From Candidatus Methanoperedens sp. BLZ2 (GTDB lineage Archaea; Halobacteriota; Methanosarcinia; Methanosarcinales; Methanoperedenaceae), in assembly GCF_002487355.1 (NCBI RefSeq), contig NZ_NTMG01000068.1, positions 1 through 64,000 on the forward strand: 64,000 nucleotides of DNA. Reading direction: 5' to 3'. A program made the translations under genes and the position numbers. Every line of letters starts with the position of its first letter. Within the stretch, counting starts at the first letter, position 1. The notes under the pieces were generated by a model. It saw only the letters and a list, made by a program, of their open reading frames with translations. It was not told where the DNA came from and did not search any database. Positions 1 through 64,000 of this stretch are shown here, piece after piece.

Positions 1-1
1 T

Positions 2-145
2 CGGAATATTGCCGTTCTCGGTATATCTGGAAACGGCAGGCTGCCTGTAACTCAACCGTACATCGCATGTGATGAAGTTGAAGCCCGTAAGGGAATTGAT
101 ACTGAACATAGTGATAATGCTCCGCACTTTAAAAGTGCGGAGTAA
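2..145 (+). CDS. C-terminal end of an unidentified protein, cut by the window edge
   Basis: An open frame enters from the left edge and runs 47 codons to TAA. The visible tail is polar and ends in HFKSAE. No domain can be assigned. The stop codon lies right behind a perfect 10-bp hairpin that overlaps the last codons, an arrangement seen at the ends of IS1341-type tnpB genes. A transposon tail is therefore possible but unproven. It converges with the dehydrogenase gene 2 bp away. Confidence 0.35.
   Translation, partial: RNIAVLGISGNGRLPVTQPYIACDEVEARKGIDTEHSDNAPHFKSAE
120..142. terminator. 10-bp-arm hairpin between convergent genes
   Basis: Arms CTCCGCACTT (120-129) and AAGTGCGGAG (133-142) pair perfectly around a 3-nt loop. 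The hairpin overlaps the end of the left-edge reading frame and lies immediately downstream of the dehydrogenase gene on the other strand. It could end transcription from either side, or be the end structure of a mobile element. No long T-tract follows it. Confidence 0.4.
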
Positions 146-147
146 AG

Positions 148-1251
148 TTACTTCCTGTATTTCATAGCTCGCATGACACGTTGTTTTGCGATCCCGACAG
201 CGGTCTCACGGGGATATGTTTTATCGCTATACACTTTATCAAGGAGTTCTTTTGTGTTCTTTCTGATCATGCTTTTTGTCCTGTCAAGCGCGATCAATTC
301 TGTTCCCCCGTGATATTCGACTGAAGCAGTTATTACACCGCCTGCATTTGCCACAAAATCAGGAACTATCAGGATTCCCCTGTCGTGCAGCAATTTTTCT
401 GCACTTTCGGTAATAGGGATATTTGCACCCTCAACAATCAGTTTTGCATCAACGACATCCGCATTTGCATCATTTATCACGTCAGGTCTTGCTGCAGGAA
501 TAAGGATATCCGTATTTATCAGCAAAAGGTCTGTTGTTTTTAAAATCTCCCCGTCTTTATAATTAATTACAGAACCGGTGGATTCCTTAATGCGTATCAA
601 TTCCTCAACATTCAATCCTTTTGAATTATAGATCGTACCTTTTGAGTCACTTGTTCCGACAAGTACAGCACCTTTCTCTGCAAGAAAACGCGCGGCGGGT
701 TTTCCCACGTTCCCGAATCCTTCTATTGTAACGCGTGCCCCGTTCAGGTCAAGATTGATGTAATCTTTTGCCACATCCGTGCATTCAGCTACCCCATACC
801 CGGTTGCACCAATTTCATCAAGAGGGATACCTCCAAGTTCTCTTGGAAGTCCCACGGCGCGGGAAGTTTCATCATAAACATAAGCCATGCTTGCTTCATC
901 AGTACCCATGTCCGGTCCCGGAATATATTCCAGGATATTTTTTATACAGCGGGCAAAAGTCCTGATAACCTGCTCCTTGTTCACGGTTTTAGGATCAGCT
1001 ATTATCCCGGATTTTCCACCGCCATGAGGGAGACCTGCCATAACGTTTTTGTAGGTCATAGCACGCGCAAGCCTCCTGACCTCATCCAGTGTTACATCAG
1101 GAGCCATCCTCACGCCACCGATAGCAGGGCCTGCCGCCACGTTATCCACAACAACGATGGCTTTCATTTTTGTTCGCGGTTCATACAAATGAATGATCTT
1201 TTCAGGACCTATTTCATCGGTTATTTCGAATATTTGTTCGTACATTTCCAT
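148..1251 (-). CDS. Glu/Leu/Phe/Val dehydrogenase family protein
   Basis: NAD(P)-dependent oxidative deamination of an amino acid, most likely glutamate or leucine. Visible features are the N-terminal dimerisation domain, the glycine-rich substrate segment LPHGGGKSG (K80, with K68 before it), the catalytic-loop motif GPDMGTD (D114, D118) and the Rossmann motif GFGNVG (178-183). At 367 aa it is closer to leucine/valine dehydrogenases (about 365) than to hexameric glutamate dehydrogenases (about 415-450), so substrate specificity is left open. The first ATG is chosen because GGAGAGG lies 6 nt upstream. It is monocistronic in this window. The family call is firm; the exact substrate is not. Confidence 0.85.
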   Translation of the reverse strand: MEMYEQIFEITDEIGPEKIIHLYEPRTKMKAIVVVDNVAAGPAIGGVRMAPDVTLDEVRRLARAMTYKNVMAGLPHGGGKSGIIADPKTVNKEQVIRTFARCIKNILEYIPGPDMGTDEASMAYVYDETSRAVGLPRELGGIPLDEIGATGYGVAECTDVAKDYINLDLNGARVTIEGFGNVGKPAARFLAEKGAVLVGTSDSKGTIYNSKGLNVEELIRIKESTGSVINYKDGEILKTTDLLLINTDILIPAARPDVINDANADVVDAKLIVEGANIPITESAEKLLHDRGILIVPDFVANAGGVITASVEYHGGTELIALDRTKSMIRKNTKELLDKVYSDKTYPRETAVGIAKQRVMRAMKYRK

Positions 1252-1308
1252 GGTATTCCTCTCCCTGTCAATATATAATCTTGTCCGGGATGCAAATTAA
1301 GATTGTGG

Positions 1309-2301
1309 TTATATTTTTGACTGTAATCCCAAATCATTTTTTATAATGTCTTTTTCAACATCGGCAGGTTTTTTCGGAAAATTGAATATTTTTGAAAACG
1401 TTTCATTCGCCATCGGTCGGTTACATCCAGGACATCCGGAAGTCTGGAAAGCTTTTCCATCTTCAATGATATTAAGGATAACTTCCTCCTGTACTCCATA
1501 ATCAATGAGCGCTCCATCTTTGAATTTCATATCAGAATAAAATGCAAGCTTTTCCAGGATCAAATGTCTTGCCAGCTGCACCTTTCGATAGTGTTTTATA
1601 GTTTCACTTTCTGTTTTATCAGATGGTTTTGATTGCGTCCCGGGTATATAGGTATATGAAAACAGTGCCGTATTAACGTTACTATTCCACAGATCAGAAA
1701 TAACTTTTATAGCATCTTCATCGCTTTCCCCGAAGCCTATTATCAAATGGGTTCCGACTTTTTCAAACACAAGGGACGCAGTTTTTATCCCTTCAATGTG
1801 TTTTTCCCATGAATAGGGTCCGCCTGTTGTTTTTCCTTTTATCTTATCGAATAATCCGGGTGTGCAGGCATCAAGGGGAATTACAAGTTCATTGACTCCA
1901 AGTTTTTTCAATTCTTCGTACCTGATTTTACTCAAGGGGAAAACTGACAGCGAAATGGGGATCTGGCTTTCTTCGCGAATCCTTTTAATAAGATAAACCG
2001 TGTCCTCCCACCATGTATTATAAAGCGCCGTCTGTATACAGGCGCGCGCAAGGTACCCGCGTTCATATGCAATTTTTAACCGCCCGACAACTGCTTCAAG
2101 GTCAAAAGGCATGTACATGCCGCGTGCAATATGTGTTATGTCTGCGGATGAGCCGGATGCCTGGGCGCAGAACTGGCAATTTGCCATGCAGCGTTTTTCG
2201 GTGTATATTTGAAGATATGCCGTAGTAGGAGGCGTATCCATCTGTACAAGTTCAAGCCCAAGTACGCCAAGTGTTCCCATTGAAGCCCTGACCTTTTTCA
2301 T
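1309..2301 (-). CDS. Radical SAM protein, biotin/lipoyl-synthase-like
   Basis: Carries the radical SAM cluster motif C-x3-C-x2-C (CMANCQFC), with a BioB-like barrel behind it and a late CPGC motif (near the C-terminus) that could hold an auxiliary cluster. Archaeal homologues are annotated as biotin-synthase-related, and some of that group are two-protein lipoyl synthases; no partner is visible here, so function is open. In-frame ATGs lie at 2370, 2325, 2301 and 2280. The 2301 start is preferred because a TATA-like box lies about 30 bp upstream and because the longer versions run into the divergent phosphoesterase gene. Confidence 0.7.
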   Translation of the reverse strand: MKKVRASMGTLGVLGLELVQMDTPPTTAYLQIYTEKRCMANCQFCAQASGSSADITHIARGMYMPFDLEAVVGRLKIAYERGYLARACIQTALYNTWWEDTVYLIKRIREESQIPISLSVFPLSKIRYEELKKLGVNELVIPLDACTPGLFDKIKGKTTGGPYSWEKHIEGIKTASLVFEKVGTHLIIGFGESDEDAIKVISDLWNSNVNTALFSYTYIPGTQSKPSDKTESETIKHYRKVQLARHLILEKLAFYSDMKFKDGALIDYGVQEEVILNIIEDGKAFQTSGCPGCNRPMANETFSKIFNFPKKPADVEKDIIKNDLGLQSKI

Positions 2302-2327
2302 GCAGTCAACTATTTGGGAAACCATAG

Positions 2328-2335
2328 TATATTTA
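2328..2335 (-). promoter_or_regulatory. TATA-like box for the radical SAM gene
   Basis: TAAATATA read on the - strand. Its centre is about 30 bp upstream of the ATG at 2301, the spacing expected for an archaeal leaderless or short-leader transcript. It sits in the 39-bp gap between the two divergent starts, so both genes may be controlled from here. Confidence 0.4.
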
Positions 2336-2340
2336 TTGAT

Positions 2341-3018
2341 ATGCTCATCGGGTTGATCGCAGATGTCCATTCAAATGTCATTGCCCTTGAAGCCGTACTT
2401 TCTGAAATGGATGCACTGGGCGTTGAAAAAATATTGCATGCAGGAGACATAATCGGATATAATCCTTACCCGAATGAGACGATTGGATTATTTAAAAAAA
2501 GAAAGATCATGTCAATCCGGGGAAATCATGATAGGGCGCTGGTCACGGGAGATACATCGGGATTTAATCCATATGCTGCAGCGGCCCTTGAATGGACTGG
2601 AAAGGTAATAACTTGTGAGAATCTTGGATTTATTTCAAAACTTAAAGATATTGAAGCAATAAGGGTAGAGGATACAAAAATAGTCATAGTTCATGGAAGC
2701 CCGAAAGATTTTGACGCGTATGTGTATCCTGAGAATGTTGAATCTGGATTTCTCGCAATTACAGATTCTAACATTTTGGTCCTTGGTCATACACATATAC
2801 AATTCAAGAAGGAATTTCCTGAAGGCATAGTAGTAAATCCGGGTTCAGTCGGGCAGCCCAGGGACCTGAACCTGGATTCTGCTTTTGCGATTCTTGATAC
2901 CGATACAATGAAAATACAACTCAAACGAAAAAAGTATGATATTGAAAAAGTAATAGAAGATATGCAAAAAGCACATCTTCCAGAAAAACTTAAGATTAGG
3001 CTTCGAAATGGAACTTAA
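2341..3018 (+). CDS. YfcE/MJ0936-type metallophosphoesterase
   Basis: Calcineurin-like phosphoesterase of about 225 aa that binds two metal ions and probably hydrolyses a phosphodiester or phosphomonoester. All motifs are present: D-x-H (D8, H10), GD (35-36), GNHD (61-64), a histidine in VHGS (H118) and GHTH (149-152). The start at 2341 is chosen over an upstream ATG at 2314 because the conserved strand MLIGLIADVH begins there. The gene diverges from the radical SAM gene, and its last 4 bp overlap the end of the ferredoxin gene on the other strand. The true substrate cannot be read from sequence. Confidence 0.8.
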   Translation: MLIGLIADVHSNVIALEAVLSEMDALGVEKILHAGDIIGYNPYPNETIGLFKKRKIMSIRGNHDRALVTGDTSGFNPYAAAALEWTGKVITCENLGFISKLKDIEAIRVEDTKIVIVHGSPKDFDAYVYPENVESGFLAITDSNILVLGHTHIQFKKEFPEGIVVNPGSVGQPRDLNLDSAFAILDTDTMKIQLKRKKYDIEKVIEDMQKAHLPEKLKIRLRNGT

Positions 3019-3227
3019 CAGGAATGATGCTTGATAGCCTTTGTGGGGCATGCATCCACGCATGCGCAGCATTCGATACAGTCAGCAATGCGCAGGGCTT
3101 TTGATTTGCCATCCACGATTTCAAAAACATTGGTGGGGCAAACATTTACACATTCTCCGTCAGCATTGCACTTTTCTTCATCAATCTCAATTGTTATGGC
3201 GCCTTCGCTATATTTCTTAACTACCAT
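3015..3227 (-). CDS. Ferredoxin with one Asp-substituted cluster motif
   Basis: Small two-cluster ferredoxin of about 70 aa, an electron carrier in the cytoplasm. The second motif is canonical (C-x2-C-x2-C-x3-CP). The first has Asp in the second ligand position (C-x2-D-x2-C-x3-CP), as in Pyrococcus furiosus ferredoxin, where that site can switch between [3Fe-4S] and [4Fe-4S] states. The start at 3227 has GGAG 8 nt upstream; a longer frame to 3290 begins with a Lys/Asn-rich stretch unlike the family. It is convergent with the phosphoesterase gene. Confidence 0.85.
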   Translation of the reverse strand: MVVKKYSEGAITIEIDEEKCNADGECVNVCPTNVFEIVDGKSKALRIADCIECCACVDACPTKAIKHHSC

Positions 3228-3279
3228 GATTTTTACTCCATTTCGATTAGTGTTATTATTTAAGATTAAAGGTTTTGGT

Positions 3280-3514
3280 TCAAGAATCAAAAAGTTCTTC
3301 TTTATTTGATATTACAATCCCTGCTATGAGAACGTCCTGGATGTCCAGTGTTTTTCCTGAATTCATTAATAATATAGTTCAAAGACATTTATCATAGTTG
3401 TTTTTGGATCCTCTATCATATCCACTGTTATTTGTGAGATATCTTTGCCTCTGAGTATAGAGATTAGAAAATCGCTATCAAGGGAATTGTTAATGTTTTG
3501 TGTGACATATTCCT
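3280..3514 (-). pseudogene. Decayed VapC-type PIN toxin
   Basis: Two pieces in different frames read as one VapC. The N-terminal piece contains LDSDFLISILRGKD, then VFELYY and a stop. After a frame change comes SGKTLDIQDVLIAGIVISN, the typical C-terminal PIN segment. The middle of the domain is missing, no start codon is visible and no antitoxin gene remains. This accounts for most of the 3228-3612 gap. Confidence 0.6.
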
Positions 3515-3612
3515 AAGTGTATTTATGCGTGTATTTGTACTTTGCCACTGAAATGATAAAAAATTTGTAATTTTTTTGTATCATGGCTTTATTGCTTAAT
3601 ACTTACATATTG

Positions 3613-3879
3613 ATGAATATGGTAAATATAATCGATAAATTCCTCCAGGATCTCAAAATCAATGGTACGGCAGAGAAAACCGTAATGGACTATAGTAAAT
3701 TTTTAAAGAACATTAACAGGCAGAAGTCGCTCGAAAAGTGGGATAAAACCGATGTGAATAAGTATATTCTGGAAAAACATAATGAATGTTTTGCCGGAGC
3801 ACAAATCTGCAAGGTCAAGCTAAAGCGGTTTTTTACATGGGCAGGCAAATCCGAACTCGTAAGCCATCTTAATACTTAG
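3613..3879 (+). CDS. Isolated N-terminal (core-binding) domain of a tyrosine recombinase
   Basis: About 88 aa forming the helical SAM-like core-binding domain of XerC/D-type integrases, ending after a typical FFTWAGK segment. The catalytic domain with its R-H-R-Y residues is absent, because the frame stops at 3879 and no continuation was found downstream. It is either a truncated integrase or a stand-alone DNA-binding relic. ATGs at 3583, 3613 and 3619 are all possible; 3613 is chosen because homology begins shortly after it. Confidence 0.5.
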   Translation: MNMVNIIDKFLQDLKINGTAEKTVMDYSKFLKNINRQKSLEKWDKTDVNKYILEKHNECFAGAQICKVKLKRFFTWAGKSELVSHLNT

Positions 3880-3943
3880 ATTCCTGCGAATAGCAGGTCA
3901 GGTATCTGGTCGTTGATGATGTTTGTAATTTGAGTCCGATTAC

Positions 3944-4177
3944 TTATCGAGTTGATATACTGATATTGTTTTCTACCATAAAAGTTACAACGTTTTCAAT
4001 CCAGCGCTTTAAATTATACGCATTTCTCGCATAATCCAACAGGTCTTTTTCCAGAGACCTCCCCCATCTTACCCCGCAATGTTTTTTCTTGAATTTGGTT
4101 ACCTGTTCGGATGTTGCATGTAATTCAAGGTTGCGTGTCAATACCATTAAGATATATTGTAAGGAATCTTTCTTCAT
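3944..4177 (-). CDS. Small hypothetical protein, 77 aa
   Basis: Not recognised. The predicted protein is basic in its first half (KKKHCGVRWGR) and has a C-terminal amphipathic helix. A TATA-like stretch lies only about 15 bp upstream of the ATG, so translation may start at the second Met (4147). It is alone between the integrase fragment and a 329-bp gap, so it may be part of the same decayed mobile region. Confidence 0.35.
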   Translation of the reverse strand: MKKDSLQYILMVLTRNLELHATSEQVTKFKKKHCGVRWGRSLEKDLLDYARNAYNLKRWIENVVTFMVENNISISTR

Positions 4178-4225
4178 GTCAAAAATGTATATAATAAATC
4201 TTACATAAACTTTCCGGTTTTGTTG

Positions 4226-4337
4226 CTATGTTGAATAATTCCAAACTGTCTGGTTTATCTGTATCGATTTTATTAACATCAGTGCAAATTATAATTGTGC
4301 CAAAGCATATCGATCAAGAAGCATATATTCAACATAG
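4226..4337. repeat. 12-bp inverted repeat pair in an empty gap
   Basis: CTATGTTGAATA (4226-4237) is repeated exactly as its reverse complement at 4326-4337. A second shared word, AAACTGTC, occurs near both arms. No coding frame lies between. This could be a small non-autonomous element or the ends of a deleted IS. Apart from this pair and the terminator, nothing else was found in the 4178-4506 gap. Confidence 0.4.
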
Positions 4338-4466
4338 TAGATTTTATTGGACAGTTTCGATTCGTATTGTTAAATTTTAATAAGTAATTATTGATAATTG
4401 CAAATGCTACCCCGACTTAAGGCCGACTTGGCATGTTAAATACCCCATTACCTGCTCAAAGAAAAT

Positions 4467-4495
4467 AAAAGTGCTGGAAACAATCCAGCACTTTT
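4467..4495. terminator. Strong bidirectional terminator-like hairpin
   Basis: Arms AGTGCTGGA (4470-4478) and TCCAGCACT (4484-4492) enclose a 5-nt loop and extend by AAA/TTT pairs. A run of T follows on the + strand, and an A-rich run precedes it, giving T-rich sequence on the - strand too. It lies just beyond the 3' end of the beta-helix gene. Confidence 0.65.
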
Positions 4496-4506
4496 TTATT
4501 TCCTCA

Positions 4507-6576
4507 TTAGATTTTTTCCAACCGGACATTATCTATGTAGTATTTATCTCCTGCTTTTACATATGGTGCAAGGAAGAACATCAACCGTCCATCATTTACC
4601 GCACCAGTGAAGCCGATTGTGGTAAATTCAGTTGAGAATTCCTGCCATCTGGCACTAAGATCGAAGGTTCGGTCCAGACCGTAACCAGTATACGGTGAAA
4701 CGTGCTTAATTAATCTTACTTTTAGATTATGTCCTGTCGTCGAATACGCTGCAAAACTTAATCGATATCGGGTTATTGGTTCCAGGGATATTCCTGTTTG
4801 ATACAATTGAATATTCGTACCACCAGTATACAGGACAATGTTTGCAGAATTATTCCCATCATAACCTGGGGAAGCTGAGGTGAATTTTCCGGTTCCGTCC
4901 GTATAGAACATCCAGGGAGTTGTTCCTGATTCAAATCCAGGATTCTTGATGAGATTGCTGGGTTCTACCTCCACTGCAAGTGCAAGTGGCAGGTAATCGA
5001 TATTGTTTTCATCAAGCGTATATCGAACATCGCATAAACCATCTCTATCATTATCCGGGCAGGTCTGGCTGAAGCCTGTGCCGTTAGGATGAGCCCAGAA
5101 GTTGCCGCCCAGATAAGGGCCACCAACTATGTTTGACCCCATCTTTTTTGTTATGTTCCAGGTGTTCATCCGATCATCATCTATCCAAGAATTGTTTATA
5201 TTGTTGAAGATATTGTTATAAATTATATTTTTGCTGGAAAAATATAGATGTATGCCATAAGAGTTGTTAGAGGCAGTATTGTCAGTCACTGTGTTGTTGT
5301 CTAGAGAATAGGCCACATAAATGCCACTATTATTGTTGTTGGAAGCATTATTGCCAAGCAGTGTATTGTTGCTGTCGGCAAATCCTAGACCAATCCCATT
5401 GCCCCGGTTGAAGTTTGCGGTGTTATTAGTCAGGTTGTTTTCAAAAGTATAATAATAAAGGAAAATCCCATCTCCATAATTCGAGTTTGCGATATTATTA
5501 ATAAAGGTATTTCTATAACCACTTCTGAAAAAAATCCCAAAGGAATTTGTGTTTACGATATTGTTTTTTAATGTATTTTCGTAGCTCTGGTAAGATAAGA
5601 TCCCATAGTAGACGTTATTAGAGGCATTATTGCCAATCAACATATTATTGCTGGATTGATACAGATAAATTCCGGATATATTGTTGTAAGAGGCATTATT
5701 GTAGAGTAAAGTGTCGTACCCAGTACGTTCTAGAACAATTCCCCCGTCCAGGTTCAAGTTTGCGGTATTATTAGTCAGGTTGTTTCTTTCGCCAAAGTAA
5801 AAGTAAATACCATTGCGATAATTTGAATTTGCATTATTATCAATTAAGGTATTTTCAAAACCAATGTCCGGTGGATAATTATTGTAGTAAATTCCATCCG
5901 TAAAGTTTTTGACAGTCAGACTCTTGATTGTGACACCGCTCCTTCCCGGAAGATACACGCCGCTACCTGTGCCGCTGCCCGTTAATATATGCCCATTGCC
6001 GTTTAAGGTTATTCCGTCATCATCTATCTGAACTGTTTCAGCCAGATCTGTTGTCAGGGTGCATGTCTTTGTGCTATTGTCCCATGTACCTACTAAGGTG
6101 CAGTCACCACCTGTTGCATCATCACTGATGAATATTGTACTGGATATAGGATCAGCGGCAATAGTGACGATGTCACCCGTTTTGCTTATCTTGCCTGGTT
6201 CCGGTTGGATGAATATAAAATGCGGCTTTAATATATCTTGAGTATAAGCATAGCTTCCACTATCGTCTGTAGTAAAAGTCACAAGATTGTGATAGTCATC
6301 CTGGTATTTTTGGTAAGTTGTCTTCGGGGCAAATCCCTTCATGATTATCTTTGTTGTAGTGGCGCTAGATGATGATCCAAGGCGCATGGTAACCATTCCA
6401 GGAAGAGATTCGATGTTCAGGTTAACAGGTTCGGAACTGTCTAGCGTAATATTTAAATCTTGAGTTCCTGTCTGTGCTCCAACCATTCCAATGCTTAGCA
6501 GTAAAAGAATCGCTAATACCGTTATTTCAACTACTGTTCCAAAATAATATCTACGATATGTTTTATTTCTTAACAT
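4507..6576 (-). CDS. Secreted NosD-type right-handed beta-helix protein with C-terminal carbohydrate-binding domain
   Basis: Probably a cell-surface or exported protein. A hydrophobic signal segment (about residues 12-34 from the ATG at 6576) is followed by a short N-terminal region. Then come many parallel beta-helix repeats with recurrent N-N-T and G-I-Y-L turns (about residues 170-490), typical of NosD/CASH proteins. The last 145 residues, starting at NLIKNPGFESG, look like a CBM4/9 jelly roll. Start: the upstream in-frame codon is GTG, and the ATG at 6576 puts the charged residues right before the signal helix. Its own terminator lies downstream. The ligand is unknown. Confidence 0.75.
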   Translation of the reverse strand: MLRNKTYRRYYFGTVVEITVLAILLLLSIGMVGAQTGTQDLNITLDSSEPVNLNIESLPGMVTMRLGSSSSATTTKIIMKGFAPKTTYQKYQDDYHNLVTFTTDDSGSYAYTQDILKPHFIFIQPEPGKISKTGDIVTIAADPISSTIFISDDATGGDCTLVGTWDNSTKTCTLTTDLAETVQIDDDGITLNGNGHILTGSGTGSGVYLPGRSGVTIKSLTVKNFTDGIYYNNYPPDIGFENTLIDNNANSNYRNGIYFYFGERNNLTNNTANLNLDGGIVLERTGYDTLLYNNASYNNISGIYLYQSSNNMLIGNNASNNVYYGILSYQSYENTLKNNIVNTNSFGIFFRSGYRNTFINNIANSNYGDGIFLYYYTFENNLTNNTANFNRGNGIGLGFADSNNTLLGNNASNNNNSGIYVAYSLDNNTVTDNTASNNSYGIHLYFSSKNIIYNNIFNNINNSWIDDDRMNTWNITKKMGSNIVGGPYLGGNFWAHPNGTGFSQTCPDNDRDGLCDVRYTLDENNIDYLPLALAVEVEPSNLIKNPGFESGTTPWMFYTDGTGKFTSASPGYDGNNSANIVLYTGGTNIQLYQTGISLEPITRYRLSFAAYSTTGHNLKVRLIKHVSPYTGYGLDRTFDLSARWQEFSTEFTTIGFTGAVNDGRLMFFLAPYVKAGDKYYIDNVRLEKI

Positions 6577-6693
6577 TTTTCCCACTTTTCCACTCTATAA
6601 TACCCGCTCAATCCTTTTAAATCTATTCGTCAATTTTATCAAATTTGAGGTCAAAATATTCGGATTAGGCGAAATGCCTGGCAAAATTCTCTA

Positions 6694-7680
6694 TCAGAAT
6701 TGCTGCAATTTCATCCCCATATTGGCTTTCAGCGCCTTCCTGTACACCATATCCGCAGTCGCTACATCCTGAATAGCCAATCCTGTCGAATCAAATACCG
6801 TAACATCCGAATCATTCGTCCTTGCTTTCTTCTTCCCGGTAATCACCTCGCCAAGTTCCCCAAAAATATCTTTTACAGAGAGCGATCCCTTCGATATTGG
6901 TACATTGACCTCTCCTGAATGTGATGCCTGCCCGATATCATCCACAATGACCTTTGCCCGCTTCAGGATCAACGGGTCAAGCTCTTCCTTCCCTGGTGCA
7001 TCTGCGCCTATCGCATTAATATGAGTCCCTTCTGATATCCATTCGTTCATTATAATTGGCTCTCTTGAAGGAGTGGTAGTCACCAGAATATCACAATCGC
7101 ACACCTCCCTGATGGTTTTTTTTGGTGTGATTTCACATTCTACTTTTAATTCCATATCATCCTTGAATGCAAGCGTCTGCTTTTCATCGACACTTGTGGC
7201 TTTTATCTCATGGATATCTATAATTTCATTTATCGCCATCAATTGGCTTCTTGCCTGGTTCCCGGTTCCCACAAAACCCACTGTTTTTGCATTCTTCCGG
7301 GCAAGATATTTCACGGCTACACCCCCGGAAGCACCTGTTCTCATATCGGTAAGATAAGTACCGTCCATAATAGCAAGAGGCGCGCCTGTTTCAGTAGAAT
7401 TCAGGATCACAAGCGCCATCACTGTTGGCAGCCCGATTTTGGGGTTATCGGGATGGACATTCACTATCTTTACTCCAGTGATATCCTGCTCTTCAAGATA
7501 TCCCGGCATTGTCCGCAGGTCTCCATTGTGATTCTTAAAATAAAGATAAAGCTTCGGAGGCATCTGCACTTTCTTTAATCCATGCTGCCTGAATGCTTCT
7601 TCCACGACTTTTAGTGTCCCTTTCATGTCAAGAAGTGACTCCACTTCTTTCCTGTTAAGCCATATTATGTGGTTTTCCAT
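6694..7680 (-). CDS. Ornithine cyclodeaminase / mu-crystallin family dehydrogenase (archaeal alanine dehydrogenase type)
   Basis: 328 aa, the usual length for the family. It shows the substrate-loop segment DGTYLTDMRTGA, the Rossmann motif GFVGTGNQA and the C-terminal DSTGLAIQD signature. The family contains ornithine cyclodeaminase, the Archaeoglobus-type NAD-dependent alanine dehydrogenase and ketimine reductases; sequence alone does not separate them. AGGAAC lies just before the ATG. It is followed after a gap by a DUF998 gene on the same strand, with no clear functional link. Confidence 0.75.
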   Translation of the reverse strand: MENHIIWLNRKEVESLLDMKGTLKVVEEAFRQHGLKKVQMPPKLYLYFKNHNGDLRTMPGYLEEQDITGVKIVNVHPDNPKIGLPTVMALVILNSTETGAPLAIMDGTYLTDMRTGASGGVAVKYLARKNAKTVGFVGTGNQARSQLMAINEIIDIHEIKATSVDEKQTLAFKDDMELKVECEITPKKTIREVCDCDILVTTTPSREPIIMNEWISEGTHINAIGADAPGKEELDPLILKRAKVIVDDIGQASHSGEVNVPISKGSLSVKDIFGELGEVITGKKKARTNDSDVTVFDSTGLAIQDVATADMVYRKALKANMGMKLQQF

Positions 7681-7735
7681 GATAGTTCCTTTTTATATCT
7701 ATTTTTATTTTATTTTTATTTCTGCTATAAATGAA

Positions 7736-8314
7736 TTATTGGTCATGCATCAAATATCCTCCAAACCCGATCGCCCAGAGGAGGACAGGATAGGCGATCA
7801 TTCTTTCCATTCCTCCGGGACCAAGCCCCGGATAAAATTCCAATCCGAATAAAACCAGAGCTGCTAAGCATACGAACCCCAGGAATACTGAGAAAAAGTT
7901 AAATGGCGGTTTTACAAAATTCCTGGCTGCTATTGCTGACAAAGCTGCAAAGAGAAAAGTAATGAGCGATACGATCAAATGAAGAGTACCTGCTGTTTCA
8001 GGGAATAACCCGACACCGAGCGCTCCCAGCCCTGAAAGGCCAATAAGAATGGATATTAAATAGTTTTTAAATTCAAGCCAGGTACAATACGAACTCAGGA
8101 GAATAAATATTCCAAGGAAAATGGCGGATGTGTTAAAGATAAAAGCAGAGGGCTGATAGATCGTGCAAGTTTCGCGGCACGTAGCCCCCAGATCGCTTAT
8201 ATAATTCCCGGATACGTTATACCCGGGATAGAAAATTTCTGCAAGAACCATTCCTATTGCAAACTGCACTCCGCCAACGAACATGAATGCGCCAGCCAGG
8301 CCCCTGTTGTCCAT
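7736..8314 (-). CDS. DUF998 family membrane protein
   Basis: 192 aa with about six hydrophobic helices and short loops. The N-terminal half has the family hallmark of a helix followed by YNVSGNYISDLG, with two loop cysteines (CRETC) that may form a disulfide on the outer face. The family has no established biochemical function. It lies 55 bp upstream of the dehydrogenase start on the same strand, so the two may be co-transcribed. Confidence 0.7.
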   Translation of the reverse strand: MDNRGLAGAFMFVGGVQFAIGMVLAEIFYPGYNVSGNYISDLGATCRETCTIYQPSAFIFNTSAIFLGIFILLSSYCTWLEFKNYLISILIGLSGLGALGVGLFPETAGTLHLIVSLITFLFAALSAIAARNFVKPPFNFFSVFLGFVCLAALVLFGLEFYPGLGPGGMERMIAYPVLLWAIGFGGYLMHDQ

Positions 8315-8380
8315 GAAATGAAAATAGTCGTTTGTGAATATAAAGGCTTTTACAAAGAGACGGAAAAAATGGAAAAAAAA

Positions 8381-8908
8381 TTATTTTTGTATTACTTTAA
8401 TAGTCGGTTTCATGACATACTTCTCTTTTCCTGTTGATTGGATAGATTCCATTGCATCAAAATCCAGGATTAATGCTGTTGTCTGGTTTGCAACAATATT
8501 AAAGGGTTTAATCAGTTTAATTGTCTTAGATGGGATTGTAAGGTCTTGTTCTGTTCCATCAATTGTCACCAGAGCTTTGTTGATATTCAGCCTTATTTGA
8601 GTATATTTACCTGCCTTTAATTCTGAACTTCCCAAAAACTCTGTTACATTTTTTATTGCTATCAGGTCAAATGTCTTTTCTTCTTTAACTACTGTGACCC
8701 ATCCTGTTTCAGTTGTTGTATTCTCATCTTCGCCAGAGCCGGCTAAATGTACTTCTACATCAGATATTGTCACTAAAGCCTTCTGTATGTTTAAACCGGA
8801 AGGAGCATCTGTGATTTCTATGGCTAATGTCCCAGTATCTTTTTGAACACAACCACTTAATCCGACAATTCCAAGAAATAAAATTGTTGCTAAAAGTTTT
8901 TTATTCAT
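8381..8908 (-). CDS. DUF4382 lipoprotein
   Basis: 175 aa. A lysine-containing N-terminus and hydrophobic segment end in the lipobox GLSGC, so the protein is probably lipid-anchored outside the membrane. The remainder matches DUF4382: TLAIEITDAPSG near residue 27, a beta-rich body and a final VMKPTIKVI strand. Function of the domain is unknown. A TATA-rich stretch lies upstream. Confidence 0.7.
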   Translation of the reverse strand: MNKKLLATILFLGIVGLSGCVQKDTGTLAIEITDAPSGLNIQKALVTISDVEVHLAGSGEDENTTTETGWVTVVKEEKTFDLIAIKNVTEFLGSSELKAGKYTQIRLNINKALVTIDGTEQDLTIPSKTIKLIKPFNIVANQTTALILDFDAMESIQSTGKEKYVMKPTIKVIQK

Positions 8909-9038
8909 AGTTCTATCACTGTCGTATTATATATAGGATTTTCAAGAACTTAAACTTTTGCTGGCTGTTAAATGGAATTTAATAAAGATAAATAAATTGA
9001 TCAAGAAAAAGTCCTTCACCTTCACCCCGCTCCCACAA

Positions 9039-9048
9039 CTATTTTTAA
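9039..9048 (+). promoter_or_regulatory. TATA-like box for the mre11 operon
   Basis: CTATTTTTAA lies 25-34 bp before the mre11 ATG in an otherwise C-rich leader. This spacing predicts a leaderless or nearly leaderless transcript. No ribosome binding site is seen before the ATG, which agrees. Confidence 0.45.
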
Positions 9049-9072
9049 CCCCCAACGCCATCTTAACACCAC

Positions 9073-10368
9073 ATGAACTTCATCCATGCAAGCGATTTCC
9101 ACCTGGGGTATGCGCAATATGGCCTTGAAGAACGCTTCCGTGACTATGCTCGTGCTTTCCAATCTGTCATAAAATATGCCATCGATCACAGGGTTGAATT
9201 CATTCTCATATCAGGCGACCTTTTTCACAAGAGAAATATAAATGCGCCTACCTATTTACAGGCATATAAAGTTCTCCGTGAACTCAAAGAAAGAAGTCCA
9301 TCCACGCAGGTTTATGCCATCGAAGGAAATCATGACCTTGCTTATCACGCGGATAAGAATAGCTGGCTTGAGATACTGAATTCGCAGGATTTGCTAAGAC
9401 TCATCAGGCTAAAAGAAAGTAACGGTGTAAAGCTGATGGGGGATTGTATCGAACTTGAAAATGTCCGGATCTTTGGAGTAAGATACCTTGGCTCCAATAC
9501 CAGCTCAATAATTCCCCGGATAGCAGATGAGATAAGAAAAATTACATCCGCCAGCGGGAAAAAATTTACTGTTCTGATGATGCATTTTGGGATGGAAGGA
9601 CAGGTAAAGCAGGCAGAAGCCGGTGAAATTCCTTACAGTTCGCTTATACCGTTAAAAGAAGTTGTGGATTACCTTGCACTCGGGCATTACCATATGCAGT
9701 ATGAGGTAGATAGCTGGATATTCAATCCCGGCAGCATTGAAATGATATCCATGAACGAGTACGGGCTGCCCAAGGGTTTCTATCACGTAAAAGACAGCGG
9801 CGCAAAACTCATAACACCGATGACCCGGCCAGTCAGGAGAATTAAGCTGGATATCGGGGGTATTGCCAACCCGGATGCGCTTTATTCAAATATTGGAGAT
9901 ATTCTAAAGAAACAGCCTGCAAACCTTTCTGATAATAAACCTCTTGTTGAACTTTTATTGTATGGCGAGTTGAACTTTCCGAAATCAGATATCGATATAG
10001 ACCATATAAAGAAGATGCTGGAAAAAGAATTCAAGCCCCTCGCCTGCGAGGTTAAAATAGAGAAGAGCAATTCACAATATACCATCAATGAGGGTGATGT
10101 AAGGGGGCTTTCACGTGAGCAGATCGAACAACGTGTTTTTTCTGAACGAGTAAAACTTGACGCCAGATTCAAGGATAACGTCGATGCAATAGTAAATACC
10201 ATGATCGATGTCAAAAAGAAGGCTGCTGCGGGAATTGAAGAAAGTGAAATAAGGACTGATCTTAGATGGTGCTTTGAAAAAATACGTCCGGATACATCTG
10301 AAACTGTCAAGAATAACGGCAAACGCCAGGCACAGCAGCAAACCCTGCTTTCCCGCATGGGGGAATAA
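9073..10368 (+). CDS. mre11: DNA double-strand break repair nuclease Mre11
   Basis: Mn-dependent exo/endonuclease that works with Rad50 at DNA ends. Five phosphodiesterase motifs are visible: D8-x-H10, GD (48-49), GNHD (85-88), H171 and GHYH (204-207). A capping domain follows (about 230-350), then a helical Rad50-binding tail rich in Lys and Arg. At 431 aa it has the usual archaeal length. Its TAA stop shares one base with the rad50 ATG, indicating tight translational coupling. It is the first gene of the repair cluster. Confidence 0.93.
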   Translation: MNFIHASDFHLGYAQYGLEERFRDYARAFQSVIKYAIDHRVEFILISGDLFHKRNINAPTYLQAYKVLRELKERSPSTQVYAIEGNHDLAYHADKNSWLEILNSQDLLRLIRLKESNGVKLMGDCIELENVRIFGVRYLGSNTSSIIPRIADEIRKITSASGKKFTVLMMHFGMEGQVKQAEAGEIPYSSLIPLKEVVDYLALGHYHMQYEVDSWIFNPGSIEMISMNEYGLPKGFYHVKDSGAKLITPMTRPVRRIKLDIGGIANPDALYSNIGDILKKQPANLSDNKPLVELLLYGELNFPKSDIDIDHIKKMLEKEFKPLACEVKIEKSNSQYTINEGDVRGLSREQIEQRVFSERVKLDARFKDNVDAIVNTMIDVKKKAAAGIEESEIRTDLRWCFEKIRPDTSETVKNNGKRQAQQQTLLSRMGE

Positions 10369-13300
10369 TGCTCATAAAATCCCTGGAACTTAAAAAGATA
10401 AAATCTTATTCAGAAGAAACAATAGATTTTTTTGAAGGCATAAACGGCATCTGCGGGGAGAATGGGCACGGGAAAACAACAATACTTGAGGCAATAGGCT
10501 ATGCGCTCTTTGATTTCCTGCCGTTTAATCATGGGGATTTCCTGCGCCATGGTGAAAAATCAGGCTTTGTTGCCGTGACAGTGGAGGGAAAAGACGAGAT
10601 AGAATATACGATACACAGGAAAATCGGAAGTGGAAGCGATTATTTTATCAGGACGCCCGTTGGGGAGATAAAAGGAAAAAAAGATGTCCAGGCATGGCTT
10701 GCAGGCAATATGTTCCGGAGTATCAGGTCAGAAGAAGAACTGCCAGCGCTTTTTGAGAACGCCATAGGGGTACCGCAGGCCACTTTTACCACTGCATTTC
10801 TTGAGGCTGCAAGAAATCGAAAGAATATATTTGATAATATTTTGAAAGTTGAAGAATACAAGACAGCATTTGATAATCTGCTTCCTGTAATGAATGCGAT
10901 AAAGAAGACGATCGAGGAAATGGAAAGAGATCTCATCCCGCTTGCAACTCGCACTGAGAAGTATCCTGAATTGAAAAGTGAAAAAGTGGCATTACAAACT
11001 GAAATAGAAGGATTGAAAAAAGAGATCAACGAGTTAAATCAGAGAATTTCTGCACTTACCCTGAAAAAAAAGGATCTTACAGAAAAGAAGGCACATCTTG
11101 ATGCCCTTAATACTCAGATTGCAAATGAACGGATACATCTTGCAGGTCTTTCAAAGCAGCTTGAAAAGGCGCGCTCTGACCTTGCGCGGGCTAAATCCGC
11201 AAGGGATATCAAAAATGAACTTGAGCCTGCTGAAAAAGAGTTCCATAAAGAGACGGGGAAGCTAAAAGAACTCAATACATCACGCACAGAACGAGATAGA
11301 CTCAAAGAAAAGTGTGCAAAGATAGATCTTGAAATTGGCCGCCTTATTGAAAAATTTGAGCGCAGAAGAACGCTTTTTATTGAAAATGAGGGACTTGAAG
11401 AAAACAAGAAACTTCTTATTCCAAAGATAGAAACAGCGCGAAAACTTGAAGAATCCATACAACTCCTTCAAAAAGAACTAAAAGACCCGATGACCGAACT
11501 CATTTCGCGCCTCTCAAACCTTAGGGAAAAAGCGCAGCTTGTTGAGAATATGAAACAGGAGATATTGCAGCAAAACCAGAAGATGTCGACGCTTTTACCA
11601 ATGAAAGGCAGGCAGGTCAAGTTTGAGAACAGGATTAAAGAATTGAAAGATATCGAAATATCATTGAAGAATCTGTCCCTGGAAATATCTTCTTTGAAAG
11701 AAAAGGAAGCTCTTGCCAGAAAATTGCGCGATGAGATCGCACGTCTCGAATCACGAAAAAATGAACTTTTCCCGGTCATTGAAAGGCAAAAAGCCATTTC
11801 TGACGAAATAAAAAAATTGTCAACCCTGCTTGAATCATTCACTGCTATTAATTTTCAATTAAGGACGGCTCATGAAAAAAAAGAGCGTGCAAAAACCATC
11901 CAGGCAGAGTTAATAAATCTTGAAACTGAGATCGCGTCTCTTATTCCGCTTACTGAAAAACAGACTGCTCTTGAACAGGCGCAGCAGGAGCTTAACAGCA
12001 GGAGTGCAGTTTTAAAATCATTGATTACGCAGACAAAGAAAAATATGAAACTTGCAGGAACGCATGGCATCTGTCCAATATTGAATGGCGTCAAATGTCC
12101 CTCAGTAAGTGATTTTAATACCTATTTCAATGATGAGATAAATCAGAAGAACTGGGAATTAGGTGAGTTAGAAACAAGTTTGAAAAACAATATAAAGGAA
12201 CTTTCCCAACTCGATGATCCACAAAAAAAGACACAGGAAAAACGTGTGCTGGCCGAATCAAGAAAGAAGGACCTTGAATTGTATAAAGGAATAGAAGAGG
12301 AAATTGATGCAATCCGGGAAAAACTGGATTCTTTATCTTCATCATATACCAGGACATTAACAGGAAGCGACGAAGAACTCAAAGAGATATCACAAAACCT
12401 GCAATCTAAGAAAAAGGAATTTGATGACTTTACAAAATCCATCACTGAATTTCAAAATATTACAGCATTGGCAGATTCAAAAAATAAAGACCTTGAAGAA
12501 TTACCCGATATTCCTGCCGCGTTTATTGGAATACAGGAAAAATTATCCGAGATTAACGAAAAATTCAACCTTAATGTGGAGATCAATTCTATCAATAACC
12601 ATATCAAGAATATTGTTTCAGAGATCACATCCAGCGAAAAAGACCTGAAAGATCTCAATAGTCCCTCACAGCAAATTGCCATAATTGAAAACCTCATTGC
12701 TTCAAAGAGGTCAGATATTGATTCACGCAAAGATGTACCGAAATTGATAGATAGTTGTTTGAAACAGCTTGATGAACTCAATCAAAGGTTCCATTTGAAA
12801 GATTCATTAGAAGGCGAAAAGGGAGAAATCGAACTTGTTAACAATTTGATGGAAGAAAAGAAGCAGGATCTGAAATCTTTAGCATCTCCGGATAAGCAAT
12901 TTGAGGCATTGAATGAAAATATCAAGAAAAACCTTAAGGAACTGAAAACACTTGAAAAAGTACCGGAACTTATGGATTCGAGCAATAAAGAACGAGATGC
13001 ATTGATACAAGATCTTTCAAAATTCGAAGGGCTTGATGCAACCATCTTATTGCTTGAGGAAAAAATAAATAAACTTGAACCCCTGCATAGTAAATATTTG
13101 CAAGCCCTCCCGCTTGCGTCCAAATTTGATGAATGTATATCGGAAGTGGTGGAATTTGAAAATACCATCGCTTCAGCTGGTGCTTCTTTAAACATATCGG
13201 TCAGTAACCATGAGGTACTTTCAAAAGAATTCAAAGAATCTGAACTTAATGAAACTATCCAGCAGCTTGATGAACTTGGAAAAACCGCAAGCAGTATAAC

Positions 13301-13886
13301 CGAAGCCGTAAAACAGAAGAACAGGAACCTTCAAAAAATGGCAAAGGAACTTTCGGAGATGGAATCCATTCTCATCAAAATAAAGGAAAACCAGAGAAAT
13401 CTTGAAAAAGAAAGGGATTTCCTGTCATTCTCAAATTTCATCCGCGACACTATTAAATCTTCTTCGGAATTCGTCATAAATGAATTTATCGGGGAGATCA
13501 GCAGCGAGGCAAACAATATCTATTGTGAAATAATGGGTAACCACAGCGCATCTCTTCGATGGACAAATGATTATGATATTGAGATCGGGTCCGGCGGGGA
13601 AATAAGTTCTTTCAGGCAGTTAAGCGGCGGGGAACGCATGAGTGCCGCGCTTTCTGTACGGCTTGCGCTTTTAAAGAATATCTCTAACTGTGACTTTGTA
13701 TTCCTTGATGAGCCCACACAGAATATGGATGAAATAAGGCGGGAGAACCTGTCAGAACAGATAACCAGGATCAAAGGTTTCAAGCAGGTTTTCGTCATAT
13801 CCCATGATGACACTTTCAACGAAAAATACGCGCACGTAGTAAAAGTTCAGAAGATCAATGGTGAAAGCAGGGTTGAATCATGTTAG
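10368..13886 (+). CDS. rad50: DNA repair ATPase Rad50 with an atypical zinc hook
   Basis: 1172 aa, an SMC-like ATPase that tethers DNA ends and controls Mre11. Walker A is GENGHGKTT (about 30-38), the signature is LSGGE (about 1085), Walker B is VFLDEP (about 1112), and there is a final VISHDD switch. Two long coiled-coil arms lie between. The hook at the coil apex has cysteines at about 569 and 577 (CPILNGVKCP), that is C-x7-C instead of the classic C-x2-C. It is longer than many archaeal Rad50s (about 880-1000). The end overlaps nurA by 7 bp. Confidence 0.93.
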   Translation: MLIKSLELKKIKSYSEETIDFFEGINGICGENGHGKTTILEAIGYALFDFLPFNHGDFLRHGEKSGFVAVTVEGKDEIEYTIHRKIGSGSDYFIRTPVGEIKGKKDVQAWLAGNMFRSIRSEEELPALFENAIGVPQATFTTAFLEAARNRKNIFDNILKVEEYKTAFDNLLPVMNAIKKTIEEMERDLIPLATRTEKYPELKSEKVALQTEIEGLKKEINELNQRISALTLKKKDLTEKKAHLDALNTQIANERIHLAGLSKQLEKARSDLARAKSARDIKNELEPAEKEFHKETGKLKELNTSRTERDRLKEKCAKIDLEIGRLIEKFERRRTLFIENEGLEENKKLLIPKIETARKLEESIQLLQKELKDPMTELISRLSNLREKAQLVENMKQEILQQNQKMSTLLPMKGRQVKFENRIKELKDIEISLKNLSLEISSLKEKEALARKLRDEIARLESRKNELFPVIERQKAISDEIKKLSTLLESFTAINFQLRTAHEKKERAKTIQAELINLETEIASLIPLTEKQTALEQAQQELNSRSAVLKSLITQTKKNMKLAGTHGICPILNGVKCPSVSDFNTYFNDEINQKNWELGELETSLKNNIKELSQLDDPQKKTQEKRVLAESRKKDLELYKGIEEEIDAIREKLDSLSSSYTRTLTGSDEELKEISQNLQSKKKEFDDFTKSITEFQNITALADSKNKDLEELPDIPAAFIGIQEKLSEINEKFNLNVEINSINNHIKNIVSEITSSEKDLKDLNSPSQQIAIIENLIASKRSDIDSRKDVPKLIDSCLKQLDELNQRFHLKDSLEGEKGEIELVNNLMEEKKQDLKSLASPDKQFEALNENIKKNLKELKTLEKVPELMDSSNKERDALIQDLSKFEGLDATILLLEEKINKLEPLHSKYLQALPLASKFDECISEVVEFENTIASAGASLNISVSNHEVLSKEFKESELNETIQQLDELGKTASSITEAVKQKNRNLQKMAKELSEMESILIKIKENQRNLEKERDFLSFSNFIRDTIKSSSEFVINEFIGEISSEANNIYCEIMGNHSASLRWTNDYDIEIGSGGEISSFRQLSGGERMSAALSVRLALLKNISNCDFVFLDEPTQNMDEIRRENLSEQITRIKGFKQVFVISHDDTFNEKYAHVVKVQKINGESRVESC

Positions 13887-15022
13887 ACTTAAAAAATATC
13901 TGCCTTCAATTCGATGAGAAGCTTTCCGCAATAAAATCCTATGACTTCGAACTCTCCGAATTGACCAGAGAGTACAGAACTGAACTTGACAAACTGAAAA
14001 TAATAAACATGGAGCTTAATAAGAACCTTCCACCCTATAGCGGCGCGAAGCTTCTTGAGCCGGGAAAACTCATCCGTCCGTTCCCATTTAACTGGAAAAA
14101 CCGCAGGGATGCGATGGAATGGATGGATTCTGTCCTTTCAGGGGTTCCTGTGGGTGCTGTGGATGGTAGCCAGATATATTCGGATAAGAATCATGAGATA
14201 CCTCTTGCGGTGATCCAGATATCACGTATTTTTAACAGGCACACAGAAAATATGGATTATAAGCAGGAGACAGATGCAATTATAATCACGCCGGATGAGT
14301 TTGAAGAAGCAAGCGTTTATTCCTTCGGCAAAGAATATGTCGATGCACGCCGTTTTTCCATGGAATGCGATGGAATTGTCCGCCTGATGAATGAATATAA
14401 AAGCATCTTTGTCCTGCTTGATGGCGCGCTTATTCTTTCGCATATTAACGTACTGAACAAGAATACGAGGGAAATTTATATAAAAGCAATAATGAAACTG
14501 TTTGAAACTTCAGAAAAAACCAGAAGCCCCGTGATCGGTTTTATTGATACTACCATGCCACGGGACATTACGCTTATGATGCATTTCCTTTTCGGTTTGA
14601 GGAAAAGTAAACTTTCAGATACGCATCTTTTTTCAGATATGTTATGGGGCGAGCGGACAGCGGCTTTTCTTTGTGATCGCGATGACAGGCGTGGCGATGA
14701 GGCAAAATCTGTTCTTGATAATTACGGAAGATTCAGTAAGGACATCGCTTTTTTTTACATGAGGACAGGCAATGGTCTTCCCGCACGTGTGGAATTTCCT
14801 GCATGGGTTCAAAAAGAAGATATGGTTGATAAGATCGCAGACATGATAAGGGCAGAATGTATCATTCGCGGCAATTATCCCGATATAGTGATGCGGGCGC
14901 ATGATGCGGCTGTGATAAGGACGAATGAACATGAGCTTTTTTATGGGATGCTTGAGAATTTTTGTAATGTCCATGGGATAAAGATTCATAGAAGTGCAAA
15001 AGATTTTCATAAGAGGTTATGA
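13880..15022 (+). CDS. nurA: NurA 5'-3' nuclease
   Basis: 380 aa nuclease that resects DNA ends together with the HerA translocase. The conserved NurA core begins at VGAVDGSQI (D95, metal-binding Asp), has a second acidic strand at VLLDGALI (D181), and ends with the typical YPDIVMRAHDAAVI segment. A coiled-coil N-terminal extension precedes the core. The ATG overlaps the end of rad50. Unusually, a toxin-antitoxin-like pair follows instead of herA. Confidence 0.9.
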   Translation: MLDLKNICLQFDEKLSAIKSYDFELSELTREYRTELDKLKIINMELNKNLPPYSGAKLLEPGKLIRPFPFNWKNRRDAMEWMDSVLSGVPVGAVDGSQIYSDKNHEIPLAVIQISRIFNRHTENMDYKQETDAIIITPDEFEEASVYSFGKEYVDARRFSMECDGIVRLMNEYKSIFVLLDGALILSHINVLNKNTREIYIKAIMKLFETSEKTRSPVIGFIDTTMPRDITLMMHFLFGLRKSKLSDTHLFSDMLWGERTAAFLCDRDDRRGDEAKSVLDNYGRFSKDIAFFYMRTGNGLPARVEFPAWVQKEDMVDKIADMIRAECIIRGNYPDIVMRAHDAAVIRTNEHELFYGMLENFCNVHGIKIHRSAKDFHKRL

Positions 15023-15083
15023 ATTCTGAAGAAATGGAACCAGACAAATCATTTATCTGGTAGAAAGTAGAAAGTAGACTTAT

Positions 15084-15347
15084 ATGACTGAGAACATGAG
15101 CGTTAAAATAAGTTCAGATGCAAAAATAATACTTGATACTATGTATCAACAATTACGCAACAGTGGAATTAAAATTACAGAAAAAAAGATCCTCGATACA
15201 CTAATATCAAATGCCGATATTGCTACTATAAAAAAATTGCTGAAAAAAGAAGATAATACAGCCCTCTTAATGTTGAAAAAACCAGTGTATTGGGGGGTTG
15301 CAGATTCTTCGGAAGATATTGACCGCTATCTTTATGGGAATCCATGA
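15084..15347 (+). CDS. Antitoxin-like small protein (VapB role)
   Basis: 87 aa with an N-terminal predicted helical DNA-binding part (VKISSDAKIILDTM, then ITEKKILDTLIS) and an acidic C-terminal tail. It lies directly before a PIN-domain gene with a 4-bp ATGA overlap, the standard layout of type II modules. No named antitoxin family was recognised. The pair sits inside the repair cluster, 61 bp after nurA. Confidence 0.6.
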   Translation: MTENMSVKISSDAKIILDTMYQQLRNSGIKITEKKILDTLISNADIATIKKLLKKEDNTALLMLKKPVYWGVADSSEDIDRYLYGNP

Positions 15348-15748
15348 GCCTTCTTATTGATACTTCTGCGCTTGTTGCAGCCAGGAATGCTGATGATAGA
15401 AACCATAATAAAGCACTTGATATCATGACCAGGGCTTTAAAAGGCGAATTTGGTAAATTGTATATCAGCGATTATATTTTCGATGAGGCAGTGACCATTG
15501 CTTATATCAGGACCGGCAATAAGAATTTTTCAGAAGACCTGGGACGATTTGCGCGAACCAGACCAATCATATTCCGGTTCATTGAGCCGATCGACTTTGA
15601 GAGGGCATGGGAGCTTTATCTGCAATACAGAGACAAGAATTTCAGTTTTACAGATTGTACGAATATCGCACTTATGGAAAGGCATGAGATTGATACGCTT
15701 TTTACATATGATTTAGAATTTAATGGAATCATAAGTATTATTGGATAA
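15344..15748 (+). CDS. PIN-domain ribonuclease toxin (VapC-like)
   Basis: 134 aa, typical VapC length. PIN residues are visible: the first Asp in LLIDTSALVA, an acidic residue in IFDEAV, and the third acidic site in FSFTDCTNIALM, with a final FTYDLEFNGI strand. It is predicted to cleave RNA in a metal-dependent way and to be held inactive by the upstream gene product. It lies 9 bp before the 171-aa repair-cluster gene, so transcription probably passes through. Confidence 0.75.
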   Translation: MSLLIDTSALVAARNADDRNHNKALDIMTRALKGEFGKLYISDYIFDEAVTIAYIRTGNKNFSEDLGRFARTRPIIFRFIEPIDFERAWELYLQYRDKNFSFTDCTNIALMERHEIDTLFTYDLEFNGIISIIG

Positions 15749-15757
15749 GAGGATAAA

Positions 15758-16273
15758 ATGACATTAGGAGACATAATCAGGGTTGAAGACGCGCGCGCAT
15801 ATGTGGCAAAAATTCCGCCCGATGCTAAAAAAGAACGCATAGGAAGTTTCGTCAAAATAAAAAAAGATGACGGGTTGATTGTAGGAGTAATAAAGAACAT
15901 CACAAATTCAATACGCGAAGACCTTATTCCGTATATTAACCATGAGTTGGCGCCCAAGTATGCTCCTTTTAATGAGGATTTCAGGAACAGCTATTATGTT
16001 CTTCATGGGCTTGGAACGATCCGTAACGGGATCGTAAAATACGATATCGATTCACCACCTGATGTACGGGACAAAGTGGAAATGTTAAATCCTGAAGAAT
16101 TAAAGTTCTTCCATACTATTGACGGAAAGCAAAGCATCGCTTATTTTCACTCAAACTGCGATGCTCTTTCACAAAATGTCCTTATCGCGATGGTCGACCA
16201 GATCGAGGCTCAGTGTCCTGAATGCAGAGCCATGTTTGCGCTTGTTCGAAAATATATCAAGAGAAATTTATGA
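15758..16273 (+). CDS. Repair-cluster-associated protein of unknown function, 171 aa
   Basis: No family name could be assigned with confidence. The N-terminal part (VGSFVKIKKDDGLIVGVIKNI-like beta segment, about 28-50) resembles a small beta-barrel such as the HAS barrel found at the start of HerA. The middle repeats the theme (LGTIRNGIVKYDID). The C-terminus has a CPEC pair. Its TGA overlaps the herA ATG (ATGA), so the two are translationally coupled. A role as HerA partner is inferred from position. Confidence 0.6.
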   Translation: MTLGDIIRVEDARAYVAKIPPDAKKERIGSFVKIKKDDGLIVGVIKNITNSIREDLIPYINHELAPKYAPFNEDFRNSYYVLHGLGTIRNGIVKYDIDSPPDVRDKVEMLNPEELKFFHTIDGKQSIAYFHSNCDALSQNVLIAMVDQIEAQCPECRAMFALVRKYIKRNL

Positions 16274-17838
16274 TCGGAATTGTCAATCATTCGGGTGAAG
16301 AGGGATTTTCATTCATTTCAAGTGAGCGGCTTCCTGCAGGGATGTTCGCATTCTATCTTGAAGGAGAAAGAAAGATCCTGTGCAGGGTGAAATATGGGGA
16401 GCCGCTCAAACAGTATCCGCAGGAATTTCTTATGGATATGGAGATTTCTCCTGATGACGTTTCGGCGTTTTATGGGTTTGACATGCAGGATTTCAAATAT
16501 TATTCATATTCAACATCAGTCGTTGGATATTTTGATGCATTGATGGGTGAATTCATAAATCCCAGGACAAATCCTGCCAGCGGCGTGAAAATCGACCGCG
16601 CGGGCGAGGATGTCTTGAAAGATATAAGTAAAGTAAAAGCAGGAGATTCCGGTTCTGCATTAATCGGGAACGTGCTTGGTGAAAAGACAGAGATCGTATT
16701 ATCCGTACGTGACATCGTGAGCCAGCATATATCTGTGATCGCATCAACCGGCGCGGGGAAATCATATACTGTCGGCGTTCTGGTCGAAGAGCTGTTGAAA
16801 CCTTATAACATGGCTCCTGTTCTTATTTTTGATCCTCACGGGGAATACTCTTCCCTTGGTGAAATTTCAAACAACGCAGAATTTGTGACTCCAACTTACC
16901 GTCCGAAAGTCAGGATAGTTAAACCAAAAGATATCAAGATCAGGGTAAGTGATCTTCATGTCAGTGATTTTATCAGCATTATGGATGACGGCACCATGTC
17001 TGATAAGATGAAGACGCTGTTCCGTTCGGCATATCACAGCCTTAAGAATAATAGTAAGAAACAATTCACCCGCAATGAATTGAAACAGGAAATAGAGTTG
17101 CTCCGGGACAAGAATAACGAGTCCACGATCGAAGGCATCAATTGGAGATTCGGAAAACTGTACGCACCCATTTTCGATGATTTCCAGACAATCCCCCTTG
17201 CTGATTATTTTAAAGTGGGGCAGCTCACGATAATGGATGTTTCAGGCATAGAAGAGACATTCCAGCAATTGATCGCTTCTATAATGCTGCGCCGCCTGTT
17301 TGATGCACGCGAGGGCACAGAGAACAACAGGTACAATGAATCCCATGTTGATAAATTCCTCCCCTATCCTGTTTTTTTGGTGATCGAGGAAGCGCACAGG
17401 TTCGCTCCGCAAAGCGGCGAAGCAAAATCAAAGAGCATCTTAAAGACCATTCTCTCCGAAGGCAGGAAATTCGGGATAGGCGTATGCCTCGTATCACAGC
17501 GCCCCAGCAAGCTGGATGCAGATTCCCTTTCGCAATGCATGACCCAGATAACGATGCGAATAGTAAATCCCACAGACCAGCAGCAGATAGCCCAGAGTGT
17601 AGAATCCGCAAGCAGGGACCTGATATCAGAGCTGCCATCTCTTGCAAAAGGCCAGGCGATCATTTCAGGTGTGGCGATAAATACGCCTGCGCTGGTAAAG
17701 ATCCGAAAGAGGATCACGAGTGATACGAAAGGGAGGAGCAAGGATGCGCCATCTATCTGGGCGGCAGAAAGGAAGTATGAGGAAAAGCACAGGGCGCCGG
17801 AAGTGAAGGCAGATGAGGAGATAGATGTGGGGGTTTAA
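16270..17838 (+). CDS. herA: HerA bipolar DNA helicase/translocase
   Basis: Hexameric FtsK/HerA-type ATPase that drives NurA. A HAS-barrel N-terminus (about 1-140) is followed by Walker A ASTGAGKS (158-165), Walker B FLVIEEAH (about 370-377), a sensor segment VSQRPSKLD and the arginine-bearing C-terminal region. The ATG at 16270 is chosen because it overlaps the upstream stop and begins the conserved MIGIV strand; an earlier in-frame ATG (16222) lies inside the upstream gene. 522 aa is normal. Confidence 0.93.
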   Translation: MIGIVNHSGEEGFSFISSERLPAGMFAFYLEGERKILCRVKYGEPLKQYPQEFLMDMEISPDDVSAFYGFDMQDFKYYSYSTSVVGYFDALMGEFINPRTNPASGVKIDRAGEDVLKDISKVKAGDSGSALIGNVLGEKTEIVLSVRDIVSQHISVIASTGAGKSYTVGVLVEELLKPYNMAPVLIFDPHGEYSSLGEISNNAEFVTPTYRPKVRIVKPKDIKIRVSDLHVSDFISIMDDGTMSDKMKTLFRSAYHSLKNNSKKQFTRNELKQEIELLRDKNNESTIEGINWRFGKLYAPIFDDFQTIPLADYFKVGQLTIMDVSGIEETFQQLIASIMLRRLFDAREGTENNRYNESHVDKFLPYPVFLVIEEAHRFAPQSGEAKSKSILKTILSEGRKFGIGVCLVSQRPSKLDADSLSQCMTQITMRIVNPTDQQQIAQSVESASRDLISELPSLAKGQAIISGVAINTPALVKIRKRITSDTKGRSKDAPSIWAAERKYEEKHRAPEVKADEEIDVGV

Positions 17839-17880
17839 GTCTATCTGTGGGAACGCAACGCAAATACTATTGATACTGAT

Positions 17881-18609
17881 TCAGGGAAAAACGAATATTT
17901 TTGGCTTATCCTCTATGAAAACAGATCCAGCAGGCAACCTCTCACATAATCTTCTCATCGCTGGCGCCTCTGTTGCATAATGGGTCGCATCAAAAAGGCA
18001 TAATCCTCCAGCATATCGTATCGCATCATGGCGCATTTCCCCCGAAACAAGAGCATCAACGCTGTTCTTTATTGCAATATCGATGTATTCGCGCCCAAAG
18101 CCGCTTCCACCGACCACCATGACCTTCTTTATCTGTCCATCTCCTTTATACTGGACATGAGTACCCAGTTTTTTTGCGATAAAAGCTGCGAATGCAGGCG
18201 CTTTCATTGGTTCTATCTCACCGATTCTTCCCAGAGGAAGGGGAACTGTATTCTTCAATTCCAGTAATCCGGCAAGCACATCATTCACTCCGCCCTCTGC
18301 TTTGTCGTAATTAGTGTGCATCGTATAGATTGAAATCTCGTTATCGATTGCAATTTTCAGGGTATCTGACAATCGTTTCGAAATAAGATTTATCGGATCA
18401 AATATAAGAGTATGATGGGTTATGAGCAGGTCGGCGCCGATGCGTGCTGCTTCTTTAAGGACTGAGTCGGTCGGGTCAAGCGCGACTGCGATCTTTTTAA
18501 TATCGTTGCTCCTGTCAAGCACAAGTCCGATCCTGCCATTATCGAAATCTTCGGCAATTGAGGGAGAAGCTATGGTTTCAAGCAGCTGGATAATTTCGCT
18601 GAGATGCAT
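17881..18609 (-). CDS. Nif3-like dinuclear metal centre protein
   Basis: About 242 aa, member of the Nif3/YbgI (DUF34) family, usually a hexameric ring with a two-metal site per subunit. Metal ligands are visible in LLITHHTLIF (two His), in MHTNYD, and near the end in DATHYATE. Biochemical function is unsettled in the family, although it is often labelled GTP cyclohydrolase I type 2. The start at 18609 (MHLSEIIQLLE) is chosen over a GC-poor extension to 18654. It converges with herA. Confidence 0.8.
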   Translation of the reverse strand: MHLSEIIQLLETIASPSIAEDFDNGRIGLVLDRSNDIKKIAVALDPTDSVLKEAARIGADLLITHHTLIFDPINLISKRLSDTLKIAIDNEISIYTMHTNYDKAEGGVNDVLAGLLELKNTVPLPLGRIGEIEPMKAPAFAAFIAKKLGTHVQYKGDGQIKKVMVVGGSGFGREYIDIAIKNSVDALVSGEMRHDAIRYAGGLCLFDATHYATEAPAMRRLCERLPAGSVFIEDKPKIFVFP

Positions 18610-18674
18610 GGATGTTTGTTGGTTTGAGGGATATTTAAGGGTAATTATAGTCAAGAACCTAATTTATTTTACAT

Positions 18675-19800
18675 TACCCCCCTCTTTAGCTATTCCATAC
18701 TATCTACCTTATCGTCATCTTATTTCAAATTCTAAGTAATTCTAATATCTGAAAATTAAAAGGAAACTTCAATATGAAGATATTTTAGTAAAATAATCGA
18801 TTAAAATCGAAATATTAATAAATAATAAGGTATTAAAGGTATTTTGTGGAATAAAATATGAATATACCTTTAATACCGGATTTATCCAATCTAAAGTGGT
18901 TAATTATTCAGCAAATACTTAAAACGATCGGTTCTAAGAGGTCACAAAAAATTGCGAGCCGATTAAAAATACAAGACATTCCTATTTCTATAGATTACAT
19001 AAAGATACTCGTTCTTGCAGATACCTTTGAAAAAGACTATTCTTATGTTATTTCAGAAATATTTTTAAAATCTCCAAGAATACGCATAAAATCGGTAGAA
19101 AATATGTAATAATTGATACAACTTCGATTCCTGTTGACATTAATACATGGAGAAAAAGATATAAAATCGGTAAGGGTAAAAAGTATAAATGGTCACATTC
19201 CTCATCCGGAGGCTATTATGTGGGTTACAAAGTAATCTTGGCAATCGATGCACTGACGTTTGAAGTACTTGGTTTTGAAATATTCGAGGGATCTCCAAAT
19301 GATGCTAAAATCCTGGAAAAATTTGTTGAAAAACTCTGCAATTCCAGAAAAGTGAGAATGGGAGACTTCATAATGTGTGATAGAGGCTTCACATCTAAGA
19401 TTAACTACCATATTCTTATTAGTAGATTTTTATTAGTTCCGATGATATTTGCAAGGAAAAATACGGATATAAAAAGAATTTTATCAACATTAACTCCTCT
19501 GATTAGTATTTGGGATGGAAAAAAATACTTATTAGATATTTGGAAGAAAATTGTGAAAGAATTTGTTGAAATACTTGAAATCTGGCAAGTTTTCAGAGAA
19601 CTTAGATCAAACATTGAACTTTTTTTCAATGTGGCAAAAAATTGCGTAAGATTGAATAAAGTTCATCAATTCACCAAGGAAAGTGTAGGAAAGAAGATTA
19701 TTCGAACCTTCCATTTAACTTCTGAGCTCATTGGAACCTCCAAATTGTTCAATATAGGTGTCAGAGAGCTTGCAGAGATGTAAGTCCAGAGAGGGGGGTA
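18675..19800. mobile_element. Insertion sequence (about 1.13 kb) with 11-bp terminal inverted repeats
   Basis: TACCCCCCTCT (18675-18685) is mirrored by AGAGGGGGGTA (19790-19800). Between them lies one DDE transposase broken by a frameshift. No convincing target duplication was found. The element is AT-rich compared with its neighbours and sits between nif3-like and a group of relic genes, which suggests an insertion hot spot. The IS family could not be named with certainty. Confidence 0.7.
18858..19783 (+). pseudogene. DDE transposase interrupted by a single-base frameshift
   Basis: The first part (18858-19109) holds the N-terminal helical domain. The catalytic part continues in the next frame: VIIDTTSIPVD (first Asp), IMCDRGFTSK (second Asp) and RSNIELFFN (Glu) make the DDE triad. 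Inserting one A in the AAAA run near 19088 restores a continuous protein of about 308 aa. A programmed -1 slip there would also work, but no strong slippery heptamer or downstream structure was recognised, so a mutation is more likely. Confidence 0.65.
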
Positions 19801-19871
19801 TGTATGTATATTCTGGTGAAGGAAGGATAGTATAAATAATTTTAAATTTTAGGACATATGAGGTAAGAGCC

Positions 19872-20162
19872 GTGCTTGATGGAAAACTATTGATTGGAGG
19901 AAAATGGAAAAACTATGGTAGGAAATTCGAATCTTTGAATCCTGCTTCATGCGATATTATTGGATAAGCATGTATTGCAGGCAGTGAAGAAGTAACAAAA
20001 GCTGTAGAGGAAGCAAAATTAGCCCAGCAGAATTGGAAAAAGACTGACATAAACGAAAGAGCAAAAATATTTATCCGAATAGGGAACGAGATTCTAAAGA
20101 GATCACAGAAACTGAGGACGCTCATAACCACTGGAAAGCTTTATCTCTCTTTTAAGAAGTAG
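19872..20162 (+). pseudogene. N-terminal remnant of an aldehyde dehydrogenase
   Basis: The frame reads LLIGGKWKNYGRKFESLNPA, then a stop codon (TAA near 19965), then GSEEVTKAVEEAKLAQQNW and ERAKIFIRIGNEI. These are the first ~85 residues of an NAD(P)-dependent aldehyde dehydrogenase (succinate-semialdehyde/lactaldehyde type). The cofactor and catalytic domains are absent. It lies directly after the IS element, so a deletion linked to that element may have removed the rest. Confidence 0.7.
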
Positions 20163-20197
20163 TATATAATCAATGAAAATTAGATAAGTGGAAAATT

Positions 20198-20299
20198 ATG
20201 AAAAAAGAATTTACCATAATAATCGAGCGGGATGAAGATGGCATTTATGTAGCATATGTGCCCGAACTTGAAGGATGCCATACACAGGCAAAAGCATAA
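20198..20299 (+). pseudogene. Truncated HicB-like antitoxin
   Basis: 33 codons: an ATG, then FTIIIERDEDGIYVAYVPEL and EGCHTQ, the classic beta-sheet start of HicB/UPF0150 proteins, then a stop. The remaining half of the domain and a HicA partner are missing. It belongs to the relic cluster next to the IS element. Confidence 0.65.
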
Positions 20300-20369
20300 C
20301 TGCTGCAGAATGATTCTAATTAAAATACAGGCGTAAACTATATCATGATTGTAGAGCAGTTTTAATAGA

Positions 20370-22535
20370 ATGGCAGGCTGGATAGATTCTATTTTAGAGA
20401 AAAAGCAAATTCTATTCTCTAAACACTATTTTTATTATTTTGTCTTTTCAATACTTTCCCTTGTGCTGGTCATGAACTTTTTTTCTCCGGGTTACATTTT
20501 AACCCTGGATATGATATTTACCCCGGATACTTTTCGAATATCGGACCCATTTTATGGATTGGGCAATCAATATTCTACTTTGCCTATATATGCATTTCTT
20601 GATTTCCTCGGTATTTTTTTCTCAAATGAAATAATCCAGAAATTGCTTTTTTTCCTTGTTTTTTTTGTTTCAGGTGTCTCTATGTACAAACTCTGTCCTG
20701 AAGAATGGGGGATAGGAAGATATTTTGCCGGCTTTTTGTACATGATCAATCCTTTTATCTATGTCAGGTTCCTGGCAGGGCATTGGCTGATCCTGCTTTC
20801 TTATGCTGTCTCACCAATAGTTATTAAATCTTTCATGGATTTTTTCGAGTTCCCCTCCCCTTCTTCTTTTTCCGCTAAAAGATCATTATACGTAGCATTT
20901 CTTATAACGGTTGTATTTTTTATTGAGACTCATACGCCATTCCTTTTGTTGATCGTTTTTGGTATTTTTTATATTTTAAAAATTTTGGAATCCGGAAAAA
21001 ATGCGCAAAAAGTCATTGGTATATCAAAAGGATCGCTTTTGATCGGTTTATTCCTGCTATTGCTTAATTCGTATTGGCTTGTCCCGAGTTTTACAGGAAA
21101 TAACACTTTGCTGGGTGAGATCACAAGTTCTGATCTTTATACTTTTACAACCAAGCACGATATTAACTTCAACACTCTCTTTACAACAGCCTCCATGTAC
21201 GGTTTCTGGCGCGGCGGCTACTTGTATGCAAAAGACCTGCTGCCGTATTGGTACCTCTTTTTCATCTTTATATTATTTCTTGCAGTTCACGGTTTCACTT
21301 TAAACTACAGGCATCCGAAGCATGGGGTCTATGTCAGGGCATTCGGAATAGTTGCTGTCCTATCTGCCTTGCTTGCCGCTGGTATTTCCGGTCCATTCGG
21401 AAGCGTATTTGAATTTCTCTTTAATAACGTATTCTTCTTTAAAGGATTCAGGGAACCCCAGAAATTTGTAGCGCTTCTTGTAATGGCTTATGCATATCTC
21501 GGAGGTCTCGGAGTTGCAGAACTGGAAAAAATCGCAAAAACAAAAAGTCCAGGAAGCAATGCATATAACGTATATAATAAATTCGCAGCGCTGCTCCTGA
21601 TCGTTCTTGCAATTTCAACTCCTTTCATCTATTCCTTCACTATATTCGACGGCTTCCAAGGCCAGCTTAAAACCGCTGATTATCCGAAGGACTGGTATGC
21701 TGTGAACGATTATCTTAACGAGGATAAACAGGACTTTAATATATTGTTCATGCCATGGCATCTTTATATGGACTTCAAATGGCTTCCAACGCCCCAGAAA
21801 CGCATTGCAAATCCGGCAAGCACCTTTTTTGATAAGCCTGTAATACAGGGGGAGAATATGGAGGCTGGGCCGATCTATAGTTCTTCTTCGAACCCGGTTA
21901 CAGGGTACATTGAGTTCCTGTTATGGAAGAAAGATAAAATAGAGAATTTCGGTGAACTTGTTGCGCCGCTTAATGTGAAATATATAATTCTCACAAAAGA
22001 AGTTGATTATGGACAATATTATTTTCTATATAAACAAAAAGATCTGGAGCTGGTAAGGGACACTGAAAATCTTGTAGTTTTCAGGAACAGGCATCCTGTC
22101 TCAAGGTTTTACGAGGCTGACGGGGTGATCACCATAAAAGATTGGGAGGATCTGCTTGAGATTAGCAAGACCCGGGACATAACTTCCTTTGCCATTGTTG
22201 CCGGGAATGAGACAAATACAAATATAGAAGCATCGAAGGGTCAGGCTCTTAATTATACTATTGAGTCTCCTGTTAAGTATTTACTCGATCAGCCTTCAAA
22301 ACGCTATATTATTTTTTCCCGGAGGTACTCAGAAGACTGGAAGCTTGAAAGAAAGACTCCTTTTGCGAACTTTGGAGTAACGAACGCTTATGATACTTCC
22401 GGCATTAAAGGAAACACATTATACTATGAACGATTTAATATTTATTTAATTGGATATTTAATTTCAGGAATTGCATTCATATTTTTGATTATCTTATATT
22501 TTAATGAAAAAATCCGCACAAAAATTGGTTTATAG
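20370..22535 (+). CDS. Large multi-pass membrane protein, GT-C glycosyltransferase-like
   Basis: 721 aa. Roughly eleven to thirteen hydrophobic helices occupy residues 25-430, an extracytoplasmic domain rich in aromatic residues spans about 430-690, and one last helix lies near the end. A small acidic motif in the first outer loop (TLDMIFTPD) fits a GT-C type lipid-linked sugar transferase. No family was recognised by name. It converges 1 bp away from a polysaccharide flippase gene, supporting a surface-glycan role by context only. Confidence 0.6.
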   Translation: MAGWIDSILEKKQILFSKHYFYYFVFSILSLVLVMNFFSPGYILTLDMIFTPDTFRISDPFYGLGNQYSTLPIYAFLDFLGIFFSNEIIQKLLFFLVFFVSGVSMYKLCPEEWGIGRYFAGFLYMINPFIYVRFLAGHWLILLSYAVSPIVIKSFMDFFEFPSPSSFSAKRSLYVAFLITVVFFIETHTPFLLLIVFGIFYILKILESGKNAQKVIGISKGSLLIGLFLLLLNSYWLVPSFTGNNTLLGEITSSDLYTFTTKHDINFNTLFTTASMYGFWRGGYLYAKDLLPYWYLFFIFILFLAVHGFTLNYRHPKHGVYVRAFGIVAVLSALLAAGISGPFGSVFEFLFNNVFFFKGFREPQKFVALLVMAYAYLGGLGVAELEKIAKTKSPGSNAYNVYNKFAALLLIVLAISTPFIYSFTIFDGFQGQLKTADYPKDWYAVNDYLNEDKQDFNILFMPWHLYMDFKWLPTPQKRIANPASTFFDKPVIQGENMEAGPIYSSSSNPVTGYIEFLLWKKDKIENFGELVAPLNVKYIILTKEVDYGQYYFLYKQKDLELVRDTENLVVFRNRHPVSRFYEADGVITIKDWEDLLEISKTRDITSFAIVAGNETNTNIEASKGQALNYTIESPVKYLLDQPSKRYIIFSRRYSEDWKLERKTPFANFGVTNAYDTSGIKGNTLYYERFNIYLIGYLISGIAFIFLIILYFNEKIRTKIGL

Positions 22536-22536
22536 C

Positions 22537-23793
22537 TTATCTCTTTTCAGAGAACCATAAACCGAGGAACAATATTCCCATCAGGGCAAAAAGTATCCTG
22601 ACAACAGTTAATGAACTATCATGAAACAGGGAAATCAATACAACTTCCAGGACCGAAACAGCGCCCAGAACATACAAAAACCTGTATTTGCGTGTTGCAA
22701 GGTCATAGAAAACAAAAGTGTTCGCAAGCGAAAACAAAGCAGTGCCCGCTGCAAAATAAACAAGAAGACTGTTGATCTCCACGAATTCAGGACCAAATAA
22801 TAGTTTCACAATGAAATTCGGGACAAGTATGAATAATGCAACGATAAAAAATGATATGCTGCCTGTGTACAATAGACTATTCCTGAGCAGATTACTTCCA
22901 TTATGATTTTTTTGATCCATCACGGTTGCTTTCGGGAACATGACCATTGCGATAGGCGCGGTAGCAAATAATATAATTTTCCCCAGAAGGCCTGCCGCGG
23001 CATAGTATCCCGCTTCTTTGTCGCTCAAATAGTGTTTTACGATGAGCATATCCGCATTCGTCACAAAAGTAAGCCCGATGGTTGCTAAAAGTACTACCAT
23101 CGAGTAATTTAATAACCTGATATTACCATTCACTTCTTTACTTTCTTTTAGAAAGTGTAATGGCATAAAAGCAAGTAAGAGCGCCAGAAGAGATCCAATG
23201 AACAATGCAAGTAATGCGCCGTTTATCCCAAACCCGAAATAAACTAAAATAACACCGGAAAGCAACTTGAAAAAAGTGCCTGCAACACTGTTAATTCCCA
23301 TATGTACGAACATCTGCATACCCTGTAAAGTGCCGATCAATACTGGTGCGAGAAAGGAAATAAACAATAAAATTGATAAAATAAAAAAATACATATTTGA
23401 ATTTATCTTCAGGAAATCTGCTATGTAGATACTCGAAATAAAAAACAGGGCAGATACCGGTAATGCTGTAAGAGTTAGTTTCCGGAACACATACTTCAAC
23501 AGGTATTTTATTTTTTCAGGCTCAGAGCTGTGATCCGACACCAGTTTTGCTACAGATGTCTGTATCGTGGACGAAGGTACGGACATTATATAGAGCAGCG
23601 CTACAAGCGAACTATAAATACCATAATCTGATGGTCCAAGCATTCTTCCTACATAAAGCTGGAATAAATAATTCAATAATCCTGCTATAATAGAAGCTAT
23701 AAACAGGATACTGCTGTGTTTTAAAAGTTCATTGCCTTTAAAACTGAAAAGCCTGATAAAACTCATAAAATTATACATAAATTCCTGTTCCAT
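22537..23793 (-). CDS. Polysaccharide/oligosaccharide flippase (Wzx, MOP superfamily)
   Basis: 418 aa with about 12 transmembrane helices. The start shows the family pattern LLKHSSILFIASIIAGLLNY followed by GRMLGPSDYGIYSSL. It probably flips lipid-linked glycan precursors to the outer face. It ends next to the convergent GT-C-like gene. Several Met codons cluster at the N-terminus, so the exact start is uncertain by up to about 10 residues. Confidence 0.8.
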   Translation of the reverse strand: MEQEFMYNFMSFIRLFSFKGNELLKHSSILFIASIIAGLLNYLFQLYVGRMLGPSDYGIYSSLVALLYIMSVPSSTIQTSVAKLVSDHSSEPEKIKYLLKYVFRKLTLTALPVSALFFISSIYIADFLKINSNMYFFILSILLFISFLAPVLIGTLQGMQMFVHMGINSVAGTFFKLLSGVILVYFGFGINGALLALFIGSLLALLLAFMPLHFLKESKEVNGNIRLLNYSMVVLLATIGLTFVTNADMLIVKHYLSDKEAGYYAAAGLLGKIILFATAPIAMVMFPKATVMDQKNHNGSNLLRNSLLYTGSISFFIVALFILVPNFIVKLLFGPEFVEINSLLVYFAAGTALFSLANTFVFYDLATRKYRFLYVLGAVSVLEVVLISLFHDSSLTVVRILFALMGILFLGLWFSEKR

Positions 23794-23946
23794 GCTCTTA
23801 AATGTTGTTTAAGAAAAGCCAGATCAGGGAATTATATATATCTTAAACAGTCTATATATTTGGGTTAGGTATTACAATGAAAGGGGGTACGATTCATCCA
23901 CCGGACAAGTCCGGTTTATTCTCTACCCCTCTACCCCACGTTATAA

Positions 23947-24140
23947 ATTAGTTTTATTTATTATTGTTCTTCAGGGATATCGACATGGTCTGCAATATTG
24001 ATAATATTAGTTATCATTATTCTGATCGCAATGTACTTTAAGTGGATGAAAAAATAGATGCATTTTTCAGTAAAAGTGTAGGGTCGTTTGCAAGCGCCGC
24101 GAGTTCCGCGAGTGCTGCAGGTGCCGCAAGCGCCCTTACT
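23947..24140 (+). pseudogene. Possible broken small membrane protein in the gap before proS
   Basis: One frame gives STWSAILIILVIIILIAMYF, a clear membrane helix, but has no ATG/GTG/TTG start. The frame ends at 24057. The overlapping +1 frame starting GTG at 24042 continues VDEKIDAFFSKSVGSF and an Ala/Ser-rich stretch that runs into the antisense of proS. One indel would fuse them. Coding status is doubtful. Nothing else was found between 23794 and 24140 apart from AT-rich promoter-like sequence. Confidence 0.25.
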
Positions 24141-25595
24141 CTAATACGTTTTTGCCATTATAGCAATATTTTCCGTTTCTTTCTTACACACAGGGCAGAT
24201 CCCGGTTCCTTTCCCAAGTTCGCTCTCAGGTATCCCTAATATCCCTGCGCCGACTGCTTCTTCCATAGCAAGGCCGCATTCACGGACACCGCACCACGGT
24301 ATCTTAACGATTCCATTGGAGATATTCTCTTTTACTTCTTCAATGGTCGTACATGCGATCAAACGTCCTTCCAGGGATTTCTGCGCCTTCTTGAACAGGC
24401 TTTCATGGATCGCCACAAATCGTTTTTCGATTTCACTTTCGATATCTGCCAGGGGTACGTTTTCCTTGTTCCCTGTGTCCCTTCTCACAACTGTGGCTGC
24501 GTTATTTTTAAGGTCGCGCGGGCCGATCTCAACCCTTAGAGGGACGCCTTTCATTTCCCATTTGTAATATTTTGCCCCGGGGCGCTCATCGGTCTCATCA
24601 AGGGTGACCCTTATATTTTTTGCCTTTAATCGCTGTGCAACATCGCGGCATGCATCCAGTGTCTCATCGCTCTTCCCGAATAATATCGGGATAATGACGA
24701 CCTGGATGGGCGCTATCTCCGGCGGGAACACCAATCCTTTATCATCCCCGTGTAATGATATCAACGCTGCGATACTTCGCTCCGAGATCCCGTAGCATGT
24801 CTGGTGCGCAAGCACCTGTTCGCCGTTTATATCCTCGTATTTGATATCAAATGTCTTTGCGAAATTGCTTCCCAGGTGATGCGCTGTCCCGATCTGCAAG
24901 GTTTTATTATCCGGCATCAGTGTATCCACTGCCATTGTATAATCAGCGCCAGGGAATTTATCCCAGTCCGGGCGTTTTGAGACGATTGTCGGGATTGCAA
25001 GTCTCCTGTAGAATTCCTGGTATATCCCTGTGGCTTCCTTTACCTGAGCAGCAGCTTCGTCCCATGTTGCATGAACCGTGTGCGCTTCTTTAAAAGATGT
25101 TATCTCACGAAGACGAATAAGCGGGCGCGTATGCTTTGTTTCATACCTGAAGGTATTTACGATCTGGTAAATCTTTATGGGAAGATCCGCATGTGAGCGC
25201 ACCCATACTTTATACATCGGATAAATAGCAGTCTCACTTGTCGGGCGAAGAGCAAGTTTTACATCGAGTTCGTTTTTTCCGCCATGCGTGACCCAGTAAA
25301 CTTCATTTTCAAAACCTTTAATATGTTCTGCTTCCTTCATGAATTCATTTTCAGGGATAAGGAGTGGAAAAAGAGCTTCTTTATGGTCTTTATCCAGTAG
25401 TTCACGGATTATCGCATAAGTTCGTTTTCGCACATCGAACCCGAACGGGAACCAGACATAAAGCCCTTTAACAGGATACCTGACATCCATTATTTCCGCC
25501 ATTAGAAGTAATTCATTATACCATTCACTGAAATTTGATTTTGTGGGAAGAACAGGTTTTTTGTCCTGTAATGCTTTATCTTTTGTTTCTGCCAT
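24141..25595 (-). CDS. proS: Prolyl-tRNA synthetase, archaeal/eukaryal type
   Basis: 484 aa class II synthetase charging tRNA-Pro. The catalytic core shows [10 protein letters not shown], the motif 2 region [20 protein letters not shown], and [17 protein letters not shown] near motif 3. Then come the anticodon-binding domain and the archaeal C-terminal zinc-associated domain (IPWCG with GICPVCKKE), ending in Tyr as is typical for this class. The ATG at 25595 is preferred over the in-frame GTG at 25604. It is monocistronic. Confidence 0.93.
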
Positions 25596-25668
25596 GGGTG
25601 TCACCGGTTGGATTGTGCTAATATTATTTTAGGGATATGATATTTGTATAGTAGCTACTTATAGAAGT

Positions 25669-25806
25669 CTAAGAGCCTATCCGAAAAATCAATCAATATT
25701 ACATTTCCGAATGAACCACAGAGGTCACAGAGAACACAGAGACATGTTTAAAAATCTCTGAGCTCTCTGTGTTCTTTGTGGTTTCAACTTTTCGGATAGG
25801 TTCTAA
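25669..25806. repeat. MITE-like palindromic repeat, family 1, copy A
   Basis: About 138 bp with terminal inverted repeats (CTAAGAGCCTATCCGAAAA left; mirrored right with two mismatches) and an inner palindrome built from CACAGAG words. The same element occurs at 44903-45041 in the opposite orientation with roughly 85% identity by eye. It has no coding capacity and lies downstream of lhr, between lhr and proS. Confidence 0.7.
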
Positions 25807-25867
25807 GTCAATCCCTATAAGCTCAGGTGAAATAAAATGATTTCTATATGATGTTTCAAATCCTCCC

Positions 25868-28699
25868 TTACTCCCAGAACCTCTTTGTCTTCGCATAATT
25901 CCTCTCTGCGATCAAAATATCCCTGTAGAACTCCTCCTCATCCTCCCTCAGTTTCCCGATAACCCTCGAAGCAGTCTCAGGCCCGATGCCCCTTGATGCA
26001 AGTGCTATCGCCGCAGTTTTCCCATGCGAGAGAACAAGGTTGGCGTTCTTAAAAACACGCGCAGTTCTTTTCTTCTCCTCTTTTGATTTGTCCTTCTCCT
26101 TCTTTTTTGCGATCTTTATTTCCTCTTCTTCCCAGGGCTTAAGCGCAGCTATCATCCTGCTGCCGCACAATGGACATTCCGGGCGTTCTGGCACGCTTTT
26201 TACAACCCTTGTCGAGCGCCATTTCTTGCAGTTTATGCAAAAAAGTATGACCCTGTCTTCCATAATCCTGCTTTTTAAGGCCATGATTATGGAACTGTCA
26301 GCCCTCTCAGGCGCCATCAATTCCCGCCCTCCCATGAAACCTGCCTCGCCTATCGGGCTTACAGGCTGGATTACAAGCTTCAGGCTGTTGCCCTGTAAAC
26401 TTTTAAGGACATCCACGGAACGGGCAATATCAAGCTTATCATGGAATATTTCACGCACCGCTTCATCATACATCGGTGTGCGCTCAAAAACATCAAGCAG
26501 CTTTTTCATGCTTATACGCTCATAATCCACATCCCTGCTGATGGCCCCGAACTTGCGGGCAACATGCACCATTTTCCATTTAAGGAGCATCGAATTCTTA
26601 AGCGTCATCTCGATGATGGGCTCAATGTGGTCAGGATTGATTGTAAGGAGTAATTCCCTGATCTTTTCGGCATTGAACAATTTAGGAAGTTCAAGTTTTA
26701 TCCTGTATGGGTCTATTTCCATTGCAACGCTTGCCCCGAACCTTGCTGTAAGAAGCGATGTAAGGACCCGGCCCAGGGTATCATTTACTTTGTGCCCGCC
26801 GCACATGTTTATGATGATCGACGTTCCTTCCTGTTCTATGACCACGATATCATCACAAGGTACTATGAAACCTTTTTTGACCTGTCTCTTCACCAATTCC
26901 AGGATCTCATTTGCTGCCTCATCATCGGTTGGGTAATCTTTCCTGTAACCTTCGATTATTTTCTGGTCGGCTTGTTTGCTCTTGATTTTTTCCATTATAC
27001 GCTTTCTTATTGCTCCCACTTCCTGGGAAACCGCATAAGGAACAGGTATCTCCTCCCCGACCCAGTTAGGGACATCAGCACCAGGGTCGCTTATTGGTTC
27101 AACTTTGATCATGCTTTTTTCACTGATCACCTCAATGATGCGCCACATTTCACCTTTGGTGATAAATACGGCTCCAGCTTCTGCAAAATCAACAACGAAA
27201 GCCTCATCAAGCGCACCCACGGTTCGGCCGCTTACGATATCAAAGATCTCAAAGCGTCTTTCATCCGGGATCATGGAGAGGTTTTCATAATAATACTGCC
27301 AGCTCCTCATTTTTTTGCCGACCATATCGTTCTCAAACCATATCAATCGGGTGTCGTTTATTTGTTTAATTACTGCCCTTAAAAGTTCGATCTTAAGCGT
27401 TCGAAAAGGATATGCCCTTGTCACAATTGAAAAAATACGGTCAACAGATATCTTCCCAAAATCAAGCACAAGGCCGCATATCTGGTTTGCGAGTGTGTCA
27501 GTGCTGTTCTCATGTATGTCGATTATTTCTATCTCGCCCGATTTTGCCCTGCGCGTGATGGCTGATGATTCTGCGGCATCATCCGCACCTGTTGTTATTA
27601 TTGTCCCGCTTGATTTCTCGCCAACCCAGTGACCCGCTCTTCCCACTCTCTGTATCAAGCGGGTAACCTCGCGCGGTGACATATATTGTATAACATTGTC
27701 AACATCACCAATATCGATACCGAGTTCCATGGAGGATGTGCAGATAAGCCCCCTGAGACTGCCATTCTTAAAATTAGTCTCAGCCTCGATGCGCGTTTCT
27801 TTTGATAAAGAGCCGTGATGCACGCCGATTAATTGTCCAAGCATCTTGAATCTTGAACCAAGCATTTCAGCGGATTCCCTGGTATTAACAAATATGAGGG
27901 TGGATTTGTGTTTTTCCACAATTCCGGAAATGATCCGAAGATGCGATGCCATCTCAGGCGTACACATCAGTTTTCTGGAAGATTCGTGGTCTTCCTTTGC
28001 GGGTTTTGGACATACAACATTGAACTCAAGCCGCTTTAATAGCGAAACTTCAACAATCCTGGCGATCCGATCTGTTCCTGCAAGAAAATGAGCGATTTGG
28101 TCAGGTTTTCCCACAGTTGCAGAAAGACCAAGCCTCTGGAATTCACCTGCGACTTCCACAAGCCGCTCAAGGGCAATGGAAAGCTGTGCGCCTCTTTTTG
28201 AGGAAGCAAGCTCATGCACTTCATCAATTATCACATGTGTAACCGTTTTGAGGTTATTCCTGAGCCTCTTTCCGGTAAGCATTATCTGTAAGGTTTCAGG
28301 TGTAGTGACAAGAAAATCCGGGGGTTCTAATGATTGTTTCTGTCTCTCGTATGTGGTAGTATCCCCGTGCCTCACAGCAACCTTTAATCCCAGTTCCTTT
28401 CCCCACCACTCAAGACGGGTTAGCATATCCCTGTTAAGAGCGCGAAGAGGCGTGATATAAATGACAGAAATCCCGCGTTTTTTTTCCGTCATTTCCCCGG
28501 CTTTTTTTTGCATTATCCTGTGAAAAACCGGAAGTACAACCGATTCGGTTTTCCCTGAACCTGTGGGTGCTATCAGAAGAACATGCTCATCTGCCATTAC
28601 GGATGGTATTGTTTGTACCTGCGGCTCTGTCGGGAAAGTAAATCCCTGCTTAGCCAGGGCTTCCTGGATCCGTAGATCAAGTAAACCGAATACGTTCAT
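25868..28699 (-). CDS. lhr: Lhr-family large ATP-dependent helicase
   Basis: About 943 aa superfamily 2 helicase. Motif I is APTGSGKTE, motif II is IIDEVHE, motif III is GLSATVG and motif VI is QRVGRAGH, followed by winged-helix and Lhr core domains. A C-terminal zinc ribbon (CINC...CPLC) and a helical tail extend it. Such archaeal Lhr proteins unwind DNA:DNA or RNA:DNA substrates during repair or recombination. The start at 28699 (MNVFGLLD) is chosen because the longer frame overlaps the CYTH gene. A degenerate copy of its 3' end lies at 58707-60390. Confidence 0.88.
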   Translation of the reverse strand: MNVFGLLDLRIQEALAKQGFTFPTEPQVQTIPSVMADEHVLLIAPTGSGKTESVVLPVFHRIMQKKAGEMTEKKRGISVIYITPLRALNRDMLTRLEWWGKELGLKVAVRHGDTTTYERQKQSLEPPDFLVTTPETLQIMLTGKRLRNNLKTVTHVIIDEVHELASSKRGAQLSIALERLVEVAGEFQRLGLSATVGKPDQIAHFLAGTDRIARIVEVSLLKRLEFNVVCPKPAKEDHESSRKLMCTPEMASHLRIISGIVEKHKSTLIFVNTRESAEMLGSRFKMLGQLIGVHHGSLSKETRIEAETNFKNGSLRGLICTSSMELGIDIGDVDNVIQYMSPREVTRLIQRVGRAGHWVGEKSSGTIITTGADDAAESSAITRRAKSGEIEIIDIHENSTDTLANQICGLVLDFGKISVDRIFSIVTRAYPFRTLKIELLRAVIKQINDTRLIWFENDMVGKKMRSWQYYYENLSMIPDERRFEIFDIVSGRTVGALDEAFVVDFAEAGAVFITKGEMWRIIEVISEKSMIKVEPISDPGADVPNWVGEEIPVPYAVSQEVGAIRKRIMEKIKSKQADQKIIEGYRKDYPTDDEAANEILELVKRQVKKGFIVPCDDIVVIEQEGTSIIINMCGGHKVNDTLGRVLTSLLTARFGASVAMEIDPYRIKLELPKLFNAEKIRELLLTINPDHIEPIIEMTLKNSMLLKWKMVHVARKFGAISRDVDYERISMKKLLDVFERTPMYDEAVREIFHDKLDIARSVDVLKSLQGNSLKLVIQPVSPIGEAGFMGGRELMAPERADSSIIMALKSRIMEDRVILFCINCKKWRSTRVVKSVPERPECPLCGSRMIAALKPWEEEEIKIAKKKEKDKSKEEKKRTARVFKNANLVLSHGKTAAIALASRGIGPETASRVIGKLREDEEEFYRDILIAERNYAKTKRFWE

Positions 28700-28731
28700 A
28701 TTGCTTAAAAAAGAGGATTCAATATATAAAT

Positions 28732-29292
28732 CTATTCTACTACAGACGAACAAATATTATTATCCACATCAAGGATCATTTCCAGATATGATTTGCGAAT
28801 AGTTGATTCTCTCTTTATCCCTAATTTGGCGATGAATTTAAAAATGCTTTCAACCTTTTCCTGGTAATTCCTTGGGTCTTTTACCACAATCTCGACCTCT
28901 ATAAAATTTCCAAGGTTTCGAACTTCATCAAGGGAAATATAAAAATCCCCTATCCTGAAATTTTTTCGTTTCTTTGATACGGTAGCAACAGGAGAAAAAC
29001 CAAGAGATGAAAGTATATTACCCATGCTATCCAGATCCTTTATTTCGGTTTGCACCTCTTTTCTTGTTTTAGAAACCTTATCCATTTTAGGCCCCTTATA
29101 CGTTAAAGTGGATTTCCCATCCTGCACCCTGATCCTCAAAGCCTCATCGGTTTTTCCGAAATCACGGTACGGCGCATTATAATATGTATCTGTCTGCGCT
29201 TCTATCCCGATTGGCGTAGCTCCCAGCTCAATTATTGATCTTTCCATTTGTTTTGGATCTTCAACAGGTGCTTTCACTTCTATCTCTATCAT
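28732..29292 (-). CDS. CYTH-domain protein (class IV adenylate cyclase / triphosphatase family)
   Basis: 186 aa. The N-terminal EIEVK signature and alternating charged strands (LRIRVQ, TLTYKGP, KTRKEVQTEI, FIEVEIVV) form the triphosphate tunnel. Archaeal members are labelled CyaB, but most are probably inorganic or thiamine triphosphatases, so cyclase activity should not be assumed. It is transcribed with lhr (32 bp apart) and divergently from mcm across an 88-bp gap. Confidence 0.8.
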   Translation of the reverse strand: MIEIEVKAPVEDPKQMERSIIELGATPIGIEAQTDTYYNAPYRDFGKTDEALRIRVQDGKSTLTYKGPKMDKVSKTRKEVQTEIKDLDSMGNILSSLGFSPVATVSKKRKNFRIGDFYISLDEVRNLGNFIEVEIVVKDPRNYQEKVESIFKFIAKLGIKRESTIRKSYLEMILDVDNNICSSVVE

Positions 29293-29380
29293 GCATGTTA
29301 ATCTATCTCCCCGTTATATCAAATTGTTTATTTAATCCGGTTCGAAACATTGAAATACCCTCGGGCTTAAGTAGTAAAAA

Positions 29381-31462
29381 ATGGTACAATCATCTATCCA
29401 GGTCTGGGAAGACTTCTTCAAACGATATTACTGGGAGAACATCCTTGAATTGGCAAAGAATTTTCCGGAAAAACGAAGTCTTGTTGTTCAATTTCCTGAT
29501 ATTGAACGATTCGATATGGAACTTGCCCGGGAATTGCTTGAGCATCCCGACCTTGTAATTAAACATTCGAACGAAGCTCTCAGTAGTATTGATCTTCCTG
29601 CTGACGTTGTTTTTACAGAGACGCACGTAAGGATCATCAAAATCCCTGAGCGTATCCAGATAAGGGAGCTTCGGAGTGAAAATATTAACAAATTCATAGC
29701 AGTCTCTGGCCTGATCAGGAAAGCAACAGAAGTAAGACCAAAGATCATAAATGGCGCTTTTAAATGCCAGAAATGCGGTGAAATAACGTTCATGCCCCAG
29801 GGTGAAGGAAAGTTCGTTGAGCCTTTTGAGTGCGAGAATGATGTATGCGGACGAAAAGGCGCTTTTAAGCTTGTCCATGACCAATCCGAATTCATTGATG
29901 CGCAAAAACTCAGGATACAGGAGTCCCCTGACGACTTAAGAGGCGGTGAGCAGCCCCAGACCCTTGATGTGGATGTTGATGATGACCTGGCCGGACTGGT
30001 ATCACCGGGTGATCGCATTGTATTATCAGGGGTATTGCGCTCATTCCAGAGGAGCAATAGGGAGGGGAAAAGCACATTTTTTGATCTCTTGCTTGACGGG
30101 AATTCTATCGATATTGAAGACAAGGAATTCGAGGATATCGAGATATCAAAAGAGGACATCGAGGAAATCGTTACTCTCGGAAAAGACCCGGAGATTTATA
30201 AAAAGATAATCGGCTCCATTGCTCCTTCGATCTATGGTTATGAGGAAGTGAAGGAAGCCATGGCGCTTCAGCTTTTTTCTGGCATGGCAAAGCACTTACC
30301 TGATGGCGCACGTATTCGCGGGGATATGCATATTCTCCTTGTGGGGGATCCTGGCGTGGCCAAATCCCAGTTGCTGCGTTACGCCGTAAAACTTGCACCG
30401 CGCGGCATTTACACCAGCGGTAAAAGCTCAACATCTGCTGGTCTTACTGCCACGGCTGTCAAGGATGAGTTCGGAGACGGCCGCTGGACGCTTGAAGCTG
30501 GCGCACTTGTGCTTGCTGATATGGGTCTTGCATGTGTTGACGAACTTGACAAGATGGAAGCGGACGACAGGAGTTCCATGCACGAAGCAATGGAACAGCA
30601 GACCATAAGTATAGCAAAAGCAGGGATCATGGCTACGTTGAAATCACGCTGCGCTCTTCTTGGTGCTGCTAACCCGAAATTCGGAAGGTTTGACAGGTAC
30701 GAACCCATTGCAAAACAAATAAACATGCCGCCAGCTCTGCTTTCCCGTTTTGACCTGATCTTTATACTTACTGATGAGCCTTCGGTAAACAGGGATACTG
30801 CGATCGCAGAACATATACTGAAAGCCCATTATGCAGGTGAACTTTCAACCAGGAGAAAAAACATAGTAAATTCGGGTATCAGCACAGATGATATTACGAA
30901 AGCCATGGAGATCATCCGCCCTGTGCTGGAAGCAGAGAAGCTCAGGAAATATATTGCATATACAAAGAGGAATATCTTCCCGATTATCCAGGACGATGCA
31001 AGGAAACATTTGATCGACTTTTATCTTGGCTTGAGGAAACAGGGTGAGGCCCCGGATTCTCCTGTTCCTGTTACGGCCCGCCAGCTTGAGGCCCTGATAC
31101 GCCTGGCTGAAGCAAGCGCGCGCGTACGCTTGAGTAATGTCATAACCACAGATGACACAAGCAGGATCATCCGGATTGTGATGGCAAGCTTAAAACAGGT
31201 CATGACAGATCCGGAAACTGGAAGGCTTGATGCAGATATCGTTAATGTGGGAATGGGTAAAAGCCAGAGGGACAGGATCAAGGTACTCAGGGAAATAATC
31301 AGGGATCTCCAGAAAGAAATGGGTGCTGCACCAATAGAAGAGATTATATCAAGGGCTGAAGAATCAGGTATCAAAAAAGAGACAGTTGAGGATATGATAC
31401 AAAAGTTAAAGAGCGCTGGAGAGATAATTGAGTCTAGTAATGATAGGTTCAGGGTTGTTTGA
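29381..31462 (+). CDS. mcm: Replicative helicase MCM
   Basis: 693 aa AAA+ helicase that unwinds DNA at the replication fork. The N-terminal domain carries a zinc finger (CQKC at about 129-132 and C-x4-C at about 152-157). Walker A is GDPGVAKSQ (about 322-330), Walker B is CVDELDKM (about 385), and the arginine finger segment is LLSRFDLIF. A C-terminal winged helix closes the protein. Its stop overlaps an alternative TTG of the next gene, so DUF424 is coupled. No origin-like repeat cluster was seen nearby. Confidence 0.95.
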   Translation: MVQSSIQVWEDFFKRYYWENILELAKNFPEKRSLVVQFPDIERFDMELARELLEHPDLVIKHSNEALSSIDLPADVVFTETHVRIIKIPERIQIRELRSENINKFIAVSGLIRKATEVRPKIINGAFKCQKCGEITFMPQGEGKFVEPFECENDVCGRKGAFKLVHDQSEFIDAQKLRIQESPDDLRGGEQPQTLDVDVDDDLAGLVSPGDRIVLSGVLRSFQRSNREGKSTFFDLLLDGNSIDIEDKEFEDIEISKEDIEEIVTLGKDPEIYKKIIGSIAPSIYGYEEVKEAMALQLFSGMAKHLPDGARIRGDMHILLVGDPGVAKSQLLRYAVKLAPRGIYTSGKSSTSAGLTATAVKDEFGDGRWTLEAGALVLADMGLACVDELDKMEADDRSSMHEAMEQQTISIAKAGIMATLKSRCALLGAANPKFGRFDRYEPIAKQINMPPALLSRFDLIFILTDEPSVNRDTAIAEHILKAHYAGELSTRRKNIVNSGISTDDITKAMEIIRPVLEAEKLRKYIAYTKRNIFPIIQDDARKHLIDFYLGLRKQGEAPDSPVPVTARQLEALIRLAEASARVRLSNVITTDDTSRIIRIVMASLKQVMTDPETGRLDADIVNVGMGKSQRDRIKVLREIIRDLQKEMGAAPIEEIISRAEESGIKKETVEDMIQKLKSAGEIIESSNDRFRVV

Positions 31463-31464
31463 AC

Positions 31465-31755
31465 ATGTATATGAAAAGATATGATACGGACGGCAAATTG
31501 ATCGTGGCAGTCTGTGATACGGATATTCTTGGTAAGAAATTCAAAGAAGGAAAACTTGTTCTCAAACTTGAAGAAAGCTTCTATAAAGGTGAAGAAGTTT
31601 GCGAAAATGAGGTAAAGGAAGCACTTTCATGCGCAAATATCGCAAATATCGCCGGTAAGAGATCCATTGCATGCGCTGTAGAGTGCGGATGTGTCGATCC
31701 TGATACCGTGATCTTTATTGATGGGATACCCCATGCACAGATGGTAGAAATATGA
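31465..31755 (+). CDS. DUF424 family protein
   Basis: 96 aa archaeal conserved protein. It shows the family features IVAVCDTDILGKKFKEG, SFYKGEEV and a Cys-rich middle, ending in IDGIPHAQMV. Function is unknown; in other archaea the family often lies near translation or replication genes. The ATG at 31465 is preferred over a TTG two codons upstream. It overlaps the following coiled-coil gene by 4 bp. Confidence 0.8.
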   Translation: MYMKRYDTDGKLIVAVCDTDILGKKFKEGKLVLKLEESFYKGEEVCENEVKEALSCANIANIAGKRSIACAVECGCVDPDTVIFIDGIPHAQMVEI

Positions 31756-32411
31756 CTGAAATAATTGACAATAATACATTAATGGATCTTGTTATTGAAA
31801 AACATAATAAGTTCCTTGGAGCTTTTAAAAGTGAATTTTCCGAGCTTGAAAATAAGCTCGAAACTGTTAAGAAGCAAACCGATGATCTTAAAAAGGAAAT
31901 AGAGACCAACGAAACGAAAATAATTGTTCTTAATGAAAAATATTTCCTCTATTTCCACCAGGCGAAAAAACAAAGGGAAGACCTTTTTAAAGAAGTGATC
32001 GAAAAGATGCAGCAGGCCAGATCACCCAATGTACATGAAGTAACACGTCTTTCAGCCAGAATTGAAGAACATGAGAAGAAACTCCAGAATTCAAGAAATA
32101 TTGATGATGAAGAAAAATCGATAGTTGAAGTCAAGAAACTTCTTTATGATTTTGAAACCGAGGCCAGAAAAGCCGGAATATCCGTAACCTCAAAAGCAAT
32201 AATTGATAAATTAAATGAGGCGAATGAATCGCATAAAGAATTCATATCGATCCAGAATAAACCAAAACAGGATATGGGAACTGCAAAGGATTTTGATAAA
32301 CAGGCAGAAGAATTAGAAGGAAGGCATAACTGGCTCAAAAGAAGGATCGAAAGCCATACCAATGCTTTAGATTACTGGAAGAAACAAAAAGGGGGAATAA
32401 AAGTTGAGTGA
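31752..32411 (+). CDS. Archaeal coiled-coil protein, 219 aa
   Basis: Almost entirely predicted coiled coil (Glu/Lys/Leu heptads from residue 20 to the end), with no enzymatic motif and no signal or membrane segment. It is coupled to DUF424 (ATGA overlap) and to the next coiled-coil gene (8-bp overlap), so the two probably form a heteromeric filament or scaffold. Such proteins have sometimes been mislabelled phosphoserine phosphatase. The link to MCM is positional only. Confidence 0.65.
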   Translation: MTEIIDNNTLMDLVIEKHNKFLGAFKSEFSELENKLETVKKQTDDLKKEIETNETKIIVLNEKYFLYFHQAKKQREDLFKEVIEKMQQARSPNVHEVTRLSARIEEHEKKLQNSRNIDDEEKSIVEVKKLLYDFETEARKAGISVTSKAIIDKLNEANESHKEFISIQNKPKQDMGTAKDFDKQAEELEGRHNWLKRRIESHTNALDYWKKQKGGIKVE

Positions 32412-33447
32412 GATTGAAAATCCAGTGGAACCGCAGATTGAGACCCATGTAGATACCAGTGAAGTCCAGCCTCAAAGCCATCTTGAAGTTATTACTGGAA
32501 GTAATACTGAAAAGCCAAAAGTTTATCCAAAATTATCAGAACGTGATCTGAAAGAGAAGATCAATCTCCTGCGACAGCGGATTGAGCAGGAGGAAAGGGA
32601 ATTAAAAACAATATTCAGGGATATTTCCCTTCACAGCCAGGGAGGAAATGACCTTAAAGCCAAACGCGACGGCTTAAATGCAAGAGTCAAGGAACTGTCA
32701 CCAAAAGCTGCTGACCTTAGAAAAAAGAGGGATGAAACAAACGCAAAGATCGCGGAATTAAAAGCACAGAGAGACCAGATGAGGGGTAAGGGGAAAGAAT
32801 TCAGTGAGAGAATAGGTGAACTTAAGAAATCACGCGATGAATTGAACCTTACAGCCAGGGGAAGATTTGAAACCCTTGAAAAGGCTTATCAAGAGGAGTT
32901 AAACCTCTTTTTGGCGGCAGACATTCCGCTTGAGCATGAGATCAATATTTTCAACCGTTTAAATGAGTTAAACGATAGATTGAAAGCCACCCGGAAAGCC
33001 AATGAGATACATTCTGTGATCTCACTTGAATATATTAAGGGAAAAGAAATCTACACTGATATGGATACTTTGCATGCTAAGATCCAGGCGCTTGCCCAGG
33101 AATCCCAGAAGTTCCATGAAGAAATGATAAAGCTTTACAATGAAATAGACGCGTTGCGTAAGGAAGCTGACTCTTATCATGCCCAATTGAATGAAAAATT
33201 CAAAGGCATTGCGCCTCTTCGAAAGAAAATAAGCGTACTGAAGGCGGAAATTCCGAATCTTCGTGATGAACTTGGAGTTTATCTTGAGCAGATGAAAGAA
33301 TACCAGCTTGACCGCGACCAGCAGAAAAATGTTGGAAAACGTGAGCAAGCCAGGAAGAAGTTCAAGAAAGACGGACGTTTGAGCCTTGATGAGTTCAGGC
33401 TGCTTGTTGAGAATGAGGATATCAAGCTTAAGACCACACGCCCGTAG
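32404..33447 (+). CDS. COG1340-type archaeal coiled-coil protein
   Basis: 347 aa, long coiled coil from about residue 45 to 310, with a Pro-rich start and a basic tail (KREQARKKFKKDGRLSLDEF) typical of COG1340. Translation starts at TTG (32404): it overlaps the previous stop, is followed by the expected MSEIEN-type start, and a GGGGG motif sits about 8 nt upstream. Function is unknown. It converges with the radical SAM gene, overlapping it by 20 bp. Confidence 0.7.
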   Translation: MSEIENPVEPQIETHVDTSEVQPQSHLEVITGSNTEKPKVYPKLSERDLKEKINLLRQRIEQEERELKTIFRDISLHSQGGNDLKAKRDGLNARVKELSPKAADLRKKRDETNAKIAELKAQRDQMRGKGKEFSERIGELKKSRDELNLTARGRFETLEKAYQEELNLFLAADIPLEHEINIFNRLNELNDRLKATRKANEIHSVISLEYIKGKEIYTDMDTLHAKIQALAQESQKFHEEMIKLYNEIDALRKEADSYHAQLNEKFKGIAPLRKKISVLKAEIPNLRDELGVYLEQMKEYQLDRDQQKNVGKREQARKKFKKDGRLSLDEFRLLVENEDIKLKTTRP

Positions 33448-34537
33448 TTTTTCCTTTTAGCGCCATCTCCCCCATTACCTTTTTCACTTCTCTGGATAGC
33501 GGAGCAGGCGTTGAATTTTCAAATTGTGTGCCTGGAAGCGGCATGAAATAATGAGAATGGACATTTCCTCCTTTTCCTGTCAGCCATTTTATTAATTTTA
33601 GAGTTTCAAGCTGGTCAGATTCAGTTTCACCAGGAAGCCCGAATATGAAATCAACGACCGGAGTAAAACCATGTTCCAGGCATTTCTCAGCCCCTGTGAT
33701 AATATCTTCTACGGTATGTTTTCGATTTATGCTTTCAAGCATCCTCTGGCTTCCTGATTGTCCCCCCATGCTGATTGTGGTATTTTCACAATATTTCGAT
33801 ACAAGTTCAAGGATTCTGTCGTCTATGAATTCCGGCCTCACCTCTGAAGGAAACGTCCCGAAAAAAATCCTTCCGGGCTGCAATTCGCGAAGAAGTGATT
33901 CAATTTTTTCAATGCGCGGATGTATGCCATCCGAACCATAGGCAAAGGCATTCGGGGACGTGAATCTGATATCTTTGAGGAACTTTGAATATTTTGAGAT
34001 GACATCAATGCTCCTGTGTCTCACACTGTGGCCGAATAATTGCGGGGTCGAGCAGTAAGTGCAATTATATGGGCAGCCGCGAGTGATCTCAATTGTATTG
34101 TGCATGATCCCCGGATCAAAAGGCGGATATTTATCTAAATCAACCTGGCTTCTCTTTTCGGTGAAAACAATATCATCCGTCTCATTTTTATAAGCAATAC
34201 CTTTAACTGATGAAATATCTCCTTTATTTTGAATTACATCGATCAATTCAGGCAATGTTTCTTCACCTTCGCTTATTACTACATAGTCAAAAAATCGCAG
34301 CGTTTCTTCCGGCCGGGCAGAAGGGTGAGGTCCTCCGGCAATGAATACCGAGCTTGTTGCTGCCTGCGACACTTCCCTGAATATCGATGGCGCCTGCTGT
34401 GTTGCAAAGCTGTAGATCATTATGCCGTCGCAGGGTTTTTCTTTTGTATCTGATCCCGGCACAAGAGGCATCAGGACAGCAATGCTTTGCATGTTCTTCC
34501 TGAAGAACCTGAAATTAACTTGAGTGGTTTTGTTCAT
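33428..34537 (-). CDS. B12-binding-domain radical SAM protein, MJ1487-like
   Basis: About 369 aa. An N-terminal cobalamin-binding-like Rossmann domain (IYSFATQQ, IAGGPHPSARPEE) is followed by the radical SAM cluster ITRGCPYNCTYCSTPQ (C-x3-C-x2-C) and a barrel ending in LPLPGTQFE-like sequence. It resembles the uncharacterised archaeal family that includes MJ_1487. Substrate unknown. The ATG at 34537 is chosen; a longer frame adds a hydrophobic, low-complexity stretch. 3' ends overlap the coiled-coil gene. Confidence 0.75.
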   Translation of the reverse strand: MNKTTQVNFRFFRKNMQSIAVLMPLVPGSDTKEKPCDGIMIYSFATQQAPSIFREVSQAATSSVFIAGGPHPSARPEETLRFFDYVVISEGEETLPELIDVIQNKGDISSVKGIAYKNETDDIVFTEKRSQVDLDKYPPFDPGIMHNTIEITRGCPYNCTYCSTPQLFGHSVRHRSIDVISKYSKFLKDIRFTSPNAFAYGSDGIHPRIEKIESLLRELQPGRIFFGTFPSEVRPEFIDDRILELVSKYCENTTISMGGQSGSQRMLESINRKHTVEDIITGAEKCLEHGFTPVVDFIFGLPGETESDQLETLKLIKWLTGKGGNVHSHYFMPLPGTQFENSTPAPLSREVKKVMGEMALKGKTTGVWS

Positions 34538-34623
34538 TGCTTGTTTTTGACTTAACAATAAAACCAATTGACTTAAGATTAATGGATACATCACCATCTG
34601 GCAATATCCCCTTGTATGAACTG

Positions 34624-34696
34624 AAACGAACTCACGCTACCGGAGTTCGTAACAGTTTGTATTAGTTCGTTGTTTTTTTCAGGTTCATTTATGAAC
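34624..34696 (-). repeat. Dispersed GAAC palindromic repeat, family 2, copy A
   Basis: Read on the - strand it starts GTTCATAAATGAAC (itself a palindrome), continues through an A-rich middle with GAACTA and ACAAACTG words, and closes with an ACGAACTC/GAGTTCGT hairpin. The same ~73-bp arrangement recurs on the + strand at 53469-53542. It lies in the otherwise empty 34538-34808 gap, upstream of a divergent gene pair. Confidence 0.65.
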
Positions 34697-34808
34697 TTTG
34701 GTTCTTGACCGACTTTACGGTGAAGTTTTTTGATTCTTTTACGTTTGCTGGCACGCCTCTTTTTTTGCGGAAAGATATATTATCACGCAAATATATTGAA
34801 TAACCTGA

Positions 34809-35372
34809 ATGAGTCGAGAAGTAAAAGAGCGGACAATTCTTGATAGGTTTGCGCAAGATTTTATTGATGTAGTAGAAAAACATGCAAAATATATCATTGT
34901 TTCAGGTTTTGTGGCAATTGCACATGGGAGAAGCAGGGGAACGGAAGATGTGGATCTGATAATCGAAAAGATCAAAAAAGATACATTCATAAAAATGCAT
35001 AATGATCTTGTAGAGGCAGGTTTTGAATGTATTCAGTCAGAATACCCAGAACTTATTTATGATGACTATTTAAGCGACAAAACCAGTGTGCGATATGTAA
35101 GAAAAGGACGTTTTATTCCTGAAATGGAATTGAAAATGGCAAAAGATGAACTTGATGATTATCAAATCCAGACAAGAAAAAAATTGCCTCTTACCGGGCT
35201 TGATCTATATTTTTCAAGTATTGAAATGAATATTGCTTTTAAGGAAGAACTGCTAAAATCAGAAAAGGACATGGATGATGCAAAGCATTTGCGGATCATC
35301 TATTCTGATGTCCTTGATGAAAAAGAGATCACAAAAATAAAAGCGGATATCCGCAGGTTGAGGCTATCATGA
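34809..35372 (+). CDS. Nucleotidyltransferase-fold protein of a two-gene cassette
   Basis: 187 aa. The segment FVAIAHGRSRGTEDVDLII resembles the nucleotidyltransferase motif G-x-A-x(n)-R-x-T-x-D-x-D, as in AbiEii/DUF6036 proteins (the two Asp of DVD would bind metal). It is followed by a 67-aa gene with a 4-bp overlap. The pair is likely a toxin-antitoxin or abortive-infection-like module, but which product acts as toxin is unknown. It is flanked by a dispersed repeat. Confidence 0.6.
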   Translation: MSREVKERTILDRFAQDFIDVVEKHAKYIIVSGFVAIAHGRSRGTEDVDLIIEKIKKDTFIKMHNDLVEAGFECIQSEYPELIYDDYLSDKTSVRYVRKGRFIPEMELKMAKDELDDYQIQTRKKLPLTGLDLYFSSIEMNIAFKEELLKSEKDMDDAKHLRIIYSDVLDEKEITKIKADIRRLRLS

Positions 35373-35572
35373 GAGACAGGACTCACGATGAACAGGTGAT
35401 ACGATGGGCTGAATTTGTAAAAACGCATTCCCGCTCAATCTGGATCAGGGAGGTTGGCCCACTGATAGACTCGCAGATAATCATGGCAAATGCCTTCTAT
35501 GAGCGCCTTGCCAAAACAGAGGGTGGACTTGAGAAAATAAGACAGCTAAGGAAGTTAGATACACCTAAATAA
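35369..35572 (+). CDS. Small partner of the nucleotidyltransferase-like gene
   Basis: 67 aa, helical and charged, with the segment ADFVKTHSRS-like (residues 13-20) and IDSQIIMANAFYERL. No known family was recognised. The start overlaps the upstream stop (ATGA), so the products are made together. In analogous nucleotidyltransferase-based modules the small protein is the partner that binds or is modified by the larger one; that is inference here. Confidence 0.55.
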   Translation: MRDRTHDEQVIRWAEFVKTHSRSIWIREVGPLIDSQIIMANAFYERLAKTEGGLEKIRQLRKLDTPK

Positions 35573-35590
35573 TTATGAAATTCTGCTGGT

Positions 35591-35911
35591 TTATTCTTCG
35601 ATTTTAAACAGATAATCATAATATTTCCATGCTTTACAGCATGGGCAGTTTTCCTCATAATCCGGACATCGGGTTCCCCAATTCTTGACCATATACTCTT
35701 TAACTCTCTCCTCAAAATAACCACTGCAATATTCGCATTCCCAGTATTCACCATCTTCACCAGTCAAATTTTTAATAAGTTCGTTAGAAAAGAAATACTG
35801 TATCGGGATAACATTATTTTCATCAAGTTTTACATCGAATTTATTACCACACACAATGCATTTTCTATCTTTGAGTATGGAGCTTTTCGCAGTTACTTCT
35901 TTCTTTTTCAT
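35591..35911 (-). CDS. Zinc-ribbon-rich hypothetical protein, 106 aa
   Basis: Three Cys pairs: CIVC (18-21), CEYC (about 59-62) and a CP...CPCC group near residues 82-92. This suggests two zinc sites. The rest is hydrophilic and aromatic-rich (GEYWECEYCSGYFEE). No family was recognised. It converges with the nucleotidyltransferase cassette, 18 bp apart, and has no obvious operon partner. Confidence 0.55.
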   Translation of the reverse strand: MKKKEVTAKSSILKDRKCIVCGNKFDVKLDENNVIPIQYFFSNELIKNLTGEDGEYWECEYCSGYFEERVKEYMVKNWGTRCPDYEENCPCCKAWKYYDYLFKIEE

Positions 35912-36007
35912 GATATGACCATAGAATTTGAGTTACATCATGATATTTCTTTCCTGCTTCTCTGATTTATGATACTTCTCAAGAGGAGTTCTAATTTATA
36001 TTCGATG

Positions 36008-36259
36008 TCATAAAAAAATCCACCGTATAATTATAATCAAGAATATCAGTATACCGCTTGTTATAGCTGCCATAGCAATACTATGCTTAGCAATATCTGT
36101 AGTGTGCCTGTAAATATAAACACCGGTTACTAACTCCACAACTCTGAGTGCTGGTGCAATAAAAGGAACCAGGACACTTAAAGCTAAACTGAAAAAAATA
36201 ATTAATAAGCCAGGGACAAATCCCCGGCTATTAACATTAATGCTTTTTGTTTCTACCAT
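36008..36259 (-). CDS. Small two-helix membrane protein, 83 aa
   Basis: Two hydrophobic segments (about residues 14-34 and 61-81) separated by a short loop. It has no signal cleavage site and no known family. It is 20 bp downstream of a lipoprotein gene on the same strand, so the two may be expressed together as membrane partners. Confidence 0.5.
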   Translation of the reverse strand: MVETKSINVNSRGFVPGLLIIFFSLALSVLVPFIAPALRVVELVTGVYIYRHTTDIAKHSIAMAAITSGILIFLIIIIRWIFL

Positions 36260-36279
36260 ATATATCGCCTTTTTTATTA

Positions 36280-36714
36280 TTAACTTTCAAAGGTTGTGAG
36301 CTTTCCATCTTCAATCCATGTTACCTTTATCTTAGCATATGGCTCCCATGCTGCAATTTCCTGCTTACTCATGCCGTTTGCATTAAATGTTGCATTGCCT
36401 TTGAACCCCTTCCCGGCATCAGGCTTCAAGTCTCCAAGCTGTACAATATTATCTTCAAGATTAATTTGCCTTGAAACGATTTCAGGATTCAGAATTATAT
36501 AGGCTGTGACATTCTCTGCTGTTTTAACACCGATATTTGCAATGCTTACATTCCAGGAAATTTTTTGAATATCGGTTTGATTTTCACCAATAGCTCCTAA
36601 AGCATACCCAGCATCTACAAATATTTTTGCCCCTTGAACTTCTTTGGAAATGCACCCAGTTGTAATTATGATCAATGCTATTGCTGTCAATGCAAGTGTT
36701 GTTATGAATTTCAT
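36280..36714 (-). CDS. Lipoprotein with a single Ig-like/FxLYD-type beta domain
   Basis: 144 aa. The N-terminal signal ends in the lipobox ITTGC, so the protein is probably lipid-anchored outside the cell membrane. The mature part is beta-rich and includes the pattern WNVSIANIGVKTAENVTAYI typical of small CARDB/FxLYD-like folds. Its ATG overlaps the stop of the GXGXG-protein gene (ATGA), an unexpected coupling of an exported protein to a cytoplasmic one. Confidence 0.6.
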   Translation of the reverse strand: MKFITTLALTAIALIIITTGCISKEVQGAKIFVDAGYALGAIGENQTDIQKISWNVSIANIGVKTAENVTAYIILNPEIVSRQINLEDNIVQLGDLKPDAGKGFKGNATFNANGMSKQEIAAWEPYAKIKVTWIEDGKLTTFES

Positions 36715-37616
36715 AGCACTCTATTAATCCCATATCTCTTAAACATCATTGCTTCCACCTTGCTGATATCAAGCATCCTGATAAGCATCTTTATATCTTT
36801 TTCATCAGCCGGAACACCCGGGACCACGGAATCCCCTTTATAAAAAATCGTCCCACCTTTCATATTTGCACCCAAAAAACCTTGAGCTTTCCCGCTTATT
36901 ATAAGCACGCCATCTTTCATATATGCACCAGCGAACTCTCCCGTATTTCCTGTAATGATCGTCCCACCACGCAGAAGTACGGCAGTATTCAAGCCTGCAT
37001 TCCCTTCTATCCTGATAAACCCGCGCTTCATAAGGATCCCTGTGCTCATCCCTGCATCGCCTTCCACAATGACCTTCCTGTCAGCATCAAGGCGGGCCGC
37101 GATCGTATCACGGATAATCCCATCTCTAACGTATAAACAGCCATTTTCCATAACATTCGGGGGAAGTATTTTTTCATTTGATACTTCTGAAAGGATATCT
37201 GTAATAGATACGAATTTTCGATATCCTGGGCGGTCAGATCCAACCTCCACAACGTTTCCCGCTGGTTGTTTGACATTACCTTTTACATATATCGCCCCGG
37301 AAACCATACTGATACCCATCCGCGTATCAATATCCCCATCAACGATTATTGAGCCGGACTTAATGGCTTTTCCTGTGCCCCCGAAAAACTTAAGATCAAC
37401 TCCAAGGCTGCTTCCAAGCCTTTTGCCTGCATTGCCTTTTAAGTTCACATCTTCTCCATTCTTTAATGCAAAAACAAGGTCTTGATAGGTATATGATGTA
37501 CCGGTCTGGTGCGGTATCACAGAGGATGGAGAAAGCCTGCTGCCCCTGTGCTGCCAGAAAAAATCATATGTGAAATCACATAAGCAATCAACCGGATAAG
37601 ATAGTTCAAGATTCAC
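36711..37616 (-). CDS. Stand-alone GXGXG beta-helix protein (FwdC/GltB C-domain-like)
   Basis: 301 aa. From about residue 55 it consists of repeated strands with G-x-x-G-x-x-x-G spacing (GNAGKRLGSSLG, GDAGMSTGILMKRG, GNAGLNTAVLLRGG), the fold shared by formylmethanofuran dehydrogenase subunit C and the C-terminal domain of glutamate synthase. It lacks neighbouring fwd or glt genes, so a role as subunit of either enzyme is not supported by context. It may be an orphan paralogue. Confidence 0.65.
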   Translation of the reverse strand: MNLELSYPVDCLCDFTYDFFWQHRGSRLSPSSVIPHQTGTSYTYQDLVFALKNGEDVNLKGNAGKRLGSSLGVDLKFFGGTGKAIKSGSIIVDGDIDTRMGISMVSGAIYVKGNVKQPAGNVVEVGSDRPGYRKFVSITDILSEVSNEKILPPNVMENGCLYVRDGIIRDTIAARLDADRKVIVEGDAGMSTGILMKRGFIRIEGNAGLNTAVLLRGGTIITGNTGEFAGAYMKDGVLIISGKAQGFLGANMKGGTIFYKGDSVVPGVPADEKDIKMLIRMLDISKVEAMMFKRYGINRVL

Positions 37617-37626
37617 AAAGGATAAT

Positions 37627-38169
37627 TCACTTGAAAGTAGATGAATATTTTTTATTCAATCCCTTGATCCGGTTGGAAAAAGAATTTTGTGCTTTTGTCT
37701 TTGTATAATTATCTATTATAGTACCTGCAAATGTGAATAATAATAAAACCACCAGGTAAATTGTATTGATCTCCATCGGGCTCATGTGCGCAATACCTGA
37801 TATTTCCTGGATATTTGCCTGGATGGCTAATATTCCTAATACTATCAATGATCCCAGCACCCCATTTATGAACCAGTAGCTGTCTTTGACCTTTGTTGAA
37901 GCGATCATAAGAGGAACGATTATCAACCATAGCTTGGCTGCAATAAGCCCGGAGAGTCCATAATTCAAATAGATATACTGGATTATCGGATTATATTCAA
38001 CCCCCAATCCTTTTGAATCCATCATAATAGCAGCTGTAACTGTGTCTCCTATATCGAATGTAATGAAAACGCAAAAGTAAAGAAAATGCTGGAAATTTAA
38101 TCTGCGGTATATATACCCGGAAAGAAGTTTCATAAAACCAAATTCAGGTTCTTCTTTATTTTCAATCAT
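37627..38169 (-). CDS. DUF5658-like membrane protein
   Basis: 180 aa with four hydrophobic helices (about residues 30-50, 70-90, 100-120, 133-153). The loop after the first helix has D-x-x-T and the motif GVEYNPIIQYI, similar to DUF5658 family proteins (G-x-E-x-NP). Function unknown. It ends 10 bp before the GXGXG gene start on the same strand. GGTGA precedes the ATG. Confidence 0.55.
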   Translation of the reverse strand: MIENKEEPEFGFMKLLSGYIYRRLNFQHFLYFCVFITFDIGDTVTAAIMMDSKGLGVEYNPIIQYIYLNYGLSGLIAAKLWLIIVPLMIASTKVKDSYWFINGVLGSLIVLGILAIQANIQEISGIAHMSPMEINTIYLVVLLLFTFAGTIIDNYTKTKAQNSFSNRIKGLNKKYSSTFK

Positions 38170-38286
38170 TTTTTCACCATAAAAGCGTGATCATCTACCG
38201 CATAAGCTATCATGAGCATCATAGTTATGATAATCAATAGATTGTTTTCAAGACAAATAAAGCCAGTCTTAAACCAAAATGAGCAT

Positions 38287-40356
38287 TTACTTGAACTTCT
38301 TTAGCAATTTTCCATAGAATTCGATATCCGTATACTTTCGCGCAAGCCTTTCTACAATAAGCTCAGGAGTGCTGCGGGCAAGATAATTGTATCTCGGATT
38401 CCTGTCAACTATAAGGTTCAGGTTTTCATCAAGACCTTTTGCTTCAATACCATCAACCCGAATATTGTGGGTTGTATTTTTCAGTATCGATTCTGCCAGG
38501 TGGCTAACAAATACTCCAATCCCATTATTATCATCAAGTTCCTCAAGGATCCCTGAAATGATCTTAGCTGAAGCTCCGGGCTCAGTGATAGATTCCATCT
38601 CATCAGTAAGGACGATCTTGGTTTTATTGTTCGAAACCGCAGAGAAATCCTTGACTGTGCTTTCAAAAGCCCCGGCATCCATTGTGCCTTTGGATTTGCC
38701 GAAATAATAGAATTCTTCAACAAGACCCAGTTCGCATTCTTGCGCAGGAACAGGATATCCCATATGGGCAAGTATGGCAACCTGGGCAAGAAGATCAAGT
38801 GTTGATGTTTTGCCGCCGGAATTTACGCCGCTTAACAGGACCACACGCGCATCTTTGAGTTTACCGATGCCGGAATTCATGCTGCATCTTCCGATTGCGT
38901 AATCTATCGGGACTGCATTTGCCAGGAAAAGGTTCGATCCTCTTTTTATGCCTATCCCGTTATCACTCTGAATATGTGGTATGTTAAGAGCAAATTTCTT
39001 TGAAAAACAGGCGATCGCATATCCGACATCAAAATCAAGAACCTCACGGACAAGAAGGGATGCGGTTTCTTTTAAGTTTGAAAGAAAACGGGCATTATTT
39101 CTCAGGATTACGATCTTTCGTGACGCTATGCTTCGAAGCAGATGGTTTTTCAATCCTTCAACACCGCGTATGTTTATTTTGATCGGGTGAGATATTTCCT
39201 CATTGAAAAAAGTATTGACATACTGTGACTCTGCCGGGTTTAGATCGAGTTCAGCCACAATCCCTCGCAGTGTATTGGCAGTCACTGTGTTGTATTTTTC
39301 CCTGATCTCTTTTTCAAGCAGCCTGTTAATGCTCCCATCCATTGCAGTGAGCATGTCAAAGCCTTTGACTGTAATTGAGCTTTTTTCGATAAGAGATCCA
39401 AATTCAATATTTGCCTGTTGCTGCGAATTTGTAACTGTATCGCTTAGCCTGTCGATAATTGATTTACATCTGTCTATTTCATTATCAAGCCCGCTTTTTA
39501 TATCAGTTTCTCCGGAGAGTTTCATTATACCCGAAGATAATTGCTGGATATCCCCTGGTTTTATTTTTTCACAAAAATAAGGTGCATGCTGCCTGATCTT
39601 ATTAAAGACACCAATTGAGCAAGTGATGGCCTCAAGGTTTTTTGTAAAAAATGCCAGTTCTTTTTCAGGAGCGACCTGCCAGGTCTCTAATTTTTTGATG
39701 TCAAGAAAATCAACTTCAATATCCTCCGGAAGATCAAGGCCGGCCAGATTTGTACCAAGTATCACATACGAATAACCGCGGGCTATATCGGCAATTTCCC
39801 TTCTATCAGAAACAAGCTGCACTGAAACAGGGAATTTTTTAGCAGCTTCAAATTCTTCAGTGTTTGTAGCGATGATTACCCTGTCCCTGATCACAGGTAT
39901 ATTTAAATTCGTCTTCAGGGGTTTTATTTTTGATAACAGGAAGGAGAGTTCTTTTTCATCGAGTTTACCCGCAATCTCCAGAATTCCCCGGACCTCTTTC
40001 TGGATATGCAGTATCTTTTCCTTCTTTCGTGAAGGATAAGGGAAATACAGGCTCAGTTTGCTTCTTGCATGATCCGTATGTGCAAAACCTTTGATGAGCT
40101 CCAGGAGCCGTTCATAAAAATCAAATGCCTCATTTGTTTTAAGGAAATCCCTGACACCTGCGCCCTCATCTATTGCAATAGCCTCCAGAACAAGTGATAT
40201 CGCGGATTTTTCGGTCATTCCCTCAAGTTCGCTGATGGCGGCGATATCCTGGCTAATAATGGCATCAATGGCCTGTTTTTCAGAGCCAAAATGCTCAACA
40301 AGGCGGCGCGCGGTTTTTTCGCCAATGCGGGGGATGGATTTCAGGGTAGTTATCAT
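38287..40356 (-). CDS. MutS-related ATPase with N-terminal helix-hairpin-helix domain
   Basis: 689 aa. The start contains a helix-hairpin-helix (IPRIGEKTARRLVEHFGS) and a second one. The middle is long and helical like the MutS lever/clamp. The C-terminal ABC ATPase has Walker A GVNSGGKTST (about 509-518), Walker B KIVLTDEME, and the switch VFVSHLAE. It resembles the archaeal MutS2-like group. No Smr nuclease domain or mismatch-recognition domain is present, so mismatch repair should not be assumed; branched-DNA or recombination processing is more likely. Confidence 0.8.
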   Translation of the reverse strand: MITTLKSIPRIGEKTARRLVEHFGSEKQAIDAIISQDIAAISELEGMTEKSAISLVLEAIAIDEGAGVRDFLKTNEAFDFYERLLELIKGFAHTDHARSKLSLYFPYPSRKKEKILHIQKEVRGILEIAGKLDEKELSFLLSKIKPLKTNLNIPVIRDRVIIATNTEEFEAAKKFPVSVQLVSDRREIADIARGYSYVILGTNLAGLDLPEDIEVDFLDIKKLETWQVAPEKELAFFTKNLEAITCSIGVFNKIRQHAPYFCEKIKPGDIQQLSSGIMKLSGETDIKSGLDNEIDRCKSIIDRLSDTVTNSQQQANIEFGSLIEKSSITVKGFDMLTAMDGSINRLLEKEIREKYNTVTANTLRGIVAELDLNPAESQYVNTFFNEEISHPIKINIRGVEGLKNHLLRSIASRKIVILRNNARFLSNLKETASLLVREVLDFDVGYAIACFSKKFALNIPHIQSDNGIGIKRGSNLFLANAVPIDYAIGRCSMNSGIGKLKDARVVLLSGVNSGGKTSTLDLLAQVAILAHMGYPVPAQECELGLVEEFYYFGKSKGTMDAGAFESTVKDFSAVSNNKTKIVLTDEMESITEPGASAKIISGILEELDDNNGIGVFVSHLAESILKNTTHNIRVDGIEAKGLDENLNLIVDRNPRYNYLARSTPELIVERLARKYTDIEFYGKLLKKFK

Positions 40357-40802
40357 TGGAATTCAATTTGAATTATATATGTTTCATCTTAATTGTATGT
40401 GGATTATAAAAAAGTTGGTGTCTGTTCAGGAGAGGCCTGTCAGTGAGTTATTTACAATTTGTGATTGAGTCGGGTTTTTGAGCACAGCAAAAATGTGTAT
40501 GATTGATCTAAACTACATATCCTTCACCACCCCTTCCGGCCGCAGCCGCCCTTATTGATGAGGCAAATGCGCTGTACTTGCAATTTCTTGAAGCGCTGGA
40601 CAGTATAATAATTTGCTACATTTCGTGAGCATGCGCCTGGCTATAGAACCACAGGAGGCAATACGGTATATAACCTGCTCGCGCATCTGGCGGAATGCAT
40701 AATCGTATAAAGAGAAAAATGTGGAGAAAAAGAACCTTCTGGACTTCCTGAAAGCTGAGATAAGACCACGAAACTTTCGGTCTAAAAACTGAAAATATAC
40801 AA
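40357..40802. pseudogene. Gap holding a probable decayed gene, identity unknown
   Basis: No intact gene fits the 446 bp. On the + strand, codon-like stretches alternate frames: IDEANALYLQFLEALDS (about 40553-40603), then ATFREHAPGYRTTGGNTVYN (about 40616-40675) one frame away, followed by stops. This looks like an eroded gene. The protein family was not recognised. An 84-codon frame on the - strand over the same bases looks like a shadow. Confidence 0.25.
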
Positions 40803-41495
40803 TCAAACAGTCGTCTTCAACAGTTTACAGGAAAAAGCATTCATTTCGAATTCCATATCACTTACTATATTTGAAAAACCTTTTTTGCAATTCTTTGCAA
40901 ATTCCTTGTCGTCCAAAAAGAACTCAATCGGTTTGATCTCATATAGATTTGTTATCAATTCCAGAAAAATGCGCTCATCATAAGAATCCTTGAAGTGGAT
41001 CTCAGCAAGTGATTTCTTAACATCAGAAAGATTCTCAGATTTTAATGTTATTACTTCAAAATTTCGATGGATTTCACTTATTTTCATGAGAATTGATCTT
41101 GATAGATTTAATGAAAGTTCGGATAAAAAGGTAGGAAGACCTTCCATTTCATTATCTTTTAGAAAAAGAGAGATTTCGTGGAATACCAGATTCAGAAAAT
41201 TCGTTATTCCGGGTTTTTCGCTCTTCATTTTCTTGAAATTTTCTATAATTAAGAACTGACAATCCAATGAACTAAGATTCGATTTATGATAAATATCCGG
41301 AAAAAATCTAAAAATTTCTACAATAACCTCGTTAATTCTATTCCTAAAAACATTATGAGATTCTTTTATTGCAGATTTACATAAAAACAAATGATCATTT
41401 CGTTTATTTTCTATCAATGCAATTGACATCTCATGAATCCGGTCTCCATTGTTGGCTATCCCTAAAATTATATTTGTATCAATGGAAAAATTCAT
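40803..41495 (-). CDS. PIN-like domain protein of a two-gene cassette
   Basis: 230 aa, longer than VapC. The N-terminus MNFSIDTNIILGI matches the first PIN strand (D6). An acidic residue in SAIKESHNVF and the acidic group FKDSYDERIF (about 188-197) could complete the metal site. The middle is helical insertion. It starts 1 nt after the upstream gene's stop with GAGG as a binding site. Likely an RNase-type effector; no named family was recognised. Confidence 0.5.
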   Translation of the reverse strand: MNFSIDTNIILGIANNGDRIHEMSIALIENKRNDHLFLCKSAIKESHNVFRNRINEVIVEIFRFFPDIYHKSNLSSLDCQFLIIENFKKMKSEKPGITNFLNLVFHEISLFLKDNEMEGLPTFLSELSLNLSRSILMKISEIHRNFEVITLKSENLSDVKKSLAEIHFKDSYDERIFLELITNLYEIKPIEFFLDDKEFAKNCKKGFSNIVSDMEFEMNAFSCKLLKTTV

Positions 41496-41496
41496 T

Positions 41497-42213
41497 TCAT
41501 GCCTCTAACACTTCAAAAATGGCATTATAATTCTTCGGGATAGACTCTGCTCTTAAAGTTAGGATGCTTAATTCAGATATATAATCCTGAAGGTCATCAA
41601 AGGTGATTTTGCCCCTGTGAAAAGCTTCAAGTTTAAGCAATGATATTGCTGTTCGTGTCCAGAGTTCAACTTTTTCCGGATTTTTTATAGCTTCCTTTAT
41701 TAATTCCTGAATTAAGAAAAACATCTGGTCGAGTACCAGTAACTGACCTGTATTTTCTTTTTTATCCCAAATCTTCGATTTTATTTCTTCTCTTATAGAA
41801 GAGATTCTTCCATTAAGTTTTATCAAAGATAATCTAAATATTTCAAATTGCTGATATGCATCCAGTTTAGCTGTAAATATTTTCAACTTTTTAAAAGATT
41901 CATCAAAATCCTTCAATTCCGAGATTTTATCTTCCAATTTTTTTTCGATCTCATCAATATCTTCCTCATAAATATTAATGGAAACAATTTCGGTCAAAGC
42001 ATTGAGTAATCTTTCCCGTGTTTCATAATCCACATTTAAAATTTGGTTCAGTTCATTCTGGACAGTATAAAGTCTGCGCATTGAACGCAAATAATCAGCA
42101 GCACCGACTACTGGTCGTCTGATCCATGTAATGATCTCGAAAATATCGGATGAAAAAACATCCAGTATAAATGTAATTGATTTATATTGAGCGTTTGGAG
42201 AATAGCTTTCCAT
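41497..42213 (-). CDS. Helical partner protein of the PIN-like gene, unknown family
   Basis: 238 aa, almost fully alpha-helical, acidic, with coiled-coil character at about 90-140 (IDEIEKKLEDKISELKDF). No enzymatic or DNA-binding motif was recognised. It lies 1 nt before the PIN-like gene, so the two form a bicistronic cassette. By analogy this would be the regulator or antitoxin, but it is much larger than usual antitoxins, so the module may be of a different kind. Confidence 0.5.
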   Translation of the reverse strand: MESYSPNAQYKSITFILDVFSSDIFEIITWIRRPVVGAADYLRSMRRLYTVQNELNQILNVDYETRERLLNALTEIVSINIYEEDIDEIEKKLEDKISELKDFDESFKKLKIFTAKLDAYQQFEIFRLSLIKLNGRISSIREEIKSKIWDKKENTGQLLVLDQMFFLIQELIKEAIKNPEKVELWTRTAISLLKLEAFHRGKITFDDLQDYISELSILTLRAESIPKNYNAIFEVLEA

Positions 42214-42503
42214 AAGGGATCGATATTTGCCTTTGACATGGCAATTTTATTTAAGTCTGTTATTTACCTTATGTTTTATGTCGTAATACATCATAAATAA
42301 AACTGTTCAATTGAAAATATAAATATTACCTCAAAACTGACAAAAAGCTGAATGTTCCGATAGAAATAATGACAATATAAAATTATATAAATAATTATCA
42401 GGATAATAAATCCGAAAAACCATCAGAAAATACTCTGAAGGTTTAGTTTCTGTGGGTAAAGCATCAGAATATCAGAAATAGCAGACTTGCCTAAAGACTA
42501 TTT

Positions 42504-42572
42504 ATGTATAAACTCCAGAAAATCGGGATTCTGCTGATCTTCCTGATCTTCTTGATCCTCCTGATCTTGTGA
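42504..42572 (+). other. 22-codon hydrophobic micro-ORF containing 9-bp tandem repeats
   Basis: An ATG opens a frame whose product is a short basic start (MYKLQK) and a 15-residue Ile/Leu/Phe helix, then TGA. The hydrophobic part is encoded by four 9-bp units of the type CTGATCTTC (42534-42569). It has no clear ribosome binding site. It could be a membrane micropeptide or just a slippage repeat. The rest of the 42214-42695 gap is AT-rich promoter-like DNA in front of cfbD. Confidence 0.3.
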
Positions 42573-42695
42573 TGATCCGGCTCGTATCCAGAAGGTAATT
42601 CAAATTCTTATCCGAAAGTATTATCCAATAAAGTGCCCTATAAAAACCATCGTTTTCATAATAATTAATAATTCTATTAAATTCGGAGAAAAAGG

Positions 42696-43817
42696 ATGCC
42701 TGTTAAAAAAGAAAAAGAACCACTTATAATGCACCCGCGGCCCAGTTCAATAGTAGCCGCATTGTACACGTTAAGAGACCTTGATACCGATGTTGTTATA
42801 CTGCATGGCCCTCCCGGATGCAGTTTCAAGCATGCCCGGCTTCTTGAAGAGGACGGCATGAGAGTAGTCACTACATCGCTTGATGAGACTGGATTTGTTT
42901 TCGGGGGGCATGATGCCCTTGTTGAGGTGCTTGAAAAAGTAATAGAGCGTTTTAATCCCAGACGCATAGGGATCGTGGGCACATGCGCAAGCATGATAAT
43001 CGGAGAGGAATTGCATGAGGCAGTGACCCAGGTCCAGCCTGATGTTCCTGTGATTGAAGTGGATGTGCATGCTGGCTACAGGGATAACACAAAAGGAGTT
43101 GTTATGGCTCTTGAATCCGCGCTTGCCAGTGGAATTATCAGCGAAGCTGAATTTGAGAGACAAAAAGCGCTTCTTAAAGAAGCTACGCTGGTTGAAAAGC
43201 GTCACGGCGCGGCCAGCAAGGAATATCTTGAACCCAACCGCGGCGATCTCAAATACAAGGTTGCAGAAAGATTGCTTGAATTAATAAAGCAGGGTAAAAA
43301 AGGACTCAATATCCTCAATGCCAAGAAAGAAACCGCCTTCATGTTCGCGGATATTAACCTTGCAGTCGCACAGGTTGCGCAAAAGCTGGGATATGGCTCC
43401 AATATCGTGAACATGGTGAACCTTGATGATAATGTGGGACTTCCAAAGAACAGGAGAAATGCGCGGGAAATTAAGGATGACCTGAAAGAAAAAGGATTTG
43501 AAATACACCACATTATCGGAGGATTGGATGAGTATCCTGTGGCAGGAAATACTGCGGATAAGATAATCGGTGAGAAATATAGTGATTATGATTTTGCAGT
43601 CATATCAGGTGTTCCTCATGCGCTTCCCATGAATAATATAAAGAATATGGAATTATTCTCTGTAACAAACGGACCGCGCCAGGTCATTCCCTTAAAAGAG
43701 ATGGGGCACACTCATGTTGTGGTAGAAATCGACCTTCATCCCAAGACACTGGGAGTATCCCACATCGTGGAATCGGAATTCGGGGCAACGCTCAGGGAGA
43801 TGGTCAAAGATGCCTAA
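42696..43817 (+). CDS. cfbD: Ni-sirohydrochlorin a,c-diamide reductive cyclase, subunit CfbD
   Basis: 373 aa NifD/NifK-like protein. With CfbC it carries out the ATP-dependent six-electron reduction that builds ring E in coenzyme F430 synthesis. Conserved cysteines are in GPPGCSF and GTCASMI, positions used for the [4Fe-4S] site shared between subunits. It is shorter than true NifD and lacks the cofactor-binding region. GGAG sits 9 nt before the ATG. It overlaps cfbC by 8 bp. Presence implies an organism with methyl-coenzyme M reductase. Confidence 0.93.
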
Positions 43818-44601
43818 GCAGATAGCTATCTACGGAAAAGGCGGGATCGGCAAATCAAGCACCGCTTCAAATGTTGCCGCCGCATGTGCTGATGAGGGGT
43901 ACCGCGTTACTATAATCGGATGCGACCCAAAGAGTGATTCCTCCATTACATTATTGCAGGGAAGGCGCATTCCTACAATAATGGACCTTATGAGGGAAGG
44001 CATAGATATAAAGGAAGAAGATATCGTTTTCAAAGGGTATAAAGGGGTAAAATGTCTTGAGATCGGAGGCCCTGAACCCGGCATCGGATGCGCAGGAAGG
44101 GGAATTATCGTTGCTATCAGCCTTCTTAAGAAAATTTCACGCGCCATCGAGGACACGGATCTTGTTATTTATGATGTGCCCGGCGATATCGTATGCGGTG
44201 GTTTTGTTGCGCCTGTCAAGAAAGGGCTTGTGAACGAGGCATATGTGCTCACTTCAGGCGAATACATGCCCCTGTATGCTGCGAACAACATCTGTAAAGG
44301 ACTTTCCCGCCTTGAAATGACGCTTAATGGTGTGATATGCAACTCGCGCGGCGCTTTGAATGAGGAAAAGATCGTCAGCGAGTTTGCAAAAGAGGTCGGA
44401 AGCCAGCTTCTTGCTTTTATTCCAAAAGATGTCCTGGTGCAGACCTGCGAAAGAGATGGTTATTCGGTTATTGAGAAAGCTCCCGATTCGCAGATCGCAG
44501 CGGTGTACCGTAAGCTCGCAAAAAGCATTATGGGTAAAAGAGAAGGAAAAATCCCTGTGCCGCTTGATGATAGCAGGTTGAGGGAATTGACACGGATTTG
44601 A
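43810..44601 (+). CDS. cfbC: Ni-sirohydrochlorin a,c-diamide reductive cyclase, reductase component CfbC
   Basis: 263 aa NifH-like ATPase that passes electrons to CfbD. P-loop GKGGIGKSS (9-17) and the two cysteines that bind the bridging [4Fe-4S] cluster (about C94 in GCAGRG and C128 in IVCGG) are intact. Direct overlap with cfbD and the absence of any nifDK, nifE or nifB identify it as the F430 enzyme, not nitrogenase reductase. A 536-bp repeat-rich spacer separates it from cfbB. Confidence 0.93.
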
Positions 44602-44622
44602 TTTTTGGAGGTAGTTAGTAAT

Positions 44623-44826
44623 GGAACCGCAGATAAACGCAGATGAACGCAGATTTGTTAAATTGGATCAGTAATCATGGCGGCATGGTACAGAAGCATA
44701 CAGCGACTTAGAACACGGATGATACGGATTGGGCGGATTTCCACGGATCCGTGCGTATCCGCGTTATCCGTGCAATCCGTGTTCCATTGTTATCCATCTG
44801 CGTTTATCTGCGTTTATCTGCGGTTT
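44623..44826. repeat. Nested palindrome of CGCAGAT and ACGGAT words between cfbC and cfbB
   Basis: Left arm (44623-44654) and right arm (44793-44826) are inverted copies of an ACCGCAGATAAACGCAGAT-type repeat. Between them a second palindrome (44711-44783) is built from CACGGAT and ATCCGTG words. Single arms of the same family recur at 53364-53413, 60880-60905 and 62100-62131. It has no coding capacity. The structure would fold into a long hairpin in RNA, so it may affect expression of cfbB relative to cfbDC. Confidence 0.65.
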
Positions 44827-44902
44827 AATTTTCATCTTACAGTCAAGCGCCTGATATTAGAAATATATCTATCGAACGCTTTGCGTTCTTTGCGGTGTTT
44901 GG

Positions 44903-45041
44903 CTAAGAACCTATCCGAAAAGCCAAAACCACAGAGGTCACAGAGAGCACAGAGATTTTTTAAACACGTCTCTGTGTTCTCTGTGCTCTCTGTGGTTCAT
45001 TCGAAAATATACTATTTATTGATTTTTCGGATAGGCACTAA
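44903..45041. repeat. MITE-like palindromic repeat, family 1, copy B
   Basis: About 139 bp, starting CTAAGAACCTATCCGAAAA and ending with the mirrored TTTTCGGATAGG. The inner part is a long palindrome of CACAGAG/CTCTGTG words around TTTTTTAAA. It is the reverse-orientation partner of 25669-25806. Together with the adjacent palindrome it fills the spacer before cfbB. Confidence 0.7.
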
Positions 45042-45137
45042 ATCCACCGCAGAGGCCGCAAAGACGAGCATAAAAAGCTTTGACTTTTACCATCAATTGA
45101 ATTCTTACAATACAACCATCTAAAGAGTTAAAAAAAT

Positions 45138-46565
45138 ATGACCGAAAATCTTGATATCCCCAGAATTCTTATCGCAGGCGACCGCTCATCAGCCGGAAAA
45201 ACAACTATATCGATCGGCATAATGTCGGTTCTTAAGGATATGGGCTATAATGTCCAGCCTTATAAGGTGGGTCTTGATTTCATAGACCCAAGCTACCATA
45301 CGGAAGTGACAGGCCGATTCTCAAGAAACCTTGATGGTTATTTAATGTCAGAGGAAGCAGTTTGTGAGGTTTTTTCCCATGCAACGAGTGGAGCAGATAT
45401 TGCTATTATTGAAGGTGTACGTGGCCTTTTTGAAGGGCTTGAAGCAACAAGTGATATCGGAAGCACAGCACAGATCGCCAAAATATTAAAATGCCCTGTA
45501 ATTCTTACGATCAATGCAAGAAGCATTACCAGAAGTACCGCAGCGCTTGTATCGGGTTATAAGTCGTTTGACCCTGAAGTTGATATTGTTGGTGTGATCC
45601 TGAATAACATCGGAAGCCAGCGACATGCCGAGAAAGCAAAGATCGCGATTGAGACTTACACGAATACCCCGGTCATCGGAGTAATACCCCGCAATGACTC
45701 GATGAAGATCTCCATGAGGCATCTTGGTTTGATCCCTGCTATGGAAGGACGGCGAAGAGTAGCGGATTTTGATGCGAACCTGGGAAGGATAAAGGAGATC
45801 ATAAAAGAAGGAATCGACATCGATAGATTTATTTCGATCGCTAATTCTGCCCGGACGCTTGAAAAACCAGCAGAGAAAATATTCAGGCCGCATCCTCAAA
45901 AAAACAAGATAAAGATCGGAGTGGCGCTTGATGAAGCATTTAATTTTTATTATCGTGATAACCTTGAATTGCTTGAACTTGCAGGAGCCGAACTTGTATA
46001 TTTCAGTCCTGTGAATGACAGGACTCTGCCTGAAGTGGATGGGTTGTATATCGGGGGCGGTTATCCGGAATTATTCACAAATGAACTCGAAGATAATATT
46101 TCCATGCGTGAAGCTATAAAACAAGCTTCAAAAGACGGTCTTCCGATTTATGCAGAATGCGGCGGACTGATGTACCTGACGCAGGAGATCACAACAAATG
46201 TTTCCGGAAGCGGAAATTATAATATGGCAGAAATGAAAGGCGGGACTTTCAAAATGGTAGGTGCGCTTCCCGGAAAGACACTGATGGGGCATAAAAGAGT
46301 CGTAAGTTATAATATCGGCAGTTTCATTAAAGATAATGTGATCGGAAAAGCCCAGGCTTCTTTTATCGGTCATGAATTCCATCATTCTGAGATAATTGAC
46401 CTGCCGGATAATACTGAATTTGCAATTAAGCTTGAGCGCGGGATCGGAATAAAAGGTGAGTATGACGGGATACTTGTCAACAATACAATGGCAGCCTATG
46501 CGCACCTGCATGCAGCTTCTTATACGGGTTTTGCAGGGGCGTTCGTGGAGTTTTGCGGATCCTGA
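45138..46565 (+). CDS. cfbB: Ni-sirohydrochlorin a,c-diamide synthase CfbB
   Basis: 475 aa, CbiA/CobB-like ATP-dependent glutamine amidotransferase. Its P-loop is GDRSSAGKTT (14-23). The C-terminal class I glutaminase domain has GGGYPELF, the nucleophile Cys in AECGGLMYL (about 340) and a late His (GHEFHHSE). Homologues can amidate cobyrinate (CbiA) or Ni-sirohydrochlorin (CfbB). Linkage to cfbDC favours CfbB, although dual use is possible in organisms that also make B12. cfbA and cfbE are not in the window. Confidence 0.88.
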   Translation: MTENLDIPRILIAGDRSSAGKTTISIGIMSVLKDMGYNVQPYKVGLDFIDPSYHTEVTGRFSRNLDGYLMSEEAVCEVFSHATSGADIAIIEGVRGLFEGLEATSDIGSTAQIAKILKCPVILTINARSITRSTAALVSGYKSFDPEVDIVGVILNNIGSQRHAEKAKIAIETYTNTPVIGVIPRNDSMKISMRHLGLIPAMEGRRRVADFDANLGRIKEIIKEGIDIDRFISIANSARTLEKPAEKIFRPHPQKNKIKIGVALDEAFNFYYRDNLELLELAGAELVYFSPVNDRTLPEVDGLYIGGGYPELFTNELEDNISMREAIKQASKDGLPIYAECGGLMYLTQEITTNVSGSGNYNMAEMKGGTFKMVGALPGKTLMGHKRVVSYNIGSFIKDNVIGKAQASFIGHEFHHSEIIDLPDNTEFAIKLERGIGIKGEYDGILVNNTMAAYAHLHAASYTGFAGAFVEFCGS

Positions 46566-46567
46566 TC

Positions 46568-46804
46568 CTATCTGGAATTACCATATTCTTCTACAACCTT
46601 TATAGATGTTTGATATGATATTTCAGATGATAATCGTGAAACAAGGAACGTGAGAAGGGCTATTATAATACCCAGCGTGGTATCGTCTTTTCCGAAATAC
46701 ACGCCGACTAACACCAATAAAATGTTGTGGGTTCCGCCTACGAAATGCTGGATATTCTGGAGTTCTCTTGAATTATCAGGTAGCTTTACGTTCTTTGTAT
46801 TCAT
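46568..46804 (-). CDS. Small membrane protein, 78 aa
   Basis: Two adjacent hydrophobic segments (about residues 24-37 and 43-57) after a polar start, then an amphipathic tail. No family was recognised. The ATG at 46804 is chosen; a GTG at 46828 would extend it by 8 residues. It ends 2 bp from the end of cfbB on the other strand and diverges from the ACT gene. Confidence 0.5.
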   Translation of the reverse strand: MNTKNVKLPDNSRELQNIQHFVGGTHNILLVLVGVYFGKDDTTLGIIIALLTFLVSRLSSEISYQTSIKVVEEYGNSR

Positions 46805-46879
46805 TCCAGTCAAATAATAAGGATTCACATTAATATAAATAGAAGTGTGAAGAAGATAACAATCCCGAATGAGGCTCCA

Positions 46880-47158
46880 ATGACAAAAGAACAGGTATTT
46901 ATAACAGTGATCGGAAAAGACCAGAAAGGAATAATCGCAAGGATCTCAAATGCTGTTTTCGCTCATAATATCAATATCGAAGATTTAAATCAGAAAATAA
47001 TGGGCGGATATTTTGTGATGACGCTGCTTGCCGATATCACTGATTCTTCTATCACCATAACCCAATTGAAAAAAGAGCTTTCAGTAATAGAAAATGAGAT
47101 GGACTTAAAGATCCAGGTCCAGCATGAGAATATCTTTAAGACCATGCACAGGGTGTGA
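46880..47158 (+). CDS. ACT-domain protein (UPF0237 type)
   Basis: 92 aa single ACT domain: VFITVIGKDQKGIIARIS at the start, GGYFVMTLLADI as the third strand. Such proteins bind amino acids or similar ligands and are usually encoded directly before a UPF0210 (DUF711) gene. Here the partner gene lies 1.4 kb downstream, behind an inserted tnpB element. The ATG at 46880 is chosen for GAGG 6 nt upstream; the longer frame lacks a binding site. A good TATA-like box (TTAATATAAATA) lies about 45 bp upstream. Confidence 0.8.
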   Translation: MTKEQVFITVIGKDQKGIIARISNAVFAHNINIEDLNQKIMGGYFVMTLLADITDSSITITQLKKELSVIENEMDLKIQVQHENIFKTMHRV

Positions 47159-48603
47159 ACTACCTCACGCTAAAGCTGTGAAGCTTCCTGATTCGTAGAC
47201 CAAACTTGCTTTAACATATGGGATACTGTTTAGGTATCTCAGGGACATTAGAGTAGAGGATTCAATATCCACAGGCGTTAATTCGGTACGCACCGTACCT
47301 ATTTGTTTTAGTCCTTCATTCAAGATATTCATGCTTGAATTGTGGTCTCTATCCATAACTTTAGCACATTTATTGCAGATATATACTCGTTGATCAAGTG
47401 CTATATCCTGAATGTTTCCACAATCGGAGCATGTTTTGGTTGATGGGTACATTCTATTTATTTCAACCGGAGTTTGCACCTTTTGCTTGAGTGTGCTGAT
47501 TATCCCTCCAATTGATGTTGATAGGATTTTCCTTCCCCATATCCTCTGCCATGCTTTTACATTTTCATCCTGGAAACATATTATTCTATTATTATCTTTT
47601 AGATGAGAAACTATCTTGCATTTGATATCTTTTTTGACATTATTAATTTTGGAATATTCTTTATTGATCTTGATTATGGTCTTGTACCAGTTCTTGCTGT
47701 GCTCTTCCTGCTTGCTTAGCTGTCTGCATAGTCGTCTGAGTTTCGATGTGATAAGAATAGTTAATAGCTATGCCATTCGTTAATATCAATTGTTTACCAA
47801 GACCAAAATCAATACCTAGCTCCCCTTTAGGAATGACCTTTTCGTTCTTGGCCTGATATGTAGTTATCGATAAGTAATATTCGCCATTCTTGCAGATAAG
47901 AGTACCATTGGCAATATCGGATTTGGCAGGAATTTGTTTTAAACCCCTCACTCTTATCTTTTGCTTGATTCCCTGTACTCTGACATGGTTCTTATCAAGC
48001 ATCTTGTAGGTATTCCCATACTGTTTCAAGGGAATTGATTGTACTAAACTTTTGTATTGCAATTTTCCTACTTTGTTGCCTTTCAATTTGAGTTTATGAA
48101 GTCCTCTGATATTATCCTGGGTTCTTAGGATTAAACTTTGTTTCATCTGAGAAGATAAATAGTAAAGAGGACGAAGCTCAAAATCCGTTTTAACCTTCAC
48201 CGGCACTTCCTGAATCTTATCATCAAAATCCAGATCAAAAACATTATCCTGTGAAAGAATATGATTGTACAGCCATTTGGCTTCCAAGAATAATCCATGT
48301 AATTTCTTTTTAGATTCACTATTGAGATGTGATTGGTCTATCTTTAGCTCATACACTCTGCACGTCTGGTTCTTTCTCTTTTTCTTAGTAGCTTTCAAAG
48401 TAGCTTTGATAGTTTCATTCTTGTTCATACCGTTTCAGCAAAGATTTATTTGTTGTGGAAACCATATATATTTTATGCTCACCCCAAAATCCGTTTCAGC
48501 AAATGCTTTTTTGGGTGAGTATCGTCCTCATTCAATAGGAACGATTCATCCCCTTCTTGAAGGCGCGGAGATTTCTCCACCCCATGATACTAAGGTGTAA
48601 TAC
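47159..48603. mobile_element. IS1341-type (tnpB-only, IS200/IS605 group) element
   Basis: Sits exactly between the ACT stop codon and the UPF0210 start. The right end after tnpB reads GCGTGAGGTAGTTCAC on the - strand. The left side holds a hairpin (TCACCCCAAAA at 48479 with TTTTTTGGGTGA at 48507) and a duplicated CCGTTTCAGCAAA word (48430 and 48491). No tnpA is present, so movement would need a helper. Exact ends are not proven, because this family makes no inverted repeats or target duplications. Confidence 0.65.
47165..48428 (-). pseudogene. tnpB: TnpB RNA-guided nuclease, frameshifted
   Basis: The N-terminal 250 residues include the RuvC-I Asp (LGIDFGLGKQ). A one-base shift near 47740 changes frame. 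The continuation reads through NNRIICFQDENVKAW (RuvC-II Glu), the zinc finger CSDCG...CNKC and DRDHNSSMNI (RuvC-III Asp). All catalytic residues therefore survive, but in two frames, so the protein is probably inactive. The 3' end and adjacent DNA would encode the guide (omega) RNA. Confidence 0.75.
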
Positions 48604-49962
48604 ATGGAATATTCACTTGATGAAGTAATTGAAACAGTCCAGATGACCCTTTATCATAATTTTGATATAAGGACTGTGACCCTGGGAATAAACCTTAAGG
48701 ATTGTATCAATTCAGACCTTGATATTTTCAAGGAAAACGTATATGACAGGGTGTCTTGCTATGGACGAAGACTTATCCTTGAAGCACAGAAACTTGAAGA
48801 TAAATACGGCATTCCCATTATCAATAAAAGGATATCGGTAACTCCGGTCTCACTTATCATCGAAGCATGCGCCGAGCCTGATGCACCTTACCAGATCGCA
48901 AAGATCCTTGATAAGGCATCAAAGGATGTTGGTATTGATTTTATCGGTGGCTTCGGCGCACTTGTCCAGAAAGGTATGACACAGGCTGATGAAAGGCTTA
49001 TAAACTCGCTTCCCCAGGTCCTCTCAAGTACGGAAAGGGTATGTGCTTTCCTGAATGTGGCTTCAACTGTTTCAGGTATGAATATGGATGCTGTGATAAG
49101 GCTCGGGAAAACCTTGAAAGAGATAGCAAACAGGACAGAGAACGGCATCGGATGCGCCAAATTCGTGGTTTTTGCGAACGCGCCTGAGGATAATCCTTTC
49201 ATGGCAGGGGCTTTCCATGGAGTGGGAGAGCCTGATTTTTCGCTAAACATCGGGATAAGCGGCCCCGGGGTTGTCCGAAGTGTTGTTGAAAAGAACAGGG
49301 ACTGCGGCCTCACCGAGCTTTCTGAGGTCATAAAGCGCACAACATTTAAGATAACAAGAGCCGGGGAGCTAATCGGAAGAGAGCTTGCACATAATCTTTC
49401 AGTGCCTTTTGGGATCGTTGATATCTCGCTTGCCTCAACTACAAAGGTAGGCGATTCTGTCGCCGGGATCGTTGAGATGATGGGCATTGAGAAAATGGGA
49501 GCGCCAGGAAGCACTGCTGCACTTGCCCTTCTTATCGATGCCGTGAAAAAAGGCGGCGCTATGGCATCAGGAAACGTTGGCGGGTTAAGCGGCACGTTCA
49601 TCCCGGTCAGCGAGGATTCGTGCATGAACGAGGCAGTAAGGGTTGGCGCGCTTTCAATCGAGAAGCTTGAGGCGCTGACAGCAGTTTGCTCAGTCGGGCT
49701 TGATATGATCGCAATTCCAGGGGATACAAATGCAGAGACAATATCAGCAATTATTGCAGATGAGCTTGCCATAGGAGTGGTCAATAATAAAACGACCGGG
49801 GTAAGGTTAATTCCGGTTCCGGGAAAGAGAGCAGGAGATTATGTTAATTTTGGCGGGCTCCTGGGTGAGACCTATGTGATGAACATTAGCACTTTCAGTT
49901 CGCATGATTTTATTTTAAGGGGCGGAAGGATGCCAGGCCCTGTAACGAGCATGAGGAATTAA
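48604..49962 (+). CDS. PFL-like family UPF0210 / DUF711 protein
   Basis: 452 aa conserved protein with the typical segments TLGINLKDC, GGFGALVQKGMT and NVGGLSGTFIPVSED, plus a C-terminal FGGLLGETYVM. It is structurally related to glycyl-radical (pyruvate formate-lyase) barrels but lacks the known radical motif; function is unknown. It normally forms an operon with the ACT gene. The tnpB element in between may have supplied or removed a promoter; a TATA-rich segment at 48465-48475 lies 130 bp upstream. Confidence 0.88.
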   Translation: MEYSLDEVIETVQMTLYHNFDIRTVTLGINLKDCINSDLDIFKENVYDRVSCYGRRLILEAQKLEDKYGIPIINKRISVTPVSLIIEACAEPDAPYQIAKILDKASKDVGIDFIGGFGALVQKGMTQADERLINSLPQVLSSTERVCAFLNVASTVSGMNMDAVIRLGKTLKEIANRTENGIGCAKFVVFANAPEDNPFMAGAFHGVGEPDFSLNIGISGPGVVRSVVEKNRDCGLTELSEVIKRTTFKITRAGELIGRELAHNLSVPFGIVDISLASTTKVGDSVAGIVEMMGIEKMGAPGSTAALALLIDAVKKGGAMASGNVGGLSGTFIPVSEDSCMNEAVRVGALSIEKLEALTAVCSVGLDMIAIPGDTNAETISAIIADELAIGVVNNKTTGVRLIPVPGKRAGDYVNFGGLLGETYVMNISTFSSHDFILRGGRMPGPVTSMRN

Positions 49963-50243
49963 GGCAAATTCCCTTCCCCTCTCATCTCATGCTGGCGCTC
50001 GATATTCATACGGATCAATATCTCAAATATCTTCTTTACTTCTTCCCCATCCAATCCCCTCTCAGTTGCCAGGTTCGCAACTCTTTCCAGCACCACTTTG
50101 TTTTGATCAACATCATTGATCGGCTTAGACTCTGCCTTTTTTGCATCAAGCACATCCTTTGCAAGGGCAGTTCGCTGGTCGATAAGACTCAGTATCTGTG
50201 CATCGATTCTTTCTATCTTTGCCCTTATTTCTTTCAGAGGCAT
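49959..50243 (-). CDS. aroQ: Chorismate mutase, AroQ class
   Basis: 94 aa all-helical enzyme converting chorismate to prephenate, the branch point to Phe and Tyr. The first helix shows IRAKIERIDAQILSLIDQRT, including the catalytic Arg, and the last helix has the IRMNIERQHEMR segment. It overlaps aroK by 10 bp, and its 3' end overlaps the UPF0210 gene by 4 bp in convergent orientation. No prephenate dehydratase or dehydrogenase fusion is present. Confidence 0.85.
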   Translation of the reverse strand: MPLKEIRAKIERIDAQILSLIDQRTALAKDVLDAKKAESKPINDVDQNKVVLERVANLATERGLDGEEVKKIFEILIRMNIERQHEMRGEGNLP

Positions 50244-51085
50244 GCTTTTCCACCGCTATTATTGACTTTTGTCCTTATCACTTTTCCGCCAAATCGCTCC
50301 CATACGGGTTCAAGCTTATCAAGCAACTCAGGACTTCCAAGCGCGGTGTAGGCGGGCCCTGTCCCTGATAAACTTACTCCATCGATACCCAATTCAAGCG
50401 CCATCATCATGGGATCTGTGCTAAAGCCCAGGGCTGCGCAGTACAGGAAACCGTTCAGGGTCATAGCCTTCTCGTAATTTCCCGCAATTGCTTCCTTATA
50501 TGCCATTTCCACCCACTTGCCAATAAGCCGTGAACGCAGTACATTTGTCCCGGAGCTTAATACTCTTTTTCCGGGGGCCAGTATCAGCACCTGTGAATCC
50601 CGCTCTTCTCTTTTGATGAGCTCTTTCTTCTTATTGTCGGTTATCACAAATCCCCCGAGCATAGAGGCGCAGGCATCGTCAAAAGCCCCTGTTATCGTGA
50701 CTTTAGCATCAAGCGCTGCCTGGACACCAATTTTAATCACTTCGAGAGGTTCAAGCTTTTCGCCAAGCGCATCAAGTGTAGCAAGAACAGTCGCATTTGC
50801 GGCAGCACTTGAGCTCTTAAGCCCGCTTGCTATGGGAATCTGGGATTTTGTTGCCACTTTGGCACCGGTTTTAGAGCCAAAGCGTGAAAGTGTGAGTTCA
50901 ACACTGCGTTCGATAAGGGTTGTGTCACCGCCTTCTTCCATATAGCCGATTATTTCCTTATTGTCTGTAAGTATGACCTCAGCTTGTGTTTTTAAGTCAA
51001 TACCAAATGCAGCGCCTTTCCACGTGGAAATCGCGTTGATTATTGTTCCTGCGCCGTATGCAATGGCGTATCCAGCTTGCTTCAT
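50234..51085 (-). CDS. aroK: Archaeal shikimate kinase, GHMP type
   Basis: 283 aa. The ATP-binding GHMP motif is IPIASGLKSSSAAANA (about 83-98); the start has AYGAGTIINAISTWKGAAFG and the end LSGTGPAYTAL. It phosphorylates shikimate before EPSP synthase. This archaeal enzyme is unrelated to bacterial AroK. Coupled upstream (ATGA) to a nuclease-like gene and downstream to aroQ. Confidence 0.88.
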   Translation of the reverse strand: MKQAGYAIAYGAGTIINAISTWKGAAFGIDLKTQAEVILTDNKEIIGYMEEGGDTTLIERSVELTLSRFGSKTGAKVATKSQIPIASGLKSSSAAANATVLATLDALGEKLEPLEVIKIGVQAALDAKVTITGAFDDACASMLGGFVITDNKKKELIKREERDSQVLILAPGKRVLSSGTNVLRSRLIGKWVEMAYKEAIAGNYEKAMTLNGFLYCAALGFSTDPMMMALELGIDGVSLSGTGPAYTALGSPELLDKLEPVWERFGGKVIRTKVNNSGGKACL

Positions 51086-51672
51086 TTATTCACCTGTTCG
51101 ATTTGTCTTTTAACTTTTACCAAATCTTCAAATACTTCATTTGATTCGACTGAACCTTTTTCATTTTTATATCTATTAATAACCTTATCTATAGAATTAA
51201 GTACATCATTTGTTTGGAGTAATTCAATCTCATATTCTTCATTACTAAAAACAACTTTTTCATCTTCTTTATGCAATACATAATTTTTGAGTTCATCCAT
51301 TAGAATAACTCTAGAATCTCCTTTTTTACTATTACTTTGTCCTTTCTTATTAACCACTACGATAAAATTATACCAACGGAAACCAAAAGCTTTTGCTATA
51401 TTTTTTGCATAACTATTTTTTTGCTGAGCTTTTTTTCCTTTATAATTCCGATATGTTGTTGGAGAATCTTTATACTCAAAAAATAAAATCGCCTCTTTAT
51501 TTTCACTCAACAAAATTGCATCATATTCTTTTCCAGTTCCTTTTTTTATTGCATTAACATTAAATAGTACGGCATCGCACCATTCAAGATTTAAATTATT
51601 ACGCAAATTTCGTTCAGATTCCTTATTATCAGGCCGCCATTCTAAAGTAAAAGGTTCAGCTCGTAATTTCAA
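51082..51672 (-). CDS. PD-(D/E)xK nuclease-like protein inside the sepS-aroK operon
   Basis: 196 aa, not recognised by family name. The segment KEYDAILLSENKEAILFFEY followed by K gives D51, E67 and K69, the acidic-acidic-Lys pattern of PD-(D/E)xK nucleases; a Gln/Lys-rich helix follows. It starts at TTG overlapping the sepS stop (TTGA) and its own stop overlaps the aroK ATG, so it is fully coupled. It is clearly more A/T-rich and Lys/Asn-rich than its neighbours, suggesting recent acquisition. Confidence 0.5.
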   Translation of the reverse strand: MKLRAEPFTLEWRPDNKESERNLRNNLNLEWCDAVLFNVNAIKKGTGKEYDAILLSENKEAILFFEYKDSPTTYRNYKGKKAQQKNSYAKNIAKAFGFRWYNFIVVVNKKGQSNSKKGDSRVILMDELKNYVLHKEDEKVVFSNEEYEIELLQTNDVLNSIDKVINRYKNEKGSVESNEVFEDLVKVKRQIEQVNK

Positions 51673-53285
51673 GATACGATCTCCATCCTGACCGTTGTAA
51701 ATACAGGTCCTCTTGTATCTATTTTTTTCTGTAATCCTGTGATATACCGCTGTACTATGGGGTCTATCATGATATTGATCTCCGAGGGCACTTTGATGAT
51801 CCTGGCTCTTATTTCGCAGCCGCTTCCATTCTTTGCAGCTTCCTCTATCTCTTTTGCGCAGCGTGCCGCGAATGCATCAATATATCTTATGCCTGAACTG
51901 ACACCGTTCTTGAATGCCTCATCCCACTTTGAAGTCCTTGGGAGTCCAAGAATGTCGTTCCTGTAAGAAATGACCTCGTTCATCGCAGCAGGTCCGCAAA
52001 GCTTTGTATTTTCCTCGGGCTCAATGACCTTGACCAGGATATTTTTCCCTGACAACTCCCCTTCCCATGCTGTGAATTCACAGGGGCTTACGGTATTCCC
52101 ATACTGCTCACAGGTCCTGACGATCGCAGCCTGTATCTCTTTTCCTGTTTCCGTAACAGGCACATCTTCGACAAATATCATTGATGCTATTTCGCTATCT
52201 GACATGACCCAATTGGTTTTGTACTGGAACTGCGGATATGTCAAAGCGCGGACATCCGTAGAATCATGCAGTATCATTGCGAGGCGCTCAACCCCCATCC
52301 CTAAGTTCATCACAGGATATGGTATATTGTACTGTGAGAGGGCGGATGGCGAATAAATCCCGAATGTTGCGACTTCAACCCAGCCATCCTTGTATTTTGT
52401 CTTTGAACCTACAAGTTTCGGATGATAGGCAAAAACTTCGGTCTGGGTATCAGGCACATAATATTTACTTCGCTTTTCATCGGGCCTGAAAGTGAAATTA
52501 GAAAAACCAAATTGCGAAAGAAGCCCCGCAGCCACAGCCTTTCCATCCTCAACGCTCACGTTCTCATCCATTATGACGCATGATGCTGAATAATACGCCA
52601 TAAGGCGCGTTGCATCTTCGGCCTGCTCGCGCCTGAATACCCTGTCCACGGAAAAAAGGCGAAGCGGCACTTTCCGGTACTCACACATTTCGCCAAGACT
52701 TATGAACCATCCTGATGTCATGTGGCTTCGAAGTGTATTCTGTGAAGATACGGGAACAAGTGACTTGAATTCAGGGAATACATGGTCTATCATTATGGCA
52801 ACTTTGGAATCCGCGACTTTTAATCCTGAGGCCATTTCGGGGACAAGGTCATCTCCCTCTATCTCACCTTTCTTGTATGAATGAAGGATCAGCCTTATCT
52901 TTTCCACACCCTCATCACCAATGTCTCCGAGGATATTTTTTATCTGGATTATTCTTTCATCCGATATTCCCACGTTTGGTCTTGGGAGGCCGCCTATGTA
53001 AAAGCAGCGATCAAGAACTGCAAGCGCCTCATATCCGAACTGTTTGTGGATATCCCTGTCTTCCACTATGATAGGGTTCATGAATTCTTCAAAACCCATT
53101 CTCATATATGCTTCACGTAGTTTCTGTATGGTATCAAAAACCGGGTGTGGTTTGCCGTATTTCAATGATATGCGCGGGTATTTTTCATTGATGCCGGGGT
53201 TTGGAACGTACTTTTTGCCTTCGTTCCAGGCAGCATCGAAATCTCCTTTTGTTGCTTCTTTTATCTCATCGGGATTGAATTTCAT
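51669..53285 (-). CDS. sepS: O-phosphoseryl-tRNA(Cys) synthetase (SepRS)
   Basis: 538 aa class II synthetase that charges tRNA-Cys with O-phosphoserine, later converted to Cys by SepCysS (not in the window). Evidence: PRISLKYGKPHPVFDTIQ at the start, SSQNTLRSHMTSGWF in the catalytic core, and GMGVERLAMILH as motif 3, plus an extended C-terminal anticodon domain. The start at 53285 has AGGAG 9 nt upstream. SepRS is essentially confined to methanogens and close relatives, supporting the organism call. Confidence 0.92.
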   Translation of the reverse strand: MKFNPDEIKEATKGDFDAAWNEGKKYVPNPGINEKYPRISLKYGKPHPVFDTIQKLREAYMRMGFEEFMNPIIVEDRDIHKQFGYEALAVLDRCFYIGGLPRPNVGISDERIIQIKNILGDIGDEGVEKIRLILHSYKKGEIEGDDLVPEMASGLKVADSKVAIMIDHVFPEFKSLVPVSSQNTLRSHMTSGWFISLGEMCEYRKVPLRLFSVDRVFRREQAEDATRLMAYYSASCVIMDENVSVEDGKAVAAGLLSQFGFSNFTFRPDEKRSKYYVPDTQTEVFAYHPKLVGSKTKYKDGWVEVATFGIYSPSALSQYNIPYPVMNLGMGVERLAMILHDSTDVRALTYPQFQYKTNWVMSDSEIASMIFVEDVPVTETGKEIQAAIVRTCEQYGNTVSPCEFTAWEGELSGKNILVKVIEPEENTKLCGPAAMNEVISYRNDILGLPRTSKWDEAFKNGVSSGIRYIDAFAARCAKEIEEAAKNGSGCEIRARIIKVPSEINIMIDPIVQRYITGLQKKIDTRGPVFTTVRMEIVS

Positions 53286-53363
53286 GAATAGCTTTCTCCT
53301 AAATAACAATCTGAACACCGTAAATAACGCAAAATGTTAATATTTTCCAAATCCGATATAGCA

Positions 53364-53413
53364 AATCTGCGTTCATCTGCGTCCCTCCGAGGCGCGACTC
53401 GGAATCTGCGGTT
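53364..53413 (-). repeat. CGCAGAT-family repeat arm
   Basis: Read on the - strand it has AAACCGCAGATTCC, then ACGCAGATGAACGCAGATTT after a short GC-rich hairpin (GAGTCGCGCCTCGGAGG). It is a single arm of the family seen in full at 44623-44826. It lies in the 5' region of sepS. Confidence 0.5.
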
Positions 53414-53468
53414 TGTTTTTTAATAAAATCAAACACCACAATGTACGCAAAGTCGGCCATGAATTGTG

Positions 53469-53542
53469 GTTCATAAATGAACATGAAAAAAACAAAGAAC
53501 TAAAACAAACTGGAACGAACTCAGATGGCATGAGTTCGTTTT
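53469..53542 (+). repeat. Dispersed GAAC palindromic repeat, family 2, copy B
   Basis: About 74 bp: GTTCATAAATGAAC palindrome, A-rich spacer, then a hairpin ACGAACTC...GAGTTCGT. It matches the reverse complement of 34624-34696 with about 85% identity by eye. It lies 31 bp past the end of aroC, so it may also serve as terminator between aroC and sepS. Confidence 0.65.
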
Positions 53543-53572
53543 GAGTTTGTCCGAGTTCATTGTTAATTTTTT

Positions 53573-54673
53573 TCATACTGATCCTATAATTGATGTTCTT
53601 ATGAACCCGCCTCTCATCATCATATCAACAAGCACAAGCGCCATCATCGCTTCCGCAACTGGCACGATGCGCGGCGGGATGGATGGGTCATGGCGGCCTG
53701 TTATCTTTATCCGGGTATCCTTCAGAGCCTTAAGGTCTACTGTGCACTGTTCTTTTGAAATCGATGGTGTTGGCTTCACTGCGATCCTGCAAACTATTGG
53801 TTCACCGTTGCTGATGCCCCCAAGGATCCCTCCTGCATTATTTGTAAGGGGCTTTGGCTTACCCTCCTGCATCCCGATCGGATCATTCATCTGGCTGCCT
53901 CTCATAATTGAACTCTTAAATCCCATGCCTATTTCTATGCCTTTCACAGCGCCTATGCTCATTAATCCCTTTGCAAGTTCAGCGCCCAGCTTATCAAATA
54001 CCGGCTCACCCACGCCGGCAGGGACCCCAAGGCCAATAATTTCAACGATCCCGCCTACACTATCGCCTTCGCTTCTGGCAGCATGGATCATTGCTTCCAT
54101 TTGCAATGCAGCATCCATATCCGCGCATCTGACAGGGTTTTTCTCCGTATTTTCACGGATATGTTCAACATCCACAGTCTTTGCGCGAATACCCCCGATT
54201 TCAACTACATGACCTAACACTTCAACGCCATTCATACCAAGAATTTTCTTTGCAATTGCGCCGGCTGCAACACGTCCAGCTGTTTCACGCGCTGATGACC
54301 TTCCTCCTCCCCGCCAATCGCGGGATCCATACTTTAATTCATAAGTAAGATCCGCATGTCCCGGGCGCACAGTGTCACGAAGAGCCTCATATTTGCTTGA
54401 ATCGACATCATTATTTCGCACCAGTATCGATATCGGCGCGCCTGTGGTATGCCCCAGAAATATTCCTGATAATATCTCTGCTTTATCGTCTTCCTTGCGC
54501 GGGGTTGTTATACCGCTTTGCCCCGGACGCCTGCGATTTAATTCCTTCTGGATATCAGAATCATCAAGTAAAAGGCCGGCGGGGCAGCCGTCAACGACAA
54601 CACCTACTGCAGGGCCGTGGCTCTCACCCCATGTTGTCATCCGAAAAAGTGTACCAAAAGTATTTCCAGACAT
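53573..54673 (-). CDS. aroC: Chorismate synthase
   Basis: 366 aa, FMN-dependent last step of the shikimate pathway. Signatures: [18 protein letters not shown] at the N-terminus, [28 protein letters not shown], the [17 protein letters not shown] flavin-site segment and [13 protein letters not shown] near the end. It lies upstream of sepS on the same strand and near aroK/aroQ, but a 287-bp gap with repeats separates them. Diverges from a ferredoxin gene. Confidence 0.95.
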
Positions 54674-54717
54674 GCGCTTTAATTTAGCATTATTGTTTAT
54701 ATATGTGTTTGGAAAAC

Positions 54718-54924
54718 ATGATAGATATATTCATTGATGATGAAAAATGCACAGGATGCGGGGAATGTATAAGAGTTTGCCCGAAAGGGCCAAGGATTTA
54801 CAGGCTTGTTGAGAAAAATGGTAAGACTGTGGCAGAAATCGTGGACAAAAGTTTCTGTATCGGATGCACAATATGCTTAACATACTGCATGCCAAAGGCG
54901 ATCCGGCTTGAGCGAGGATGGTAA
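54718..54924 (+). CDS. 2[4Fe-4S] ferredoxin
   Basis: 68 aa. The first cluster motif is [12 protein letters not shown] and the second [13 protein letters not shown], giving eight Cys for two cubane clusters. It also resembles ferredoxin-like subunits of oxidoreductases. Start at 54718 ([11 protein letters not shown]); an upstream ATG at 54703 would add five residues. It diverges from aroC, 44 bp apart. Chorismate synthase needs reduced flavin, so this could be its electron donor, but that is only positional inference. Confidence 0.85.
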
Positions 54925-54968
54925 ACATCAACATCAAATCGTACCCAGGCTCTTGTTCCGTTCCATCG

Positions 54969-55760
54969 TTAATTGTGTGTAACAATTCCGGTTATAGTTC
55001 CTGTCGGCTTCTTAACGAGTTCAATATCCTGCATTACAACAGCGCTTGAAGTTGTTGAGATTGTTGTACTATTCGAATAATACTTCGGATCGAATTCAGC
55101 CGTAAGATCATATGTGCCATAAGGAACAGCCAGTGAATAGAACCCTGATGCATCAGTCGTTGTTGAAATGCTGGTGTTGGTGAATATGTTCACACCGATG
55201 ATACTTGCTTTAGTGACGCTGTCAAGTACTGTACCATTGATATATCTTACCAATGGAAGTGTACTGGAAAATCTATCGATATTTACACTTCCATTAATTA
55301 CATTAACAGTTATGTAATTCCCGGCCGGATCAACAATATTTACATTGGAAAGATATATTCCGGCCTGTCCTTGCGAACCTGTAGCGGTAACGTTGATAGT
55401 CAAAAATGTTCCGGGAGTGGATACTTTATAAGGACCAAGAATAGCGCTGTAAACACTTATTGATGTAACGCCTGAATTATTTAATATAACCTTGTTGAAT
55501 AATGTACTGGCTCCTGTTTGTTTAAAAAATTCCCCTTCGATAACATTATTTAAGGAAAGCATGGAATTGTTAAATTCGACATTCAACTGTACACCTGCAG
55601 TTTCTGTACCTGATGGATCAATAGATACATTCAGATTAAATATGTCACCTTGAGTTACTGTCTGGTTTACTGGACTGATTTTTACTTCAGCGGCAGATAC
55701 CTGGTTAGTGATAAATGTTAATGAGAATAAAATTATTATGTATTTGGTATTGTTTTTCAT
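54969..55760 (-). CDS. Secreted protein with cohesin-like and carboxypeptidase-regulatory-like domains
   Basis: 263 aa. A signal peptide (cut near VSA-AEV, about residue 23) is followed by a cohesin/type III-like domain (about 24-160: VTQGDIFNLNVSIDP, GVQLNVEFN, TPGTFLTINVTATG) and a beta-sandwich with ASIIGVNIFTNTS and YSLAVPYGTYDLTAEF (about 178-250). It ends abruptly at GTITGIVTHN, the start of what is usually another such repeat, so the gene may be truncated. The protein is probably surface-exposed. Confidence 0.7.
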   Translation of the reverse strand: MKNNTKYIIILFSLTFITNQVSAAEVKISPVNQTVTQGDIFNLNVSIDPSGTETAGVQLNVEFNNSMLSLNNVIEGEFFKQTGASTLFNKVILNNSGVTSISVYSAILGPYKVSTPGTFLTINVTATGSQGQAGIYLSNVNIVDPAGNYITVNVINGSVNIDRFSSTLPLVRYINGTVLDSVTKASIIGVNIFTNTSISTTTDASGFYSLAVPYGTYDLTAEFDPKYYSNSTTISTTSSAVVMQDIELVKKPTGTITGIVTHN

Positions 55761-55870
55761 ACTGTATGATTTTAATGAACATAGGTATCAATTTCATGGC
55801 CTTAAAATATCTGTGAGTCAAAGTTCCCAAATAAAAAAAGCTAAGTACGGTCTTAACATGGTTAGCCCTG

Positions 55871-56761
55871 ATGCTCTCACTAACTCTAACAGGACTGAAA
55901 CTAAAAAATCCGCTACTTCTTGCAGCAGGGGTCATGGGGACAACAGGCGGCTCACTCAAGCGGATTGCGGATAATGGAGCAGCTGCGGTCATCACAAAAT
56001 CCCTGGGGATCGAGCCAAAAACCGGGCACGCTAATCCAAGCATGATTGAAGTGGATTGCGGTTACCTGAATGCAATGGGTCTTCCAAATCCTTCTTATAA
56101 GAATTTCCAGCAGGAAATTGATATTGCGCAGGATTCGGGTGTGCCTGTGATCGCAAGTATTTTCGGGGGATGCGCTCTTGATTTTTCGCAAATCGCAGGA
56201 ACACTGGATGCTGATGCGTTTGAGCTGAATGTAAGCTGTCCGCATGCTCACGGTTATGGCGCAGATATCGGTACAGACCCAAATCTTGTGGAAGATATCA
56301 CGGTGGCAGTAAAAACCGCAACTGATGCGCCGGTCTGGGTAAAATTAACGCCCAATGTCACAGATATAAAAAGTATTGGACTGGCAGCCCAGCGGGGAGG
56401 GGCTGATGCAGTTGTTGCGATAAATACTGTGAGGGGGATGGCAATAGATATCGAAAGCGGTTATCCTCTACTGGGAAACAGGTTTGGGGGTCTTTCCGGG
56501 CGCGCAATAAAGCCAGCTGCAATAAAGTGTGTTTATGATCTTTATGATGCTCTTGATATACCCGTGATTGGCGTTGGCGGGATTTCGGACTGGAAGGATG
56601 CGGTAGAGTTCATAATGGCAGGGGCCCTTGCAGTCGAAATCGGCTCTGCTGTGGGGAATAACATCAATATTTTCAACGACATATCAAAGGGTATGGAAAC
56701 ATTCCTGGCAAAAAAAGAATGGACATTCAATGAAATTTATGGGATGGCGCATAAAATATGA
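55871..56761 (+). CDS. pyrD: Dihydroorotate dehydrogenase, catalytic subunit (class 1B)
   Basis: 296 aa FMN enzyme oxidising dihydroorotate to orotate in pyrimidine synthesis. Family signatures: [27 protein letters not shown], the catalytic Cys in [11 protein letters not shown] (C123), and [19 protein letters not shown]. The Cys base marks class 1. Its stop overlaps the pyrK start (ATGA), and the pair forms the heterotetrameric 1B enzyme that uses NAD via PyrK. Confidence 0.93.
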
Positions 56762-57504
56762 AACCTGTGAATGCCGTAATAACAAAGGTAGTGGAAGAAA
56801 CGCCAACGGTAAGGACTTTTTTCTTTGATACCTCTTTTAATCCGGAGCCTGGCCAGTTCGTGATGGCGTGGATACGCGGCGTTGATGAGATCCCGATGGC
56901 GCTCTCATATAATAATGCGATAACTGTCCAGAAAGTAGGGACTGCAACATCAGCATTGTTCAAACTTGGCGAAGGCGACTCAATTGGCATCCGCGGACCT
57001 TTTGGTAACGGGTTCCAATTGAAAGGAGATCATATTTTGCTGATTGCAGGCGGGGTCGGGGCAGCTCCGCTTTCGCCTCTTGCTGAAAAAGCGAGTTCAG
57101 AAGGACTAAAAGTCACAACGCTTCTTGGCGCAAAGACAAAGGAAGAACTTGTATTCAGGGAACGTTTTGAAGCCGCAGGATCGGTGATGGTCGCGACAGA
57201 TGACGGATCAGAAGGAATACACGGATATGTGACCCAATTGATTCCTGAGCAGGAAAATTATGACCGGATATATTGCTGCGGCCCTGAAATTATGATGAAG
57301 AAAGTCCTTGATAAAGTCGACCCTGGAAAAGCACAATTCAGCCTTCACCGCTATATCAAATGCGGCATCGGGATTTGCGGGGCATGCTGCGTGGATGGCC
57401 TGCGCGTATGCAAGGATGGGCCTGTGTTTGGTGGAGAGGTTTTAAAGAACAGCGAGTTCGGGGTTTACAGGAGAAATGAGTGTGGGGAGAGGGTGAGGGT
57501 TTAA
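56758..57504 (+). CDS. pyrK: Dihydroorotate dehydrogenase electron-transfer subunit PyrK
   Basis: 248 aa FAD and [2Fe-2S] protein shuttling electrons from PyrD to NAD. It has a ferredoxin-reductase-type FAD domain ([16 protein letters not shown]), an NAD domain ([28 protein letters not shown]) and a C-terminal cluster segment [11 protein letters not shown] plus a later Cys. Length is normal. It is the last gene of the two-gene operon; accessory genes begin after it. Confidence 0.92.
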
Positions 57505-57633
57505 GAATAAGAACCTCAGATGAATGATTGAAAGGTACATTTGAAGATTTCAACACATCATGCCTTCTATCCTGAAGTTGCTTAGAAAATGTATATATTG
57601 GTTGAGAGTCTAAATCTCTTCCAAGAGGTAGAA

Positions 57634-57819
57634 ATGTCTGCACAGATATATGGAACAATGCTTGATAAAAGAACGCTCTTGCTTAATAGGCCTTTAAAAT
57701 CTAATGAAAAAGAGATATTAGTAAAACTGAAAAAAGAGCCAATCGTTAAAACCAAAATAGATGTTCCTGAAGATATTGTTCTGGAGATTGCAGAAAAAGA
57801 TATAGAAGAGCTGGTTTGA
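57634..57819 (+). CDS. VapB-like antitoxin
   Basis: 61 aa small acidic/basic protein directly before a PIN gene (adjacent, 0 bp apart). The start at 57634 (MSAQIYG) is preferred: AGAGGT precedes it and a TATA-like TGTATATATTGG lies about 45 bp upstream. The upstream ATG at 57589 gives an extra hydrophobic stretch with no binding site. The fold was not recognised, so the role is inferred from position. Confidence 0.55.
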   Translation: MSAQIYGTMLDKRTLLLNRPLKSNEKEILVKLKKEPIVKTKIDVPEDIVLEIAEKDIEELV

Positions 57820-58311
57820 TTGGGGTTAGGGCAGTTAGCAAAAGGCTCAGTTTTTATTGATACAAGTATTCTGATTTATGCTTTTACAAATACTCGCTAT
57901 ACTGAAACATGCGAAGATTTTCTAAGAAGGGCTAAATATGGAGAAGTTGATGGATATATTAACTCAACAGTACTTGATGAGTTTTTCCATAAACTTGTGC
58001 TTTTTGAAGTTTACTCCAAAAAGAAATTGACTTCTCAGGAGGCCATAAAATTTCTTAAGAGCAATCCGGATTATATTAAAAAATTGGATCAGCCATTTAA
58101 GGCAAGCAGGGAAGTCCTTAACGATTATGGATTCAAGATCATCGATACCTCTAAACATCTGGATGAGACACTGGATATCTCGATGGAATATGGGTTATTA
58201 TTTTCTGATGCGCTGCATTGCGCTTGTTGCAGGGTTTGCGGAATTGAAAATATTGCGACCAACGATGGCGATTTTGAGAGGGTGGATTTTCTCAAAATGT
58301 GGAAGCCTTAG
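57820..58311 (+). CDS. PIN-domain toxin (VapC-like)
   Basis: 163 aa. PIN residues are visible: first Asp in VFIDTSILIYAF, acidic residue in STVLDEFFHK, third site in LLFSDALHCACC and a final NIATNDGDFERV. A longer helical insertion than usual lies in the middle. Translation appears to start at TTG (57820) right at the antitoxin stop. Predicted tRNA or rRNA cleavage is family knowledge. Its 3' end collides with a truncated PIN gene on the other strand. Confidence 0.75.
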   Translation: MGLGQLAKGSVFIDTSILIYAFTNTRYTETCEDFLRRAKYGEVDGYINSTVLDEFFHKLVLFEVYSKKKLTSQEAIKFLKSNPDYIKKLDQPFKASREVLNDYGFKIIDTSKHLDETLDISMEYGLLFSDALHCACCRVCGIENIATNDGDFERVDFLKMWKP

Positions 58312-58477
58312 ACGTTGCCATCCAGCCGTCCTCAATATGCTGCTGCTCTTTTCCATTAACGACTACTTCATTGAATACTTCCACAGGTATGAAAACCTCA
58401 GTGAATAATTTTTTAAGTAAATTGAGTTTGCCAATCTTTGCAAGATAGATCAATATTGTCGAATTGCTGACTATCAT
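58292..58477 (-). pseudogene. Truncated DUF3368-type PIN protein
   Basis: The first ~50 residues match the start of DUF3368 toxins (IVSNSTILIYLAKIGKLNLL, then FIPVEVFNEVV). Full members have about 150 aa, so two thirds are missing. The frame is cut at the end of the convergent vapC gene, where it runs 20 bp into its antisense. Loss of toxin with an intact antitoxin gene is a typical decay route. Confidence 0.6.
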
Positions 58478-58674
58478 AGCTTCTCTGCTGCACGAAAATC
58501 TTCCTGGAGGTCGTCAATATTGTACTGGAATGGTATTCCCGTCTTTGCAGCGGTAGCTATCATCTCACGAATAGGAATGCCAACCATGTCTGCCGCCTTG
58601 CCGATCGTTATTTTCCTATCCCTGTACTGCTCCAGTGCATTTTCAATCAACCATTCCTGTACTGCTTTACTCAT
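58474..58674 (-). CDS. UPF0175-type antitoxin
   Basis: 66 aa from the ATG at 58674: a ribbon/helix protein with ALEQYRDRKITIGKAADMVG and IREMIATAAKTGIPFQY, the UPF0175 signature. UPF0175 and DUF3368 genes form known type II pairs; the 4-bp overlap with the truncated toxin (ATGA) fits. A longer frame to 58746 adds residues encoded in lhr-relic DNA and is rejected. Probably no longer has a working toxin. Confidence 0.65.
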   Translation of the reverse strand: MSKAVQEWLIENALEQYRDRKITIGKAADMVGIPIREMIATAAKTGIPFQYNIDDLQEDFRAAEKL

Positions 58675-58730
58675 ATTCAAAATATAGTGATTGAATTCAT
58701 AAATAGTTACTCCCAGAACCTCTCCGTCTT

Positions 58731-60265
58731 TAAAAGTATCAACCAATAGGCTAAAGCAGTTCCATAAGAAATATATATTAAGTTTTCAAACGAAGACACG
58801 CAGCTTAGGGAAACAATCATTTCAATATCTTCAGGGGATATTTCTTGAGAAAGGGAGAGGCAACATGGTAAATTATGCCAGAAACGTACCTGATACAAAC
58901 AATCAGGTGCTTCAGAATTTCATCTCAGATTCGCCCTGGGATGAAAAGCCTGTGATTGATCAAATCCAGAAAGATGTAACACAGTTAATCGGAGATAAAA
59001 ACAACGGTTCGATTCATATCGATGAGTCAGGCTTCAAAAAATCCGGTATGAATTCTGTTGGAGTGAAGCGGCAATATTGTGGTCGTCTGGGGAAAGTGGA
59101 TAACTGCCAGGTTGGCGTTTATCTTGGATACACCAATGGAAATCGACGAACCTTGATTGATGAGAGGTTGTACCTTCCTGAAGACTGGGCAAATGATCCA
59201 GTTCGCCGCATTCAATGTGGTGTACCTGACGATGTTACATTCAAAACCAAAGCAGAACTTGGTTTGGAAATGATCTTAGATACAAGAGAGCGTGGAGTTC
59301 CGTTTGCATGGATTGGAATGGACTGCTTTTATGGAGAACAGCCATGGCTGCGTAGTGAGATCGATAACAGTGAACTGATCTATATCGCTGATGTTCCCTG
59401 CGACACACAGGTATGGTTGAATCTACCAAAAACAGAAATTCCTGAGAAAAAAGGAGCACGTGGACGCAATCCTACAATAGAAAAATTAGCACAAGCAGAG
59501 CCAGAACCGGTGAAAGTACAGAAACTGATAGATCATCCAGACATCAAATATCATCGTGTTTTTCTCAGAGAGACTGAGAGAAAAGAGCTTTGGAGCAAAC
59601 TTGCATGTCTGCGTGTGTATCCTGTCGAGAATAAACTGCCTGGAAAAGAAACCTGGCTTATCATTCGTAAAGATGAAGGAGATAACGAAACAAAATACCA
59701 GTTCTCAAATGCATCTGCCGATACAAGCATTGAGCGACTGGGTCGAATGTCATGTAGTCGGTACTGGATGGAACGGGCTTTACAAGATGCAAAAGGTAAT
59801 ACCAAAATGGCAGATTATCAGGTAAGAGGCTGGACAGCCTGGCACCATCATATGGTAATGACTCTACTTGCTATGTTGTTTATTATGGAACTACAGATTG
59901 AATTTGGTAAAAAGGCTCCTATTACGTCAGTTCAGGATGTTAAGGAAATTCTTGAAGTCATAATGCCAAGAAAAGAGGTTACAGAAGAGGAAATTCTGGC
60001 GATTATCCTGCAAAAACACAAAGCACGTTTATCAGCAAGAAAATCTCATCACCGTAGAAATAAACAAAGATAAATCAGCGACTATACCAACCAACTGTGT
60101 TTAGTGATAACTCTCTTGTTCTTTGTTGGACAATTACAGGAAAAAGTAAAGGTGATTGAATATTTTTATTTTGGTTCATGACTTTTTCTGGAAGACAGGC
60201 AGGTATAACTCTTTAAAGACAGTGTCTTACAAGAATTAAGTATTAATGTAACAAAGTCAAGTTAA
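58731..60265. mobile_element. IS701-like element (about 1.5 kb), probably 5'-truncated
   Basis: Boundaries are deduced from the flanking lhr fragments. A weak inverted pair GTCTTTAAA (58726-58734) and TTTAAAGAC (60212-60220) may be what remains of the terminal repeats. No target duplication was identified. After the transposase, 60074-60265 has no coding frame. Confidence 0.6.
58865..60073 (+). CDS. IS701-family DDE transposase, N-terminus without start codon
   Basis: 402 aa from the first ATG. Catalytic segments are IHIDESGFKKSG (first Asp), FAWIGMDCFYGEQPWLR (second Asp) and the C-terminal Glu in YWMERALQDAKGN. Coding sense continues upstream in the same frame to about 58731 (LGKQSFQYLQGIFLEKGRGN), but without ATG, GTG or TTG, so about 45 N-terminal residues lack a start. 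The protein is probably shortened and inactive unless an unusual start is used. Confidence 0.75.
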   Translation: MVNYARNVPDTNNQVLQNFISDSPWDEKPVIDQIQKDVTQLIGDKNNGSIHIDESGFKKSGMNSVGVKRQYCGRLGKVDNCQVGVYLGYTNGNRRTLIDERLYLPEDWANDPVRRIQCGVPDDVTFKTKAELGLEMILDTRERGVPFAWIGMDCFYGEQPWLRSEIDNSELIYIADVPCDTQVWLNLPKTEIPEKKGARGRNPTIEKLAQAEPEPVKVQKLIDHPDIKYHRVFLRETERKELWSKLACLRVYPVENKLPGKETWLIIRKDEGDNETKYQFSNASADTSIERLGRMSCSRYWMERALQDAKGNTKMADYQVRGWTAWHHHMVMTLLAMLFIMELQIEFGKKAPITSVQDVKEILEVIMPRKEVTEEEILAIILQKHKARLSARKSHHRRNKQR

Positions 60266-60533
60266 AATATCCCTGTAAAACTCCTGCTCATCCTCCCTCA
60301 GCTTCCCGATAACTCTCTAAGCAGTCTCATGCCTATATCCCTTGAAGCAAGCGCGATCGTCGCGGTCTTTCCATGCGAGAACACAAGGTTCAAATTCCTG
60401 CGCAAACAGCAATTTTTATAGGGCGTTTCAGATATTAACAAAATTTTTTAAGTGTATGAAGTGTGTAGCTTTATGTAAAGAAGAATCTACTATATAAAAC
60501 ATCAGATGAAATTCAAATCAATGGAGGAATGAC

Positions 60534-60758
60534 TTGGAAGCTGTTAAACAAATTTTAAGGATACCCCGAAATCATGAACTAAAAATAAAGGTTCCTCAGG
60601 ATTTTCCTGAAAATGAAATTGTGGAAGTAATTTTAATTATGAAAAAAAGGCAGGATAGTTTCAAACAGAAAATTCAAGAACTAAAAACAGCGGTGAAAGA
60701 TAATCGTTTCATGAATGATCTGAGAGATATATCTGAAGATTTTAATACTGTTGATTAA
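60534..60758 (+). CDS. Orphan antitoxin-like protein, 74 aa
   Basis: The N-terminal half (LRIPRNHELKIKVPQDFPENEIVEVILI) looks like an AbrB-less beta-type antitoxin start common in archaeal modules; the C-terminal half is an acidic helix. Translation starts at TTG, decided by a strong GGAGG 7 nt upstream. No toxin gene follows; the next 290 bp are a repeat. It is either an orphan or its toxin was removed by the repeat-linked rearrangement. Confidence 0.5.
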   Translation: MEAVKQILRIPRNHELKIKVPQDFPENEIVEVILIMKKRQDSFKQKIQELKTAVKDNRFMNDLRDISEDFNTVD

Positions 60759-60801
60759 GCTGAGTTAAGGTGTAAATCATAAATCATTCATCTTTCCTGC
60801 T

Positions 60802-61069
60802 CCAAATATTTATTATATTTATATTATTTAATTATCGGCGCCGATATTTCAGTATCAATGAACTGTTTTGGAAATATGGAACCGCAGATGAACGCAGGTA
60901 AACGCGGATGCGAAATCCCTTTGCAGCGCATGACCCCAGCATCAAAAGGCGCCCCAGCTTTGCGGACTTTGCATAGAAAATCGCTTTAAATAACGCAAAG
61001 CTCAGCCGCAGTTTAATACCATATTTGCCTGCAAATTAGCCGTTTCAAGTCAACCGCAAATTTTCGAAC
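60802..61069. repeat. Long direct repeat, copy 1
   Basis: About 268 bp. Same order of segments as 62023-62299: AT-rich start, the palindrome TCGGCGCCGA, a CGCAGAT-type arm, TTTGCG-rich hairpin words, and the conserved end GTTTCAAGTCAACCGCAAAT. Identity looks like 80-85% by eye. Its last 20 bp encode the C-terminal residues of the Bro-N gene on the - strand. It fills the 60759-61049 gap. Confidence 0.75.
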
Positions 61070-61895
61070 TTCTTCCTATTCTTTTTGTCTTTTCCGGCGC
61101 TTCGAGATAATTATCGCTTGAAACCACGCTTTTTCCCAATTTTCCTTCGATATCTTTTCGTGTCGCTCCCGCTACATCTCCGCCATCTTTTGCGTCATTT
61201 CGCAACTCAGGGAACTCCTGTGAATCCCTGTCGCGTGTAAATCGTGTAGTAGTAGCCTCGCCAAGCATTGTGAGTATCAATTCAATATCATCCATGTGGT
61301 CTCTTAAATTTTCAGTCTTCAATCCTTTTAATCGTTTATATTCGGCGGGTGTCAATCCAAAAGTAGCTCTTGATATCTCAGCAGTCAAAATAGAGTAATC
61401 CTGTCTGGATTTTGCGCCTCTTTTATCCCATTCGTCAGTCAGTTCATCCCTTATCGCGATCCCCCTTGCTCTTTTCTCGATCCATTCCTCGGAGTAGCCT
61501 TTCAATTTATAGATATCCTTCATCCGTTTTTGTGCCAGTTCCGGGTCTTCTATCTCCTGCACACGTTCATAGCCAACTTTTGCGAGCCATAATTTAAAAG
61601 GTTCGGCTTTGTGGGATGGAATGGACTGTAATATCCTGAATGCTCCTTCTGTATTCACGCAATTCATTTTTTGCATCCCTCCCGGAGTATCTACTGTAAG
61701 GGTATGTACAATTTGTACCCACCCTTTTGCCAGGGGTTCATCTCTTTGTTTCATCTTTTGAATATACTGTTTGGGGTCGCTGGAATCGGTTAAAATATAT
61801 ACTATATCCTCTAAAACGAACCACCATTCGTTGTTGTTCCATGTTCGCCGTATTTTAGTTCCCTCAAAAACAACAAGTGCATCCTTTGAATTCAT
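61050..61895 (-). CDS. Bro-N domain protein
   Basis: 281 aa. The N-terminal Bro-N/antirepressor domain (VFEGTKIRRTWNNNEWWFVLEDIVYILT, residues 9-36) is typical of virus- and plasmid-related DNA-binding proteins. The middle contains TEGAFRILQSIPSHKAEPFKLWL, as in DinD-like archaeal proteins. The final residues lie in repeat copy 1, so the natural C-terminus may have been replaced. Flanked by two long direct repeats. Confidence 0.7.
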   Translation of the reverse strand: MNSKDALVVFEGTKIRRTWNNNEWWFVLEDIVYILTDSSDPKQYIQKMKQRDEPLAKGWVQIVHTLTVDTPGGMQKMNCVNTEGAFRILQSIPSHKAEPFKLWLAKVGYERVQEIEDPELAQKRMKDIYKLKGYSEEWIEKRARGIAIRDELTDEWDKRGAKSRQDYSILTAEISRATFGLTPAEYKRLKGLKTENLRDHMDDIELILTMLGEATTTRFTRDRDSQEFPELRNDAKDGGDVAGATRKDIEGKLGKSVVSSDNYLEAPEKTKRIGRSSKICG

Positions 61896-62022
61896 GTTTA
61901 TATCTCTTATAGGTATTTTTCTTGTTTTGTTAAGATGTCTTTGGAGTCTAAAAGGATTAGCATAGCGGTGTGAAAGTGATTTTTAAAAAGGTCTTTCTGC
62001 TCCTCATTCCTCCTGTCCTGCG

Positions 62023-62299
62023 CCCAATATTTAATATACTTATATTATTTAATTATCGGCGCCGATATTTCAGCATCAATGAATGGATTTGAAAATTTGG
62101 AACCGCAGATGGACGCCGATAAACGCAGATGTGAAATCCATTTGCGGCGCATGAACACATAATCAAAGGACGCCACAGCTTTGCGCTCTTTGTGAGCTTT
62201 GCGGTGAATATCGCATAAAACAACGCAAAGAACAGCCGCATTTTAACACCATATTTACCTGCAAATTAGCCGTTTCAAGTCAACCGCAAATTTTCGAAC
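62023..62299. repeat. Long direct repeat, copy 2
   Basis: About 277 bp, same orientation as copy 1 and ending at the same word (TTTTCGAAC). The pair brackets the Bro-N gene, giving a possible excisable or duplicated unit of about 1.2 kb. The rest of the 61896-62411 gap is AT-rich; a TATA-like TTTATCTTAAATA at about 62378-62390 precedes the next gene. Confidence 0.75.
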
Positions 62300-62411
62300 A
62301 GAGGGGGCGCAGAAATCGGCGGTGGGAGATTTGGAGATGATGAAATAATATGGGAGCAATATGTAGAAAGCGCAGATTTATCTTAAATAGAATTAAATGA
62401 GTAGATAAACA

Positions 62412-63269
62412 ATGACCAAATTAAAACCAAGCGTGATAGATGCTTTGTCGGATATGATTTGTGGAGATAATCCTCCTAAGAATTTTCCATACCGTTCAAC
62501 ATCTTTTTTGACCTCGTTTTTTAGAGGAATCGACTTGGATTATCGCCATGAAGCTCCTTGGAGGAGTAAGTGGGTTGCTAACGTTTTAGAAGAGTTAAAT
62601 AAGAAACCGAGTTTAGAGCCTGATTTCCCTTCGCCGGAATTAAAAAGAGTTATAGAACACCTTTTAGATCCAACTAATTTTATAGATTTAAATCACGAAC
62701 GAGCAATAGAACAAGTAAATCAACTTCTCAAATCACAAAATCTAATTGTTGAAAAAGATAAAAATACAGGTAATGTAACTCTTTGTAAAGTTATAGATGG
62801 TTTTATTTCGACCTCAATTAATATAAAAGAAGTGAAAACAGTAATTACCTTTTCACCTTCAGTATTCACTATTCCCAAAAGGTCTGTTGTAAATAATTTA
62901 GTATCTGTTATGATGCCATTTGATATGAAATTTGATAAGGTCCTTGAAACTATAAAGGCAGCTTGTTCTAATGTTAATATGCAATGCAGTCGGGTAGATG
63001 ACCTTTGGAATAATAGCACTATAATTCAAGATATTTTTGAGTTAATTTATTGTTCTTCAATTGTTATTGTAGATTTTTCAGGAAAAAATTCAAATGTGTT
63101 TTATGAGGCTGGTATTGCTCATACTTTAGGGAAAAATGTGATTCCAATAACTCAAAATATTGAGGATATTCCTTTTGACCTTCGACATCATAGAGTTTTA
63201 AAATATTTAAAAAATAGTGAAGGGCTACAAGAATTAAAACAAGGTATAGAAAATAGATTGAATATCTGA
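62412..63269 (+). CDS. Putative defence protein: AbiJ-N-terminal-like domain plus TIR/deoxyribosyltransferase-like domain
   Basis: 285 aa. Residues about 20-65 (FPYRSTSFLTSFFRGIDLDY, then RSKWVANVLEELN) resemble the N-terminal domains found in AbiJ-type abortive infection proteins. Residues about 160-270 form a Rossmann-like effector with VMMPFDMKFDKVLETI, RVDD (204-207), VIVDFSGKNSNVFYEAGIAH (E232 as likely catalytic Glu) and KNVIPITQ. This is the pattern of TIR-like and nucleoside-deoxyribosyltransferase-like domains that act on NAD or nucleotides. A second gene follows at 34 bp. Function is inferred from resemblance recalled, not searched. Confidence 0.6.
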   Translation: MTKLKPSVIDALSDMICGDNPPKNFPYRSTSFLTSFFRGIDLDYRHEAPWRSKWVANVLEELNKKPSLEPDFPSPELKRVIEHLLDPTNFIDLNHERAIEQVNQLLKSQNLIVEKDKNTGNVTLCKVIDGFISTSINIKEVKTVITFSPSVFTIPKRSVVNNLVSVMMPFDMKFDKVLETIKAACSNVNMQCSRVDDLWNNSTIIQDIFELIYCSSIVIVDFSGKNSNVFYEAGIAHTLGKNVIPITQNIEDIPFDLRHHRVLKYLKNSEGLQELKQGIENRLNI

Positions 63270-63303
63270 AACAGTCAGGCAAACAATAACAAATGGTGTA
63301 TGT

Positions 63304-64000
63304 ATGAGAGACGATAATACTTTATCCCCTGCTGATCAACAAATCAGAGATGAAATAAAAAACTTAATAAAAAAACGAGAAGGAACTTACAAATCAGCTT
63401 TGGTTATAACAGCACTTTCTAAAGCTCAAGATTCTTGGAAAAATGCATTTACTAAAATTATTCTATCAAATACAGATGAAAAAATCTCCGAAAAATTAGA
63501 ATATGATGGCTTTATTTTAAACAAGATCAGTATTACTATTGATGATTTTTTAATTATGCTTGATGATTTTATATTGAGAGGAGATTTAAAAATCAACGAC
63601 TGCCCTGATGTAAAAGCTACTGGAACTTTTGAATACGATACATATTGGCGCTATCGTTCCAGCAACGATGATGCGTATAAGAATGATTGGCCTATGCATA
63701 ATTATATTTTCAGATTAGATGATAATGAACGGGGCCATCCACCGAGTGAACCACTTGTTAGCCCCCAGTATCCTCACTTCCCATACGCTCAAAAAGCAAT
63801 AAAGTATTATTTTGGTTTTGATTTAGAAAATCATCCAAGCAGCATTTTTATTTTTATTCCAAATTATCAACTCAAGATTGACAAACTTACAATAGGCTCA
63901 AATCATCTGAATTTGGAAATAACTGTTAACGGTGTGCATCAAGGAGAGCTTGTCGGAAAACTGTACTATGAAAAGGGAGAGCATATAAAAATCGAAGATT
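63304..64000 (+). CDS. Unrecognised protein, second gene of the right-edge operon (cut by window end)
   Basis: At least 232 codons remain open to the right edge. The N-terminus is helical and charged (MRDDNTLSPADQQIRDEIKN, then KREGTYKSALVITALSKAQD). A beta-rich part rich in Tyr, Trp and Asp follows (TGTFEYDTYWRYRSSND, FPYAQKAIKYYFGFD). No family was recognised. Same strand and only 34 bp after the TIR-like gene, so the two are probably one operon. A role as sensor or partner in defence is inference only. Confidence 0.55.
   Translation, partial: MRDDNTLSPADQQIRDEIKNLIKKREGTYKSALVITALSKAQDSWKNAFTKIILSNTDEKISEKLEYDGFILNKISITIDDFLIMLDDFILRGDLKINDCPDVKATGTFEYDTYWRYRSSNDDAYKNDWPMHNYIFRLDDNERGHPPSEPLVSPQYPHFPYAQKAIKYYFGFDLENHPSSIFIFIPNYQLKIDKLTIGSNHLNLEITVNGVHQGELVGKLYYEKGEHIKIED

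Follow-up and report, generated by a model that had tools for sequence, protein, structure and literature searches.

An extended C-x7-C hook and segmental, apparently exchangeable arms in the Rad50 of Candidatus Methanoperedens and its relatives

The window analyzed here, a stretch of 64,000 nucleotides from Candidatus Methanoperedens sp. BLZ2, encodes a Rad50 that probably combines two clade-specific features, an extended hook through which zinc would be shared, and a segmental arm that appears to be duplicated, lost and exchanged between heads. The conserved hook, the repeats, the discrete length classes and the exchange among relatives are read from the sequences, and the sharing of zinc, the geometry of the segments and selection for matched strands are what we infer from them.

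The rad50 ORF (Table 1) encodes the Rad50 of this cell, which is the ATPase in the Mre11-Rad50 complex. The gene lies in an mre11-rad50-nurA-herA cluster, in which it is flanked by mre11 and nurA, with herA beyond. Both ends of the 1172-aa protein match solved archaeal Rad50 heads (PDB 5f3w, 4e-25), and Walker A, the LSGGE signature and Walker B are all present, forming a split ABC head like that of the solved Rad50 heads. The NCBIfam Rad50 models match far below their curated cut-offs (192 bits for PRK03918, as compared with a cut-off of 700 bits), indicating that the protein is a divergent Rad50. No second Rad50 was recognized in the window genome, where the next-best matches to Rad50 models were a 585-aa protein and an SMC-sized 1171-aa frame. 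Between nurA and herA, an 87-aa ORF (15084-15347, + strand) overlaps by 4 bases a 134-aa PIN-domain ORF (15344-15748, + strand; PF01850, 1.1e-10), and the two resemble a toxin-antitoxin pair; a third ORF in this interval (15758-16273, + strand) gave no Pfam match.

Table 1. Features of the mre11-rad50-nurA-herA cluster and of its Rad50, in window coordinates.
Feature	Position	Strand	Basis
mre11 (431 aa)	9073..10368	+	Pfam Metallophos 5e-12; top NCBIfam matches archaeal Mre11 and SbcD models, under cut-offs
rad50 (1172 aa)	10368..13886	+	AAA_23 1.4e-20; NCBIfam Rad50 PRK03918 1.2e-56; PDB Rad50 heads 4e-25
rad50 N-terminal ATPase head lobe, aa 1-200	10368..10967	+	Walker A at aa 30
N-arm repeat N1, aa 334-391, 58 aa	11367..11540	+	profile autocorrelation; units aligned by eye
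N-arm repeat N2, aa 392-449	11541..11714	+	profile autocorrelation; units aligned by eye
N-arm repeat N3, aa 450-507	11715..11888	+	profile autocorrelation; units aligned by eye
N-arm repeat N4, aa 508-565, continues into hook	11889..12062	+	profile autocorrelation; units aligned by eye
Extended hook motif CPILNGVKC, aa 569-577, C-x7-C	12072..12098	+	sequence; hairpin in AlphaFold2 model
Hook-proximal C-arm segment, aa 586-660	12123..12347	+	weakly like C repeats at offset 73
C-arm repeat C1, aa 661-735, 75 aa	12348..12572	+	profile autocorrelation peaks 75, 150
C-arm repeat C2, aa 736-810	12573..12797	+	profile autocorrelation
C-arm repeat C3, aa 811-885	12798..13022	+	profile autocorrelation
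rad50 C-terminal ATPase head lobe, aa ~1010-1172	13395..13886	+	LSGGE at aa 1085
nurA (380 aa)	13880..15022	+	Pfam NurA 1.8e-26
herA (538 aa)	16222..17838	+	Pfam DUF87 4e-40; NCBIfam HerA 2.5e-60, under cut-off

A preliminary description of this DNA had reported a hook with C-x7-C in place of the canonical C-P-x-C spacing, and we found C569 and C577 eight positions apart, as described. The remaining seven cysteines (residues 29, 316, 797, 923, 1053, 1108 and 1172) form no C-x2-C or CPxC pair, excluding a hidden hook elsewhere in the protein. The same description had named a separate C-x2-C at the true coil apex as a finding that would speak against it; in the AlphaFold2 models, the turn of the arm hairpin is the C-x7-C site itself. 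The repeated Cys-Pro on which it had remarked is present in the window protein but is not conserved, a second Cys-Pro recurring among the loci compared only in G020. The protein is also longer than most archaeal Rad50s, as had been stated (1172 aa, as compared with the proteins or frames of 884-911 aa that are common in the order and phylum), and its extra length is due to repeats on both strands of the arm, a cause that had been missed.

The family of the window Rad50 was searched for at E 1e-20 in 185 genomes of the order, and was found in 51 of them, comprising 31 of the 34 genomes of family f1, 14 of f3 and 6 of f4; the same search gave no member in f2 or f5 genomes. The three f1 genomes without a match were G017, G029 and G033, two of which are >90% complete. 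The C-x7-C spacing was found in 46 of the 47 genomes with a readable hook, the window's included (30 in f1, 11 in f3 and 5 in f4). Both cysteines, whose conservation the preliminary description had proposed to check, are thus kept throughout these families with one exception, indicating that the spacing is a clade trait rather than chance or an oddity. In a 16-row alignment, C569, P570, G574 and C577 were invariant, and the arms of the same rows were otherwise variable. The exception was G048 of f4 (L052, G048:C12), in which the first Cys is lost and the second kept (Rad50 near aa 420-430), apparently through an in-frame deletion, since ~35 aa before the first Cys are missing by eye; this is possibly an assembly error, the genome being 61% complete.

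Family f5, probably Methanosarcinaceae, has its own, different Rad50 in 108 of 111 genomes, with C-x2-C in all 38 loci read (from 36 of the 111 genomes). The idea that the extended spacing might be standard in the order therefore holds for f1, f3 and f4, but not for f5. In f5, CPxC does not always retain its Pro, as the hook of L247 (G099) reads CTTC. Elsewhere, C-x7-C was also found in the archaeal families f14 and f15 (four loci in all), and C-x6-C in all 17 loci read in f9, which we guess to be probably Archaeoglobaceae. Among 201 Chloroflexota genomes, 55 matched the window-type family, and C-x6-C was identified by motif in 28 of 31 loci and by eye in L158; the fragments L159 and L160 gave no hook, nor did L245, in which no long frame was read. 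Four loci that we guess to be haloarchaea-like carry C-x2-C. A scan of viral contigs yielded nine Rad50-like loci, the best of which (L190, on a virus-labelled IMG/VR contig) is a Rad50-like 812-aa frame with a canonical CPTC hook. Uniform spacing within clades, with other spacings in groups such as f9 and Chloroflexota, is in line with C-x7-C being a lineage-specific spacing variant with unchanged function, in a protein whose arm lengths drift neutrally. We regard this as a possible but rather doubtful explanation as a whole; its hook half is compatible with our main reading, and the arms, which bear on its other half, are considered below.

The hook was modelled with AlphaFold2 on aa 500-660 from six rows, as a single, metal-free chain, and the model showed a mean pLDDT of 89.4, with 62-79 around the hook. 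DSSP assigned helices to 501-566 and 581-614 and strand or bridge to 568-569 and 575-576, which suggests that a short hairpin, its base formed by C569 and C577, lies between two long helices, as read from DSSP rather than from coordinates. The predicted placement of both cysteines at the base does not favour the earlier proposal that each Cys sits at a different place on the hairpin. In a Foldseek search with this model, two 1l8d chains (Pyrococcus zinc hook) ranked 31st and 40th, with target-normalised TM of 0.78 and 0.77 and a probability of 1.00, but with E values of 0.43-0.51 that are not significant; the best E for any match was 0.08. With VIA-align, the Chaetomium Rad50 hook 7zqy reached a Z of 10.4 (151 residues), a score at which many unrelated helical hairpins tied with it. 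Neither the hook region nor the full-length protein had a Pfam Rad50 zinc-hook model among its matches listed at E ≤10, in searches where HMMER filters drop weak matches.

Canonical hooks carry the Cys pair on a β-hairpin at the tip, where one intermolecular Zn is bound (accessible text of PMC9569753). Since the predicted hairpin between long helices resembles the Pyrococcus zinc hook, the likeliest arrangement appears to be the canonical Zn(Cys)4 dimer with a longer loop, and the C-x7-C hook is probably a conserved clade variant still working as a zinc hook. The departure from CPxC, together with a Cys pair that is invariant in 16 rows, might also fit a hook that is not a canonical zinc site but a disulfide, a site for another metal or two separate half-sites; we consider this unlikely, as the short hairpin predicted between the cysteines resembles 1l8d.

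Repeats in the arms were detected by self-comparison of a profile built on 14 proteins in the length class of 1172-1180 aa. The best offset was 58 (z 4.1) in the outer N arm (aa 331-560), with 116 second, and 75 (z 4.5) in the C arm (aa 591-900), where 150 ranked third. When the N arm was taken in full, offset 58 was still top but weak (z 2.6), with 24 and 31 close behind. The window protein has four 58-aa units on the N strand (334-565) and three 75-aa units on the C strand (661-885). Heptad-block shuffles were non-discriminating, as at most 1 of 300 shuffles reached the score in 15 of 22 arm tests, repeat-free families included. In an AlphaFold2 model of the arm from six aligned rows, whose pTM of 0.37 makes its geometry tentative, the N arm was a single helix (aa 331-565) and the C arm was broken, with two helices in C1 and three each in C2 and C3. 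The 63-64 helical residues in each C unit of this model could pair with 58 residues of the N helix.

Arm lengths were tabulated for 40 genomes with complete rad50 and hook, leaving out G048 and genomes in which rad50 is cut by a contig end. We found four discrete length classes per strand, with the first hook Cys at position 390-394, 451-452, 508-512 or 568-570, and a hook-to-LSGG distance of 293, 368-373, 443-453 or 515-521. The N and C classes agreed in 38 of the 40 genomes (14 N3C3, 11 N1C1, 8 N0C0 and 5 N2C2), a pattern that neutral drift of arm length would not readily produce. The two unmatched genomes, both of f3, were G083 (N2C1) and G043 (N1C2). When neighbouring units were compared at the DNA level in f3, the identities on the N and C strands were 96% and 97% in G035, 95% and 92.5% in G068, 97% and 94.5% in G086, and 72% and 84.5% in G047, respectively, suggesting that the extra f3 units are young and often alike in age on both strands. 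G043 has a C duplication that is 100% identical, without a recent N duplication, and G083 has an N duplication (71%) with a single C unit. These mismatches may represent collapsed assembly or true intermediates, and are not secure either way, since near-identical repeats can collapse in short-read assembly and the recent f3 repeats are 92-100% identical over 150-200 nt windows.

A paired step was also found in the C-x2-C Rad50 of f5, which measures ~888 or ~1071 aa, the difference being ~+96 on N and ~+87 on C. In two sequences of it, internal similarity was highest at offsets 97 (z 4.4) and 87 (z 3.8); repeat identities were 37 and 30% over 60 residues, and longer f5-type forms are also present in G102 and G150. 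In the Chloroflexota loci L152 and L154, the hook lies at 517 and the hook-to-LSGG distance is 367, as compared with 418-421 in most other Chloroflexota read; the C strand alone is ~53 aa shorter, with the N strand unchanged, representing unmatched variation outside archaea.

Comparison of close relatives indicated that arms of different length have been exchanged between them. In the head tree, short genes (911-aa class) adjoin long ones on short branches, and two sister sets, G009/G005 and G031/G011+G023, have similar heads, Mre11 and NurA but unequal arm length. By blastn, identity between the long G009 and the short G005 was 88.6% over the stretch between the start of mre11 and rad50 nucleotide 1055, dropped to 66.5% at the tip, and returned to 87.4% in the stretch that begins at nucleotide 2515 and runs through nurA and beyond. 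Third-codon identity in this pair was 82-90% at aa 1-200, 70% at 201-240, mostly 35-62% along the coil and its hook, and 78-85% beginning at aa 1030, with one exception inside the block (window aa 281-320, 78%). For G031/G011, the corresponding values changed from 60-88% in the head to 30-65% in the arm and back to 70-82% in the head, and for G005/G011, both short, they were 52-70% up to residue 200 and 62-85% along the arm. The DNA identity tables agreed with the third-codon edges of the block, of which the left one lies near aa 200-240 in these relatives. These edges indicate that the exchanged block takes in the hook and the coiled coil, the latter wholly or for the most part, and that its limits lie roughly at the head lobes; neutral drift of the arms would not readily produce block exchange at the head/coil edges.

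AU tests were carried out on DNA from 17 taxa, with groups picked after the trees were seen. For both mre11 + rad50 start and rad50 end + nurA, G009 grouped with G005, and G031 with G011+G023 (100/100), and a single clade of the five short genes was rejected (p 8.6e-8 and 2.6e-64, respectively). In the tip tree, the five short genes formed one clade (100/99), and both G009+G005 (8.5e-8) and G031+G011+G023 (6e-90) were rejected. Mapping the length classes onto the trees required at least 4 changes for the first DNA tree, 2 for the tip tree and 5 for the last. A protein tree of 661 columns, with much of the coil included, did not resolve G009, G031 and G007 among the short genes. Taken together, the block-wise drop in third-codon identity and the AU rejections indicate that arm plus hook moves as one cassette. 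Head and tip were discordant by >20 points in 7 of 24 close pairs (head third-position identity of at least 66%), namely three long/short pairs in f1, the equal-length pair G006/G028 and three f3 pairs against G039; in the other 17, the difference was ≤20 points (e.g., 92/92, 92/90 and 88/90). The discordance of G006/G028 at equal arm length implies that exchange is not tied to length change.

Paralogues were rejected as the source of the two arm lengths, since G009, G005 and G031 each have one Rad50 place; G005 has one weak ABC match besides Rad50, and G010 and G011 have extra fragments. Another explanation of the head/arm discordance would be chimeric metagenome assembly, most of the genomes compared being fragmented assemblies, or faster evolution of the arms without recombination, coiled coils being poorly conserved. 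This appears highly improbable, because the edges are similar in two sister sets, the five short arms form one well-supported clade, and most close pairs differ little between head and tip.

The exchange between long and short arms is seen only in relatives of the window gene, not in the window gene itself. As compared with its nearest relatives G020 and G021, the window rad50 showed head/tip third-position identities of 88/90 and 82/85%, and the tip was more similar than the head to G018 (76 vs 62%) and G002 (75 vs 57%), both of the same length class, so that exchange within one length class may have occurred in the window lineage. Identity was higher for rad50 end + nurA than for the mre11 side in G008/G012 (81.6 vs 73.4%) and in G003/window (76.7 vs 66.1%), an asymmetry that hints at further recombination within the operon.

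In the mechanism that we propose, a single Zn would be bound by four Cys from two protomers, which is the arrangement of the canonical hook, although each pair of cysteines is five residues further apart than there. The N strand would be a continuous helix of 58-aa repeats and the C strand a series of shorter helices, of which each 75-aa repeat contributes two or three; an arm segment of ~9 nm (58 helix residues) would be made up of one N and one C repeat, a pairing suggested by matched numbers and predicted helix content. Arm length would shift by whole segments through tandem duplication or loss on both strands. The arms of SMC and Rad50 are antiparallel hairpins, in which the two strands must fit each other, and they would as a rule remain matched, presumably since an antiparallel coil would be strained by a mismatch. 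Homologous exchange between the two head lobes would swap the whole coiled coil and hook, leaving heads, Mre11 and NurA in place, and, because both strands and the hook are replaced in one event, unmatched intermediates would be avoided. We give about even chances to the broader idea that the arms are exchangeable length cassettes, built from paired ~9 nm N/C segments that set fixed steps of reach and swapped between species by way of the conserved heads, perhaps since selection keeps arm and hook types diverse. As to possible drivers, our guesses would be diversifying selection by inhibitors, for example those of mobile elements, or the avoidance of mixed dimers.

We know of no settled account of how arm length evolves in SMC and Rad50, and a modular, exchangeable arm is the part of this reading likely to surprise specialists. 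The Methanoperedens sister species, with near-identical heads and partners and arms two repeats per strand apart, would constitute, together with the recent paired duplications in the sister family, a natural experiment on the function of Rad50 arm length, which bears also on whether both strands must change together. The extended hooks C-x6-C and C-x7-C widen what motif-based annotation counts as a zinc hook. The literature searched, mostly outside subscription journals and supplements and including the accessible parts of PMC5344682, PMC9569753 and PMC3950489, contained no description of C-x7-C hooks, Rad50 arm repeats or arm exchange.

The window hook, as modelled, is like the canonical Rad50 zinc hook of Pyrococcus furiosus (1L8D, CXXC) in that a Cys pair sits at the tip of an antiparallel coiled coil, and differs in having seven, not two, residues between the cysteines; no solved structure with such an extended hook was found among the PDB head matches and Foldseek matches listed. 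The tropomyosin coiled coil consists of two separate chains, whereas the Rad50 repeats sit on two strands of one hairpin. According to the accessible text of PMC5344682, tropomyosin has long-range coiled-coil repeat units and tolerates deletion of an entire repeat. The same text describes SMC arm lengths as discrete and functionally tuned, with bacterial Smc functioning only at certain arm lengths, and its authors consider that the Rad50 length distribution probably reflects the same. As compared with those SMC classes, lengths are discrete in both; in the Rad50 described here, the quantum appears as a visible sequence repeat, mostly strand-matched, and arms of different class have been exchanged between close relatives. 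The Rad50 hook is interchangeable with the SMC hinge, as reported in the accessible part of PMC6969161; both that swap and our reading treat the tip as a swappable module, and here the whole arm and hook have been swapped in nature.
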